Below are positions 1 through 37,805 of a stretch of 37,805 bases of DNA, one piece after another; within the stretch, counting starts at the first letter, position 1, and every line of letters starts with the position of its first letter. Source of the stretch: a virus. Below the pieces are notes generated by a model. It saw only the letters and a list, made by a program, of their open reading frames with translations, was not told the DNA's origin and made no database searches. The translations under genes were made by a program, and so were the position numbers. Where the stretch lies: positions 1 through 37,805 of IMG/VR virus record IMGVR_UViG_3300036845_000564; one strand, 5' to 3'.

Positions 1-127
1 GGGCGTTAAATCGGGCACGAATCGGACACCCAAGGGGGGGCCGGAAACTTGGCCTATTATGGATAAAATGAGCGATCGCGTCAAGGTTCCCGAAAGCCCC
101 TGCCTAAATTGCGGCACACCGCTGGGA
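1..127. repeat. Terminal direct repeat, left copy (circular closure)
   Basis: These bases are identical to 37679-37805. An exact repeat of 127 bases at the two ends of a contig is what a de Bruijn assembler leaves when it closes a circle with k = 127, so I read it as assembly overlap and not as a biological terminal repeat. It fits a circular or circularly permuted (headful-packaged) genome of 37,678 bp. Confidence 0.95.
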
Positions 128-347
128 TGCGCTCGGAACGGGCGACCGGAATATCGAGGCCAAGCCTGAGCCAGGCGACGTCACGGTCTGCATCCGCTGC
201 GGCGCCGTGATGCGGCTCGACCAGGAGCTCCGCGTCCGCGGGATGACCGATGCCGAAATGGATGAACTGACGGGGGATCCGGTTTGGATGGACCAGGTGG
301 CTCAGCTGGTTGGCGCGATTCAGTTCGTGAAGAGCAGCGTCAATTGA
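59..347 (+). pseudogene. Small C4 zinc-ribbon phage protein, interrupted by a +1 frameshift
   Basis: Reading starts at ATG 59 (or in-frame ATG 68) and gives a first CxxC pair (CLNCGTPL), but this frame stops at about 169. The frame one base further on carries a convincing continuation: a GDVTVCIRCGAVM segment with the second CxxC pair, then a hydrophilic helical tail ending at TGA 345-347. Dropping one G from the GGG at 124-126 restores one protein of about 95 residues, of a type I know as a small phage protein with two CxxC knuckles. The break lies at the edge of the 127-base terminal overlap. It may be a real mutation or a consensus error in a G run. It would be the first gene of the rightward operon; function unknown. 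Confidence 0.65.
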
Positions 348-365
348 CCGAAAGTGTAGGAATTT

Positions 366-842
366 ATGGCACAAAAACAGACTCTCTTTATGGAAACGAC
401 AGAGGTTCCGGCAGAGCGCACGGCTGCGGAGATCTCATCCCTGCTGATGCAAGCCGGCGCTACACAAATTGCGACTGATTGCGAGGGCGGCTGGATCGTA
501 GGGCTGCGCTGGACGATGCGGATCGATGGCATGGAACTCATGTTCGGCATGCCTGCCCGCGTTAAGCCGCTCTATGAGCTCTTTGCGCAACGCAAGGGCT
601 GGGGCAGGCCTTACGGCGCGGATGGAAAACCGACGGACCCCCAACTGTGGCTGAAGGCCACGCGCGTTGGATGGCGCCAACTGTTTAGATGGACACAGGC
701 GCAAGTCGCGATGATCGATACCGGCATGGTCAAGGTGCAGGAGGTCTTTCTCCCGTACTGGCGTCCGGATGGCGCTAAATCGCTGTTCGAGATGATGGAG
801 AACAGCAAATTTAAGGCTCTGCCGGAAGGCAAGCCACAATAA
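366..842 (+). CDS. Conserved phage hypothetical protein (158 aa)
   Basis: ATG at 366 follows an AGGA at 356-359. The C-terminal half carries a sequence (RQLFRWTQAQVAMIDTGMV, then VQEVFLPY) that I recognise as recurrent in small hypothetical proteins of phages of Gram-negative bacteria. The N-terminal half has an ATQIATD...GLRWTM segment that looks like a beta-rich fold. No catalytic motif, signal peptide or membrane segment is visible. It sits 18 bases after the frameshifted zinc-ribbon gene and before the double-HTH gene, so it belongs to the early or accessory rightward operon. I can support that it is a real gene but not what it does. Confidence 0.8.
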   Translation: MAQKQTLFMETTEVPAERTAAEISSLLMQAGATQIATDCEGGWIVGLRWTMRIDGMELMFGMPARVKPLYELFAQRKGWGRPYGADGKPTDPQLWLKATRVGWRQLFRWTQAQVAMIDTGMVKVQEVFLPYWRPDGAKSLFEMMENSKFKALPEGKPQ

Positions 843-885
843 CCGATTTAAATAGCGTTTCGGCGTGCCCCCGGTTTACGCTGGG

Positions 886-938
886 TCTGAGACGTCTGAG
901 ACATTCGGACCTCTGAGACTTCTGGGACATCGGAGACA
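886..938 (+). repeat. 9-bp tandem repeat TCTGAGACN, six units
   Basis: Six consecutive units fill the leader of the next gene: TCTGAGACG, TCTGAGACA, a degenerate 8-base TTCGGACC, TCTGAGACT, TCTGGGACA and TCGGAGACA. The last unit ends one base before ATG 940 and its CGGAGA also serves as that gene's ribosome binding site. Units of the same repeat occur at 1263-1279, 14791-14808, 15864-15890 and 25528-25544. Confidence 0.85.
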
Positions 939-939
939 A

Positions 940-1455
940 ATGCCTAAACACAACTATTCCAACTGGTTGCCGAAGCAGGAAGCCGCGGCCGTAATCGGTT
1001 GCAGCACCAAGCATATCGAGCGTCTGGCGCAGGAGAAGCTGATCCAGGCTGCGAAGTACAAACGGCCGAAAGGGGGGCCGGCGATCGCGGTGTACCATCC
1101 TGGCGACGTGGAGCGCCAGGCGCGCGAGCGAAACCCGGATGCGGAGCCTTTCGTCATGCCGGCCGCGGCGCCCCCAGCGGTGAACGGTTCCAAGGCGATC
1201 GCGGTGAGACAATCGTCACCGGAGGAATTCATGGAAGCGCTCGCCAAGGCGATTGCCGGCGCGTCTCAGACTTCTCAGACAGGGGTGCGTCTGGCGGAAC
1301 GGCTGTATCTGACAATGGGCGAAGCGGCGGAATATACCGGACTCGGCCTCCGATACCTGCGCCGGCAGATTGCCGTAGGAAACCTGGAGCTTGTCAAAGG
1401 AGCTGGACATCACGGCGCCAACGTGTTGCGGCGGGCGGACCTGGAGAAGTTATGA
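940..1455 (+). CDS. DNA-binding protein with two excisionase/MerR-like helix-turn-helix domains
   Basis: I chose ATG 940 (171 aa) because CGGAGA lies just upstream and the longer frame back to 865 would translate the 9-bp repeat. Residues about 9-62 (WLPKQEAAAVIGCSTKHIERL ... HPGDVERQ) and 121-171 (LYLTMGEAAEYTGLGLRYLRR ... RRADLEKL) each have the layout of an excisionase or MerR-type winged helix-turn-helix: helix-turn-helix, a wing with basic residues, and a final helix. The two are joined by an Ala/Pro-rich linker that contains a copy of the 9-bp repeat (SQTSQT at about 109-114). A double HTH suggests binding two half-sites as a monomer. Possible roles are directionality factor or regulator. 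The next gene starts in an ATGA overlap. Confidence 0.75.
   Translation: MPKHNYSNWLPKQEAAAVIGCSTKHIERLAQEKLIQAAKYKRPKGGPAIAVYHPGDVERQARERNPDAEPFVMPAAAPPAVNGSKAIAVRQSSPEEFMEALAKAIAGASQTSQTGVRLAERLYLTMGEAAEYTGLGLRYLRRQIAVGNLELVKGAGHHGANVLRRADLEKL
1263..1279 (-). repeat. 9-bp repeat, two units, inside the double-HTH gene
   Basis: On the minus strand this reads TCTGAGAAG TCTGAGAC, the same units as the tandem array at 886-938. It encodes part of the linker (SQTSQT) between the two helix-turn-helix domains. Confidence 0.8.
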
Positions 1456-1688
1456 ACAGCTGCAAAGCCCTGATCGAAGTGAATGCCGGCGTCATACCCG
1501 AAGTGGGCATGGCGGAATATCACAAGCGCTGGAGCTACGACAGCGACGAATACGCGCAGGATTGCGGGACGCCGCAGGACCGGCCCACCATTTTCAGCAA
1601 GCGGCTGCAAGAAGCGCACGATTACGCGATGGGACTGTCCAACCCGGCATATGTCAACTGGGTGCGCGTGGATTGGATGTGGGTGTGA
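1452..1688 (+). CDS. Small conserved phage protein (78 aa), ends in NWVRVDWMWV
   Basis: ATG 1452 overlaps the TGA of the double-HTH gene (ATGA), which implies translational coupling. The protein is mostly hydrophilic and acidic in its N-terminal half, then has an amphipathic helix (RLQEAHDYAMGLSNPAYV) and an aromatic end, VNWVRVDWMWV. I recognise that ending from small hypothetical proteins of other phages of Gram-negative hosts. No motif points to an enzyme. The next gene begins in a GTGA overlap. Confidence 0.75.
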   Translation: MNSCKALIEVNAGVIPEVGMAEYHKRWSYDSDEYAQDCGTPQDRPTIFSKRLQEAHDYAMGLSNPAYVNWVRVDWMWV

Positions 1689-2233
1689 CTGAGCTTCAAC
1701 GCCGCGCTATGCTCGCCGAGATTCTGGAGCGTCAGGCCGATTATACGGCGGGCGATCTGGAGAAGGAACGCGCGAAACTAGTCTCCCTGTGGCGCGCAGC
1801 GCACCCCGAAGCCGCGAGCCAGCCGCCCTCGGCCGGCCATCGCCCGCTAGTCAGGATCTCAATGAAGCAGCCGGGCGAGGCCGAATGGGAGCCGGACGAG
1901 ACCTGGATCAACGATATTTACAACGTCGTCCTGCGCCGCAAGCCGGATAAGGTTTTCGATACGAGACAAGGCATGATCCAGTTAGGCATCCACACGCTCG
2001 ACGGCGCGGCGCGGCACGACTGGCGCGAATTTCAGTGGATCAAGAATCAACTGGCGGGCGAGGAATGCGAGGCGTTCGAGCTGTACCCCGCTGAATCGCG
2101 GCTGCTCGACCCGTCGAACTATTACACGCTCTGGTGCTTCCCTGGCGTGAAGCGCATCAAGGTCGGCGTGGACGGGCCGCGCCGGGTCTGGAACGCGGGC
2201 GAAGCGCTGGCGCCGCAGCGGGGATTTGAATAG
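1685..2233 (+). CDS. DUF7694-like phage protein (182 aa)
   Basis: GTG 1685 overlaps the stop of the previous gene (GTGA), so I prefer it over much longer upstream readings of this frame. The C-terminal half contains DWREFQWIKNQLAGEECEAF followed by ELYPAESRLLDPSNYYTLW. This matches what I remember of a domain of unknown function (DUF7694) in phage and prophage genes: an ExEAxELYPAESRLxD core followed by an aromatic strand. The N-terminal 80 residues are charged and probably helical. The last 15 residues resemble an untranslated stretch on the other strand near 35330. Function unknown; the family assignment is from memory. Confidence 0.65.
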   Translation: MTELQRRAMLAEILERQADYTAGDLEKERAKLVSLWRAAHPEAASQPPSAGHRPLVRISMKQPGEAEWEPDETWINDIYNVVLRRKPDKVFDTRQGMIQLGIHTLDGAARHDWREFQWIKNQLAGEECEAFELYPAESRLLDPSNYYTLWCFPGVKRIKVGVDGPRRVWNAGEALAPQRGFE

Positions 2234-2235
2234 CC

Positions 2236-2562
2236 ATGGCCGAAGAAAAGGTCCCTGACAATATCATCTGGCACCAATCCGGAATCAATCAGAAGGGAGA
2301 GCCCTTCGTCCAGCTGCTCAGGGGCACTGACATCATCGGACAGATGAGCGTCCAAGAGGCCCGCGACCACGCGCAGGCGATGATTGAAGCCGCAGAAGCC
2401 GCGGAAACCGACGCATTCATATACCAGTGGGTAATAGAGCACGTAGGAGCAGGCGTTGAACAGGCCGGCGGCTTGCTGGTGGGTTTCCGGAGATACCGCG
2501 AGCAGATGACGGGTAAGCGCCAAGGTCCGACGAATCCGCGAGACTGGGTGAAGCCGAAATGA
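2236..2562 (+). CDS. Small conserved phage protein (108 aa)
   Basis: ATG 2236 follows the previous stop by two bases. The middle of the protein (FVQLLRGTDIIGQMSVQEARDHAQAMIEAAEAAETDAFI, in two parts: a short beta section then a long helix) is a layout I recognise from small phage hypothetical proteins, often beside tiny partners like the next gene. The C-terminal part is basic. No enzyme motif is visible. The next gene starts in an ATGA overlap at 2559. Confidence 0.75.
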   Translation: MAEEKVPDNIIWHQSGINQKGEPFVQLLRGTDIIGQMSVQEARDHAQAMIEAAEAAETDAFIYQWVIEHVGAGVEQAGGLLVGFRRYREQMTGKRQGPTNPRDWVKPK

Positions 2563-2741
2563 CCAAGGAAGAGCACCGCCAACGCCACCTCGAGCTGCAC
2601 CAGGCATTCGACGAGCTGCTTGCGGACTGGATTGGGCATCAACCGATCGACTCCCGGAAGGGAATCTCAAATACAACGATTGCGGAGTTGATGCGATGGT
2701 CCCACGAGCAGTGCATCGAGCCCACTAACCTGCCAGATTGA
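2559..2741 (+). CDS. Small phage protein (60 aa)
   Basis: ATG 2559 overlaps the TGA of the preceding gene. The product starts with a charged helix (TKEEHRQRHLELHQAFDELLADW) split by an LLADWI turn and ends with a second helix (TIAELMRWSHEQCIEP). It looks like a two-helix soluble protein, typical of small phage genes made with the neighbour as a pair. It is the last gene of the rightward operon; the hairpin at 2781-2799 follows. Confidence 0.7.
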   Translation: MTKEEHRQRHLELHQAFDELLADWIGHQPIDSRKGISNTTIAELMRWSHEQCIEPTNLPD

Positions 2742-2780
2742 CAAGCGCCAGCCATGAGATCCGTGCGAATAGGGGTAAGT

Positions 2781-2799
2781 TGCGCGGGTTAATCGCGCA
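2781..2799. terminator. Hairpin between convergent operons
   Basis: TGCGCG (2781-2786) pairs with CGCGCA (2794-2799) across a 7-base loop, followed by CCTTTAATT. It lies in the 61-base gap between the convergent genes ending at 2741 (+) and 2803 (-), so it may end transcription from both sides. The U-tract is weak. Confidence 0.5.
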
Positions 2800-2802
2800 C
2801 CT

Positions 2803-3114
2803 TTAATTGAGCGGTTCCCGTTGAAGCACGGCCCTCGCTGCATCCAGTTCCTGCTGGTCCGGCTGGTTTAGTCCGGCATAGAGGATGGTCGCGGCAGCGT
2901 GGGCCATCTCGGCTTCACGTTGGCTCAACTCGTGTAGATTCGAACGCTGCACAAGGTAGGCGCCACCATCGATTGCAACGAATGGTTCCCCTTCTTCGGA
3001 ATCACTCGAAGCCGTCACAGATCCGGCGCGGCATGTCACCGCCTCATCCCCGTAAAATGCGCTGCCCTCGCTCATGCGCAGAAGATCGCCACGCCAGATT
3101 TTCCGGTTTACCAT
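2803..3114 (-). CDS. Hypothetical protein (103 aa), last gene of the leftward operon
   Basis: The N-terminal part (residues about 1-60) is beta-rich: KIWRGDLLRM, then AVTCRAGSVTASS and FVAIDGGAYLVQRSNLHEL. The C-terminal 40 residues form an Ala-rich helix (QREAEMAHAAATILYAGL). No known family is recognised. No good Shine-Dalgarno stands before ATG 3114, so expression may depend on coupling to the gene that ends 13 bases upstream (3128). Codon use matches its neighbours. Confidence 0.6.
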   Translation of the reverse strand: MVNRKIWRGDLLRMSEGSAFYGDEAVTCRAGSVTASSDSEEGEPFVAIDGGAYLVQRSNLHELSQREAEMAHAAATILYAGLNQPDQQELDAARAVLQREPLN

Positions 3115-3127
3115 GGACGGGATTGTA

Positions 3128-3337
3128 TCACCGGGCCTGGAGCAGTTCGTCCTGCAGAATCACAAGCGCTTCGGCCGCAAAGTCCCAGTCTTCGCACACG
3201 ATAGCCGCTTCGATCGCCGCGATCGCGACATCGAGCGCATGCCGGCCGCGGAGAGGCTCTTCGCCTAGCGCCGCTTCTTCCTGGTCGAGCAGGCTATTGG
3301 CCGCGCGGGCCTTCGCTACCATTGCTTCGAGGTTCAT
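3128..3337 (-). CDS. Small acidic helical protein (about 69 aa)
   Basis: The frame is open to a GTG at 3373, but ATG 3337 gives a better N-terminus (MNLEAMVAKARAANSLLDQE), with a GGGACC upstream and less overlap with the previous gene. The product is almost entirely alpha-helical and acidic, with Ala/Leu heptads (ALDVAIAAIEAAIVCEDWD, then AAEALVILQDEL). It resembles a small helical-bundle protein. No function can be assigned. It overlaps the 3' end of the 3294-3593 gene by about 44 bases. Confidence 0.6.
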   Translation of the reverse strand: MNLEAMVAKARAANSLLDQEEAALGEEPLRGRHALDVAIAAIEAAIVCEDWDFAAEALVILQDELLQAR

Positions 3338-3593
3338 CGAATTTTTGGTCCCATCCGCGGCGAGCGACTTCACGCAAGGCTGGCGTTACGCACAGGCGCC
3401 GCTCGATCTCTTCGGCCAATGATCGCGCGAAAACCTCGGGATAGCCGTCCAACGCGGGATGGCGCAAGGCAAGCTGTAACACCGCAAGCAACGTGAATGC
3501 CTCGCCGGGATTGAACACAAACGGCAGGCCCGCGCCGGCATCGATCAGCGCTCTCATCTCGGCTTCGAATTGGGATCCAAGTTCGGGAAGCAT
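3294..3593 (-). CDS. Hypothetical protein (99 aa)
   Basis: ATG 3593 lies three bases past the stop of the tiny gene at 3596-3703. The first 75 residues look like a compact helical protein (MLPELGSQFEAEMRALIDAG, then AFTLLAVLQLALRHP and EVFARSLAEEIERRL). The last 25 are polar and glycine-rich. The hydrophobic stretch (LLAVLQLAL) is too short and too flanked by charge to be a confident membrane segment. No recognised family. Confidence 0.6.
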   Translation of the reverse strand: MLPELGSQFEAEMRALIDAGAGLPFVFNPGEAFTLLAVLQLALRHPALDGYPEVFARSLAEEIERRLCVTPALREVARRGWDQKFDEPRSNGSEGPRGQ

Positions 3594-3595
3594 CG

Positions 3596-3703
3596 CTAAT
3601 CGTCACCCGCGGGGAGTTGGAATCCGTCCTCTCGGGCATGAGCGGCATCCCGGTACGGGCCGAAGACCTTACCTCCCCACTCAATCCAGATCTCGCGTCT
3701 CAT
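3596..3703 (-). CDS. Tiny protein (35 aa) with strong ribosome binding site
   Basis: AAGGAG lies 7 bases before ATG 3703, and the ATG overlaps the TGA of the upstream membrane-protein gene (TGATG). The product begins MRREIWIEWGGKVFGPYRDA, then AHAREDGFQLPAGDD. The WGGKVFGPYRDA stretch looks like a small beta-hairpin as in tiny phage proteins. The coupling and the ribosome binding site are the main evidence that it is translated. Confidence 0.6.
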   Translation of the reverse strand: MRREIWIEWGGKVFGPYRDAAHAREDGFQLPAGDD

Positions 3704-3873
3704 CAGTGATCTCCTTCCGGGCCGTCCGAAGGCGGCTCACGCCACCAACGCCTCGATCCGGTGATATACGTGAACTTCTTCGCTTCGCGCTCTCTATCGC
3801 GCTCTCTGCGCTTTATGAGCAGATTCAGGAACACGAGAAGAACCAGACCGATGATGGCGACAATGGCTCTCAT
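3703..3873 (-). CDS. Small single-span membrane protein (56 aa)
   Basis: ATG 3873 overlaps the stop of the previous gene (ATGA) and its stop overlaps the next start. Residues 3-20 (AIVAIIGLVLLVFLNLLI) form one clear hydrophobic span at the N-terminus. A strongly basic and charged stretch (KRRERDREREAKK) and a hydrophilic tail with WW follow, so the tail probably faces the cytoplasm. Because no lysis gene was recognised elsewhere, a pinholin-like or antiholin-like role is possible. Its place in the replication operon argues as well for a membrane anchor. Not assigned to a family. Confidence 0.65.
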   Translation of the reverse strand: MRAIVAIIGLVLLVFLNLLIKRRERDREREAKKFTYITGSRRWWREPPSDGPEGDH

Positions 3874-4052
3874 TGGCGGGATGGCCGGTTGCGATCGAAG
3901 AGAACCTCGGTGACGATGCGCTCGAGCGCTTCCGCGGCGGATTCGGATCCATCGTCGGCCATCCCGGCGAGTTTCGCTGCGACCTCGGCCTCCTCGACCG
4001 TCATCCTCTGCCTTGCAGCCCTCAGCAGGGCGTACTTAAAGACGCTCGTCAT
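3870..4052 (-). CDS. Small helical protein (60 aa)
   Basis: ATG 4052 overlaps the previous stop (ATGA), which makes it preferable to ATG 4067. The product is helical: TSVFKYALLRAARQRMTVEE, then an Ala/Glu-rich section and ALERIVTEVLFDRN. No motif is recognised. It belongs to the chain of overlapping small genes in the leftward operon. Confidence 0.6.
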   Translation of the reverse strand: MTSVFKYALLRAARQRMTVEEAEVAAKLAGMADDGSESAAEALERIVTEVLFDRNRPSRQ

Positions 4053-4276
4053 AGTTGCGACTCCCATGGATCTTCGTCCGCCCCGATGAGGCCGCCGACG
4101 ACCAGGCGGCGGGCTATCTCATTCATCTCCCGCACGTAATCTTCGTCGGTAAGCTCGTGAGCCCGTCCGTACCACCTCTTGGCGTAGGAGTCATCACCGA
4201 GCAGGCGGCCAGCAAGCCCGGCGTAAAAGCCGAAGCGGAGCAGCATTTCGTCACGGGTCATCCATGCGGGTCTCAT
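4049..4276 (-). CDS. Small helical phage protein (75 aa)
   Basis: ATG 4276 is five bases after the stop of the zinc-ribbon gene. The protein is helical with aromatic residues (MLLRFGFYAGLAGRLLGDD, YAKRWYGRAHELTDEDYV, EMNEIARRL). The YAKRWYGRAHEL segment looks like one arm of a helical hairpin. No family is recognised. The next gene starts in its ATGA stop overlap. Confidence 0.6.
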   Translation of the reverse strand: MRPAWMTRDEMLLRFGFYAGLAGRLLGDDSYAKRWYGRAHELTDEDYVREMNEIARRLVVGGLIGADEDPWESQL

Positions 4277-4281
4277 GATAC

Positions 4282-4887
4282 TCAGTTTGGTTTCTCGGCC
4301 ATAGCGCGGAGGACCTCGCGGGCGATTTCCTTCTGGTCGGCGCTCGAATCTGCCGATGTGAGGACTTTCTCTGCCCGCTCGATCATCTCATCCGTGCGAT
4401 CCATTCGCTCTTCGAATGCCTTGTGAAGATCGGCCTCGGTGATGGGCCGCCGTGGCGACGACGCCTGTAATGCCCGCATATCTGTCAACTTTCGTAGATG
4501 CATCTTCTCCACAAAGTCCGGCTGATCGGCTTCGAGTTGAACGCCGGCGGCGCATGAGCAATACGTACGTTGACCGTTGCGGAAGACGTGTCCCCAATCC
4601 TGGCACAGGGCGCAATTGACCGGAGGCTTGGGGCCGAGATCAATCGTGCGGCGCTCTGGCGCAAGGGCTGGACGTTTTTCCTTCATCAACTCGATCAAAC
4701 CGGCCTTTCCCATCCACTTCGGCCATTCGCGGGCGCGATCGACCAGCCATCTCGCCTCATCGTCGTCAGCGCAGAGCCTCTCTATATCTTCAGCAAGAGC
4801 CTCGATCGCGTCGTCCGCCCGTGGACAGTCAGGAATGGTCGTAAGCCGCATCGCGAGTCGATACGCCAATCCTTCATTTACCGGCAC
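4282..4887 (-). CDS. Zinc-ribbon protein, possible replication accessory/helicase-loader partner (201 aa)
   Basis: GTG 4887 has AGGAAAAAG upstream and overlaps the initiator-like gene by 14 bases. A four-cysteine knuckle sits at about residues 92-112 (CALC, then YCSC). Before it is a helical region with acidic runs (AIEALAEDIERLCADDDEA); after it is a long charged helix (DLHKAFEERMDRTDEMIER) that may form a coiled coil. The gene follows a winged-helix replication-initiator candidate, the usual place for a helicase loader or primosome partner, but no Walker A motif is present, so it is not a DnaC-type ATPase. The role is inferred from context and the metal site only. Confidence 0.6.
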   Translation of the reverse strand: MPVNEGLAYRLAMRLTTIPDCPRADDAIEALAEDIERLCADDDEARWLVDRAREWPKWMGKAGLIELMKEKRPALAPERRTIDLGPKPPVNCALCQDWGHVFRNGQRTYCSCAAGVQLEADQPDFVEKMHLRKLTDMRALQASSPRRPITEADLHKAFEERMDRTDEMIERAEKVLTSADSSADQKEIAREVLRAMAEKPN

Positions 4888-6067
4888 GGGCTTTTTCCTC
4901 TAGCCGCCGCCGCACATAATCGGCTCGCTTCTCTTCAGCCCGACTCATAGGCTTCGGCGGCGACCCGTTACCCGCCGCTGCTTTCGCTTCTCTGTACCGC
5001 TCTCCATCCTGGGCTACTTCCTTGGCCTTCGAGATTATCAGGCCCCATGTCCGCGGCGGGCTCTTGGTGGGTCTGGTCGTTACCTCTTTAAATTGCTCGA
5101 GCAGTTCAGGGGTGGTGATGTGCTTCGCTACTTCGTCGACGGTTTCGGGCGTGAGAGCGGGGATTGCGATGGTCTTCAGGTGCTGCTGGATTTGAGGTTT
5201 TAGAGATTCATTTTCAGAAACCAACCCTTCCGGCCGGCCAGCCGGTTTTGCTTCTTCAGGAGCGGGAGCAGGGAGCGGAGGTGGAGCGGATATCGGTGGA
5301 GGAGAAGGCGGTTCAGGAGCGGGAGGAGCTAAAACCGGCTGGCTGGCTGGGGGTTGGGGTTCTTTAATCAGTCCTTCTAGTACTTCTTCCTTATATAGGG
5401 CGGGTTGCGCGTAATCGCTTCTGAGCTCGCGCGCTAGCGCATCCTGGGCCTCTTGCAAGGTGCGCGCCATTGGCTCGTACTTGGCGATAAACAGGGTGCG
5501 CGCAGGTTCATCGAAATCTGCGAAATTTTCGGGGAGGGGGATTCTTAGGCGTCTTGCGAGGGCGACGGCCGGCTTTACGGCGTCAGGAACCCACTCAGGA
5601 ATGCAGGGTGCGCGCACCCCGGTTTCCGCTTCCTTGGGTGGAAGCGGTTTCGCTAGGAAGTATATCTCAACATTGCCTTTATGTAAATCGCCGCCGTTTA
5701 TTGCGCGGCGTTTGATGACGCCTTTCTCTTCCAGTCCGGCGACGGTTCCGCGGGCGTCCCCGTCGTCGATATCGTCCATCCTAGCGATATCCGTAGTAGT
5801 CAGCCTCCGGCATGGCCGGCCTTTGACTTTCAAATCGCCCCGCGGATCGAGAATGACGGCGAGCTGCTGCCCCCAGCCCATACTGCAGGATTCGATCCTG
5901 GCATACACTCGGTGTTCTAATCTCGAAAACGCATCCGTCGTCCTGCGCTCGCAGCCGGCCTTAGGGTTGATATACCACTTACCCTTGCCGAGTTCGATTT
6001 GCTCGCCGTCGATGCCAAGAATCTGGGTTGTGCCACTTGTCGCTGGTTCCGCGAGTACGCCGTTCAT
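4874..6067 (-). CDS. Winged-helix replication initiator candidate (397 aa)
   Basis: ATG 6067 overlaps the TGA of the upstream gene (ATGA). Residues about 45-140 form a winged-helix-like domain: AFSRLEHRVYARIESCSM, a loop with DLKVKGRPCRRLTTTDIARM, then GTVAGLEEKGVIKRRAI, whose order of helices and a final basic wing is seen in phage O-like replication proteins. Residues about 235-290 are a Pro/Ala-rich linker. The C-terminal part (about 290-397) is helical, with TWGLIISKAKEVAQDG and a basic end, and could contact the helicase or a loader. O-type proteins often carry the origin within their own gene; no clear iterons were seen. The assignment rests on architecture and operon position. Confidence 0.6.
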   Translation of the reverse strand: MNGVLAEPATSGTTQILGIDGEQIELGKGKWYINPKAGCERRTTDAFSRLEHRVYARIESCSMGWGQQLAVILDPRGDLKVKGRPCRRLTTTDIARMDDIDDGDARGTVAGLEEKGVIKRRAINGGDLHKGNVEIYFLAKPLPPKEAETGVRAPCIPEWVPDAVKPAVALARRLRIPLPENFADFDEPARTLFIAKYEPMARTLQEAQDALARELRSDYAQPALYKEEVLEGLIKEPQPPASQPVLAPPAPEPPSPPPISAPPPLPAPAPEEAKPAGRPEGLVSENESLKPQIQQHLKTIAIPALTPETVDEVAKHITTPELLEQFKEVTTRPTKSPPRTWGLIISKAKEVAQDGERYREAKAAAGNGSPPKPMSRAEEKRADYVRRRLEEKARAGK

Positions 6068-6435
6068 TGGAGTTCTCCAGAGCTCTGGCGCCGCCCCTCG
6101 CGCTGTTGAGGATCACTTGATTCGTTCTGCGCGGCGAGCAACTGCGTCTCGAAATGCCGAATCTGTCCCTTTAATGTTTTGGCCCGGGATCTGGCAGGCT
6201 TCCGTTTTCCAGCCGCATATTCGAAGTGCTGCTTGCTCGTATCGAAGCCCCAAACCATGTGGAGCTCAAATTCCTGGCCCGCTTCTTCGAGTGTTTGCCC
6301 AACGGAGCAGGCTCCGCAGTATTGACAGCAGATCAGCCAGGGAGCTGATGCGTCGTATCCCTTTATGAACCAGCCGCGAAAGACTTTAGCTAGTTGTTTT
6401 GGGAATTCTGTATTGGCGAGCGAATTGGAACCCAT
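6064..6435 (-). CDS. Zinc-finger-like small protein, first gene of the leftward operon (123 aa)
   Basis: AGGAGAG five bases before ATG 6435 fixes the start; the longer frame to 6555 has no such site. Residues about 35-50 read CCQYCGACSVGQ, and a histidine-containing helix (EFELHMVWGFD) follows. That is a plausible CxxC...H metal site in a zinc-finger-like fold. The C-terminal 50 residues are basic and helical (AAGKRKPARSRAKTLKGQIR, then HFETQLLAAQN). Its position immediately downstream of the switch region suggests an early regulator or DNA-binding protein. Confidence 0.6.
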   Translation of the reverse strand: MGSNSLANTEFPKQLAKVFRGWFIKGYDASAPWLICCQYCGACSVGQTLEEAGQEFELHMVWGFDTSKQHFEYAAGKRKPARSRAKTLKGQIRHFETQLLAAQNESSDPQQREGRRQSSGELQ

Positions 6436-6557
6436 CGATCTCTCCTGGTGCAAAAAATAAAGCACTTGCGCCAAGGCCCGCGAAAGATGGATAATAAATC
6501 CGTCTCTAGCGGGTGTCCTTGGTGTGTCCTGCAGACTGCCTTGTTTAACTCGCACTC

Positions 6558-6594
6558 CCTCCTCTTCCTGACCGCCAAGCCTAGGAAGAAGAGG
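6558..6594. promoter_or_regulatory. Inverted repeat CCTCCTCTTCCT / AGGAAGAAGAGG
   Basis: Two 12-base arms (6558-6569 and 6583-6594) pair at 11 of 12 positions around a 13-base spacer. It lies about 120 bases upstream of the first leftward gene. It could be an operator or a hairpin in the leader of the leftward transcript; neither is shown by other evidence. Confidence 0.45.
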
Positions 6595-6718
6595 TGTGCC
6601 TATACTCTAGGGCGGCGCATCGACGACCTCCCAATGTCTATCACCGTATTGAAAAGGAATCATTTGGCTTCCCCGCGTGACCGGGGCGTGTCTGGGGGAG
6701 CGGTGCGGTTCACGCGCA

Positions 6719-6732
6719 GCCGTTAGAACGGC
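6719..6732. promoter_or_regulatory. Palindrome GCCGTTAGAACGGC
   Basis: A perfect 6+2+6 palindrome in the gene-free switch region, of the size of a dimer-binding operator. It is flanked by G- and C-rich runs that may form a larger imperfect stem. No second copy was found near the repressor. Confidence 0.35.
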
Positions 6733-6941
6733 CGCCCGCCCCGCGCCCCCCAAATCGTCATGAGTATTACACGGGAGATCCATCCAGTGCAAGGAGAAAT
6801 CAAGGAAACCCCTTATGCCCCTGAGGATGGTTGTAATCTTCCAGTGGAAGGTGATAGGATCTTGTTGCAGCATACGGGTTCTAGACGTAGGCTTGCAATC
6901 GCCGGGCGGGGCCAAGGAGAGGGAGCTTTAGCTTTGGCGAG

Positions 6942-6992
6942 CTAGTAACACACGGTACTCTTTTGCCTTGGTCCTGCCCAACTCTTTGCCAT
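6942..6992 (-). CDS. Possible 16-aa leader peptide
   Basis: AAGGAG (complement of 6999-7004) stands six bases before ATG 6992, an ideal Shine-Dalgarno arrangement. It is followed by only 16 codons (MAKSWAGPRQKSTVCY) before TAG. It could be a leader peptide for the leftward operon or the remnant of a longer gene. Codon use is not informative at this length. Confidence 0.3.
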   Translation of the reverse strand: MAKSWAGPRQKSTVCY

Positions 6993-7050
6993 CCGTGACT
7001 CCTTGTTGAATTCGGCTTCAATTCTACCTCCGTCGAACGCCTGAGCAATA

Positions 7051-7096
7051 GGGGGATTTCCACCCCCAGCCGATCCGCCGTGTCCGGATCGGTTTT
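7051..7096 (+). terminator. Tandem hairpins with T-run, rho-independent terminator
   Basis: GGGGG (7051-7055) pairs with CCCCC (7063-7067). CCGATCCG (7070-7077) then pairs perfectly with CGGATCGG (7085-7092), and TTTT follows at once. The second hairpin has the form of an intrinsic terminator for rightward transcription. No rightward gene ends here, so it would end either read-through or a small non-coding RNA from the switch region, just before the repressor promoter. Confidence 0.6.
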
Positions 7097-7124
7097 GACT
7101 GAATGACTCCCTAGGGTAAACCTG

Positions 7125-7160
7125 CATTATATAGCGGGATGCTATATAGCGTGGTAGAAT
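7125..7160. promoter_or_regulatory. Repressor operators and divergent promoter boxes
   Basis: GCTATATAGC (7141-7150) is a perfect 10-base palindrome, and ATTATATAGC (7126-7135) is a near copy 15 bases upstream. On the minus strand the left copy contains an exact TATAAT (complement of 7126-7131), a good -10 box for the leftward operon, though with no clear -35. On the plus strand TGGTAGAAT (7152-7160) is an extended -10 that would start the repressor transcript near 7167. Operators covering both promoters fit autoregulation by the XRE protein encoded next door. Confidence 0.5.
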
Positions 7161-7188
7161 CTCGCGCAAGTTGGGATGTTGGCAGGTT

Positions 7189-7452
7189 ATGCAACCTCCC
7201 TCGCGCGCCGGGGTGATGCGCGCTTTTGGCCGAACAATCCGCGAACTGCGCGAAAGAACGGGAATATCGCAGGAAGGGCTGGCTCTCGAGGCGGCCGTAT
7301 CGAGGAGATACATGAGCGGCCTCGAGCAAGGGCGGCATAATCCCACGCTGGAACTTGTATGCCGTCTCATGCCCGCGCTCAAAACCAACTTCGTCACATT
7401 CGCGGCCCGCTTCGAAGCGCACCTCCGCGAGGAAAAAACCGGCAGACATTGA
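7189..7452 (+). CDS. XRE-family helix-turn-helix repressor (CI/Cro-like, 87 aa)
   Basis: Residues about 16-65 are a classical lambda-repressor fold: FGRTIRELRERTGISQEGLA, then VSRRYMSGLEQGRHNPTLEL, with Q-x3-A in helix 2 and the recognition helix RRYMSGLEQG. There is no C-terminal peptidase or dimerisation domain, so it resembles a small Cro-like or compact repressor. Starts at TTG 7171, ATG 7189, GTG 7213 and ATG 7216 are all in frame and none has a strong ribosome binding site; ATG 7216 would give the usual short N-terminus. The palindromes at 7125-7150 are likely operators. Expected to act as the lysogeny switch. Confidence 0.8.
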   Translation: MQPPSRAGVMRAFGRTIRELRERTGISQEGLALEAAVSRRYMSGLEQGRHNPTLELVCRLMPALKTNFVTFAARFEAHLREEKTGRH

Positions 7453-7546
7453 CCGGCCTGTTATATCCTTTGGTTTGCAAAGCAAGAAAAAACCGCCGCA
7501 GAAAGCCGCGCCAAAGCCGCAGATCATTCCCGCTAAAGAGCCCCAG

Positions 7547-7945
7547 GTGAGTGCCCAGCGGATGAAACTGCTCGAGGAATTCGCGGTCCTCGACCAGGAA
7601 GTGGCCAACTTCAAATCGAGGCTTTTGCGCCACGAAAAGCTGCGATCGCTGATCCTCGGCTGGAATCCGGCTCTCCCTCCCGACGAAGAACAGAGACTTA
7701 TCTCGAAAACCTGCGATATCATTATCACGAGTCGAGATAGAATTCGAAGCGTTTCCCCTGGAGGGAAGAAGGCTCTTTACAAACTCTGGGGATCCAGCGG
7801 CTTCATCGCCAAGAGCATAGTCCTCTTGAAGTCGCTACCGGACCCGGAAGACAAAGGCGGCCTGTATACCGTGCAGGCGCCAATCGGCCCTAGACACCTG
7901 AAGGTGGTGAAAAGGGAGCAGGCAACGCGCATCTCCGCTGCCTGA
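7547..7945 (+). CDS. Hypothetical protein downstream of the repressor (about 132 aa)
   Basis: The frame is open well upstream, into the repressor gene, and upstream codons also look coding (a Lys/Pro-rich KKKPPQKAAPKP section). TTG 7475, GTG 7547 and ATG 7562 are all candidates; I give GTG 7547. The product has a charged helical N-terminus (MKLLEEFAVLDQEVANFKSR), then LRSLILGWNPALPPDEEQRL and a basic C-terminal half with HLKVVKREQATR. No family is recognised. Position suggests a co-expressed lysogeny or regulatory gene. Confidence 0.55.
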   Translation: MSAQRMKLLEEFAVLDQEVANFKSRLLRHEKLRSLILGWNPALPPDEEQRLISKTCDIIITSRDRIRSVSPGGKKALYKLWGSSGFIAKSIVLLKSLPDPEDKGGLYTVQAPIGPRHLKVVKREQATRISAA

Positions 7946-8058
7946 ACGTCTCTCGGGGGGGACGGCCGAAACTTCCTCGTCGTAGTAAGTAGAGCATCGC
8001 TGTGCTTGTTCTCGCGCGTCCGCGCATCCCGGTGACATCCGGATCGACGGTGATTGAA

Positions 8059-8280
8059 ATGGCGGGCCCTGAGCGCGCCTTGAGACTGCTCGATGCCGGC
8101 AATGCATCGCCGGTCTATACGCGCGCAAGACGCCTCGGCGCAATCGAGCTCCTTGCGCAGGGCGACGACTTCCGCGTGAAGTGCCGGCGCGGGAACCCGC
8201 AGAAATTTACGACCCGGGCGGAAACATCCGATAACCCGAAGAACGTCTGGATGTATAAGCGCATTGCTACCGGGTTGTGA
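8059..8280 (+). CDS. Small hypothetical protein (73 aa)
   Basis: The product begins MAGPERALRLLDAGNASPVY and continues with TRARRLGAIELLAQGDDFRV and a basic central part (KCRRGNPQKF), ending in WMYKRIATGL. It looks like a small basic, possibly nucleic-acid-binding protein. The frame is open back to GTG 8002, but I see no ribosome binding site at either start. No family is recognised. Confidence 0.5.
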   Translation: MAGPERALRLLDAGNASPVYTRARRLGAIELLAQGDDFRVKCRRGNPQKFTTRAETSDNPKNVWMYKRIATGL

Positions 8281-8359
8281 GATGTCGCGGGCGGGGATGG
8301 CAAATCTCGGGGGAGGTGGCCATCATCCGACGCGGCATTATCGGGGCTGACCCATCGGG

Positions 8360-8396
8360 CCGCCGTCCCTCTCCCTCTTCAGTTGAGGGGCGGCGG
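8360..8396 (+). promoter_or_regulatory. Strong hairpin upstream of the small terminase gene
   Basis: CCGCCGTCCCTC (8360-8371) pairs with GAGGGGCGGCGG (8385-8396) at 11 of 12 positions, with one G-U in RNA, around a 13-base loop. No T-run follows, so it is not a typical terminator. The whole 8281-8425 gap has no gene. Sites near terS are often packaging starts (pac), so a packaging or leader function is possible. Confidence 0.4.
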
Positions 8397-8425
8397 GTGA
8401 TCGGGCGGCCCCGCTAAAAGCCTGA

Positions 8426-8887
8426 ATGCCCCGGAAAGCCGCGAAGAAGGCCGCGGAGCCGAAGAGCACCGTAGAACGCGCCAGGGATCTCCTCAAAGCG
8501 TATGCCGAGACCTGTAACATTCGCCAGGCCTGCAGGAAGGCAAAAGTTGCGCGCAGCACGCATTACAAGTGGCTCGAGAAATATCCGAAGTACCGCGACT
8601 CTTTCACAAAAACGAAGCTTTGGGCAGCGGAGTATCTGGAATCCGTCGCCGTCGAGCGGGCGAGCGTCGGATGGCTCGAACCAGTGCATTACCAGGGCGC
8701 GGTCTGTGGCCATGTCAGGCGATTCTCGGACGGATTGATGATGAAGCTGCTCACCGGCATGATGCCCGAAAAGTACGGCATCAAGCGGCAGGAAATCTCT
8801 GGACCGCAGGGCGCTCCTATCCAGGCGAAGATCGAAATCGTTTTTGTGAGACCAGGTGACGTCGCAACTTCCGATCAGCAACGCTAA
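8426..8887 (+). CDS. terS: Terminase small subunit (153 aa)
   Basis: Residues about 24-60 (LKAYAETCNIRQACRKAKVA, then RSTHYKWLEKYPKYRDSF) form a homeodomain-like helix-turn-helix of the type found in phBC6A51-like small terminase subunits. A helical middle and a beta-rich C-terminal tail (APIQAKIEIVFVRPGD) follow, as expected for oligomerisation and contact with the large subunit. The gene overlaps the start of terL by 32 bases. The protein should recognise the packaging site and load the large subunit on DNA. Assignment is by domain form and by its position before terL. Confidence 0.8.
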   Translation: MPRKAAKKAAEPKSTVERARDLLKAYAETCNIRQACRKAKVARSTHYKWLEKYPKYRDSFTKTKLWAAEYLESVAVERASVGWLEPVHYQGAVCGHVRRFSDGLMMKLLTGMMPEKYGIKRQEISGPQGAPIQAKIEIVFVRPGDVATSDQQR

Positions 8888-10133
8888 GTTCCCCGAAGCG
8901 CTCGAGTTTCTTTTTGAGCCGGCGCCATTCAAGGTAGCCTATGGCGGCCGCGGCGCGACCAAAAGCTGGGGATTCGCGCGGGCGATTCTGATCCGCGGCG
9001 CCGAGACCAAACTGCGCGTTCTCCTCGCGCGTGAGACGCAAAAGTCGATCAAAGATTCCGTCCACCAGCTGCTCGAGGAGCAGATCAAAGCGCTGGGCCT
9101 CGATGCGTTCTACCGCATCGAAAAGTCGGCGATCTACGGCACCAACGGAACGGAGCTCCTCTTCGCGGGCCTCAAAATGAACGTGGATAATCTGAAATCC
9201 ATGGAGGCGATCGATCTCTGCTGGGTGGAGGAAGCGCAGTCGGTCTCGAAAACATCCTGGGACAAGCTTATTCCCACGCTCTTCCGCGTCCCCGGTTGCG
9301 AGTTGTGGGTGTCGTTCAATCCCGATCTCGAGAGTGATGACACCTACCGCCGGTTCGTCATCGAGCCTCCCGAAGGCGCCGTCGTCCGCAAGCTCACCTT
9401 CCGCGACAACCCGTGGTTTCCGGAAGGCCTGCGGAAGCTGATGGAGGAGGACAAGAAGCGCAATATCGATGAGTACAACCACATCTGGGAAGGCGTCTGC
9501 ATCAACACGCTCGCGAACGCGATCTATGCGAACGAACTACGGGCCGTGGATGTGGAAGGGCGTATTAAGCGGGTCCCCTACGATCCGTCGAGGCCCGTCG
9601 ACACGGCGTGGGATCTCGGCTATGGCGACATGGTGAGCATCTGGATGTTTCAGGCGTTCCCCATGGAGTACCGCATCATCGATTACGAAGAAGGCGAGCG
9701 GCAGCCGCTGCATTCCTACCTGGCTGAACTGCAGAAGCGTGGGTACGTGTTCGGCACGGCGTACCTGCCTTGGGATGGAGGCCTGAAATCACTCGGCACG
9801 GGAAAGTCGATCGAGGAGCAGATGAAAGCCGTGGGATGGAGGGTGAAGGTAGCGCCGCGGCTACCAATAGTCGATGGCATCAATGCCGCGCGCACGGTGT
9901 TTCCGCTCTGCTGGTTCGATGAGCAGAGAACAGTAACGGGTATCCGGCGCCTGAGAATGTACCGCTACGGCGAAATGCAGAGCTATGAAGGACCAACGCG
10001 CGAACCTCTACACGATATGCATTCGCACTGCGCCGACGCATTTCGCTGCCTTGCTGTGTCGATACGCGAGCCGCAGAAAGAGCGACGTGCGGAAGAGCAG
10101 AGGCAAAGGCAGGCTACGAGCCCATGGAGTTGA
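8856..10133 (+). CDS. terL: Terminase large subunit (425 aa)
   Basis: GTG 8856 starts the frame inside terS. The ATPase half carries Walker A GGRGATKS (residues 30-37) and Walker B CWVEEA (122-127). The SFNPD motif at about 153-157 is typical of PBSX-type terminases. The nuclease half has the acidic residues expected of an RNase H-like fold: D253 in WDLG, D307 in PWDG and D394 in CADAFRC. Length is normal for the family. It cuts concatemeric DNA and pumps it into the procapsid through the portal. Confidence is high for function, lower for the packaging type, which is probably headful. Confidence 0.95.
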   Translation: MTSQLPISNAKFPEALEFLFEPAPFKVAYGGRGATKSWGFARAILIRGAETKLRVLLARETQKSIKDSVHQLLEEQIKALGLDAFYRIEKSAIYGTNGTELLFAGLKMNVDNLKSMEAIDLCWVEEAQSVSKTSWDKLIPTLFRVPGCELWVSFNPDLESDDTYRRFVIEPPEGAVVRKLTFRDNPWFPEGLRKLMEEDKKRNIDEYNHIWEGVCINTLANAIYANELRAVDVEGRIKRVPYDPSRPVDTAWDLGYGDMVSIWMFQAFPMEYRIIDYEEGERQPLHSYLAELQKRGYVFGTAYLPWDGGLKSLGTGKSIEEQMKAVGWRVKVAPRLPIVDGINAARTVFPLCWFDEQRTVTGIRRLRMYRYGEMQSYEGPTREPLHDMHSHCADAFRCLAVSIREPQKERRAEEQRQRQATSPWS

Positions 10134-10318
10134 TCCGTTGTCGCGTGTGCGGCTGCACGGAGGTTGACCCCTGCAATCCGCCATGCGGCTGGTTCGAGGC
10201 AGATATTTGTACGACGTGCGCATTAGCGGCCGAGGCGTTGCATGGATGGATGCAAGCTGCCCGAAGGGCTAACAAGGCCGCGTTGTGGCGCGAAGCGTTG
10301 CGAGGAGTCGCCGCATGA
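10124..10318 (+). CDS. Cysteine-rich small phage protein (64 aa)
   Basis: ATG 10124 lies inside the end of terL. Seven cysteines fall in the first 32 residues (CRVCGCTEVDPCNPPCGW, then CTTCALAAE), the layout of a zinc-binding small phage protein that I recognise by its CxxCGC start and tryptophan before the last CxxC. The C-terminal half is a basic helix. The next gene starts in an ATGA overlap. Role unknown; a metal-bound protein-protein adaptor is likely. Confidence 0.7.
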   Translation: MELIRCRVCGCTEVDPCNPPCGWFEADICTTCALAAEALHGWMQAARRANKAALWREALRGVAA

Positions 10319-10530
10319 TACGGCCCATATTCACGGCGCGCGACACCAGTCAGGCATTAGCGGCCCTGCATATTCTCGGCGTCGTCGGACCCTTCCAGCA
10401 ACCCGATCCTTCCGACCTGCGAGACGCCGAATGGCTGGTAATGAAATCCCCCCGGTACGGTGATGCGATTCGAGCGATCGCCGAGAGGCATGGAATCAGG
10501 CCTCCATGGTGGAAGGCGTTCTGGCGATGA
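10315..10530 (+). CDS. Small hypothetical protein (71 aa)
   Basis: ATG 10315 overlaps the previous stop (ATGA). The protein starts MIRPIFTARDTSQALAALHI and ends with a helix and aromatic tail (AIAERHGIRPPWWKAFWR). It looks like a compact alpha/beta protein. No family is recognised. It is part of a chain of coupled small genes between terL and the portal gene. Confidence 0.6.
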   Translation: MIRPIFTARDTSQALAALHILGVVGPFQQPDPSDLRDAEWLVMKSPRYGDAIRAIAERHGIRPPWWKAFWR

Positions 10531-10679
10531 ACAAGAAAGAGCAAGGCATACCAGCGGCCATCAAGAACTACACCGAAGTGCAGGTTCCCAACGCCAAGGG
10601 TTTCAAGCTCGGGACCAAGAACCAGCGCAAGCTGGAGCGCATCCGCATGCTGGCGAAGCAGGCGAGAGGAGCACGCTAA
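10527..10679 (+). CDS. Small basic protein (50 aa)
   Basis: ATG 10527 overlaps the previous stop (ATGA). The product is very basic: MNKKEQGIPAAIKNYTEVQV, then PNAKGFKLGTKNQRKLERIR and a short Ala/Arg tail. It may bind nucleic acid or be a structural accessory. It was too short for routine gene finders but the overlap and codon use support it. Confidence 0.6.
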   Translation: MNKKEQGIPAAIKNYTEVQVPNAKGFKLGTKNQRKLERIRMLAKQARGAR

Positions 10680-10681
10680 AT

Positions 10682-10888
10682 ATGGCTGAATTGAAAACCG
10701 CAACCCGGAACAAGCTGCCGGCGGGCAAGTTCGGGATGCCGGGATCGCGCAAGTATCCGATGCCCGACCGCTCCCACGCCGCGAATGCCAAGGCTCGGGC
10801 TACCCAACAAGTGAAAGCCGGCAAACTCTCGCCCGCGTCCGCGGCGCGAATCAGGGCCAAAGCGAATCGGCTTCTCGGAGGCACCTAG
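10682..10888 (+). CDS. Small basic phage protein (68 aa)
   Basis: ATG 10682 is two bases after the previous stop. The sequence TRNKLPAGKFGMPGSRKYPM followed by PDRSHAANAKARATQQ and KANRLLGG matches a pattern I know from phage late regions, either as small stand-alone genes or as tails of prohead proteins (K-L-P-x-x-x-F...YP-x-PD-x-SHA-x-NA-x-A-R). Its role is not established. The stop overlaps the next start (TAGTG). Confidence 0.7.
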   Translation: MAELKTATRNKLPAGKFGMPGSRKYPMPDRSHAANAKARATQQVKAGKLSPASAARIRAKANRLLGGT

Positions 10889-11136
10889 TGGCAAAACCAA
10901 AGCTCGAAGAACTGCGCATCCGCCCGGGAAAGAACGGCCACTCCGTGCGCCATGAGTTCAGCGCCACGCCGAAGCTCACGAAGGGCGCTCTATCGGGCGG
11001 CATGATGATGGATCGTCCGCCGGCCGAAGAGCACAACTTCGGCGCGAACGAGGGCGGCGCCATGATGAAGCACATCGCGGAAGCTCTCGCTCTCAAGGGT
11101 ATGGCAGGACAAGGTGAGGAACCTCCAGGAGAGTGA
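10888..11136 (+). CDS. Small hypothetical protein (82 aa)
   Basis: GTG 10888 overlaps the preceding TAG. The N-terminal half resembles a beta-hairpin, with ELRIRPGKNGHSVRHEF; the rest is Gly/Met-rich (GALSGGMMMDRPP) and ends in a short helix and an acidic tail. Such glycine/methionine-rich small proteins are common in phage late clusters. No function assigned. Confidence 0.6.
   Translation: MAKPKLEELRIRPGKNGHSVRHEFSATPKLTKGALSGGMMMDRPPAEEHNFGANEGGAMMKHIAEALALKGMAGQGEEPPGE
11115..11132 (+). repeat. 18-bp direct repeat, copy 1 (ribosome-binding leader)
   Basis: TGAGGAACCTCCAGGAGA occurs here and again at 11261-11278. This copy supplies the AGGAGA ribosome binding site for ATG 11141. Confidence 0.8.
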
Positions 11137-11140
11137 CCGC

Positions 11141-11263
11141 ATGCAAATGTACGACATCGTAAGCGTGGAATGCGACAACGATATGCATTCATCGTGCGGC
11201 TACCAGGACTGCGCTTGTTCCTGCCATCTCCAAGACCAACTGGAAACCGAATCTCGCGTATGA
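11141..11263 (+). CDS. Tiny cysteine-rich protein (40 aa)
   Basis: AGGAGAG eight bases before ATG 11141 and an ATGA overlap with the next gene support translation. The sequence has five cysteines and two histidines in residues 11-29 (ECDNDMHSSCGYQDCACSCH), consistent with a small metal-binding knuckle. No family is recognised; it may pair with the zinc-ribbon protein encoded next. Confidence 0.55.
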   Translation: MQMYDIVSVECDNDMHSSCGYQDCACSCHLQDQLETESRV

Positions 11264-11775
11264 GGAACCTCCAGGAGACTAACGCCATCAACCGGGTCAT
11301 GAAGGCCTGGGGCCTGGGCTCGCTCGATGAGCCTGGCGCCGTCCAAGCTCTGGCTCGGGCGGTTCAGGACCACGAGCATTTCGGCGAGCTCCTGCGCGCC
11401 TGCGAGCCCAAACTGCGGCGCGAGATGTACGACGCAATGAGTCCGAACCTGAGATTCCCCGCGCACGCTCTGGAGTGGTACATCATCGCCGCGAAAGAAC
11501 ATGCCGCATCGATGGAGTTTCCCACGCTCGAAGCGGACGGGAATCTCAAGCCGTACACGATGCCTACCATCGGCAGTTGGCTCGCGGGAGCTGAACCTGA
11601 GCCGCAGTTCCAACTCTACGCGGCATGCAGCCGCTGCGAGAAGGCATGCATTTTCTTCGGCGAGCGGAAAGCGGACGCGATTACGGCTCTGCGACATGCC
11701 GGATGGGCGTGGAACGAGCTCGCGGAACAGGCGGTTCTGTGTCCCGACTGCCTGGACAACCATGACTGGAATTGA
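11260..11775 (+). CDS. Hypothetical protein with C-terminal zinc ribbon (171 aa)
   Basis: ATG 11260 overlaps the previous stop. Its first codons are the second copy of the 18-bp leader repeat. The N-terminal 100 residues are helical (ALARAVQDHEHFGELLRACE, then PAHALEWYIIAAKEHAASME). The C-terminal part carries CSRCEKACIF and, about 35 residues later, VLCPDCLDN: two CxxC pairs, a four-cysteine zinc ribbon. It sits between small late genes and the proline-rich repeat protein. No specific role can be given. Confidence 0.65.
   Translation: MRNLQETNAINRVMKAWGLGSLDEPGAVQALARAVQDHEHFGELLRACEPKLRREMYDAMSPNLRFPAHALEWYIIAAKEHAASMEFPTLEADGNLKPYTMPTIGSWLAGAEPEPQFQLYAACSRCEKACIFFGERKADAITALRHAGWAWNELAEQAVLCPDCLDNHDWN
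11261..11278 (+). repeat. 18-bp direct repeat, copy 2
   Basis: Identical to 11115-11132. Aligning both copies places ATG 11141 of copy 1 opposite an ATC at 11287 in copy 2, so the duplicated leader lost its start codon and translation here probably begins at ATG 11260 instead. Confidence 0.8.
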
Positions 11776-11863
11776 CTTTTCATCTATGGCCGGACTTCAA
11801 CCCTCCGTCCAAACCTGCACGCAACGTTGTAACCCCTAACCGTCAAAACAGGAGCAAAAACGT

Positions 11864-12565
11864 ATGTCAGGAATGTTAGGACCATATTGGTTAGTACCTT
11901 ATCAAGGCGGAGGCCCGGTCGATCCTGGGTTCGGCGCACCTCCAGGATGGGGACTGCATCCATCACAAGGACCAGGATTCCCAACGCACCCAATCGCCCC
12001 AGGAGGGCCCGTAGCGCCCGTCGATCCTGGCTTTGGCGTCCCAGGGTGGCCGACTCATCCGATTGCGCCGGGAGGCCCTCCTCCCGGACCATCGCAGGGG
12101 CCGGGATTTCCGACGCACCCGATCGTGCTGCCGATTCCGCCGGATGCGATTGCGCCGGGAGTGCCGGCGCATCCGATCTACATCCCGATCTATCCGGCGC
12201 ACCCGATCGTGATCCCGCCTGGGTCACTGGCGCCAGGCGTGCCGACGCATCCGATTTACCTGCCGCCGGTGATCTGGCCCAGCCCCGGGCATCCGGCGCA
12301 TCCGATTGTGATTCCGCCCGATTCGGTATCGCCAGGCGTGCCCACGCATCCGATCGTGCTGCCGCCGACTCTCTGGCCGCCGGACGCGAAGCCTGAGCAC
12401 CCGATCGTACTTCCGCCGGGAAGCAACGTACCTCCTGGCACGGATGTCATTTGGCCGCCGAATGTAGGCGTCTCGAACCCGATCACGATCGTGCCGCCGG
12501 GCAAGGTCATGGTCTACGTGGACGGCTGGATCATCGTAGACCAGCCGGCGCAACCGAAGAAATAG
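11864..12565 (+). CDS. Proline-rich repeat protein with [PA]-x-HPI motifs (233 aa)
   Basis: AGGAG stands nine bases before ATG 11864. The protein consists of degenerate repeats of about 15-22 residues built around GFPTHPIAPGG or PTHPIVLPP, with at least eight HPI motifs. It ends in a non-repetitive section (VMVYVDGWIIVDQ). I recognise this type from podovirus-like phages, where it lies near the terminase or portal genes, but its function is unknown to me. A stiff polyproline-like virion component or an extended linker is possible. A strong hairpin follows at 12622-12657. Confidence 0.7.
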   Translation: MSGMLGPYWLVPYQGGGPVDPGFGAPPGWGLHPSQGPGFPTHPIAPGGPVAPVDPGFGVPGWPTHPIAPGGPPPGPSQGPGFPTHPIVLPIPPDAIAPGVPAHPIYIPIYPAHPIVIPPGSLAPGVPTHPIYLPPVIWPSPGHPAHPIVIPPDSVSPGVPTHPIVLPPTLWPPDAKPEHPIVLPPGSNVPPGTDVIWPPNVGVSNPITIVPPGKVMVYVDGWIIVDQPAQPKK

Positions 12566-12621
12566 CGAGAAGTAACTGAGGATTGCCGTCTGTGGTGACT
12601 CCCTTCTTCGCGGATGGCATT

Positions 12622-12657
12622 ACCGGGGCGGATCTTCCCGTAAGGAGCCGCCCCGGT
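12622..12657 (+). terminator. Perfect 10-bp hairpin after the proline-rich gene
   Basis: ACCGGGGCGG (12622-12631) pairs perfectly with CCGCCCCGGT (12648-12657) around a 16-base loop, followed by TATTGG. The stem is terminator-like but the T-run is poor, so it may attenuate rather than end late transcription. The rest of 12566-12670 holds nothing recognisable. Confidence 0.55.
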
Positions 12658-12670
12658 TATTGGAATTGAA

Positions 12671-12823
12671 TTGCCCTGGACGAGAAAGCAAGTCAAAAAA
12701 TTGCTGAGCAGCGGCTCTCCGCTCGACGCCTCCCAGAAGCGCAAGATGATTTCTGAATTACACCGCGATCCCTCACTCGGCCATGCGAAGAAGGGATCCG
12801 CGGCTCTCAAGAAAAAGAAGTGA
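12671..12823 (+). CDS. Small basic phage protein (50 aa), TTG start
   Basis: Translation from TTG 12671 gives (M)PWTRKQVKKLLSSGSPLD, then ASQKRKMISELHRDPSLGH and a lysine-rich end. I recognise this type of tiny protein (KxQVKxLLSSGSPLxxxQKxKMxxELHxxPxLGHxKKG) from several phages. No ribosome binding site is evident. Its stop codon directly abuts the stop of the reverse-strand gene at 12824. Confidence 0.7.
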   Translation: MPWTRKQVKKLLSSGSPLDASQKRKMISELHRDPSLGHAKKGSAALKKKK

Positions 12824-13099
12824 TTACAACGGGTCAATCGCGACTTCGAGCGCGGCGACAATCCACCAATGGATGTCAGCGCGCGTCTCGATCAGGCGTA
12901 CGTCTCCGCGAAGCTTCGAAAGTTTGGTGCGCGTATCGTTGTCATGCGCCGGATTCATATCCCACACTGGAGAATCGATCCATTGTTGCAAGTAGCTGCG
13001 GATCAGATCGACGTCTCCCGGTTCACCCGGCTCGTGTTTCAGATAGCGTTCCATCGCCGCCATCGCCGGGACCAGCTGACCGCCAGTCTCGGCCCGCAA
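12824..13099 (-). CDS. Reverse-strand small protein in the late block (91 aa)
   Basis: This is the only minus-strand gene in the late block. It begins nine bases from the portal start (divergent) and ends directly at the previous stop (convergent). Its C-terminal two thirds (MERYLKHEPGEPGDVDLIRS, then YLQQWIDSPVWDMNP and ETRADIHWWIVAALEVAIDP) resemble a protein I know from other phages, with the pattern YLRQWIxSPVWD...TRADIxxWIxxAxExGIDPL. Plus-strand reading of the same DNA gives an Arg/His-rich sequence of no known type. It may be a moron gene with its own promoter inside the portal gene. Confidence 0.75.
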   Translation of the reverse strand: MRAETGGQLVPAMAAMERYLKHEPGEPGDVDLIRSYLQQWIDSPVWDMNPAHDNDTRTKLSKLRGDVRLIETRADIHWWIVAALEVAIDPL

Positions 13100-13108
13100 G
13101 CAACCGAT

Positions 13109-15406
13109 ATGACGTCTACCCAGGTGATCGCAGATCTGGCCTATTCCGATAAGCCATCTGGCTACTCAGGCGACTCGAAAGACGAAGAACTGTTAACCGA
13201 GATCCGCGACCGCTACAAGGCCTATGAGACGGCCTGGGCGAAGATCCGGGAAGAGCGCAACACCGACGTAAAGTATATCTCGGGAGACCCTTGGACTACC
13301 GAAGACCGCAGGGCGCGAAAGGATGCGGGCCGTCCGTGCATCAATCACGACGAGCTCTCGCAGTACGTATATCAGACCGTCAATTCGATGCGTCAGAACC
13401 GCCGCGGCATCAAGGTGGACCCGCGCGGAGAAGGTTCTAGCGATCAGACCGCCGCATTGCGGCAGGACATCGTCCGCACCATCGAGTACGACTCCAACGG
13501 ACCTTCGATCTATGCGAAAGCCTACCAGGACATGGTGGAGGGCTCATATGCCTTCTTCCGCGTTTCGCGCAAATATGTCTCGGAACAGTACGCCGAACCC
13601 GATGAAGAAGACCCCCGGAGCGCTCTGCAGCGCCAGCAGAGAAACAAGACCCTCTTCGATCAGCATATCTGCTTGAAAGTGATCGCCAACCCGAACAGCG
13701 TGCTCTTCGATCCCAACTGCAAAGAGCCCGACTGGTCGGACGGCAAAGCCTGCTTCGTTCTCGAACGCATGCCGTGGAAAGAGTACAAGAAGCGCTTCCC
13801 CAAGGCGCAGGTCACGTCTTTCAGCTTCGCGTACAAAGAGATCGCCTCGGACTGGATGTACGACGACGACCTGGTAGTAGCGGAGTACTGGCGGGTCGAA
13901 ACGAAAGAACGCACGGTCTACCTGCTCGAAAACGAAGAAGTCACCGACGATCCGAAGGGCCGCAGGTACACCGAGAAGCGCACCATCGAAGAGAAGAGCG
14001 TCTGGCAATATTTGACCAACGGAGTGGAGATCCTCAAGCGCAAAGAAGAGATCGGGACGATTCTCCCTATCATCCCGATGATCGGACTCGAGCGCTACCT
14101 CGATGAAGGCGGCGTGAGCGCGCGCGTTCTTTACTCGCTGGTGCGTCTGGCGCGCGACCCGCAGATGTCTCTCGCCTACCTCAATTCGCTCGAGATGGAG
14201 GAAGCCGGGTTAACGCCCAAGACGCCCTATATCGGGTACAAGGGTCAGTTCGACAGCGGGCGGAAGATGTGGCAAGCGGTCACTAAGATCCCGTACGCCT
14301 TCCTCGAGGCCGATATTCCGGACAACTGGCCTGCAGGACAAGTTCCGCCCCTTCCGCAGCGTCAGCCGTTCACCCCGAATTTTCAATCGTACGAGGTGGC
14401 GAAGGATTCCTGCAGGCGCGCGATTCAGGCCGCCATGGGCATCACTCCGCTGCCCACCGCGGCGCAGAGGCAGAACGAGAAATCGGGCGTGGCATTGCAG
14501 CGGATCCAGGACCTGGAAGCGACGGGGAGCTATCACTTCATCGACGGCTATGATCGTGCGTTGAGACTCGCCGGCCGCGTAATCGACCAGTGGATCCCAA
14601 CGGTCTATGGACGCGAAAACCGTACGATGCATCTGAGGAAAGCGGACGAGAGCTACCGCCAGGCAACCCTCAACACGCGCGATCCATACCCCGACCAAAA
14701 GACCGGCAAGCCGGCGCACTTCCCGGTGGACGAAGTCGACCACTCGATATCAGTCTCGACCGGACCCAGTTTCCTATCGGAACGGGACGCAGTCTCAGAC
14801 TTCTTAGACAGCCTCATCGCTCAACTGCCCAAACTCCCGATCGCGCCTCCTCAAGCCGCCCGGCTGCTTTCGATCGCCATCAAGATGAAAGACCTCGGGC
14901 CGCTCGGCGATCAGATGGCCGAGATCATCAGCCCTCAGCAGGGAGACCCCGGTCAAAGCATGCAGCAATTGCAGCAGGCTCAGAGTCAGGCCCAGCAGCA
15001 GGGCGTGCTCATCCAGCAATTGCAGGCCGAACTGCAGAAGCTTACGGTCGAGAAGCAGGCCCGAGTGGTCGAGGGCGAGTACAAGATGATGACCGAACGC
15101 CTGAGGGCCCAGACATCTCTCGCCGTCGAGAAGATGAAGGCCGATGCGCAGGCCGCGTCTGCCGAGATCCAGACCAAGTCGCAGATCCTGAGCGAGCGCA
15201 TGGCGGCGATCGATGAACTCTACCAGCAGGCTCACGAGCAGTTGGACGACGCCAGCGCCAGAGCATCCGACCAGGCGCATGAAAGAGCGATGTCCGATCA
15301 GGAACACCAGCAGGACGTGATACAGGCGCAGCAACAGCAGCAGGCGGCGCAACAGCAAGCGCTACAGCCACAACAGCAGCCTCAAGAGGAGCCGTCGGGA
15401 ACATGA
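13109..15406 (+). CDS. Portal protein, P22 gp1-like (765 aa)
   Basis: I chose ATG 13109 (MTSTQVIADLAYSDKPSGYS) because the upstream part of the frame is antisense to another gene. The start has no clear Shine-Dalgarno. Recognisable P22-type portal features include a start region with EIRDRYKAYETAWAKIREER, then RPCINHDELSQYVYQTVNSM with RQNRRGIKVDPRG, and LVRLARDPQMSLAYLNSLEM. The C-terminal 150 residues are a Gln-rich coiled coil (QSMQQLQQAQSQAQQQG onward), like the barrel of long podovirus portals. It forms the dodecameric ring through which DNA passes and which binds terminase, gp4-like adaptors and scaffold. A 9-bp repeat pair lies in the gene at 14791-14808. Confidence 0.92.
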   Translation: MTSTQVIADLAYSDKPSGYSGDSKDEELLTEIRDRYKAYETAWAKIREERNTDVKYISGDPWTTEDRRARKDAGRPCINHDELSQYVYQTVNSMRQNRRGIKVDPRGEGSSDQTAALRQDIVRTIEYDSNGPSIYAKAYQDMVEGSYAFFRVSRKYVSEQYAEPDEEDPRSALQRQQRNKTLFDQHICLKVIANPNSVLFDPNCKEPDWSDGKACFVLERMPWKEYKKRFPKAQVTSFSFAYKEIASDWMYDDDLVVAEYWRVETKERTVYLLENEEVTDDPKGRRYTEKRTIEEKSVWQYLTNGVEILKRKEEIGTILPIIPMIGLERYLDEGGVSARVLYSLVRLARDPQMSLAYLNSLEMEEAGLTPKTPYIGYKGQFDSGRKMWQAVTKIPYAFLEADIPDNWPAGQVPPLPQRQPFTPNFQSYEVAKDSCRRAIQAAMGITPLPTAAQRQNEKSGVALQRIQDLEATGSYHFIDGYDRALRLAGRVIDQWIPTVYGRENRTMHLRKADESYRQATLNTRDPYPDQKTGKPAHFPVDEVDHSISVSTGPSFLSERDAVSDFLDSLIAQLPKLPIAPPQAARLLSIAIKMKDLGPLGDQMAEIISPQQGDPGQSMQQLQQAQSQAQQQGVLIQQLQAELQKLTVEKQARVVEGEYKMMTERLRAQTSLAVEKMKADAQAASAEIQTKSQILSERMAAIDELYQQAHEQLDDASARASDQAHERAMSDQEHQQDVIQAQQQQQAAQQQALQPQQQPQEEPSGT
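14791..14808 (-). repeat. 9-bp repeat, two units, inside the portal gene
   Basis: On the minus strand this reads TCTAAGAAG TCTGAGACT, matching the units at 886-938 with one change. It encodes the AVSDFLDS stretch of the portal. Confidence 0.7.
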
Positions 15407-15801
15407 GAACGATTACCGATCACATCGTTAGCGGCGATCAGGCCGTCCAGTTGAGTATCGAAGTAACTGACGCACCCGGAGCGGGAGGTGCGAATCATCT
15501 ATATCGCATCGCGGGATTTGACGCCAGCAGTAACGCCTCTAACCCCATGAATGGGCACCCGTTTTCTGAATCGTGGGTGTTATTCCAGAATGGGCCGATC
15601 AAAGAATCCGGCGTCAACGGCATCACTCAGGAAGCCTTGCTCGCCATTATCATCGACCGCCTGCGCTCGTTTCAGGCCGGCGCGTTCTCGTGCCGGGAAA
15701 ACGCCCTCGCGCTAACCAATTGCGAAGAGGCCCTGATGTGGCTACAGCGCCGAACCGTGGCGCGAATCAAGCGCGGCGTCGAAGGAACAACCGCAGCATA
15801 A
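15403..15801 (+). CDS. Acb2/Tad1-like cyclic-nucleotide sponge, candidate anti-CBASS protein (132 aa)
   Basis: ATG 15403 overlaps the end of the portal gene. The C-terminal half (residues about 75-130) reads ITQEALLAIIIDRLRSFQAG, then SCRENALALTNCEEALMWL and RIKRGVEGT. The SRE-x-x-LALTKxEEAxMW-like helix and the RGVEGT end match what I know of the Acb2/Tad1 hairpin domain, which binds cyclic oligonucleotides and blocks CBASS signalling. The N-terminal half (VTDAPGAGGANHLYRIAGFD ... VLFQNGPI) is a beta-rich domain that I have seen fused to it in phage genes. Lying between portal and scaffold genes, it would be made late. Sponge function is inferred and not shown. Confidence 0.72.
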   Translation: MRTITDHIVSGDQAVQLSIEVTDAPGAGGANHLYRIAGFDASSNASNPMNGHPFSESWVLFQNGPIKESGVNGITQEALLAIIIDRLRSFQAGAFSCRENALALTNCEEALMWLQRRTVARIKRGVEGTTAA

Positions 15802-15805
15802 GTTT

Positions 15806-16867
15806 ATGCCAGACGTAGAAACACAATCCGCGGCTCCGTCACCCGCGGCAGAGCCACAAGAGACTTCTCAGAAGTCTCAGACATCTCAGACAGAAGCGGT
15901 ATCGGTTCCCACCAACGCGGAAGATTACGCGAGGTGGCGAATGAGCGGCGAAGTGCCTGAGAAGAAATCGCCGTCAAAGGAGGACTCGGCCCCTCCACCA
16001 AAGAAACCCGTTACCCCGGCCTCGGAACCCGGCGCGCAAAATAAACGGCAGGGGGCAGACGCCCGCAAGCAGGAACTGAATCAAGAGATCAGGGATTTGA
16101 TCGCGCAACGCGACCGGATCAAGCAGGAGACGCAGCCTCCGGCAAAACAGGACGTAGCAAGGGAATCGTCCGCCCCACAACCGCAGGCTGATTCTTCGAA
16201 ACGTCCGGTAAAACCAAAGCAGGAAGACTTCCCGACCTGGGACAAGTACGAAACCGCCAAGGACAAATACGACGAAGACCTGGCCGACTGGAAGGCCGGC
16301 CAGAAGATCGAAGAATATGTCCAGCACACGCGCCAGGAAGCGCAAACCCAGGCGATGCAAGTCAAACTGAACGAGGCGAAGTCGCGTTATGGCGATGAGG
16401 CCGAACCTAAAATCATCAGTACCGCTAAAACGATATTCGACGATCAGAAGGTCGCGCCCGCGATTAAAGCCGCACTGGGACGATCGGAAGTTCTGGTCGA
16501 TGCCCTCTATGTAATGGGAACGGACCAGGCCGAACTCGATTCATTTGTCGATCTCTCGATCAAGGATCCGCTTGAAGCTCTCCGCAAGTTTTTCACCGTC
16601 GAAGCCTTGGTGAAGCAGGAGCTCCAAAAGACGGGCAAGCCGGAAACCAATGGAGCGCCCGCCCGAGGAGACGACGGTAAATTTCTGCCCGGAGAAAAGC
16701 CCCCTGCCAGGACAATCAAACTGGCGCCGCCGCCCGCTACCGAGCTCGGAGGGCATTCCTCTCCACCCGGAGACGAGGCGGATCGCGCCGCTGCGAGCGG
16801 GGATGTCCGTAAATTCTTCAACGAACGGAATCGCAAGGACCTCCAACGCTGGAAGGGTAATGCGTAA
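15806..16867 (+). CDS. Scaffolding protein (353 aa)
   Basis: The gene lies between portal and coat genes, as in podoviruses. It is highly charged, Lys/Glu/Gln/Pro-rich and mostly helical, with disordered N-terminal sequence, a central helical region (ADARKQELNQEIRDLIAQRD, then DEDLADWKAGQKIEEYVQHT) and a C-terminal basic helix (DVRKFFNERNRKDLQRWKGN). That basic tail is where P22-type scaffolds bind coat protein. The N-terminus (ETSQKSQTSQTEA) is encoded by three units of the 9-bp repeat. Identification rests on position and composition, since scaffolds conserve little sequence. Confidence 0.8.
   Translation: MPDVETQSAAPSPAAEPQETSQKSQTSQTEAVSVPTNAEDYARWRMSGEVPEKKSPSKEDSAPPPKKPVTPASEPGAQNKRQGADARKQELNQEIRDLIAQRDRIKQETQPPAKQDVARESSAPQPQADSSKRPVKPKQEDFPTWDKYETAKDKYDEDLADWKAGQKIEEYVQHTRQEAQTQAMQVKLNEAKSRYGDEAEPKIISTAKTIFDDQKVAPAIKAALGRSEVLVDALYVMGTDQAELDSFVDLSIKDPLEALRKFFTVEALVKQELQKTGKPETNGAPARGDDGKFLPGEKPPARTIKLAPPPATELGGHSSPPGDEADRAAASGDVRKFFNERNRKDLQRWKGNA
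15864..15890 (-). repeat. 9-bp repeat, three units, at the 5' end of the scaffold gene
   Basis: On the minus strand the units are TCTGAGATG, TCTGAGACT and TCTGAGAAG. They encode SQKSQTSQT in the disordered N-terminus of the scaffold, a place where a repeat insertion would do little harm. Confidence 0.85.
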
Positions 16868-16870
16868 AAA

Positions 16871-18106
16871 TTGGCAACCAATAACTTCACTAACACCTCG
16901 TGGGTCTCGCTTGAGATCCTCAGGCTATTAGTCAATAAACTGGTCTGTACCGAGTACTTCAACCGGAGCTGGGAGAAAGACTTCAACAAAGAATTCGCTC
17001 CCGGATCCTCGATACAGATCAAATTCCCGCAACGATTCCTCACCGTCGACGGCATGGGATACGCCCCGCAAGGCATCTCGCGCATCTCGACCACGGTCTC
17101 GCTCGACACCTGGATCCAGGTTCCTTTCGAATGGGACGACTACGAACGCGCCGTAAAGCTCGAGCGCTCCGAACAGGAACTCAGGGAAAACTACTGGGAG
17201 CCAGCAGGAGCCGCTATCGCTCAGAAGATCGACAGCAACGCAGCCAACTGGGTGCGGTACAACTCGTCGAACTTTGTAGGTCAACTCGGAACGGATCCCA
17301 TCACCGTTGCAACCTATTACCAGGCACGCGCGATGCTCGAGAAGGAAGCAGCCGGCGCAGGCAAGCGATGCGTGTTGATGTCAACCTCGATGATGACTTC
17401 GCTCGGGTCGAACATCACGAACTTCTTCCACCCGGACGACGAGATCACCAGGATGTGGAAGAGGGGGAGTATCGGCGTCATCGCGGATTTCAGCGCCTTC
17501 GAGTCGAACTCGCTCTATTCGCACACCGCCGGCACATGGGCCGCTACGGTCAAAGTGATCGGGGCGAACCAGGCCGGAGGGCAGCTCACCATCCAGGGAA
17601 CCGCGGGCGACACCATCAATCCGGGCGACAAGTTCTCGATCGCCGTGGTGAACATGACTAACCCCATGACCTACCGATCGGCAGGCCCGCTTACCCCGCG
17701 CACGTTTACCTGCCCTGCGGGGTTCACGCTCACGGGTGGAAACGACACGATCGCGATACTGCCGGCCATTTACGGACCCGGCAGCCAGTATCAGAACGTG
17801 GACGCCCTGCCGGCGAACAACGCGGCTCTCACGCTGTGGCCCGGGACTACCTCTCCCAACGGCAAGACCGGCACTATCGGATTCGGACTGACTCGCGAGG
17901 CCTTCGCTCTGGTCGGCGGCAAGCTGTACGTGCCGAAGGCGGTCGAATCGGCAGGACAACAGCAGGATCCGGACTCGGGTATCGCAGTACGTAAAGTGAT
18001 CGCCTGGGATCCGGGGCGCTCGATGCAGGTCAATCGCTATGACAGCTTGATCGGAATGGGTAACTTGTATCAGCAGAACGCCTCAGTGGCCGTTCTCGGG
18101 GCATAG
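16871..18106 (+). CDS. Major capsid protein, P22 gp5-like coat (411 aa)
   Basis: The length (411 against about 430 in P22) and the layout fit the P22 coat family: an N-terminal arm (NTSWVSLEILRLLVNKLVCT, then EYFNRSWEKDF), a KFPQRF strand, VSLDTWIQVPFEWDDYERAV, and the C-terminal AWDPGRSMQVNRYDSLIGMG. A beta-rich insertion at about 225-330 (ATVKVIGANQAGGQLTIQGT onward) corresponds to the I-domain region. The start is TTG 16871 with only a distant GGAAGG upstream, which is weak for such an abundant protein. HK97-like fold and capsid role are inferred from the family. Confidence 0.9.
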   Translation: MATNNFTNTSWVSLEILRLLVNKLVCTEYFNRSWEKDFNKEFAPGSSIQIKFPQRFLTVDGMGYAPQGISRISTTVSLDTWIQVPFEWDDYERAVKLERSEQELRENYWEPAGAAIAQKIDSNAANWVRYNSSNFVGQLGTDPITVATYYQARAMLEKEAAGAGKRCVLMSTSMMTSLGSNITNFFHPDDEITRMWKRGSIGVIADFSAFESNSLYSHTAGTWAATVKVIGANQAGGQLTIQGTAGDTINPGDKFSIAVVNMTNPMTYRSAGPLTPRTFTCPAGFTLTGGNDTIAILPAIYGPGSQYQNVDALPANNAALTLWPGTTSPNGKTGTIGFGLTREAFALVGGKLYVPKAVESAGQQQDPDSGIAVRKVIAWDPGRSMQVNRYDSLIGMGNLYQQNASVAVLGA

Positions 18107-18118
18107 GAGGAATCGAAG

Positions 18119-18526
18119 ATGCCAAGACTACAATCACACTTCGGATTGCAAGACCCACGCCTGCAGTCGGTTTCCATGCCGATGATTCTTCCGCTCACGC
18201 TCACCGCAGCCGCCGCTCTGACTTCGCCGCAGCTACTGAGCGGGTTCATCATCTACAACGCCGCAGGCGCCGCTAATCTTACCCTGCCATCAGCCTCGGA
18301 CCTCTGCAATAACATCCAGGGCTGCATGGTAGGGACCTCTTTCGAAGTTGAGGTCAGAAGCGCCGGCGCCGGCGCTGCAACCGTCGTCGCCGGCGCCGGG
18401 GGAACCATCTCGGGCACCGCTGCCGTGGCAACGCTGAACTCCAAGACGTTCCTCGTGAATTTCACCAACGTCACGATCGGCCAGGAAGCCTACACGGTGT
18501 ACACCAAGGGCGGCGCGGCGTTCTAA
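18119..18526 (+). CDS. Probable capsid decoration protein (135 aa)
   Basis: AGGAGGAAT stands nine bases before ATG 18119, the best ribosome binding site in this region. After about 40 residues the protein is beta-rich and Ala/Gly/Thr-rich: FIIYNAAGAANLTLPSASDL, CMVGTSFEVEVRSAGAGAAT, then AATVVAGAGGTISGTAAV and KTFLVNFTNVTIGQEAYTVY. This pattern (LPSA..L...I.G..VGTSFEF.VR....) is found in phage decoration and head-fibre-like proteins encoded directly after the coat. A rho-independent terminator follows, so it closes the capsid transcript. Confidence 0.7.
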   Translation: MPRLQSHFGLQDPRLQSVSMPMILPLTLTAAAALTSPQLLSGFIIYNAAGAANLTLPSASDLCNNIQGCMVGTSFEVEVRSAGAGAATVVAGAGGTISGTAAVATLNSKTFLVNFTNVTIGQEAYTVYTKGGAAF

Positions 18527-18550
18527 AAGACTTTGTTGCCGACGCCATAA

Positions 18551-18585
18551 GGGGGCCGTCTGGCATTTCGCGGCCCCCCTTTTTT
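18551..18585 (+). terminator. Rho-independent terminator after the capsid genes
   Basis: GGGGGCCG (18551-18558) pairs with CGGCCCCC (18571-18578) around a 12-base loop, and a run of six T follows at 18580-18585. This is the clearest intrinsic terminator in the window. It would cap the abundant coat and decoration transcript, with lower read-through to the tail genes. Confidence 0.85.
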
Positions 18586-18592
18586 CTGAACC

Positions 18593-19117
18593 ATGCCGAT
18601 TAACGAGTCCGGAGGCTATCACCTCGGAACTAATCTCACCCAGAAACAAGAGCGAGAGGCCATGCAAGCGGTCTATGGCCTGGGAGGAAACAACACGATG
18701 ACCCCGACGATGAATGAAACGGCGCTCTCTTATGAGGAGAGGATCAAATTGCGCCGGCTTCTCGACCAGCTCGACCAGAAGGAAGCCGGCGGGATGAAGG
18801 AGTTCGACCTCGCGAAGCCTCCCGTCCCTCCATATCAATTTCGCGAGTACCCGTACGTCATGTACAACCATCAGACGCGCCAGGCGAAAGCTGCCCGCAA
18901 CCACGAGGAACGCGAGCAGATGCAATCTGCGGGATGGCGCGACCAGCCGTTTACCGCCGAAGGGCAGCAGGTTGAACTCACAGGCCAGGAGATCGAGGAG
19001 TCGCAATTGATCGACCGGCTGCTCAAGATGTCCAAGGAAGAGCGGGAAAGCTTGCTCGCCGCCGCGCGCGGCGAAACTCCCGCACCCGAAACGAAATCGA
19101 GAAAGAGGACCACATGA
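18593..19117 (+). CDS. Head-associated protein with YPYVMYNH motif, paralogue A (174 aa)
   Basis: ATG 18593 lies just past the terminator. The central part reads YQFREYPYVMYNHQTRQAKA with EREQMQSAGWRDQP after it. The next gene has a matching segment, so the two share a domain of about 40 residues (YP-x-x-x-YNH-x-TRQ-x-KAA ... E/D ... G-[WF]-x-[DE]-x-P). I know similar YP..LYH...GW..P segments from small phage head proteins. The rest is charged and helical (YEERIKLRRLLDQLDQKEAG; ESQLIDRLLKMSKEERESLL). Role in the virion is likely by position but unproven. Confidence 0.65.
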   Translation: MPINESGGYHLGTNLTQKQEREAMQAVYGLGGNNTMTPTMNETALSYEERIKLRRLLDQLDQKEAGGMKEFDLAKPPVPPYQFREYPYVMYNHQTRQAKAARNHEEREQMQSAGWRDQPFTAEGQQVELTGQEIEESQLIDRLLKMSKEERESLLAAARGETPAPETKSRKRTT

Positions 19118-19506
19118 GCACCACCCATACGACGGACCCCCACGCCGCGACCGGCGCCCAGATAGCGGATCAGCACGCGGCCCCTCAGAAGGACAGCGTG
19201 CATTCGACGCCGAACGAATATCCTTTCGCCCTCTACAACCACAAAACCCGCCAGACCAAAGCGGCGAAGGACAAAGACGATTACGCCAAGCTCTCGAAGC
19301 TGGGGTTCGTCGAAGATCCGCTCCCTCCGCAAGACCCGGACGCCCTCACTGCGGAGGAAGTGAAGACCCTGCAAGCGCTGCTCGCGAAAGCCGCCAAGGC
19401 GCTCGAGAAGCTCGGGCAGTTGAGCCAACAAGATGCCCAAGCCACCACCGACAAAGCCCAAGCCCGCGCCGGTCAAAAAGCGCCAGCCGCGCCCGCAAAG
19501 CAGTAA
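19114..19506 (+). CDS. Head-associated protein with YPFALYNH motif, paralogue B (130 aa)
   Basis: ATG 19114 overlaps the stop of paralogue A (ATGA). Residues about 35-70 (NEYPFALYNHKTRQTKAAKD, then KLSKLGFVEDPLPP) align with the same part of the preceding protein. A helical, Ala/Lys/Gln-rich tail follows (LQALLAKAAKALEKLGQL) that may form a coiled coil. The adjacency and overlap indicate a tandem duplication. The products may form a hetero-oligomer. Confidence 0.65.
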   Translation: MSTTHTTDPHAATGAQIADQHAAPQKDSVHSTPNEYPFALYNHKTRQTKAAKDKDDYAKLSKLGFVEDPLPPQDPDALTAEEVKTLQALLAKAAKALEKLGQLSQQDAQATTDKAQARAGQKAPAAPAKQ

Positions 19507-19510
19507 GCCC

Positions 19511-19723
19511 ATGCAATCGACCAATCACACCGCAGCCGGGAGTCCGCCTCCTCCGGTTCCTCCTCCTCCAATCGCGACTATCGGACCCGGAGGACCGCAC
19601 CCCGAAGACCAGCAGACATGGGCGCACCTGATGAGCCGTTACTCCGTCGAGATCGCGGCGGGGAATTCGAACCCGTCCGCTCCGGTAGCGGTTGAACTAC
19701 GGGATTGGGACCATGCCGACTGA
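19511..19723 (+). CDS. Small proline-rich protein (70 aa)
   Basis: ATG 19511 is four bases past the previous stop; the frame is open further upstream (to 19433) with a Lys/Pro-rich sequence, so an earlier start is possible. The N-terminal third is a polyproline stretch (PPPPVPPPPIATIGPGG) and the remainder a short folded-looking part (HPEDQQTWAHLMSRYSVEIA, ending AVELRDWDHAD). It overlaps the gp4-like gene by 11 bases. No function assigned. Confidence 0.55.
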   Translation: MQSTNHTAAGSPPPPVPPPPIATIGPGGPHPEDQQTWAHLMSRYSVEIAAGNSNPSAPVAVELRDWDHAD

Positions 19724-20414
19724 CATAAACACCCTGTTAACGGACGCCTTGATTTACGTTGGCGCGTACGCACAGGGGCAGACTGCAAACCCGGACGACC
19801 TCGCGCTGGCGTTCCGGGTGATGAATCGCAAGATCGATTCGCTCTCGGCAGAAAAGCTCTCGATGGTGGGGATGAACCGCGGCCAGTATTCCTTGACCGG
19901 CCAGCCGAGCTACACGTACGGGCCGGGCATGGTCTGGAACGCTCCCGCCCGTCCTATCAAGATTAAGAGCGCGTCGGTAATCGCGCAGAACGGCGTGGAG
20001 CGGCCCTGTAATCTGCCAACCGCAGATCAGTGGGCAGGCGTCCCCGACAAGACCCGTACGGGAGTCTACGTCGAAGATCTCTTCTATGACAACGGCTTCC
20101 CCACAGGCGTCTGCTACGTGAGCCCGATGCCAGTGACGGGAAGCATAATCCTGTGGACATTCCAGTCGATCCCCGTTCTACCCGCTCAGACGGGGACGAT
20201 CAACCTTGCGCCGGGGTACGAAGAGACCTTGTTAACCATCGCTGCTAGAGAGCTATGTATCGCGTTCCAGAGACCCCTCACTCCCGAACTGAACGATGCG
20301 GCCGAACAGGCGAAGAATGTCATCGTGCAGTTGAACGCGGAGCTCTATAACGCGCCGGCGCCGCCTCCACAAGGGCCTGGACCCACATCACCGCCGGCTC
20401 TGAGAACCACCTAA
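19713..20414 (+). CDS. P22 gp4-like head-completion/tail adaptor, copy 1 (233 aa)
   Basis: I start at ATG 19713 (MPTDINTLLTDALIYVGAYA). The sequence follows the gp4-like adaptor pattern: an N-terminal helical pair with PDDLALAFRVMNRKIDSLSA, then QYSLTGQPSYTYGPGM, RPIKIKSASVI and a late helix with PGYEETLLTIAARELCIAFQ. Such proteins bind under the portal and make the platform for gp10 and tail parts. A second gp4-like gene lies at 22629-23441, beyond the tailspike gene. The C-terminus is Pro-rich. Confidence 0.78.
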   Translation: MPTDINTLLTDALIYVGAYAQGQTANPDDLALAFRVMNRKIDSLSAEKLSMVGMNRGQYSLTGQPSYTYGPGMVWNAPARPIKIKSASVIAQNGVERPCNLPTADQWAGVPDKTRTGVYVEDLFYDNGFPTGVCYVSPMPVTGSIILWTFQSIPVLPAQTGTINLAPGYEETLLTIAARELCIAFQRPLTPELNDAAEQAKNVIVQLNAELYNAPAPPPQGPGPTSPPALRTT

Positions 20415-20415
20415 A

Positions 20416-22614
20416 ATGACTTTCGCAACTAAAGGCTTCAGTTCGAAGAGGCAGCTTACCGAACCCAGGCTGACCAGGCCGGCGGCCGTGTTCCCCGGCG
20501 GAATCGCGGGCGATATAAACCTGGCCGTTGCGGCGAACCAGCTGCAAACCACTTTGGCCGCTACGATGGCGATCGGGGATCTGTCCATGATCGTCGCCGA
20601 TCCGTCCTCGATCGTCGCCGGAATGCTGTTTTCGATCGACGCCGAAATTGTACAGGCCTCCTCGGCCCCAGCCGGCTCGAGCGTTCCTGTCTCCCGCGGA
20701 TTCGACGGGACTGCGCCCGCCACTCACTTGACCGGCGCCGCGGTCTCGGGACTAATCGACGCCTGGCACCACAACGCTCTCGTCGCGGAAATCGAGGCGA
20801 TCGAGCAGACTCTCGGGGCGCACCTATCGAACATCCCCGCTACGAGCGTGGTGACAACGACGCCTTACAACTTTCCCGCGCAAACTCCGGGCGGTTCTCT
20901 TTCGCCGGGTACGAACTCGATTACATTGAGCCCGGTTCCACAGGGAGTCAACGGAACGGACCAGCATCACTGGCTGTATATTTCTGGGGGCGCGGGCGCG
21001 GCGGAAGCGGTTCTGATCACGGGCGGAACCGCAGTGGCCGGTGCGGCGAGCGGCACGGTCTTTGTGACGTGCGCCAACTCCCATTCCGGAGCGTGGACTA
21101 TCCAGACGGCTACGGCGGGCATCCGGGAAGCCATCATCGCGGGAGGCAACTACGCACGGATATACATTCCCTCCGGGCCGCATACGATCTACGCCACGGT
21201 CTGGAGCGAATTCGGGGCCTCGATCCATGGCGCCGGTTCCTACCAGACCTTCATCACGCCCGGGTTCCAGAACATCGACGCCTTCCACCTGTTGGGCAGC
21301 GGCGGAATCGCGGGCGAGTTCGGCGACATGCGAATCGTATATGCGGCAAGCTCGGTGAGCGCATGCCAGCACGGATCGGCGTTAATCCTGGACACGCTGT
21401 ACTCACAGCCCGTCGCGAACCTGGAGATTTCCGGCTTCGACAACGGGGTGGATATCGTCAACGGTTCCAGCCCGTTTCTGGAAAACGTCGATATCCGGCT
21501 CGCAGGCGTACGCGGGATTGCCCTGAATCCAGCCGGCGCGGGGCAAACGGGAATGACGGCGAATAATGTAACCATCGTTGGCTGGGGCGCGGGCGCCGGC
21601 TCTACGATCGGAATTTCCATGCAGGGCACCGTGGGGGGGTCCTTGCTGTCCAATATTCTGATCAACCAGATGCCGTATGGATGGACGATGGTTCCCGGAT
21701 CGGGCGGCGTCATCAACGAAATCCAGGCGACCAACGTGCAGTTTGACGCGATAGGGGTTGTGAGTCTGTGGCTAAGAGGGCAGCGCACGGGAACAGGTGC
21801 GAGCGGAGGCGGCGTCAGCCACATATACAGCAATATCCGAATCGCTTCCGTTACCGCCGCATCGACCGGAGTAATCATCGAGTCCGCATGGGGCGCGATC
21901 AGGCTGAACGGCATCTGGGTGAACGTCGTCGCTCAAGGCATCCATTTGAGGGGGCCGCGTAACGTTTCTATCATCGACGCGAATGTAATTCAGAACAACG
22001 GGACGCAGACGACGCCGGCGCTCGATATCGTTGCGGACTCAGACGGCAGCGCCGCATCGAATATCTACATCTCCAATTCGCAGATTGGCAAAGATCAATT
22101 CGGCGGGACATCGAACAGTTACCAGTACGGCATCGTCGTTGACCCCGCTGCCCACGGCAACATCACCATCAGCAACTCCGATGTGTATGGTTCTGGCAAC
22201 GCCGTAGTCCTGAACGGGACCGGCGGCGCGGGCGTCCTCTACAGATTCCAGGGCAATACCTTCTCCGGCGGCGCGAACACGATCTCGACCGGTGGATCGG
22301 CAGTCGCGCAGTTCATCAACAACAACGGAGCGGACCTGGCGGCGGGGACAGTATCGAGCATCGCCAGCAATACCATCACCCTCACGCCAACTCACGAGAA
22401 CACTGTGCTGGTGAGCGCAGACGGGAGCGGGGGCGCGGCGACCGTTACCGCGCCGAACGGGACGCAGTGGACCGGCCGCTCGGTACGCATCGTCGCCACC
22501 CACGCCAACGGCATCGTCTTCAACACGAGCGGCAATATCCGCGCGGCGAAGACCCTGACCACGGGCCAGAGCGCATGGCTTACATGGGACGGGACGAAGT
22601 GGGACATCAACTGA
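20416..22614 (+). CDS. Tailspike with right-handed beta-helix, putative depolymerase (732 aa)
   Basis: The N-terminal 140 residues form a separate, probably virion-anchoring region (VPVSRGFDGTAPATHLTGAA is typical of phage adhesin heads). Residues about 230-640 show repeated short strands of a right-handed beta-helix: ARIYIPSGPHTIYATVWSEF, VDIVNGSSPFLENVDIRLAG, NNVTIVGWG, ILINQMPYGW, NVSIIDANVIQNNG, NIYISNSQIG, NITISNSDVYGSGNAVVLNG. The C-terminal part is a beta-rich cap (VRIVATHANGIVFNTSGNIR). Pectate-lyase-like spikes bind and often cleave surface polysaccharide. Active-site residues cannot be named by eye. The gene lies between two gp4-like adaptor genes. Confidence 0.85.
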   Translation: MTFATKGFSSKRQLTEPRLTRPAAVFPGGIAGDINLAVAANQLQTTLAATMAIGDLSMIVADPSSIVAGMLFSIDAEIVQASSAPAGSSVPVSRGFDGTAPATHLTGAAVSGLIDAWHHNALVAEIEAIEQTLGAHLSNIPATSVVTTTPYNFPAQTPGGSLSPGTNSITLSPVPQGVNGTDQHHWLYISGGAGAAEAVLITGGTAVAGAASGTVFVTCANSHSGAWTIQTATAGIREAIIAGGNYARIYIPSGPHTIYATVWSEFGASIHGAGSYQTFITPGFQNIDAFHLLGSGGIAGEFGDMRIVYAASSVSACQHGSALILDTLYSQPVANLEISGFDNGVDIVNGSSPFLENVDIRLAGVRGIALNPAGAGQTGMTANNVTIVGWGAGAGSTIGISMQGTVGGSLLSNILINQMPYGWTMVPGSGGVINEIQATNVQFDAIGVVSLWLRGQRTGTGASGGGVSHIYSNIRIASVTAASTGVIIESAWGAIRLNGIWVNVVAQGIHLRGPRNVSIIDANVIQNNGTQTTPALDIVADSDGSAASNIYISNSQIGKDQFGGTSNSYQYGIVVDPAAHGNITISNSDVYGSGNAVVLNGTGGAGVLYRFQGNTFSGGANTISTGGSAVAQFINNNGADLAAGTVSSIASNTITLTPTHENTVLVSADGSGGAATVTAPNGTQWTGRSVRIVATHANGIVFNTSGNIRAAKTLTTGQSAWLTWDGTKWDIN

Positions 22615-22628
22615 AGGAGGAATAACCA

Positions 22629-23441
22629 GTGGCGGAATTCAACCAATCCCAGTTCGATGCGGCTTTTTTCGGCGGGTCTTCTTTACTCGGCGTCTGCAGC
22701 ATCAAGTGCAAGGACGTGCTCTATATCGCCTTCCGCGAGTCTCGCGTTCTGCACCGTCCGCAAGGGGCTATCTCTCCATCCGAAGCGACGGACGGGATGA
22801 TCTTCCTGAACCAGCATATCGATTACTGGAGCGCGAGAGGCTGCTATTCGTGGACGACCACATTTCAGCCTTACACGTTGACGCCTGGCCATCAGCCGCA
22901 CCTGATCGGTCCGGGACTGCTCCCCCCCGATTTCCCGGCCAACCAGAGACCCGTGCGGATCGTTTCGGCGAGCCTGATCCTCAACGATACGAATCCCGCC
23001 ACCGAACAGCCGATCAATATCAGGGACAACGCATGGTGGGCCTCGCAGCGTACCAAAGCTGTGACGTCGAACGTTCCCACGGATCTCTATTACGAACCGG
23101 ACGTGCCCAATGGGGAGCTGTTCTTCTGGATGGTCCCGAACTATCCCTACGGCGTGCGTCTTGAAACGCTCGTGCAGCTGCAGGAGTTCCAGACGCTCGA
23201 CGACTGCTTCATCGCGCCGCCGGCCTACCGTGCAGCCGTCACGCTGACGCTCGCAGAGGAGCTCGTGGACCTCTGGGGTACGGAAATGCCTCCCAACCTC
23301 GCGAGGCGGGCCATGAAGGCCAGGGACGCTCTGCAATCGAACAACTATCTGCCTCCGCGGATCGCAACTGCCGATTGGGGGACGAATTCAAGTCCGCGTG
23401 GGGACTGGAATTGGGTCACTGGTACTCTCCCCGGACTTTAA
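22629..23441 (+). CDS. P22 gp4-like tail adaptor, copy 2 (270 aa)
   Basis: AAGGAGGAA six bases before GTG 22629 fixes the start. The sequence has the long gp4-like layout: ISPSEATDGMIFLNQHIDYW, a beta pair with SWTTTFQPYTLTPGHQPH, RPVRIVSASLIL, INIRDNAWWASQRTKAVTSN, LYYEPDVPNGELFFWMVPNY and a final helical part (RAAVTLTLAEELVDLW). It is about 40 residues longer than copy 1. The first 25 residues (FNQSQFDAAFFGGSSLLGV) look like an extra N-terminal arm. It probably binds the portal or gp10-like hub. Confidence 0.75.
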   Translation: MAEFNQSQFDAAFFGGSSLLGVCSIKCKDVLYIAFRESRVLHRPQGAISPSEATDGMIFLNQHIDYWSARGCYSWTTTFQPYTLTPGHQPHLIGPGLLPPDFPANQRPVRIVSASLILNDTNPATEQPINIRDNAWWASQRTKAVTSNVPTDLYYEPDVPNGELFFWMVPNYPYGVRLETLVQLQEFQTLDDCFIAPPAYRAAVTLTLAEELVDLWGTEMPPNLARRAMKARDALQSNNYLPPRIATADWGTNSSPRGDWNWVTGTLPGL

Positions 23442-23491
23442 CGGGTTCGCCGTTCTGGTGCTGGACACAGCGGGACGGTGACGGAGCCGGT

Positions 23492-23524
23492 TCCCGCCGG
23501 GCTATAGGCCATTTCCCGGCGGGA
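23492..23524 (+). terminator. Hairpin between adaptor and hub genes
   Basis: TCCCGCCGGG (23492-23501) pairs perfectly with CCCGGCGGGA (23515-23524) around a 13-base loop in the 97-base gap. No T-run follows, so it may be an RNA processing or weak termination site and not a full terminator. Confidence 0.4.
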
Positions 23525-23538
23525 CGGCCTGAAATCAT

Positions 23539-25527
23539 ATGGCACGTTTTGACAGCTTCACGGGCCCATTCAACACGCCCTTTTCCCCCAATATTCAGAG
23601 CGAGTTCACCATGAACTGGCTACCGGAGAAGGTCTCCGTCTCGGTCGAAGGCCAGGGAACGGACGTACACGACAAGAACGTCCGCTGTTCGCTGATCCGG
23701 CTACCCGGCCTGGGTCTCTTCGTCACCCTTCCGCAATCTCCTGTGCGGGGACTCTTTCCCGGCGAATTCCGGCTGTTTGCGGTAGGAGGCGCCCATCTCT
23801 ACGAAGTCCTGGACGGCGGAACGATCATCGACCGGTCGACGCCTGGCTTCAGCGGCGCATCCGGAGTGGGGCCGCAAGGCTCGACTATCGGCAATGACGG
23901 GCGTCCCGTGCAAATGTTCGTCAACGGCAACCAGTTGGCGATCATCAGCGCAGGGTATGCCTACGTTGACAACGGAAACGGACCCGTCCAAGCTCAGTAC
24001 TCAGACCCCCTCACCGATCTGGTAATCAACTCGACCGATACGACCCTGCTGAACACATCCACCGGCAATTTCTTCGACCAGTCGGATGTGGGAAGAACGA
24101 TCCAGATTCTGAGCGGAGCCGGGTTCACCGTCGGATCGGGGCAACTGATCATCAGCGTTGACGCGAACGGCAACGCGAAACAAGCAGGCTCGTGGGGACT
24201 TCCCGGCTCGAGCCTCGGGACGGGAATCGAATGGATCGGACATTTCACCTTTACCGATCTCGCCCTCGGCACAATCCCCACGATGGTCTCATCAGCCAGT
24301 CACATGTTCGGTCCGTCCGATATCGGTTTGCCCATGACCATTAGCGGGCCTACGGGTTGGACGGCGGGAACGTACACGATCACCGGCCTGGTGGTCAATT
24401 CGAGCGGTGTTCCGACAGGCGCAGCTATTCTTGACAGGGCGGCTGGAACATCAGGCGCGATCAACGGCACGGGCACGACTCCTTCGTCTCTCGTCACGGC
24501 ATCGCAAGGCGCCTTCCTCGATGGCTACTTCTTCATCGTGCCGAATCCCCCCACCAAGGTCGTGTTCTACTCTGGCGCCCCGGACGGGACCAGTGACGGC
24601 ACGATGTGGGATCCTCTGAACTTTTTCTCGAAGGCCGCGTACCCGGACAACGTGAACGTATTATTCGCGGACCATGAGGAACTCTATACCTGCGGAGACC
24701 TCGAATCGACCCAAGTCTGGCGCGACGTGGGAGACGCCAACAATCCATTCGCGCCGGATCCGGGGGGATTCATGCATGTCGGCTGCCAGGCGCCGCTGTC
24801 ATTTGTGCGTCTGGGGAACGGAGTGGCCTGGATCGGGCAGGATATGCGCCGCGGCACGCGCAAAGCGGTACAGGCCGTAGGATACCAGCCCAACGTGATT
24901 TCGACGCCTGCCGTCGAGTCGGTTTGGGCGCACTACCAGACGGCGGACGCGGTGGCGTTTACGTGGGCGGACGTGGGACACGAGCTATGGGTGATCACGT
25001 TTCCCTCGGATAACGCGACCTGGTTCTACGACAATACGACGGGATTTTGGGGACAGTGGGGACACTCATCGGGCGGCGTCTGGAATCGCATTCTGCCGTG
25101 GGTTCACTGCGTCGTCGCCTTCCCCTCTTCGACCGACGTGCATTACGCGGGAGACTACAGCAGCGGCAATATCTACATCATGTCGCGGGATTACAAGACG
25201 GATAACGGCGCCGAGATCGTAAGGAGGAGGACCGCGCCCCACCTGACCAACGAGAACATGCGGCGCTTCTATGCGCGTTTCGAGATCGATTGCGACGTGG
25301 ACGGGTTACAGCGGATCTTCTGGAACCGCCTGGGCAACGGACGCGATCGCATCTGGCAGTTGGATAGCTCTCAAGCAAGCGAGACCGGGGGCGTGACTCT
25401 GACTCTCGGGTTCTCGGACGACCGCATGCAGAGCTTCCAGACGGTGTTTTCGCAGACCCTCGATCCCTCGGTGGACGTCTCGCTGGCGAATGCCTACCTG
25501 AACTGGACGGACGCGACATGGCACTAG
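23539..25527 (+). CDS. P22 gp10-like packaged-DNA stabilisation/tail hub protein (662 aa)
   Basis: The N-terminal section (ARFDSFTGPFNTPFSPNIQS, then EFTMNWLPEKVSVSVEG) and the central DGYFFIVPNPPTKVVFYSGA...DPLNFFSKAAYPDNVNVLFA match the gp10-like family, which plugs the head after packaging and carries a beta-propeller. The family's typical FADHEELYTCGDLESTQVWRD and VESVWAHYQTADAVAFTWAD segments are present. Residues about 159-310 hold two tandem beta-sandwich-like modules that look inserted. It ends with a beta-rich tail section (VTLTLGFSDDRMQSFQTVFS). The next gene's leader is a 9-bp repeat pair. Confidence 0.85.
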   Translation: MARFDSFTGPFNTPFSPNIQSEFTMNWLPEKVSVSVEGQGTDVHDKNVRCSLIRLPGLGLFVTLPQSPVRGLFPGEFRLFAVGGAHLYEVLDGGTIIDRSTPGFSGASGVGPQGSTIGNDGRPVQMFVNGNQLAIISAGYAYVDNGNGPVQAQYSDPLTDLVINSTDTTLLNTSTGNFFDQSDVGRTIQILSGAGFTVGSGQLIISVDANGNAKQAGSWGLPGSSLGTGIEWIGHFTFTDLALGTIPTMVSSASHMFGPSDIGLPMTISGPTGWTAGTYTITGLVVNSSGVPTGAAILDRAAGTSGAINGTGTTPSSLVTASQGAFLDGYFFIVPNPPTKVVFYSGAPDGTSDGTMWDPLNFFSKAAYPDNVNVLFADHEELYTCGDLESTQVWRDVGDANNPFAPDPGGFMHVGCQAPLSFVRLGNGVAWIGQDMRRGTRKAVQAVGYQPNVISTPAVESVWAHYQTADAVAFTWADVGHELWVITFPSDNATWFYDNTTGFWGQWGHSSGGVWNRILPWVHCVVAFPSSTDVHYAGDYSSGNIYIMSRDYKTDNGAEIVRRRTAPHLTNENMRRFYARFEIDCDVDGLQRIFWNRLGNGRDRIWQLDSSQASETGGVTLTLGFSDDRMQSFQTVFSQTLDPSVDVSLANAYLNWTDATWH

Positions 25528-25544
25528 TCTGAGAAGTCTGAGAC
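25528..25544 (+). repeat. 9-bp repeat, two units, as the leader of the tail appendage gene
   Basis: TCTGAGAAG TCTGAGAC fills the whole gap between the stop at 25527 and ATG 25545. As at 886-938, the repeat directly precedes a start codon in the plus orientation and is the only candidate ribosome-binding sequence. Confidence 0.85.
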
Positions 25545-26804
25545 ATGGCTAGACCTCCTCAACCTGTTACCAACCGGAACAACCTGAAGCAGGGTCCGAT
25601 ACCCGCAGTGTCCATGCAGACGCCGATCGTTGACCCGAACACCGGCAAGGTGACCCGCACCGGGCAGTTGCTGCTCGAGCAACTGCAGGCCCCCAGCGTA
25701 ACTCAGGGCACGAGTGGAGGTCGGCCCGACGCATCGAGCGTACCGGATGGAGCGCTGTACGTCGAAAGCGACCGCAGCGTCGTTTACTACAACTACCAGG
25801 GAATCTGGCATTACCTGGCCGGCGCGATGTGGGGCACGCTGAACCCGGACCTGCGCCCCACGGACCTCGGGGTGAACGATGCCGGATTCGACTTCCGCGG
25901 CACAGACGAGCCGCGCGAGTTCATCTGGTCGCAAACGGAATGGATCGAAACGACCAGAGTCTATTACGGCGCCCATGCCGAAAGACCGGACACGGCAGGC
26001 CTTGCCGATGGATCGCTCTATGTCGAGAACGACAGAGGGGGAGTGATCTATCAGGCGCAATCGAACGTCTGGCACTATCTCGCGGGCACGATGTGGGGCA
26101 CGCTATCGCCCGACAGCAGGCCGACCGACCTCGGAGCGAACGATGCCGGCTTCACCTATCGCGGCACCGACCAGCAGAGAACGTTCGTCTGGAGCGGAAC
26201 CGTGTGGGTCGAGACTACGCCTGTTGGGAACGCCGCTAGTCTTGTCCACCCGAATGTGGTCACCAAGGTAGGCGCTACGCCGGGTCAAATCGTAGAAGGG
26301 GGGATCACCGATCAAAGCGCGGGCGACAGCAACACGATATTTATTTCGAGTACCGGCCTGGTCGGCATCGGAACTACGACGCCGGGCCATGTGCTCGATG
26401 TCTCCAGCGCACCCGCAACGGCGCTCCGCATCGGCAACAAGAGCGCAACGTCGAATAACACCCAATTCCGGTTTTTTGGAGCGAACGCCAATGCGGAAAC
26501 GTGGGCGCTAGGCACCGATCTCCTGGCGGCCAACGGGTCCAAGGATTTGCACTTTTATAGCCTCTCCCTGAATGCCGCCGTTTTCACTCTGGGGCAGACT
26601 TCCGGCCATGTGGGAGTCTCCAACGGCGCTCCTGCCTTTGCGCTGGATGTTACGGGCGACGTCAATTGTTCGGGCCTGCATCGAACTGCGGGGGTCGCGG
26701 GCGTCTCGGCCACGATTACCACGGCCAAGCTGACGACTACGGGCGCCAACGGGAGCCTGACGTTCAGCGGCGGAATTCTTACCGGATTTGTGCAGCCGAC
26801 GTGA
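25545..26804 (+). CDS. Tail appendage/fibre protein with internal duplication (419 aa)
   Basis: After about 58 N-terminal residues two units of about 77 residues follow: 60-136 and 147-224, each with the order RPD...DG.LYVE.DR...Y....WHYLAG.MWGTL.PD.RPTDLG.NDAGF..RGTD..R.F.WS...W.ET. The rest has two VGIGTTTPGHVLDV-like segments (about 275 and 350), typical of phage fibre knobs and shafts, here without the usual C-terminal S74 chaperone. Expected to be a fibre or collar appendage. Its leader is a pair of 9-bp repeats with no other ribosome binding site. Confidence 0.75.
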   Translation: MARPPQPVTNRNNLKQGPIPAVSMQTPIVDPNTGKVTRTGQLLLEQLQAPSVTQGTSGGRPDASSVPDGALYVESDRSVVYYNYQGIWHYLAGAMWGTLNPDLRPTDLGVNDAGFDFRGTDEPREFIWSQTEWIETTRVYYGAHAERPDTAGLADGSLYVENDRGGVIYQAQSNVWHYLAGTMWGTLSPDSRPTDLGANDAGFTYRGTDQQRTFVWSGTVWVETTPVGNAASLVHPNVVTKVGATPGQIVEGGITDQSAGDSNTIFISSTGLVGIGTTTPGHVLDVSSAPATALRIGNKSATSNNTQFRFFGANANAETWALGTDLLAANGSKDLHFYSLSLNAAVFTLGQTSGHVGVSNGAPAFALDVTGDVNCSGLHRTAGVAGVSATITTAKLTTTGANGSLTFSGGILTGFVQPT

Positions 26805-26825
26805 TTCGAGACTATCTGAGCGGAC

Positions 26826-27290
26826 ATGAACTTTCAACGCACAACAGACTACACGCTGGTGCGGGAGATCCTCACGACGCCCGATGTGTACGAGCACATG
26901 GCGGACGATTACACGGTCCCTCGGGAAGCCTTCGCGGTCAACGTCCATCCGGAGATCCGCTACGTGGTCGTCCGCGATCGCGGCGTAATCGTGGGCCTTT
27001 TCAGCTTCATTCCGAGAAACGTACACTGCTGGGAATTGCACGCCTGCATGCTTCCTGGCGCGACCGCAAGAGAGAAATGGAAAGCGGCGCGTGAGCTCGA
27101 ACCATGGCTCGCGGAAAGAACGGAATGCAAGCGACTGGTGGCGGAAGTCCCGCGCACCAACGCTCCAGCGATCTATTACGGGACTCACGGGATCGGGATG
27201 CGCTATGTGGGCACTCACCCCAAGGCGTTTATGCGGTTCGGGTCTCTCCAGGATCTGATCATTCTGGGGATGGAGATCAACGGGAGGTAG
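26826..27290 (+). CDS. DUF2824/P22 gp14-like acetyltransferase-fold protein (154 aa)
   Basis: The order of strands and helices is that of a GNAT fold: YVVVRDRGVIVGLFSFIPRN, WELHACMLPGATAREKWKAA and LVAEVPRTNAPAIYYGTHGI with GMRYVG at the end. P22 gp14 and related proteins (DUF2824) have this fold and lie beside the ejection genes, as here. In P22, gp14 has been linked to head assembly. Whether any acetyltransferase activity remains cannot be judged from the sequence. Confidence 0.72.
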   Translation: MNFQRTTDYTLVREILTTPDVYEHMADDYTVPREAFAVNVHPEIRYVVVRDRGVIVGLFSFIPRNVHCWELHACMLPGATAREKWKAARELEPWLAERTECKRLVAEVPRTNAPAIYYGTHGIGMRYVGTHPKAFMRFGSLQDLIILGMEINGR

Positions 27291-27294
27291 GAAT

Positions 27295-28392
27295 TTGCCG
27301 TCCCTCGTCACGAGCGTTATCGGCGGGATTCAAGGCGCGAGCGCAGCGCATAGCGCGGCGGGCGCGCTACAGAAGGGCTATCAGCAGGCCGGGACCACGG
27401 TCACCAGTGCGGTAAACCAGGTCAACCCGGGCATCATCGCGACCGGCCAGGCGGCGGGAGCGGGAGTCACTACCGCGGCTGGGACCGCGGGAGCGGGAGC
27501 AACCGGCGCCGCGGCTACGGGAGGTGCAGCTGCAACCGGAGCGGCCGCAACGGGCGCAGCGGGCGCAACCGACGCGGCGAAGACTCTGACCGGCTATCTC
27601 AGCCCCTACATGACCGCAGGCTCAACCGCGGCGGCCGGCCTCACCGCGGCATCTCAGCCATTCACCGCGAGCATGATGAGCCAATACTCGCCGGCTTATC
27701 AGTTTCAATTGCAGCAAGGTCAGCAGGCAGCGGCGAGACAAGCAGCCGCCGCCGGCGTCACTGGAAGCGGCGGCACGGCCAAGGCGCTCCAGCAGTATGC
27801 GCAGAACTATGCCGGCACGGCATTCGGCAACGCGGCGAATATCTATAACCAGAACTTCAATCGTCTGGCAACTGTCGCAGGCATGGGCCAGCAGGCCGCA
27901 ACGACGGCGGGCCAGGCCGGGATCGGAACCGCGGAATACGGCGGAACGCTGGGCGAGAGCGCGGCTCAATACTCTGGCACGCTCGGCACGGGAGCGGCTG
28001 AATACGCGGGCACAGCAGGCATGACCGGCGCGGAATATGCAGGCAATGCCAACATGGCGCAGGGCAACCTCGCAGCCTCAAATACGACATCCGCGGCCAA
28101 TTATTTGGCCAACACCCAGATCGGAGCGGCGAACGCCACGGCGCAGGGTGATCTTGGAGCGGCATCCTCCTGGAACAACATGTTGAGCGGAGTGGGAAGC
28201 GCTGCGAATAGCGCGCTCATGATGGGAATGGGACCAGGTGGATGGAGTCCTACCAACTTCGGGACCAACGTTGGGAACATGATGAGCGGCGGGTACGGAG
28301 GTGGCGGCGGCGGATGGGCTACTCAGGCTAGCAATATGGGATGGACGCCGCCTATCGCGGCACCTCAGACGCAGATCCCTGTCGGAGGATAA
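27295..28392 (+). CDS. Ala/Gly-rich DNA ejection protein (P22 gp7-like position, 365 aa)
   Basis: TTG 27295 is preceded by GGAGGTAGGA, a strong ribosome binding site. The protein is dominated by Ala, Gly, Thr and Gln. It has a low-complexity stretch of AATGA-type repeats at about 65-95 and, further on, repeats of about 10-12 residues around AEYAGT. The last 70 residues are Gly/Met-rich. Position after the gp14-like gene and before two long internal proteins matches the first ejection protein of P22-type phages. Sequence identity to gp7 was not assessed. Confidence 0.7.
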   Translation: MPSLVTSVIGGIQGASAAHSAAGALQKGYQQAGTTVTSAVNQVNPGIIATGQAAGAGVTTAAGTAGAGATGAAATGGAAATGAAATGAAGATDAAKTLTGYLSPYMTAGSTAAAGLTAASQPFTASMMSQYSPAYQFQLQQGQQAAARQAAAAGVTGSGGTAKALQQYAQNYAGTAFGNAANIYNQNFNRLATVAGMGQQAATTAGQAGIGTAEYGGTLGESAAQYSGTLGTGAAEYAGTAGMTGAEYAGNANMAQGNLAASNTTSAANYLANTQIGAANATAQGDLGAASSWNNMLSGVGSAANSALMMGMGPGGWSPTNFGTNVGNMMSGGYGGGGGGWATQASNMGWTPPIAAPQTQIPVGG

Positions 28393-28395
28393 ACC

Positions 28396-30087
28396 ATGTC
28401 ACCACCCCCAATTGCCAATCCGCAGCCGTTTAATATCACGCCAACGCAGTATACGGACCCTCTCCAGACTCTGGCCCAGATGGGTCAGTTACGCACGCAG
28501 GGTTTACAGCAACAGCAGGCTCAACTGGGATTGCAGCAACAACAACTTCAGTTGCAGTCGAACCAGGCGATGATGAAGGCATTCGCCAATGGCGGCGGCG
28601 ACTGGGCGAAAACGCAGCCGCTGCTCGATTCGGATCCGGATATCCTGCCCACCGATCGCATGGCCGTTGAGCAGCACAGGCTCCAGTTGCAAAAAGATGC
28701 GGCGGGTCTCACCAAAGATAAGCAGGCGATCTTTTCAACTGATGTAGACCGATACCGCGGATTTCTCTCAGGGGTCAATAATCAGGATGACCTCGACCAG
28801 GCGAACCTCCAAGCCGAGAAGGCCGGGATCGGTTCGCAAGTGCCGCGCATGACCACGTTCAGCGATCCGGCCCACGTGCAGGCTTTCTCGAATTCGCTCG
28901 CATTGCATTCGCAGCTAACTGAGGAAGCGCTCAAGGGGGCGCAGACCGGGGAGGCCTCCGCAAAGGGGGCGGAGGCGCAGGCGGGAGCCACGGCCCAGAC
29001 GCGCGCCCAAGCTATCCAGCAACTCTCGAGCATCGTCGATCCAAAGACCGGGATACCGGCTCCCAACGCTATAGCCGCACTTCAGAAGAAGTATCCCGAC
29101 GTCTTCCCGCCCACTTTCAACCCGCAAGATAAGAGCTCCGTGGCGCAGATGATCCAAAGCGCGGTTCCGGTCGCAGAGCAGGGTAAGGCAAAGATCGACC
29201 AGATTAGAGCCAACTTGCTATCCCAGGCTCAAAACGCAGTACAGAATGGAGTCAACCCTATCGATTCCATTCTCCCGGCCTCGCTGGATTCCGGCGCCAA
29301 TTCCTCGTACAAAGCCGCCTACTCCGCCGCGATGAGCCAACCTCCGGACGAGAACGGGCGCCGGCCCGCGGCCGATTCCATCATGGCGGCGGCGGCGGCC
29401 CACGCGGCCACGATACAGTTAGCCGGAAACCCGAAGATCATCGCCGGACACGCGGCGCAGGCGGGGGCGGACGCCTGGGCCACTGTCTCGGCCGACGTTC
29501 AGAAGCAAGTCCAAGCCGAAATTCAGAAGGCGCGCATGGCGCCCGGAGCGCTCTCGAGCATTATCGATCCGGCGACTCGCAATCAGGCCCTCACGCAATG
29601 GAATCAAGCCGACAAAGAGTATCAGATCAAAGCCGGCGACGCCGCGCGTCTCCTCTCCATGGTTCAAGCTGCGCGAAACGATAACCAGAACGCAGCCTCA
29701 TTGCTAAACATCGCCGAAGTCCGCGAGATCGTTTCCAGGGTGAATACGCAAGAACTGCAAGCGGCCGGCGGCGGCGTATCGGCTCTCCGCAATATACAAA
29801 ACTGGCTTTCCGCGAAGACTCAAGGCAAGCCAAGCGCTGCGACCCTGAACGATGTCGACCAGGTGGGGAAACTGATGTTGGGCGCGGCAAGGGTTACGCG
29901 CAACGGCATCATCAATCATCTAAACACCGGGCTGGGAGCCAAGATTCCGCTCGAGACAGGGGCCGCTGCAGCACCAAGCGGCGCCCCGGTATATCTGCGC
30001 CAGGTCAAGAACGCGGCCGGCCACGTAATCGGACAGACCGCAGATGGAAAATGGCATGACGTCGAGACTGGAGCGGTAATTCAGTGA
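28396..30087 (+). CDS. DNA ejection/internal virion protein (P22 gp20-like position, 563 aa)
   Basis: The N-terminal third is Gln-rich and coiled-coil-like (LRTQGLQQQQAQLGLQQQQL, about residues 32-51, then QLQSNQAMMKAF). The middle (about 100-430) is helical, with Ala-rich heptads, and the end is a small compact part (LRQVKNAAGHVIGQTADGKW). That ending (KNAAGxVIGxTxDGKWxDxETG) is seen at the C-termini of several phage internal proteins. The gene lies in the middle of three ejection-type genes, as gp20 does. It probably enters the cell with the DNA to form a conduit. Confidence 0.7.
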   Translation: MSPPPIANPQPFNITPTQYTDPLQTLAQMGQLRTQGLQQQQAQLGLQQQQLQLQSNQAMMKAFANGGGDWAKTQPLLDSDPDILPTDRMAVEQHRLQLQKDAAGLTKDKQAIFSTDVDRYRGFLSGVNNQDDLDQANLQAEKAGIGSQVPRMTTFSDPAHVQAFSNSLALHSQLTEEALKGAQTGEASAKGAEAQAGATAQTRAQAIQQLSSIVDPKTGIPAPNAIAALQKKYPDVFPPTFNPQDKSSVAQMIQSAVPVAEQGKAKIDQIRANLLSQAQNAVQNGVNPIDSILPASLDSGANSSYKAAYSAAMSQPPDENGRRPAADSIMAAAAAHAATIQLAGNPKIIAGHAAQAGADAWATVSADVQKQVQAEIQKARMAPGALSSIIDPATRNQALTQWNQADKEYQIKAGDAARLLSMVQAARNDNQNAASLLNIAEVREIVSRVNTQELQAAGGGVSALRNIQNWLSAKTQGKPSAATLNDVDQVGKLMLGAARVTRNGIINHLNTGLGAKIPLETGAAAAPSGAPVYLRQVKNAAGHVIGQTADGKWHDVETGAVIQ

Positions 30088-33000
30088 GTTCCGCGGCGAC
30101 CCCGCAGATCCCGGCCCAGCTTCCGCCTCCTCCCTCTGGGTACGACACGGAGGTGGCACAGCCTACCGCGACGACGCCGGTCGCCGCCGGACAACTCCCA
30201 CCTCCTCCTCCGGGATACACGATCGATGAAGGCGGCGGGGTTAGCGTAGGGCCAGGATCGGTCGGCGTTCTCGAAAGCCCTTCGAACGTACCGCTGGGTA
30301 GGGACCCTTCGGGATTTCCGATCTACAAATACGTCCCCCCGCAGCCTACTCCTCCTGCTGACCGGCAGCCGCCGGCTAAACCGGAAGAGTCGGTATGGGC
30401 CAAAGCTCCCGATGCTCTTCGGCAGGTTGCAGGACAGGGTTTAATGGCCGCATCAAACCTGGATCACCTGACGGCGAATGCGCTTCACCTTTTGGATGTG
30501 GGAGCGCAGGTTGTGTCGAAAGCAACCGGCGTCGCGCCCGGCGGCTTTTTCGCAAACCTCGAGAATTGGGCGCGACAAAGGCAGCAAGACACGGAACAGT
30601 TAGCGGGAGACGTTGCGGGCGGCGAGCCCAAGGGAACGATCAGCAACATTGCGCGTACGCTCTCAGGTATAGCCTTTAATCTGCCGGTAGCCGCGGGGGC
30701 GGCCGCAGTCAGCGGACCCGTATTGGGCATGGCGCAACTGGGCGCTCTCGAGAACGCCGATCAGGGCTTGGGAAGCATGGTCGAAGGCACGCTCGAGGGC
30801 GGACTGCAGGGCGGCGTGCTCCATGTGCTGGGGCCCGGCAATCGTCTCGTTAGATTCGTCGGCAATGCAGCTGTGACCTACGCGAATGCGATCGCGCATG
30901 GAGCCGATAAGGCGACGGCCTTCGAAAATGCGGCGACGATGGGCGCTGTGGGCGCAATTCCCGGCAATGCTCCAGGAGGAGGCTTGGGATTTAGAGGAAC
31001 GGCGAAGAACATCCCATGGAATATTGTGGAGGGTGCGCGTGGCGCCCTCCCGGCTTTCCCAAGCAAACTCGATCCGGTGAAGCAGCAGGCCATAGACTAC
31101 CTGGGAGAAGAAGGCGTCCCACTCACGGCCGCAGATGTCACGGGCAACCGCTACTTACGCGCGATGGAAGCGAGCACGGCTCATATGCCGATCGGCGCCG
31201 AAGCCGCCGAAGAGTATAGGGGCGCCCCTCGCGGCCAAGCGATGGCGGACCTTTCCGGCCGGCTTGCGGAACAGGTTTATCCGAGCCCGGTAACGCCGCA
31301 CGAGGCCGGCGGGGAGATGGCCCTAGCGCTGGATAAGAACATTGCCGACCTGAACAAGCAGGAGCAAGAGGCATACAAAGGCGCATGGGAGGGGGCGGGC
31401 GACCCGCAGTATACCCGTAAGGTTCAGGTCGGCACGGAGCAAAAACCCGTGCTCGATTCGGAAGGCAAACCCACGGGAGATACCCAGCCAGGTCCGGTTT
31501 ACGGCTACGTCAACATGCCGGTAGACGTGCGGTGGATGAAGCAGATCGCGCGTGACCAGATCGATAAGTTCAAGTACTCGCTCTCGCGCACCGAACGAGC
31601 CCAGTCGAACGCTTACAACGTTTACCGGCAGATTCTATCCGGGCCCGACCATATCAGCGCCGAACAGGGCGAAGAAGCGCTAAAGGGGCTCAAGACGGAA
31701 GTCAGGGGCGCGGCGAGCCCTAACCTCCGGAATGTGGCGCAGGGCCAGGCGGCGGCTCTCATACCGCGATTACAGGACGACATAGAATCAGCCGTGAATG
31801 AGACGGGCCCGGATGCCGTCGAAGCTCTTCGGAATGGCCGTGATTTCCATCGGCAGAAGATGGAGATTGCGGACGTCGCAAAGAAGCTGCGCGAAGAGCC
31901 GGTGCAGGCCTTCGGTCAGCTATCGATGGGGCGGGATGCCGGCGTCGAATACCTGAATCAGATCGCCAAGCAGGCGCCCGATATCATGCCGCGCCTCGGC
32001 CGCGCGTGGCTCGACGACGTTTTCGACCAGGCGACAAGGGAAGGCGGATGGCAGCGCGCGGCCGGCATTCTTCGCAAGTGGCAGACGCTCGGGCACCAGA
32101 CAAAAGCGCTGATGTTTCCGGAGCCATCGCTGCGTATCGCTCTCGACAGGTTCTTCCTCGGCGGCAAACTGCTTGGGGGAGAGATCAACCCCAGCGGCAC
32201 GGCGTTAGTCCGCGGCGCGCAGGAAGCAACCCAGAACCCGCTCAAGCTTCTCCAGGGATACATCGGGAGTAAGCTTCTCTTTTCGCCGCGCGGGATCAAG
32301 CTTCTGACCGGCATCGCGCAGGATCCGCCGCGAACCCCTGCGGCGATCGCAAGGGTAAGAGCGCAAGCGAAAGAGATCGCGGGAGCACCCAACGAGCCTC
32401 CTCAAGAACCGCCTACAGGAGGCGGCCCATCACCAGGCGGTACTCCCCCTGGTACAATTCCCCCGAATGCAAGAGGGCAGGCGGCAGCGCCCGTAGCTAC
32501 AATAGACGAGAATGCACCCCCCGAAACTGACGGACCAAGAATTGAGAGAGAAGGGACTCCGGATGGTGGGGCGCCTGGCGCACTTCATCGAGCTACGGAA
32601 GCAGAAAGCCCAGCCGGAACCGAAACCCGCGTCCTCATCCCAGGAACCAAGAAATTCCTTCCCGCGAACTACGAAGTAAGAGAACTCGCGGACGTTCAGC
32701 CATCGCACAGCGGCCAGACCTTCCAGCCCAATCCGAAATACGCCTACAGAAACGACCGGGACTACAATAACCCGAACAATCGCAGCAAGGTCCTCAACGG
32801 CGCGATGGGCGGCCAATTCGAGCCCGTCTATCACATTACGGATAACCCGGATGCGTCGAACGGGCCGATAGTTATCGATCAGGACGGCAACGCGATCGGC
32901 GGCAACGGGCGCGCGATGATCTTGCAACGGGTCTATGGCGCCAATCCCGCCGGCGCCGAGGCTTACCGGACGTTGCTTCAGCAAAAAGCCTCCCAGTTCG

Positions 33001-33791
33001 GCATAGATCCGCGACAGGTAGCCAGGATGAAGCAGCCGGTCTTGGTTCGCAGGGTAGATGACTCCGGACTAAGCGGCAACTGGCAGCGGGACGCCATTAC
33101 CGATCTGAACAAGGTGGGAACCGCTGCGCTGACTCCTGCGGAACAAGCGATCGCGGATTCCCGGCGCGTCTCGCCTGGGACGCTCGACGCGCTTGCGGCA
33201 AAACTCGACGCCGGCGGCTCGGATGCGACCATAGCGAGCGTTCTCGACGGGAAGAACGGCGCGGAAATCCTTAACAAGTTGATCGATGATGGGGTAATCA
33301 GTCCACAGGACCGCGCTGCATACGCTACGGGCGACAATCTTACGCCTGCCGGCAAGCAGCGGATTGAAAAGCTCGTGCTGGGCCGATTCTTCCGCGACCC
33401 GGCGCAACTCGATTCAACCCCCGCCGCGGTGCGGAATAAGCTGCAGCGGATGGCGGCGCCGTTAGCAAAGGCCGAATCGTACCCCGAGTGGAACCTCTCC
33501 CCGCACATTCAGGAAGCCATAGACTTGCTCGAATCGGCGCGCAGCCTCGGCAGCAATAATATCGGGGATGTGGTGGGCCAGCAGACGCTTTTCGAGGGAC
33601 ATAAGTACTCGCCCGAATCGATCGCGCTTGCGAAGGCCATGCAGCGCATGAACCCGAACGAACTCACGGAAGCGGCGCGTCAATACGCGCAGGACGCCAA
33701 ACATGCGGCCGCGGGTGCGGGTCTGTTGGGCGAACTCCCTACGGCCGCGGAATCGCTCACTGTGGCTTTCGGCAAGGCTGCGAAGCGCTAG
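30084..33791 (+). CDS. Giant ejection protein with C-terminal DdrB/ParB-like domain (1235 aa)
   Basis: GTG 30084 overlaps the previous stop (GTGA). The first 110 residues are Pro-rich. Residues about 120-320 contain Ala/Gly-rich, possibly membrane-interacting helices (AFNLPVAAGAAAVSGPVLGM). Residues about 340-760 are helical, as in ejection proteins. A Pro/Gly-rich linker follows, and from about 849 a distinct domain begins: VRELADVQPSHSGQTFQPN, VYHITDNPDASNGPIVIDQD and the GGNGRAMILQRVYG motif (about 938-951), then DLNKVGTAALTPAEQAIADS. This is the pattern of the DdrB-like ParB-superfamily domain of polyvalent proteins that are injected by phages and conjugative elements. It would enter the cell with the genome. 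Confidence 0.75.
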   Translation: MSSAATPQIPAQLPPPPSGYDTEVAQPTATTPVAAGQLPPPPPGYTIDEGGGVSVGPGSVGVLESPSNVPLGRDPSGFPIYKYVPPQPTPPADRQPPAKPEESVWAKAPDALRQVAGQGLMAASNLDHLTANALHLLDVGAQVVSKATGVAPGGFFANLENWARQRQQDTEQLAGDVAGGEPKGTISNIARTLSGIAFNLPVAAGAAAVSGPVLGMAQLGALENADQGLGSMVEGTLEGGLQGGVLHVLGPGNRLVRFVGNAAVTYANAIAHGADKATAFENAATMGAVGAIPGNAPGGGLGFRGTAKNIPWNIVEGARGALPAFPSKLDPVKQQAIDYLGEEGVPLTAADVTGNRYLRAMEASTAHMPIGAEAAEEYRGAPRGQAMADLSGRLAEQVYPSPVTPHEAGGEMALALDKNIADLNKQEQEAYKGAWEGAGDPQYTRKVQVGTEQKPVLDSEGKPTGDTQPGPVYGYVNMPVDVRWMKQIARDQIDKFKYSLSRTERAQSNAYNVYRQILSGPDHISAEQGEEALKGLKTEVRGAASPNLRNVAQGQAAALIPRLQDDIESAVNETGPDAVEALRNGRDFHRQKMEIADVAKKLREEPVQAFGQLSMGRDAGVEYLNQIAKQAPDIMPRLGRAWLDDVFDQATREGGWQRAAGILRKWQTLGHQTKALMFPEPSLRIALDRFFLGGKLLGGEINPSGTALVRGAQEATQNPLKLLQGYIGSKLLFSPRGIKLLTGIAQDPPRTPAAIARVRAQAKEIAGAPNEPPQEPPTGGGPSPGGTPPGTIPPNARGQAAAPVATIDENAPPETDGPRIEREGTPDGGAPGALHRATEAESPAGTETRVLIPGTKKFLPANYEVRELADVQPSHSGQTFQPNPKYAYRNDRDYNNPNNRSKVLNGAMGGQFEPVYHITDNPDASNGPIVIDQDGNAIGGNGRAMILQRVYGANPAGAEAYRTLLQQKASQFGIDPRQVARMKQPVLVRRVDDSGLSGNWQRDAITDLNKVGTAALTPAEQAIADSRRVSPGTLDALAAKLDAGGSDATIASVLDGKNGAEILNKLIDDGVISPQDRAAYATGDNLTPAGKQRIEKLVLGRFFRDPAQLDSTPAAVRNKLQRMAAPLAKAESYPEWNLSPHIQEAIDLLESARSLGSNNIGDVVGQQTLFEGHKYSPESIALAKAMQRMNPNELTEAARQYAQDAKHAAAGAGLLGELPTAAESLTVAFGKAAKR

Positions 33792-33921
33792 TATCGCTCT
33801 CTCGTGGATTACCGAATCCGTCCAACGCAACGAGCAACAGCACAAGCAACCATCCCGCAACCCATAACGCCGCAAACGCTGCGGCGAGTCCCAACCCAAT
33901 CCTGAATCCTTCTTCGATCAC
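33757..33921 (-). CDS. Small single-span membrane protein (54 aa)
   Basis: GTG 33921 has GGAGG four to five bases upstream and overlaps the stop of a 17-codon frame (GTGA). Residues about 8-33 (IGLGLAAAFAALWVAGWLLV then LLLVAL) form one long hydrophobic span after a short acidic N-terminus; the tail is polar. It overlaps the 3' end of the giant ejection gene by 35 bases on the opposite strand. A holin-like role is possible, since the window has no other recognised lysis gene, but this is only a candidate by shape. Confidence 0.5.
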   Translation of the reverse strand: MIEEGFRIGLGLAAAFAALWVAGWLLVLLLVALDGFGNPRESDTSASQPCRKPQ

Positions 33922-33971
33922 TTCCCCTCCAACCTGTCGATCCGCGTCTCATGTTGAGCTTTATTCGGCAT
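33918..33971 (-). CDS. Possible 17-aa coupled peptide
   Basis: ATG 33971 lies within the end of the upstream gene and its TGA overlaps GTG 33921 of the membrane-protein gene. The product (MPNKAQHETRIDRLEGK) resembles the start of a coiled-coil hemolysin-XhlA-like protein, so together with the next frame it could be one gene split by a frameshift, or a coupling peptide. Confidence 0.3.
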   Translation of the reverse strand: MPNKAQHETRIDRLEGK

Positions 33972-34134
33972 GATTAGCCTTTCTTGATCCCTTCTTCCCC
34001 CACCTAGCGTCCGCGGCCTTTTTGGCGCTCGCGCTCCTTTGCTCCTTCGTCATCGCCTTTGCTCTCGCCGGGCCGCCGAGTCTTCCTAGAGCGGCTGCAA
34101 TGTTGCTGATGCGGATCCGTTCTTCTTTTTTCAT
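33961..34134 (-). CDS. Small basic protein with G-R-x-GG-x-ARA motif (57 aa)
   Basis: ATG 34134 overlaps the previous stop (ATGA). The product begins MKKEERIRISNIAAALGRLG and goes on GPARAKAMTKEQRSASAKKA ADARWGKKG. The pattern GxxGGxARAxxLTxEQRSxxAxKAAxARWxK is common in tiny bacterial and phage proteins, where its function is unknown to me; the charge suggests nucleic-acid binding. It is cotranscribed with the coiled-coil gene before it. Confidence 0.7.
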   Translation of the reverse strand: MKKEERIRISNIAAALGRLGGPARAKAMTKEQRSASAKKAADARWGKKGSRKANHAE

Positions 34135-34361
34135 ACCTCTGCGTCCCCCCCGTCGCCGTTCATGCCCTCGAGGAACGTCTTAATGCCGTTCAGCATAGCG
34201 ATGCGAAGGCGGGATTCTCTGACATCCCGCGCCTCTTGCCGGGCTTCCATAGCTGCGATCTGGCGCGAATGTTCCGCGGCCGCGGCGTGAAGCTCCTGCG
34301 TGCTGGCATGCAGCGACTCGGTGGACTGCAGCAAAAACTCCAGACGTTCGTCAATTGTCAC
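34131..34361 (-). CDS. Small coiled-coil protein (76 aa)
   Basis: GTG 34361 is preceded by AGGAGGAGAG at a good distance. The sequence is one continuous heptad-like helix (TIDERLEFLLQSTESLHAST, then QELHAAAAEHSRQIAAMEAR) with an acidic tail. Similar short coiled-coil proteins occur widely in phages without a known role. It is the first gene of the leftward mini-operon from the divergent promoter at 34384-34480. Confidence 0.65.
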   Translation of the reverse strand: MTIDERLEFLLQSTESLHASTQELHAAAAEHSRQIAAMEARQEARDVRESRLRIAMLNGIKTFLEGMNGDGGDAEV

Positions 34362-34383
34362 TCAGTTTTCTCTCCTCCTGCAA

Positions 34384-34480
34384 TTATGCGACCCGTCACG
34401 CATGAAAAGCAAGCGCTGCAGCCCTGCATTTCACCCCAAGCCTATTGAATCCTATGCGTGGCGTCACGCATAATAGCCAT
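34384..34480. promoter_or_regulatory. Divergent promoter with two matching palindromic operators
   Basis: Operator A, TATGCGACCCGTCACGCATG (34385-34404), and operator B, TATGCGTGGCGTCACGCATA (34453-34472), align base for base; B has perfect 8-base arms. Each overlaps a promoter: on the minus strand TTGCTT (complement of 34407-34412), 17 bases, CATAAT (complement of 34384-34389); on the plus strand TTGAAT (34445-34450), 18 bases, CATAAT (34469-34474). A regulator binding both would control both mini-operons. The plus promoter's expected start falls at or next to ATG 34481, so that mRNA may be leaderless. Confidence 0.6.
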
Positions 34481-34696
34481 ATGAACTACGCACAAGTCTT
34501 TTCATCCCCCACCGGCTGGAACGTTCGTTACGTTTCCGGCCCGCGGGTCTCCCTTATCCAGAAGCTGTTCGGCACGGACACGCTGCCTTTGCCCTACACC
34601 CTTGAGCTCTCGCTCGAACAGGCAGTCGAGAAGTTCGTCAAGAACACTCGGAACGCCCGGGTCCACGACTCAGAGGGCGGGGTGGTGATCCGATGA
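34481..34696 (+). CDS. Small hypothetical protein, probably leaderless (71 aa)
   Basis: ATG 34481 has no Shine-Dalgarno and lies six bases after a CATAAT -10 box, so the transcript may start at the AUG itself. The product begins MNYAQVFSSPTGWNVRYVSG and has a beta-rich first half followed by a helix (LELSLEQAVEKFVKNTRNA). No family is recognised. The next gene starts in its stop (ATGA). Confidence 0.6.
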   Translation: MNYAQVFSSPTGWNVRYVSGPRVSLIQKLFGTDTLPLPYTLELSLEQAVEKFVKNTRNARVHDSEGGVVIR

Positions 34697-34923
34697 AGCG
34701 GCCGCGCGCCAAGCTCTACGATCTCAGCAAGCTAGTCATCGGGGCTACCGACAAGCCGTCCCAGACCGGCCGCAAGGTCCCTCAGGTCCGCATCCCTGCC
34801 AAGAAGACGAAGTTCCGCGGCCAGTGCCCAACCTGTGGCGGCTCCAAGGTCATCCATTCCCCCATAGCCGGCGAGACCTGGCTCTGCCCTCAATGCACCG
34901 GGTATAAGCAGTGCGGAGTTTAA
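34693..34923 (+). CDS. Small zinc-ribbon protein (76 aa)
   Basis: ATG 34693 overlaps the previous stop (ATGA). The first 40 residues are basic (KRPRAKLYDLSKLVIGATDK). Residues about 45-69 (CPTCGGSKVIHSPIAGETWL followed by CPQC) form a standard CxxC-CxxC zinc ribbon, likely binding nucleic acid. It precedes an HNH-type gene and may act with it in DNA metabolism. Confidence 0.65.
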   Translation: MKRPRAKLYDLSKLVIGATDKPSQTGRKVPQVRIPAKKTKFRGQCPTCGGSKVIHSPIAGETWLCPQCTGYKQCGV

Positions 34924-35309
34924 ACAACCACCAGCTTCGCCGCTGGCTCATGAAAGAGATACACGGCATCGAGATCCCGCGGAAGCCTCCGCAAAAGGCT
35001 TCCGTCCTCGGCGCCAAGAAGACGGCGAGATCCTGGCGCTACCTCGCCTGGATACGCAGCCTGCCCTGTGCATCCTGCGGTCAAGATCCTGCTGGCGAGG
35101 CGGCTCATACGGGCTCAGACGGCGGGATGTCGATGAAGGCATCAGACTACTCAGCTGTTCCTCTGTGCCCCAATTGCCACAGCATGTCATCGGATTCCTA
35201 CCACGTCCTCGGCCGCGACGACTTCGAACGCCGGCACAGTCTCGACCTGGCTGCGATCAGGAAACGTCTGAATCGCCTTTGGTTTCATCCGGAGAACCGG
35301 ATTGCTTAA
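34911..35309 (+). CDS. HNH-type nuclease-like protein (DUF968-like, 132 aa)
   Basis: GTG 34911 lies inside the previous gene; ATG 34950 is an alternative. After a basic N-terminus, RYLAWIRSLPCASCGQDP starts the domain. AAHTGSDGGMSMKASDYSAV then PLCPNCHSMS, and a helical part (RDDFERRHSLDLAAIRKRLN) follow. CxxC, AH-[TS]-G, a second CxxC-H and the downstream helix are the order of zinc-bound HNH nucleases of the DUF968 kind in phages. It should cut or process DNA, for example in recombination. The 3' end overlaps a minus-strand gene by 123 bases. Confidence 0.7.
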   Translation: MRSLNNHQLRRWLMKEIHGIEIPRKPPQKASVLGAKKTARSWRYLAWIRSLPCASCGQDPAGEAAHTGSDGGMSMKASDYSAVPLCPNCHSMSSDSYHVLGRDDFERRHSLDLAAIRKRLNRLWFHPENRIA

Positions 35310-35435
35310 ACCCCCGCTGCGGCGCCAAGGCTTCATCCGCATCCCATAGTACATTTTCAAATCAGCGATCGTTCGCGCGCCCGCGGCCGCGTCGACGGCC
35401 TCTTGCCATTCCTCCGACGTCTCAGGATCTTTCAC
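35187..35435 (-). CDS. Small phage protein with DPET-x-EEWQEAVDAA motif, 3' part doubtful (82 aa)
   Basis: GTG 35435 overlaps the previous stop (GTGA). The first 30 residues (KDPETSEEWQEAVDAAAGAR) are a family I recognise from phages (DPxTxEEWQEAVDxA). After about residue 35 the similarity ends and the frame runs antisense into the HNH gene, while a different frame of the same DNA encodes LWDADEALAPQRGF, close to the end of the 1685-2233 protein. The true gene may therefore be truncated or recombined. Last gene of the integrase operon. Confidence 0.5.
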   Translation of the reverse strand: MKDPETSEEWQEAVDAAAGARTIADLKMYYGMRMKPWRRSGGLSNPVLRMKPKAIQTFPDRSQVETVPAFEVVAAEDVVGIR

Positions 35436-35629
35436 GGGTGAAAGTACTCCAGATAGCCCACGGGACTCATGGGGCTGTAGTGGAAGATGGGGATGCGCCG
35501 TCGAGCGCTGTTGTAGTGCCGCTGCCACGGGCCGGGCGGATCGGCGCCGCCGCGTTCGCGCGTGCAGAGAGCGCACGTCAAAGTTTCCCCCGGCTCCCAC
35601 ACAACGAAGTCGCTCACGGCGGCTTGCAT
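35432..35629 (-). CDS. Small CxxC protein (65 aa)
   Basis: The gene ends in a GTGA overlap with the next. The product begins MQAAVSDFVVWEPGETLTCA with CALC, and ends ARRRIPIFHYSPMSPVGYLE YFHP. The single CxxC and aromatic end give no function. A ribosome binding site is weak, but the coupled stop and start support it. Confidence 0.5.
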   Translation of the reverse strand: MQAAVSDFVVWEPGETLTCALCTRERGGADPPGPWQRHYNSARRRIPIFHYSPMSPVGYLEYFHP

Positions 35630-35638
35630 GCTGGCGTA

Positions 35639-35782
35639 TCACCAGCCGTGCTCCCAGCCTTGGTCTTCGACCGACCGGGAAAGCGTGAGCATGGTGTTGT
35701 ACATGCGCCGATGCACGCGCAGTACGCGGCCATCCGGCAGCGGCTTGTATACTCCGTTCTCATCCAATCCGAAGCCGCTCAC
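35639..35782 (-). CDS. Tiny phage protein (47 aa)
   Basis: AAGGAG six bases before GTG 35782 gives a strong start, and the gene abuts the previous stop directly. The product reads MSGFGLDENGVYKPLPDGRV, then LRVHRRMYNTMLTLSRSVED and QGWEHGW. The ending VHRRMYNTMLTLS...GWEHGW resembles small proteins of related phages. Function unknown. Confidence 0.65.
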   Translation of the reverse strand: MSGFGLDENGVYKPLPDGRVLRVHRRMYNTMLTLSRSVEDQGWEHGW

Positions 35783-36106
35783 CTAACTCCTTCCTGGTTG
35801 CCCTTGCATTTGCCGCAACCTTTCCTCGCTGATTACCATGTACCGGCCCTTCTTTCCCAGCATGCGCGCCTCAATGGCCATCGTGTAAGCAGCTAGCAAC
35901 TGGCCCAACATTACGGATTCAGATTCAGTGAGCAAGCGCTCGGTGGCGGCGCTAAAGAAGTCATGGAGGAGGCCTTTCGCTTCCTCCTCGTCCATGGGCG
36001 GGAGTGGCCGGATATCGGGATACTCCCGTTCTGTGGCGCGGAGTGAACTTTCCACTTTACGTTTAAGATCGGCAATCTCCTCGTGAGTCCATTCTGATCG
36101 CGTCAC
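35783..36106 (-). CDS. Hypothetical protein (107 aa)
   Basis: GTG 36106 has GGGAG six bases upstream and follows the previous stop by 16 bases. Longer readings (ATG 36178 or 36193) would overlap the preceding gene by 50-70 bases, although the extra residues (TIKTRFADGSAVSTEVEG) also look protein-like. The body is acidic and helical (EWTHEEIADLKRKVESSLRA; EEEAKGLLHDFFSAATERLL; MLGQLLAAYTMAIEARML). No family recognised. Confidence 0.6.
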   Translation of the reverse strand: MTRSEWTHEEIADLKRKVESSLRATEREYPDIRPLPPMDEEEAKGLLHDFFSAATERLLTESESVMLGQLLAAYTMAIEARMLGKKGRYMVISEERLRQMQGQPGRS

Positions 36107-36122
36107 TTCATCTCCCTCAACC

Positions 36123-36335
36123 TCAGTTGAAACCGCTGATCCATCTGCGAACCGCGTCTTGATCGTTGTGCGCTCCATAGTACATCGGCGCAATCCGGAG
36201 CCCTATATGGTTTTTAAGTTCCGGGTGCTTGGTGAGATCCGACATCATCGATGTTATGGCCTCCAGTGGATCTTGCGGCAGATATTCGAGAGCCCGCTTT
36301 TTCGCCCATTCGAGATGCTCATCGCGCGTGATCAC
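36123..36335 (-). CDS. Small conserved phage protein, ends in VRRWISGFN (70 aa)
   Basis: GTG 36335 overlaps the TGA of the integrase fusion gene (GTGA), with GGGAG upstream. The product (ITRDEHLEWAKKRALEYLPQ, MMSDLTKHPELKNH, ending AVRRWISGFN) matches a type common in phages: TRDEhLxWaKxRALeYl...a..SmxSDLxKHPEt...RRxIxGFN. Its role is unknown; it often lies beside integrase or DNA-metabolism genes. Confidence 0.7.
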   Translation of the reverse strand: MITRDEHLEWAKKRALEYLPQDPLEAITSMMSDLTKHPELKNHIGLRIAPMYYGAHNDQDAVRRWISGFN

Positions 36336-37387
36336 TTCCACTCCCTCAGCCTCTTCGCCCGGGCCTCATTCGCTTCTCCGGTCAGTTTGGCATAGACCAT
36401 CGTATTCTTGATTTCGACGTGTCCAACATGGGTCTGCACATCCACGATCGACTCTCTCTGGTTACTTAACAGATGGGTGCAGCAGGTGTGCTTCAACACA
36501 TGGGGATGCGCTTTCTCCCGCGGGATCTTGGCGGCCGCGCAATAGCCGCGCATCAACTGCCAGATTCTCTGCCTGGTGATGCGCCCGCGTTCGCGCGAGG
36601 GAAATAGCGGACCCTCTCCAATGCCACGCTTGCGGATCCAGGCCCTCACCGCCTGGGCGGCGATCGGCACCATCGCAGCCTCTCCGCTGATCGATCCCTT
36701 CAGGCGACGGATGTAGAGCCGGTCCATGTTCAATGCGGACCCCTGGCGGAAGTCGCTCATCTCGAGCTTCCCGATCTCGCCGGCTCTCAGCCCGTGGTGA
36801 TACAGGAGGCGGAAGATGGCGCGATCGCGCGTGCTCGAGATGGCTTTGAAGAAGCGGTCTTTCTCGGGAATCGTCAGATAGGGGATCTGTTTTGGGGCTG
36901 CGCGTTTTCGGGTCGCACGGCGATTTTTGACCGTCATTAAATCACACCCTTCTAGATAAGCTATAGCACTTTCAAGGAGATCCGAATCGTCGCGAAGCAT
37001 CGAAATCCCGCCATTACATCGGCTACAGAGAAGACCACGAACGCATTTCCCGCAACTTGAAGTCCCGGGGCAGCAACGATGATCATGATCTATCGACAGA
37101 GATTTTCCGGGTTGTGTTGTATGGCAAATGGCGCACGAGCCTCCCTGGCGGCGCAAGAATTCCAGATATTGCTTGCTGGTGATTCCGTATCGCCGGTAGA
37201 CCGCGATGCGGCCACGTTCACGGCTCTTTGGGGCACGCTCAGGTAGAGGCGTCGATTCATGGTTCGCCAGGTCGATGCATTCTCTACAAATGATGCTTCG
37301 TCCGTCTGGATTGCCACGTATCCGGTGAAATTGATCCAACGGCTTGTCAACCGCACAAGTTTGGCAGTTGCTATGATCGGCTCGCAT
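36332..37387 (-). CDS. Fusion of endonuclease VII (Holliday-junction resolvase) and tyrosine recombinase (351 aa)
   Basis: GGGAGG seven bases before ATG 37387 fixes the start. Residues 8-37 carry two CxxC pairs in a small zinc knuckle (CQTC ... CREC). Residues about 65-147 match T4 endonuclease VII: YGITSKQYLEFLRRQGG, C85xxC88, the IDHDH catalytic segment at 99-103 and VRGLLCSRCN with C121xxC124-N125. Residues about 165-351 are a tyrosine-recombinase catalytic domain: R201 in HHGLRAGEIG, K230, H296-x-L-K299-H300, GH at 322-323 and nucleophile Y332. The usual core-binding domain is missing, as in small stand-alone integrases. The position of a second Arg is Lys, which I believe is usual for these. 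An internal ATG at 36937 (residue 151) could yield the integrase alone. Confidence 0.85.
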   Translation of the reverse strand: MRADHSNCQTCAVDKPLDQFHRIRGNPDGRSIICRECIDLANHESTPLPERAPKSRERGRIAVYRRYGITSKQYLEFLRRQGGSCAICHTTQPGKSLSIDHDHRCCPGTSSCGKCVRGLLCSRCNGGISMLRDDSDLLESAIAYLEGCDLMTVKNRRATRKRAAPKQIPYLTIPEKDRFFKAISSTRDRAIFRLLYHHGLRAGEIGKLEMSDFRQGSALNMDRLYIRRLKGSISGEAAMVPIAAQAVRAWIRKRGIGEGPLFPSRERGRITRQRIWQLMRGYCAAAKIPREKAHPHVLKHTCCTHLLSNQRESIVDVQTHVGHVEIKNTMVYAKLTGEANEARAKRLREWK

Positions 37388-37486
37388 GTGAGGCCCTCCC
37401 GTGGCCTTCGTGCATGGGCCTCGCGCTGTTAGTCGCAGTGCGGGGTCCGCTTTTTAATCTCGCATAAAAAGTCTCCAAAAAAACGG
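37388..37486. other. Integrase leader region with inverted repeat
   Basis: GAGGCCC (37390-37396) can pair with GGGCCTC (37416-37422) over a 19-base loop. In the integrase mRNA the 3' arm touches the GGGAGGGCC ribosome binding site, so the stem could limit translation of the fusion gene. The rest of this stretch is A- and T-rich (runs at 37450-37482) and could be part of an attachment site, but no core sequence can be identified from one genome. Confidence 0.35.
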
Positions 37487-37582
37487 CTAGGTTGAAGTGT
37501 TCTTTTGTTGGGCTTTTTTCTCCAGTTTCACCTTTTGGCCGTAACGTAAAATTGGAGCCTTCTTTTTCGCTCGTTTCGCCAT
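37487..37582 (-). CDS. Tiny lysine-rich protein (31 aa)
   Basis: ATG 37582 is nine bases after a CATAAT box (complement of 37592-37597), the same -10 sequence as at the 34.4-kb promoters, with no Shine-Dalgarno. The product, MAKRAKKKAPILRYGQKVKL followed by EKKAQQKNTST, is very basic and might bind DNA or RNA near the integrase gene. Reading frames this short often occur by chance, so the call is tentative. Confidence 0.4.
   Translation of the reverse strand: MAKRAKKKAPILRYGQKVKLEKKAQQKNTST
37540..37551 (+). repeat. 12-bp direct repeat CGTAACGTAAAA, copy 1
   Basis: Matches 37616-37627 (CGTAAAGTAAAA) at 11 of 12 positions, 76 bases apart, upstream of the integrase gene. Possible integrase arm-type, excisionase or origin sites. 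Confidence 0.45.
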
Positions 37583-37615
37583 ATTCAAACCATTATGCGC
37601 GCACCCTCAATCCCG

Positions 37616-37627
37616 CGTAAAGTAAAA
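37616..37627 (+). repeat. 12-bp direct repeat CGTAAAGTAAAA, copy 2
   Basis: Second copy of the repeat at 37540-37551. Each copy itself holds two GTAA steps, so regulators binding as tandem subunits are conceivable. Confidence 0.45.
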
Positions 37628-37656
37628 CTCTCCGGGTGGCGGATTTTAAAGGAAAA

Positions 37657-37749
37657 ATGCCGGCGGGGCGGGCGGGGCGGGCGTTAAATCGGGCACGAAT
37701 CGGACACCCAAGGGGGGGCCGGAAACTTGGCCTATTATGGATAAAATGA
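37657..37749 (+). CDS. Possible 30-aa Arg/Gly-rich peptide across the circle junction
   Basis: AAAGGAAAA precedes ATG 37657. The frame gives MPAGRAGRALNRARIGHPRG and then GRKLGLLWIK, ending in TGA that overlaps the ATG corresponding to position 68 (ATGA). The coupling is suggestive, but GC-rich DNA produces such Arg/Gly frames by chance. Confidence 0.25.
   Translation: MPAGRAGRALNRARIGHPRGGRKLGLLWIK
37665..37681 (+). other. G-quadruplex-capable run
   Basis: GGGGCGGGCGGGGCGGG has four runs of at least three G with one-base loops, the strict consensus of a stable quadruplex on the plus strand. A further run of seven G lies at 34-40 (37712-37718). Both are upstream of the first rightward gene, at the point where the assembly opened. 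Confidence 0.6.
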
Positions 37750-37805
37750 GCGATCGCGTCAAGGTTCCCGAAAGCCCCTGCCTAAATTGCGGCACACCGC
37801 TGGGA
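37679..37805. repeat. Terminal direct repeat, right copy
   Basis: Identical to 1-127. It includes a second copy of the start of the frameshifted zinc-ribbon gene, so features in 37679-37805 are the same DNA as 1-127 and not a duplication. Confidence 0.95.

Follow-up and report, generated by a model that had tools for sequence, protein, structure and literature searches.

Homing endonucleases that split phage genes, or that lie hidden within them, are known. In typical integrases a core-binding domain precedes the catalytic domain; integrases of the FimB type lack it. In T4-like phages, the homing endonuclease insertions mobE and mobA split nrdA and the topoisomerase gene 60 (PMC2988022), and the ShiLan-type insertion is a non-splicing HNH insertion of patchy distribution in phage methylase genes (PMC11855218). 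F-CphI of cyanophage S-PM2 was shown biochemically to be a homing endonuclease and belongs to the EndoVII-motif 'DHHRN' family (PMC6083498). EndoVII proteins whose motif is C-terminal cluster for the most part with homing and restriction enzymes, and proteins whose motif is N-terminal for the most part with resolvases (Fang et al., PMC6083498). Here we describe a phage locus at which an F-CphI-like homing endonuclease gene of the EndoVII-motif type probably invaded a minimal integrase gene beside a candidate attP core, forming a nuclease–integrase fusion.

The stretch analysed, here called the window, is 37,805 nucleotides long. Since it carries a 127-bp direct terminal repeat (37679-37805 is identical to 1-127), it represents a complete phage genome, probably circular, of 37,678 bp, and it contains genes for a terminase, a portal and a major head protein as well as a repressor-like gene. 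On the minus strand, an ORF of 351 aa (36332-37387) starts with ATG and runs in a single frame through an EndoVII-type nuclease module and a tyrosine-recombinase catalytic domain. A sequence-only reading of the window had described this uninterrupted frame with its two domains, omitting the strand, and the domain searches it called for agreed. Pfam placed Endonuclease_7 on residues 65–146 (E = 1.2e-19) and Phage_integrase (PF00589) on residues 181–335 (E = 9e-25), and PHROGs assigned endonuclease VII (9e-32) and integrase (7e-28) to the same chain. The plus strand carries a second, separate HNH-type ORF at 34911-35309 (Pfam DUF968; PHROG HNH endonuclease).

The catalytic domain of the recombinase occupies residues 181–335 (36383-36847, minus strand) by Pfam and alignment. 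XerD matched the integrase part at 4e-17, and FimX and XerD were among its matches. R201, K230, H296 and Y332 had been correctly named as recombinase residues, as the alignment revealed; H323 and K299 complete the set. R201, K230, H296, H323 and Y332 (Arg I, Lys-beta, His, His III and Tyr) are kept in five of five family members. A point absent from the earlier reading is that Arg II of the HxxR motif is Lys299 in the fusion. This HxxK motif (H296/K299, residues 296–299, about 36491-36502, minus strand) is found in all five aligned members, which indicates that the lysine substitution predates the fusion. The AlphaFold model was confident in the nuclease part and poor in the integrase part because of the few relatives, so that the integrase fold rests on the profiles. 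In fold comparisons of the model, which are informative for the confident nuclease part, the restriction enzyme Hpy99I was the first match and T4 endonuclease VII the second.

Only a few codons from the junction of the two halves, the alternative frames run into TAA/TGA, which would fit two separate genes joined by an error of sequencing or assembly. However, when viral contigs were scanned with the complete fusion protein, the same fused chain was detected in one open frame in an independent assembly from another metagenome (IMGVR_UViG_3300010366_001089, hereafter L002). This single-chain homologue, of the kind the sequence-only reading had sought, is 66% identical to the window fusion over residues 1–351, retains both active sites and has a linker shorter by 6 aa; dN/dS between the two nuclease halves is 0.34. 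Because the L002 linker differs in length, a single missing base in the window cannot explain the fusion. The open fusion in L002 thus rules out an extra base near 36947-36949 that would separate the frames, and it is extremely improbable that the fusion is an artefact.

Further protein scans of viral contigs revealed no fused homologue beyond L002, and a genome scan for fused homologues returned a distant integrase (L035) only. By tblastn, no match spanning 80% of the fusion chain was found in 50,697 phage records. One match at 80% coverage was found in 72,556 plasmid records and came from two separate neighbouring genes. This candidate, the Streptomyces decoyicus plasmid NZ_CP109340 (L031), was rejected as a fusion: its EndoVII-domain and integrase genes are adjacent and unfused. 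The order at 5842-7908 of the plasmid is EndoVII-domain gene, small ORF and tyrosine integrase. The earlier statement that no phage integrase with such an architecture had been described is thus consistent with both collections, and a literature search found no paper describing such a nuclease–integrase fusion.

The nuclease module comprises residues 1–150 (36938-37387, minus strand), as delimited by Pfam, motif alignment and codon composition. It contains the whole conserved EndoVII-motif (DHHRN) set of CxxC, D, H, H, R, CxxC and N, namely C85xxC88, D100H101D102H103, R117, C121xxC124 and N125 (36944-37198, minus strand), which is conserved in L002. The module and F-CphI align colinearly over 139 of 142 aa (32% identity, E = 3e-17), including the N-terminal zinc ribbon (C8xxC11...C34xxC37), and the catalytic motif of the module sits at the C-terminal end as in the homing and restriction clade. 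T4 gp49 aligned with the module over only about residues 3–93 of its 157 residues, and over 3–89 in one of the comparisons; neither a full-length alignment with gp49 nor an N-terminal position of the motif was found. The module had been called a complete T4 gp49-like one, which is inaccurate, since the alignment with gp49 is partial, the N-terminal ribbon is extra and the C-terminal part of gp49 is missing. Assignment as a gp49-type junction resolvase is therefore not supported by the sequence comparison, and an 'endonuclease VII' domain need not mean a junction resolvase. Free-standing relatives mostly end 31–55 aa past the RG(L/I/V)(L/V)CxxCN motif, which is the position of the fusion junction. 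They are flanked by conserved genes, such as primase/polymerase in Shawty, genes 13/14 in EcoDS1 and portal/protease in Kumotta. A tree of the nuclease domain was not relied on: the domain is short, support was weak and F-CphI, with the motif RQLLC, dropped out.

The idea of the sequence-only reading can be cast as a domesticated bifunctional recombinase, whose nuclease part would act at the attachment site by cutting or clamping Holliday-junction intermediates, and so aid or abort integration. This would agree with the conservation of both active sites in two lineages, with a frame that stays open across linkers of different length and with the occurrence of junction resolvases among EndoVII-motif enzymes. 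On the other hand, the layout of the module is that of the homing clade and not of gp49, and the examined flanks of other viral EndoVII loci held no relative of the integrase.

Scans of viral contigs with the integrase half identified three nuclease-free relatives, L032 (87% identity), L033 (84%) and L040 (61-64%). Their integrases are short (203-220 aa) with only a short basic N-terminus, and no other copy of the nuclease was found in the three records. The integrase site is thus occupied in two phages (window and L002) and empty in three. The phages are related beyond the integrase: terminases across the relatives are 75-86% identical, and the gene downstream of the fusion (36123-36341, minus strand) is 84% identical to that downstream of the unfused L033 integrase. 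Since the empty allele is also present in L040, the most distant relative, the empty state is probably ancestral. A core-binding domain is absent from fused and unfused alleles alike. It had been suggested that the nuclease replaces the core-binding and arm-binding part; because the unfused integrases are already minimal, this was not borne out. That close relatives manage without the nuclease also argues against a domesticated role in recombination.

The DNA alignment located the boundaries of the insertion. The window, L002, L032 and L033 match until about 18-20 bp past a 34-bp inverted repeat. Beyond this point, the window and L002 contain extra DNA, and homology to the integrase restarts at (A/T)RKRA. 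By alignment with L032, L033 and L040, the inserted segment is about 588 bp long (36914-37501, minus strand) and consists of a spacer, a conserved leader and the nuclease ORF; the insertion point corresponds to roughly codon 25-30 of the original integrase gene. Upstream, a remnant of the old integrase 5' end, MAKRAKKKAPILRYGQKVKLEKKAQQK, aligns with the integrase starts of L032 and L033 and is followed by foreign NTST and a stop (37487-37582, minus strand). The old start is readable over 37502-37582, and its frame now stops at TAG (37487). Introns encode several of the homing endonucleases with an EndoVII motif (PMC6083498), and the nuclease might accordingly belong to a splicing element, either a group I intron or an intein. 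However, no Rfam intron matched around the insertion at gathering or relaxed thresholds, and there is no room after the ORF for a 3' intron structure. An intein is ruled out because the upstream host frame ends at its stop before the nuclease start. A splicing element is hence very improbable.

The nuclease ORF has a leader and a ribosome-binding site of its own. The conserved leader (37388-37453, minus strand), recognised by the alignment with L002 and by Shine–Dalgarno (SD) energy, ends in a strong ribosome-binding site, GGGAGG. The SD energy at the nuclease start is -10.8 kcal/mol, which ranks it in the top 0.5% of ATGs in the window. The leader is ~93% identical to that of L002 (a count by eye gave 5 differences over 68 nt) versus 69% for the coding region. 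RNA folding of the leader was no better than that of shuffles. The leader also holds a possible overlapping upstream ORF of 14 codons (MHEGHGRASHASRS). The leader was considered as a widespread mobile-element end and rejected as such, being present only in the window and the L002 contig and absent from the phage records. As there is no stop between the two halves, ribosomes starting at the nuclease ATG should make the fusion.

An internal ATG, Met151 (36935-36937), is preceded by AGAAGG 10 nt upstream (36948-36953; the whole site at 36935-36953, minus strand) and could be the start of a free 201-aa integrase. L002 has a Met and GGAG at the corresponding places, and the purine-rich motif, 10 nt upstream in both, gives -5.5 kcal/mol in the window and -5.8 in L002. 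The unfused relatives have no Met at this position. Taken together, the junction ATG with its purine-rich motif in both fused alleles and the lack of this Met in the unfused ones might suggest that two genes share a frame by chance; the nuclease would have lost its stop, the fusion would be incidental and the working integrase would start from Met151. Nevertheless, the Met151 site ranks only within the best 16% of ATGs, and the frame of the linker was kept open in both lineages despite indels. We regard this explanation as unlikely. It is compatible with a homing insertion and differs only in which product matters.

The composition of the two halves is different. GC3 is 0.47 in the nuclease half and 0.77 in the integrase half, the latter being close to the terminase, portal and capsid genes (0.75-0.76). 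Between the window and L002, pS is 0.52 for the nuclease versus 0.80 for the integrase (difference 0.28, 95% CI 0.14-0.43), with the caveat that compositional bias may depress the pS of the nuclease; pN of the nuclease is not below that of the integrase. In tree tests with five taxa, most topologies pairing both fused integrases were rejected and one was borderline (AU 0.035-0.059). Among the terminases, that of the window has its nearest relative in the unfused L032 (86%, versus 76% for L002). The foreign GC3, the lower pS, the tree tests and the kinship of the terminases together speak more for a nuclease that spread horizontally later on than for a fusion inherited from a common ancestor. 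With five taxa, an ancestral insertion followed by two losses could also have produced this distribution. The foreign GC3 and the patchy distribution are, moreover, not what a domesticated recombinase would lead one to expect.

The 34-bp imperfect inverted repeat (13+8+13; 37522-37555, minus strand) is a candidate for the attP core or for an operator of the integrase. It sits within the 5' part of the integrase gene, at the same position in L002 and L032; L040 has a similar repeat of unrelated sequence, and in the window a direct copy of one arm is found upstream at 37616-37629. The number of shuffles per 1000 that gave an equally good repeat was 2 for L040, 6 for L002, 33 for L032, 40 for the window and 229 for L033. 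The insertion lies about 20 bp from the repeat, and this closeness to a possible attP core would again suit a nuclease acting on integration intermediates. In view of the module layout, the empty alleles, the foreign composition and the patchy distribution, resolution of integration intermediates by the fusion is less likely than a homing insertion, and we consider the bifunctional recombinase quite unlikely. A further reading is that the integrase guides homing: the recombinase domain would bind its own core sites in the integrase 5' end of a co-infecting phage and deliver the nuclease about 20 bp away, and the empty allele would be cut and converted. We consider this unlikely. If it were true, a homing endonuclease would be using the integrase as its DNA-targeting domain, with occupied attP regions immune to it.

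Repetitive sequences were observed downstream of the integrase in two of the relatives. In L002, a 1.8-kb array (6300-8130) lies just downstream of the fused integrase and consists of 88 anchors, for the most part alternating between GGCTCGCTC and GGTGC(T/C)CTC, at intervals of mostly 18 bp and with spacers that are mostly variable segments of 9 nt (65 different of 73). The array adjoins an ORF (8145-8984, minus strand) that matches IS110/Transposase_20 marginally. In L040, the equivalent region behind the unfused integrase is a long G-rich stretch (4400-5200) with GG about every 5 bp (GGxxxGGxxx), interrupted by AT-rich patches, which is possibly a counterpart of the L002 array.

The homing insertion may be pictured as follows. 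A free-standing nuclease gene with its own leader and ribosome-binding site would have inserted near codon 25-30 of the integrase gene. Since the 3' side of the nuclease has no stop, translation would read in frame into the catalytic domain and yield the nuclease–integrase fusion; a free catalytic domain, if Met151 is used, is perhaps also made. In a co-infecting phage, the nuclease would cut the integrase allele that lacks the insertion, and break repair would then copy the nuclease gene into that allele; the fused integrase would presumably still recombine. The sequences themselves display the open fusion in two phages, the three empty alleles, the insertion boundaries, the 5' remnant, the foreign codon composition and the patchy distribution. 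Counted against the homing insertion are the number of fused examples (n = 2), a leader more conserved than the coding region and a nuclease pN that is not lower.

Compared with known systems, the module resembles F-CphI in its N-terminal zinc ribbon followed by CxxC-DHDH-R-CxxCN, colinear over the full length; F-CphI, however, has its own gene beside the intron-bearing psbA, whereas here the nuclease lies within the integrase gene and is fused to its product. With T4 endonuclease VII (gp49) it shares the catalytic motif and the zinc cysteines, but in gp49 the motif is N-terminal and followed by ~95 residues mostly without counterpart in the module, and a ribbon of the C8xxC11...C34xxC37 type is lacking. 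The integrase part resembles the minimal FimB/FimX-type and XerD-like integrases in having a catalytic domain of ~200 aa without a core-binding domain, and differs from them in HxxK for HxxR and in the N-terminal nuclease. As with mobE and mobA, a homing endonuclease gene is found inside a conserved phage gene; there the insertion leaves the host gene coding for separate polypeptides, whereas here the nuclease runs in frame into the 3' part. As in the ShiLan-type insertion, the gene of a phage DNA-modifying enzyme is invaded and stays open; there the HNH is out of frame with the host protein, whereas here the nuclease forms its N-terminal half. Since related phages carry the occupied and the empty allele, homing by the nuclease and the function of the fused integrase are both testable questions. 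What is new at this locus is that the host protein, a site-specific recombinase encoded beside a likely recombination site, has a homing-type nuclease as its N-terminal half.
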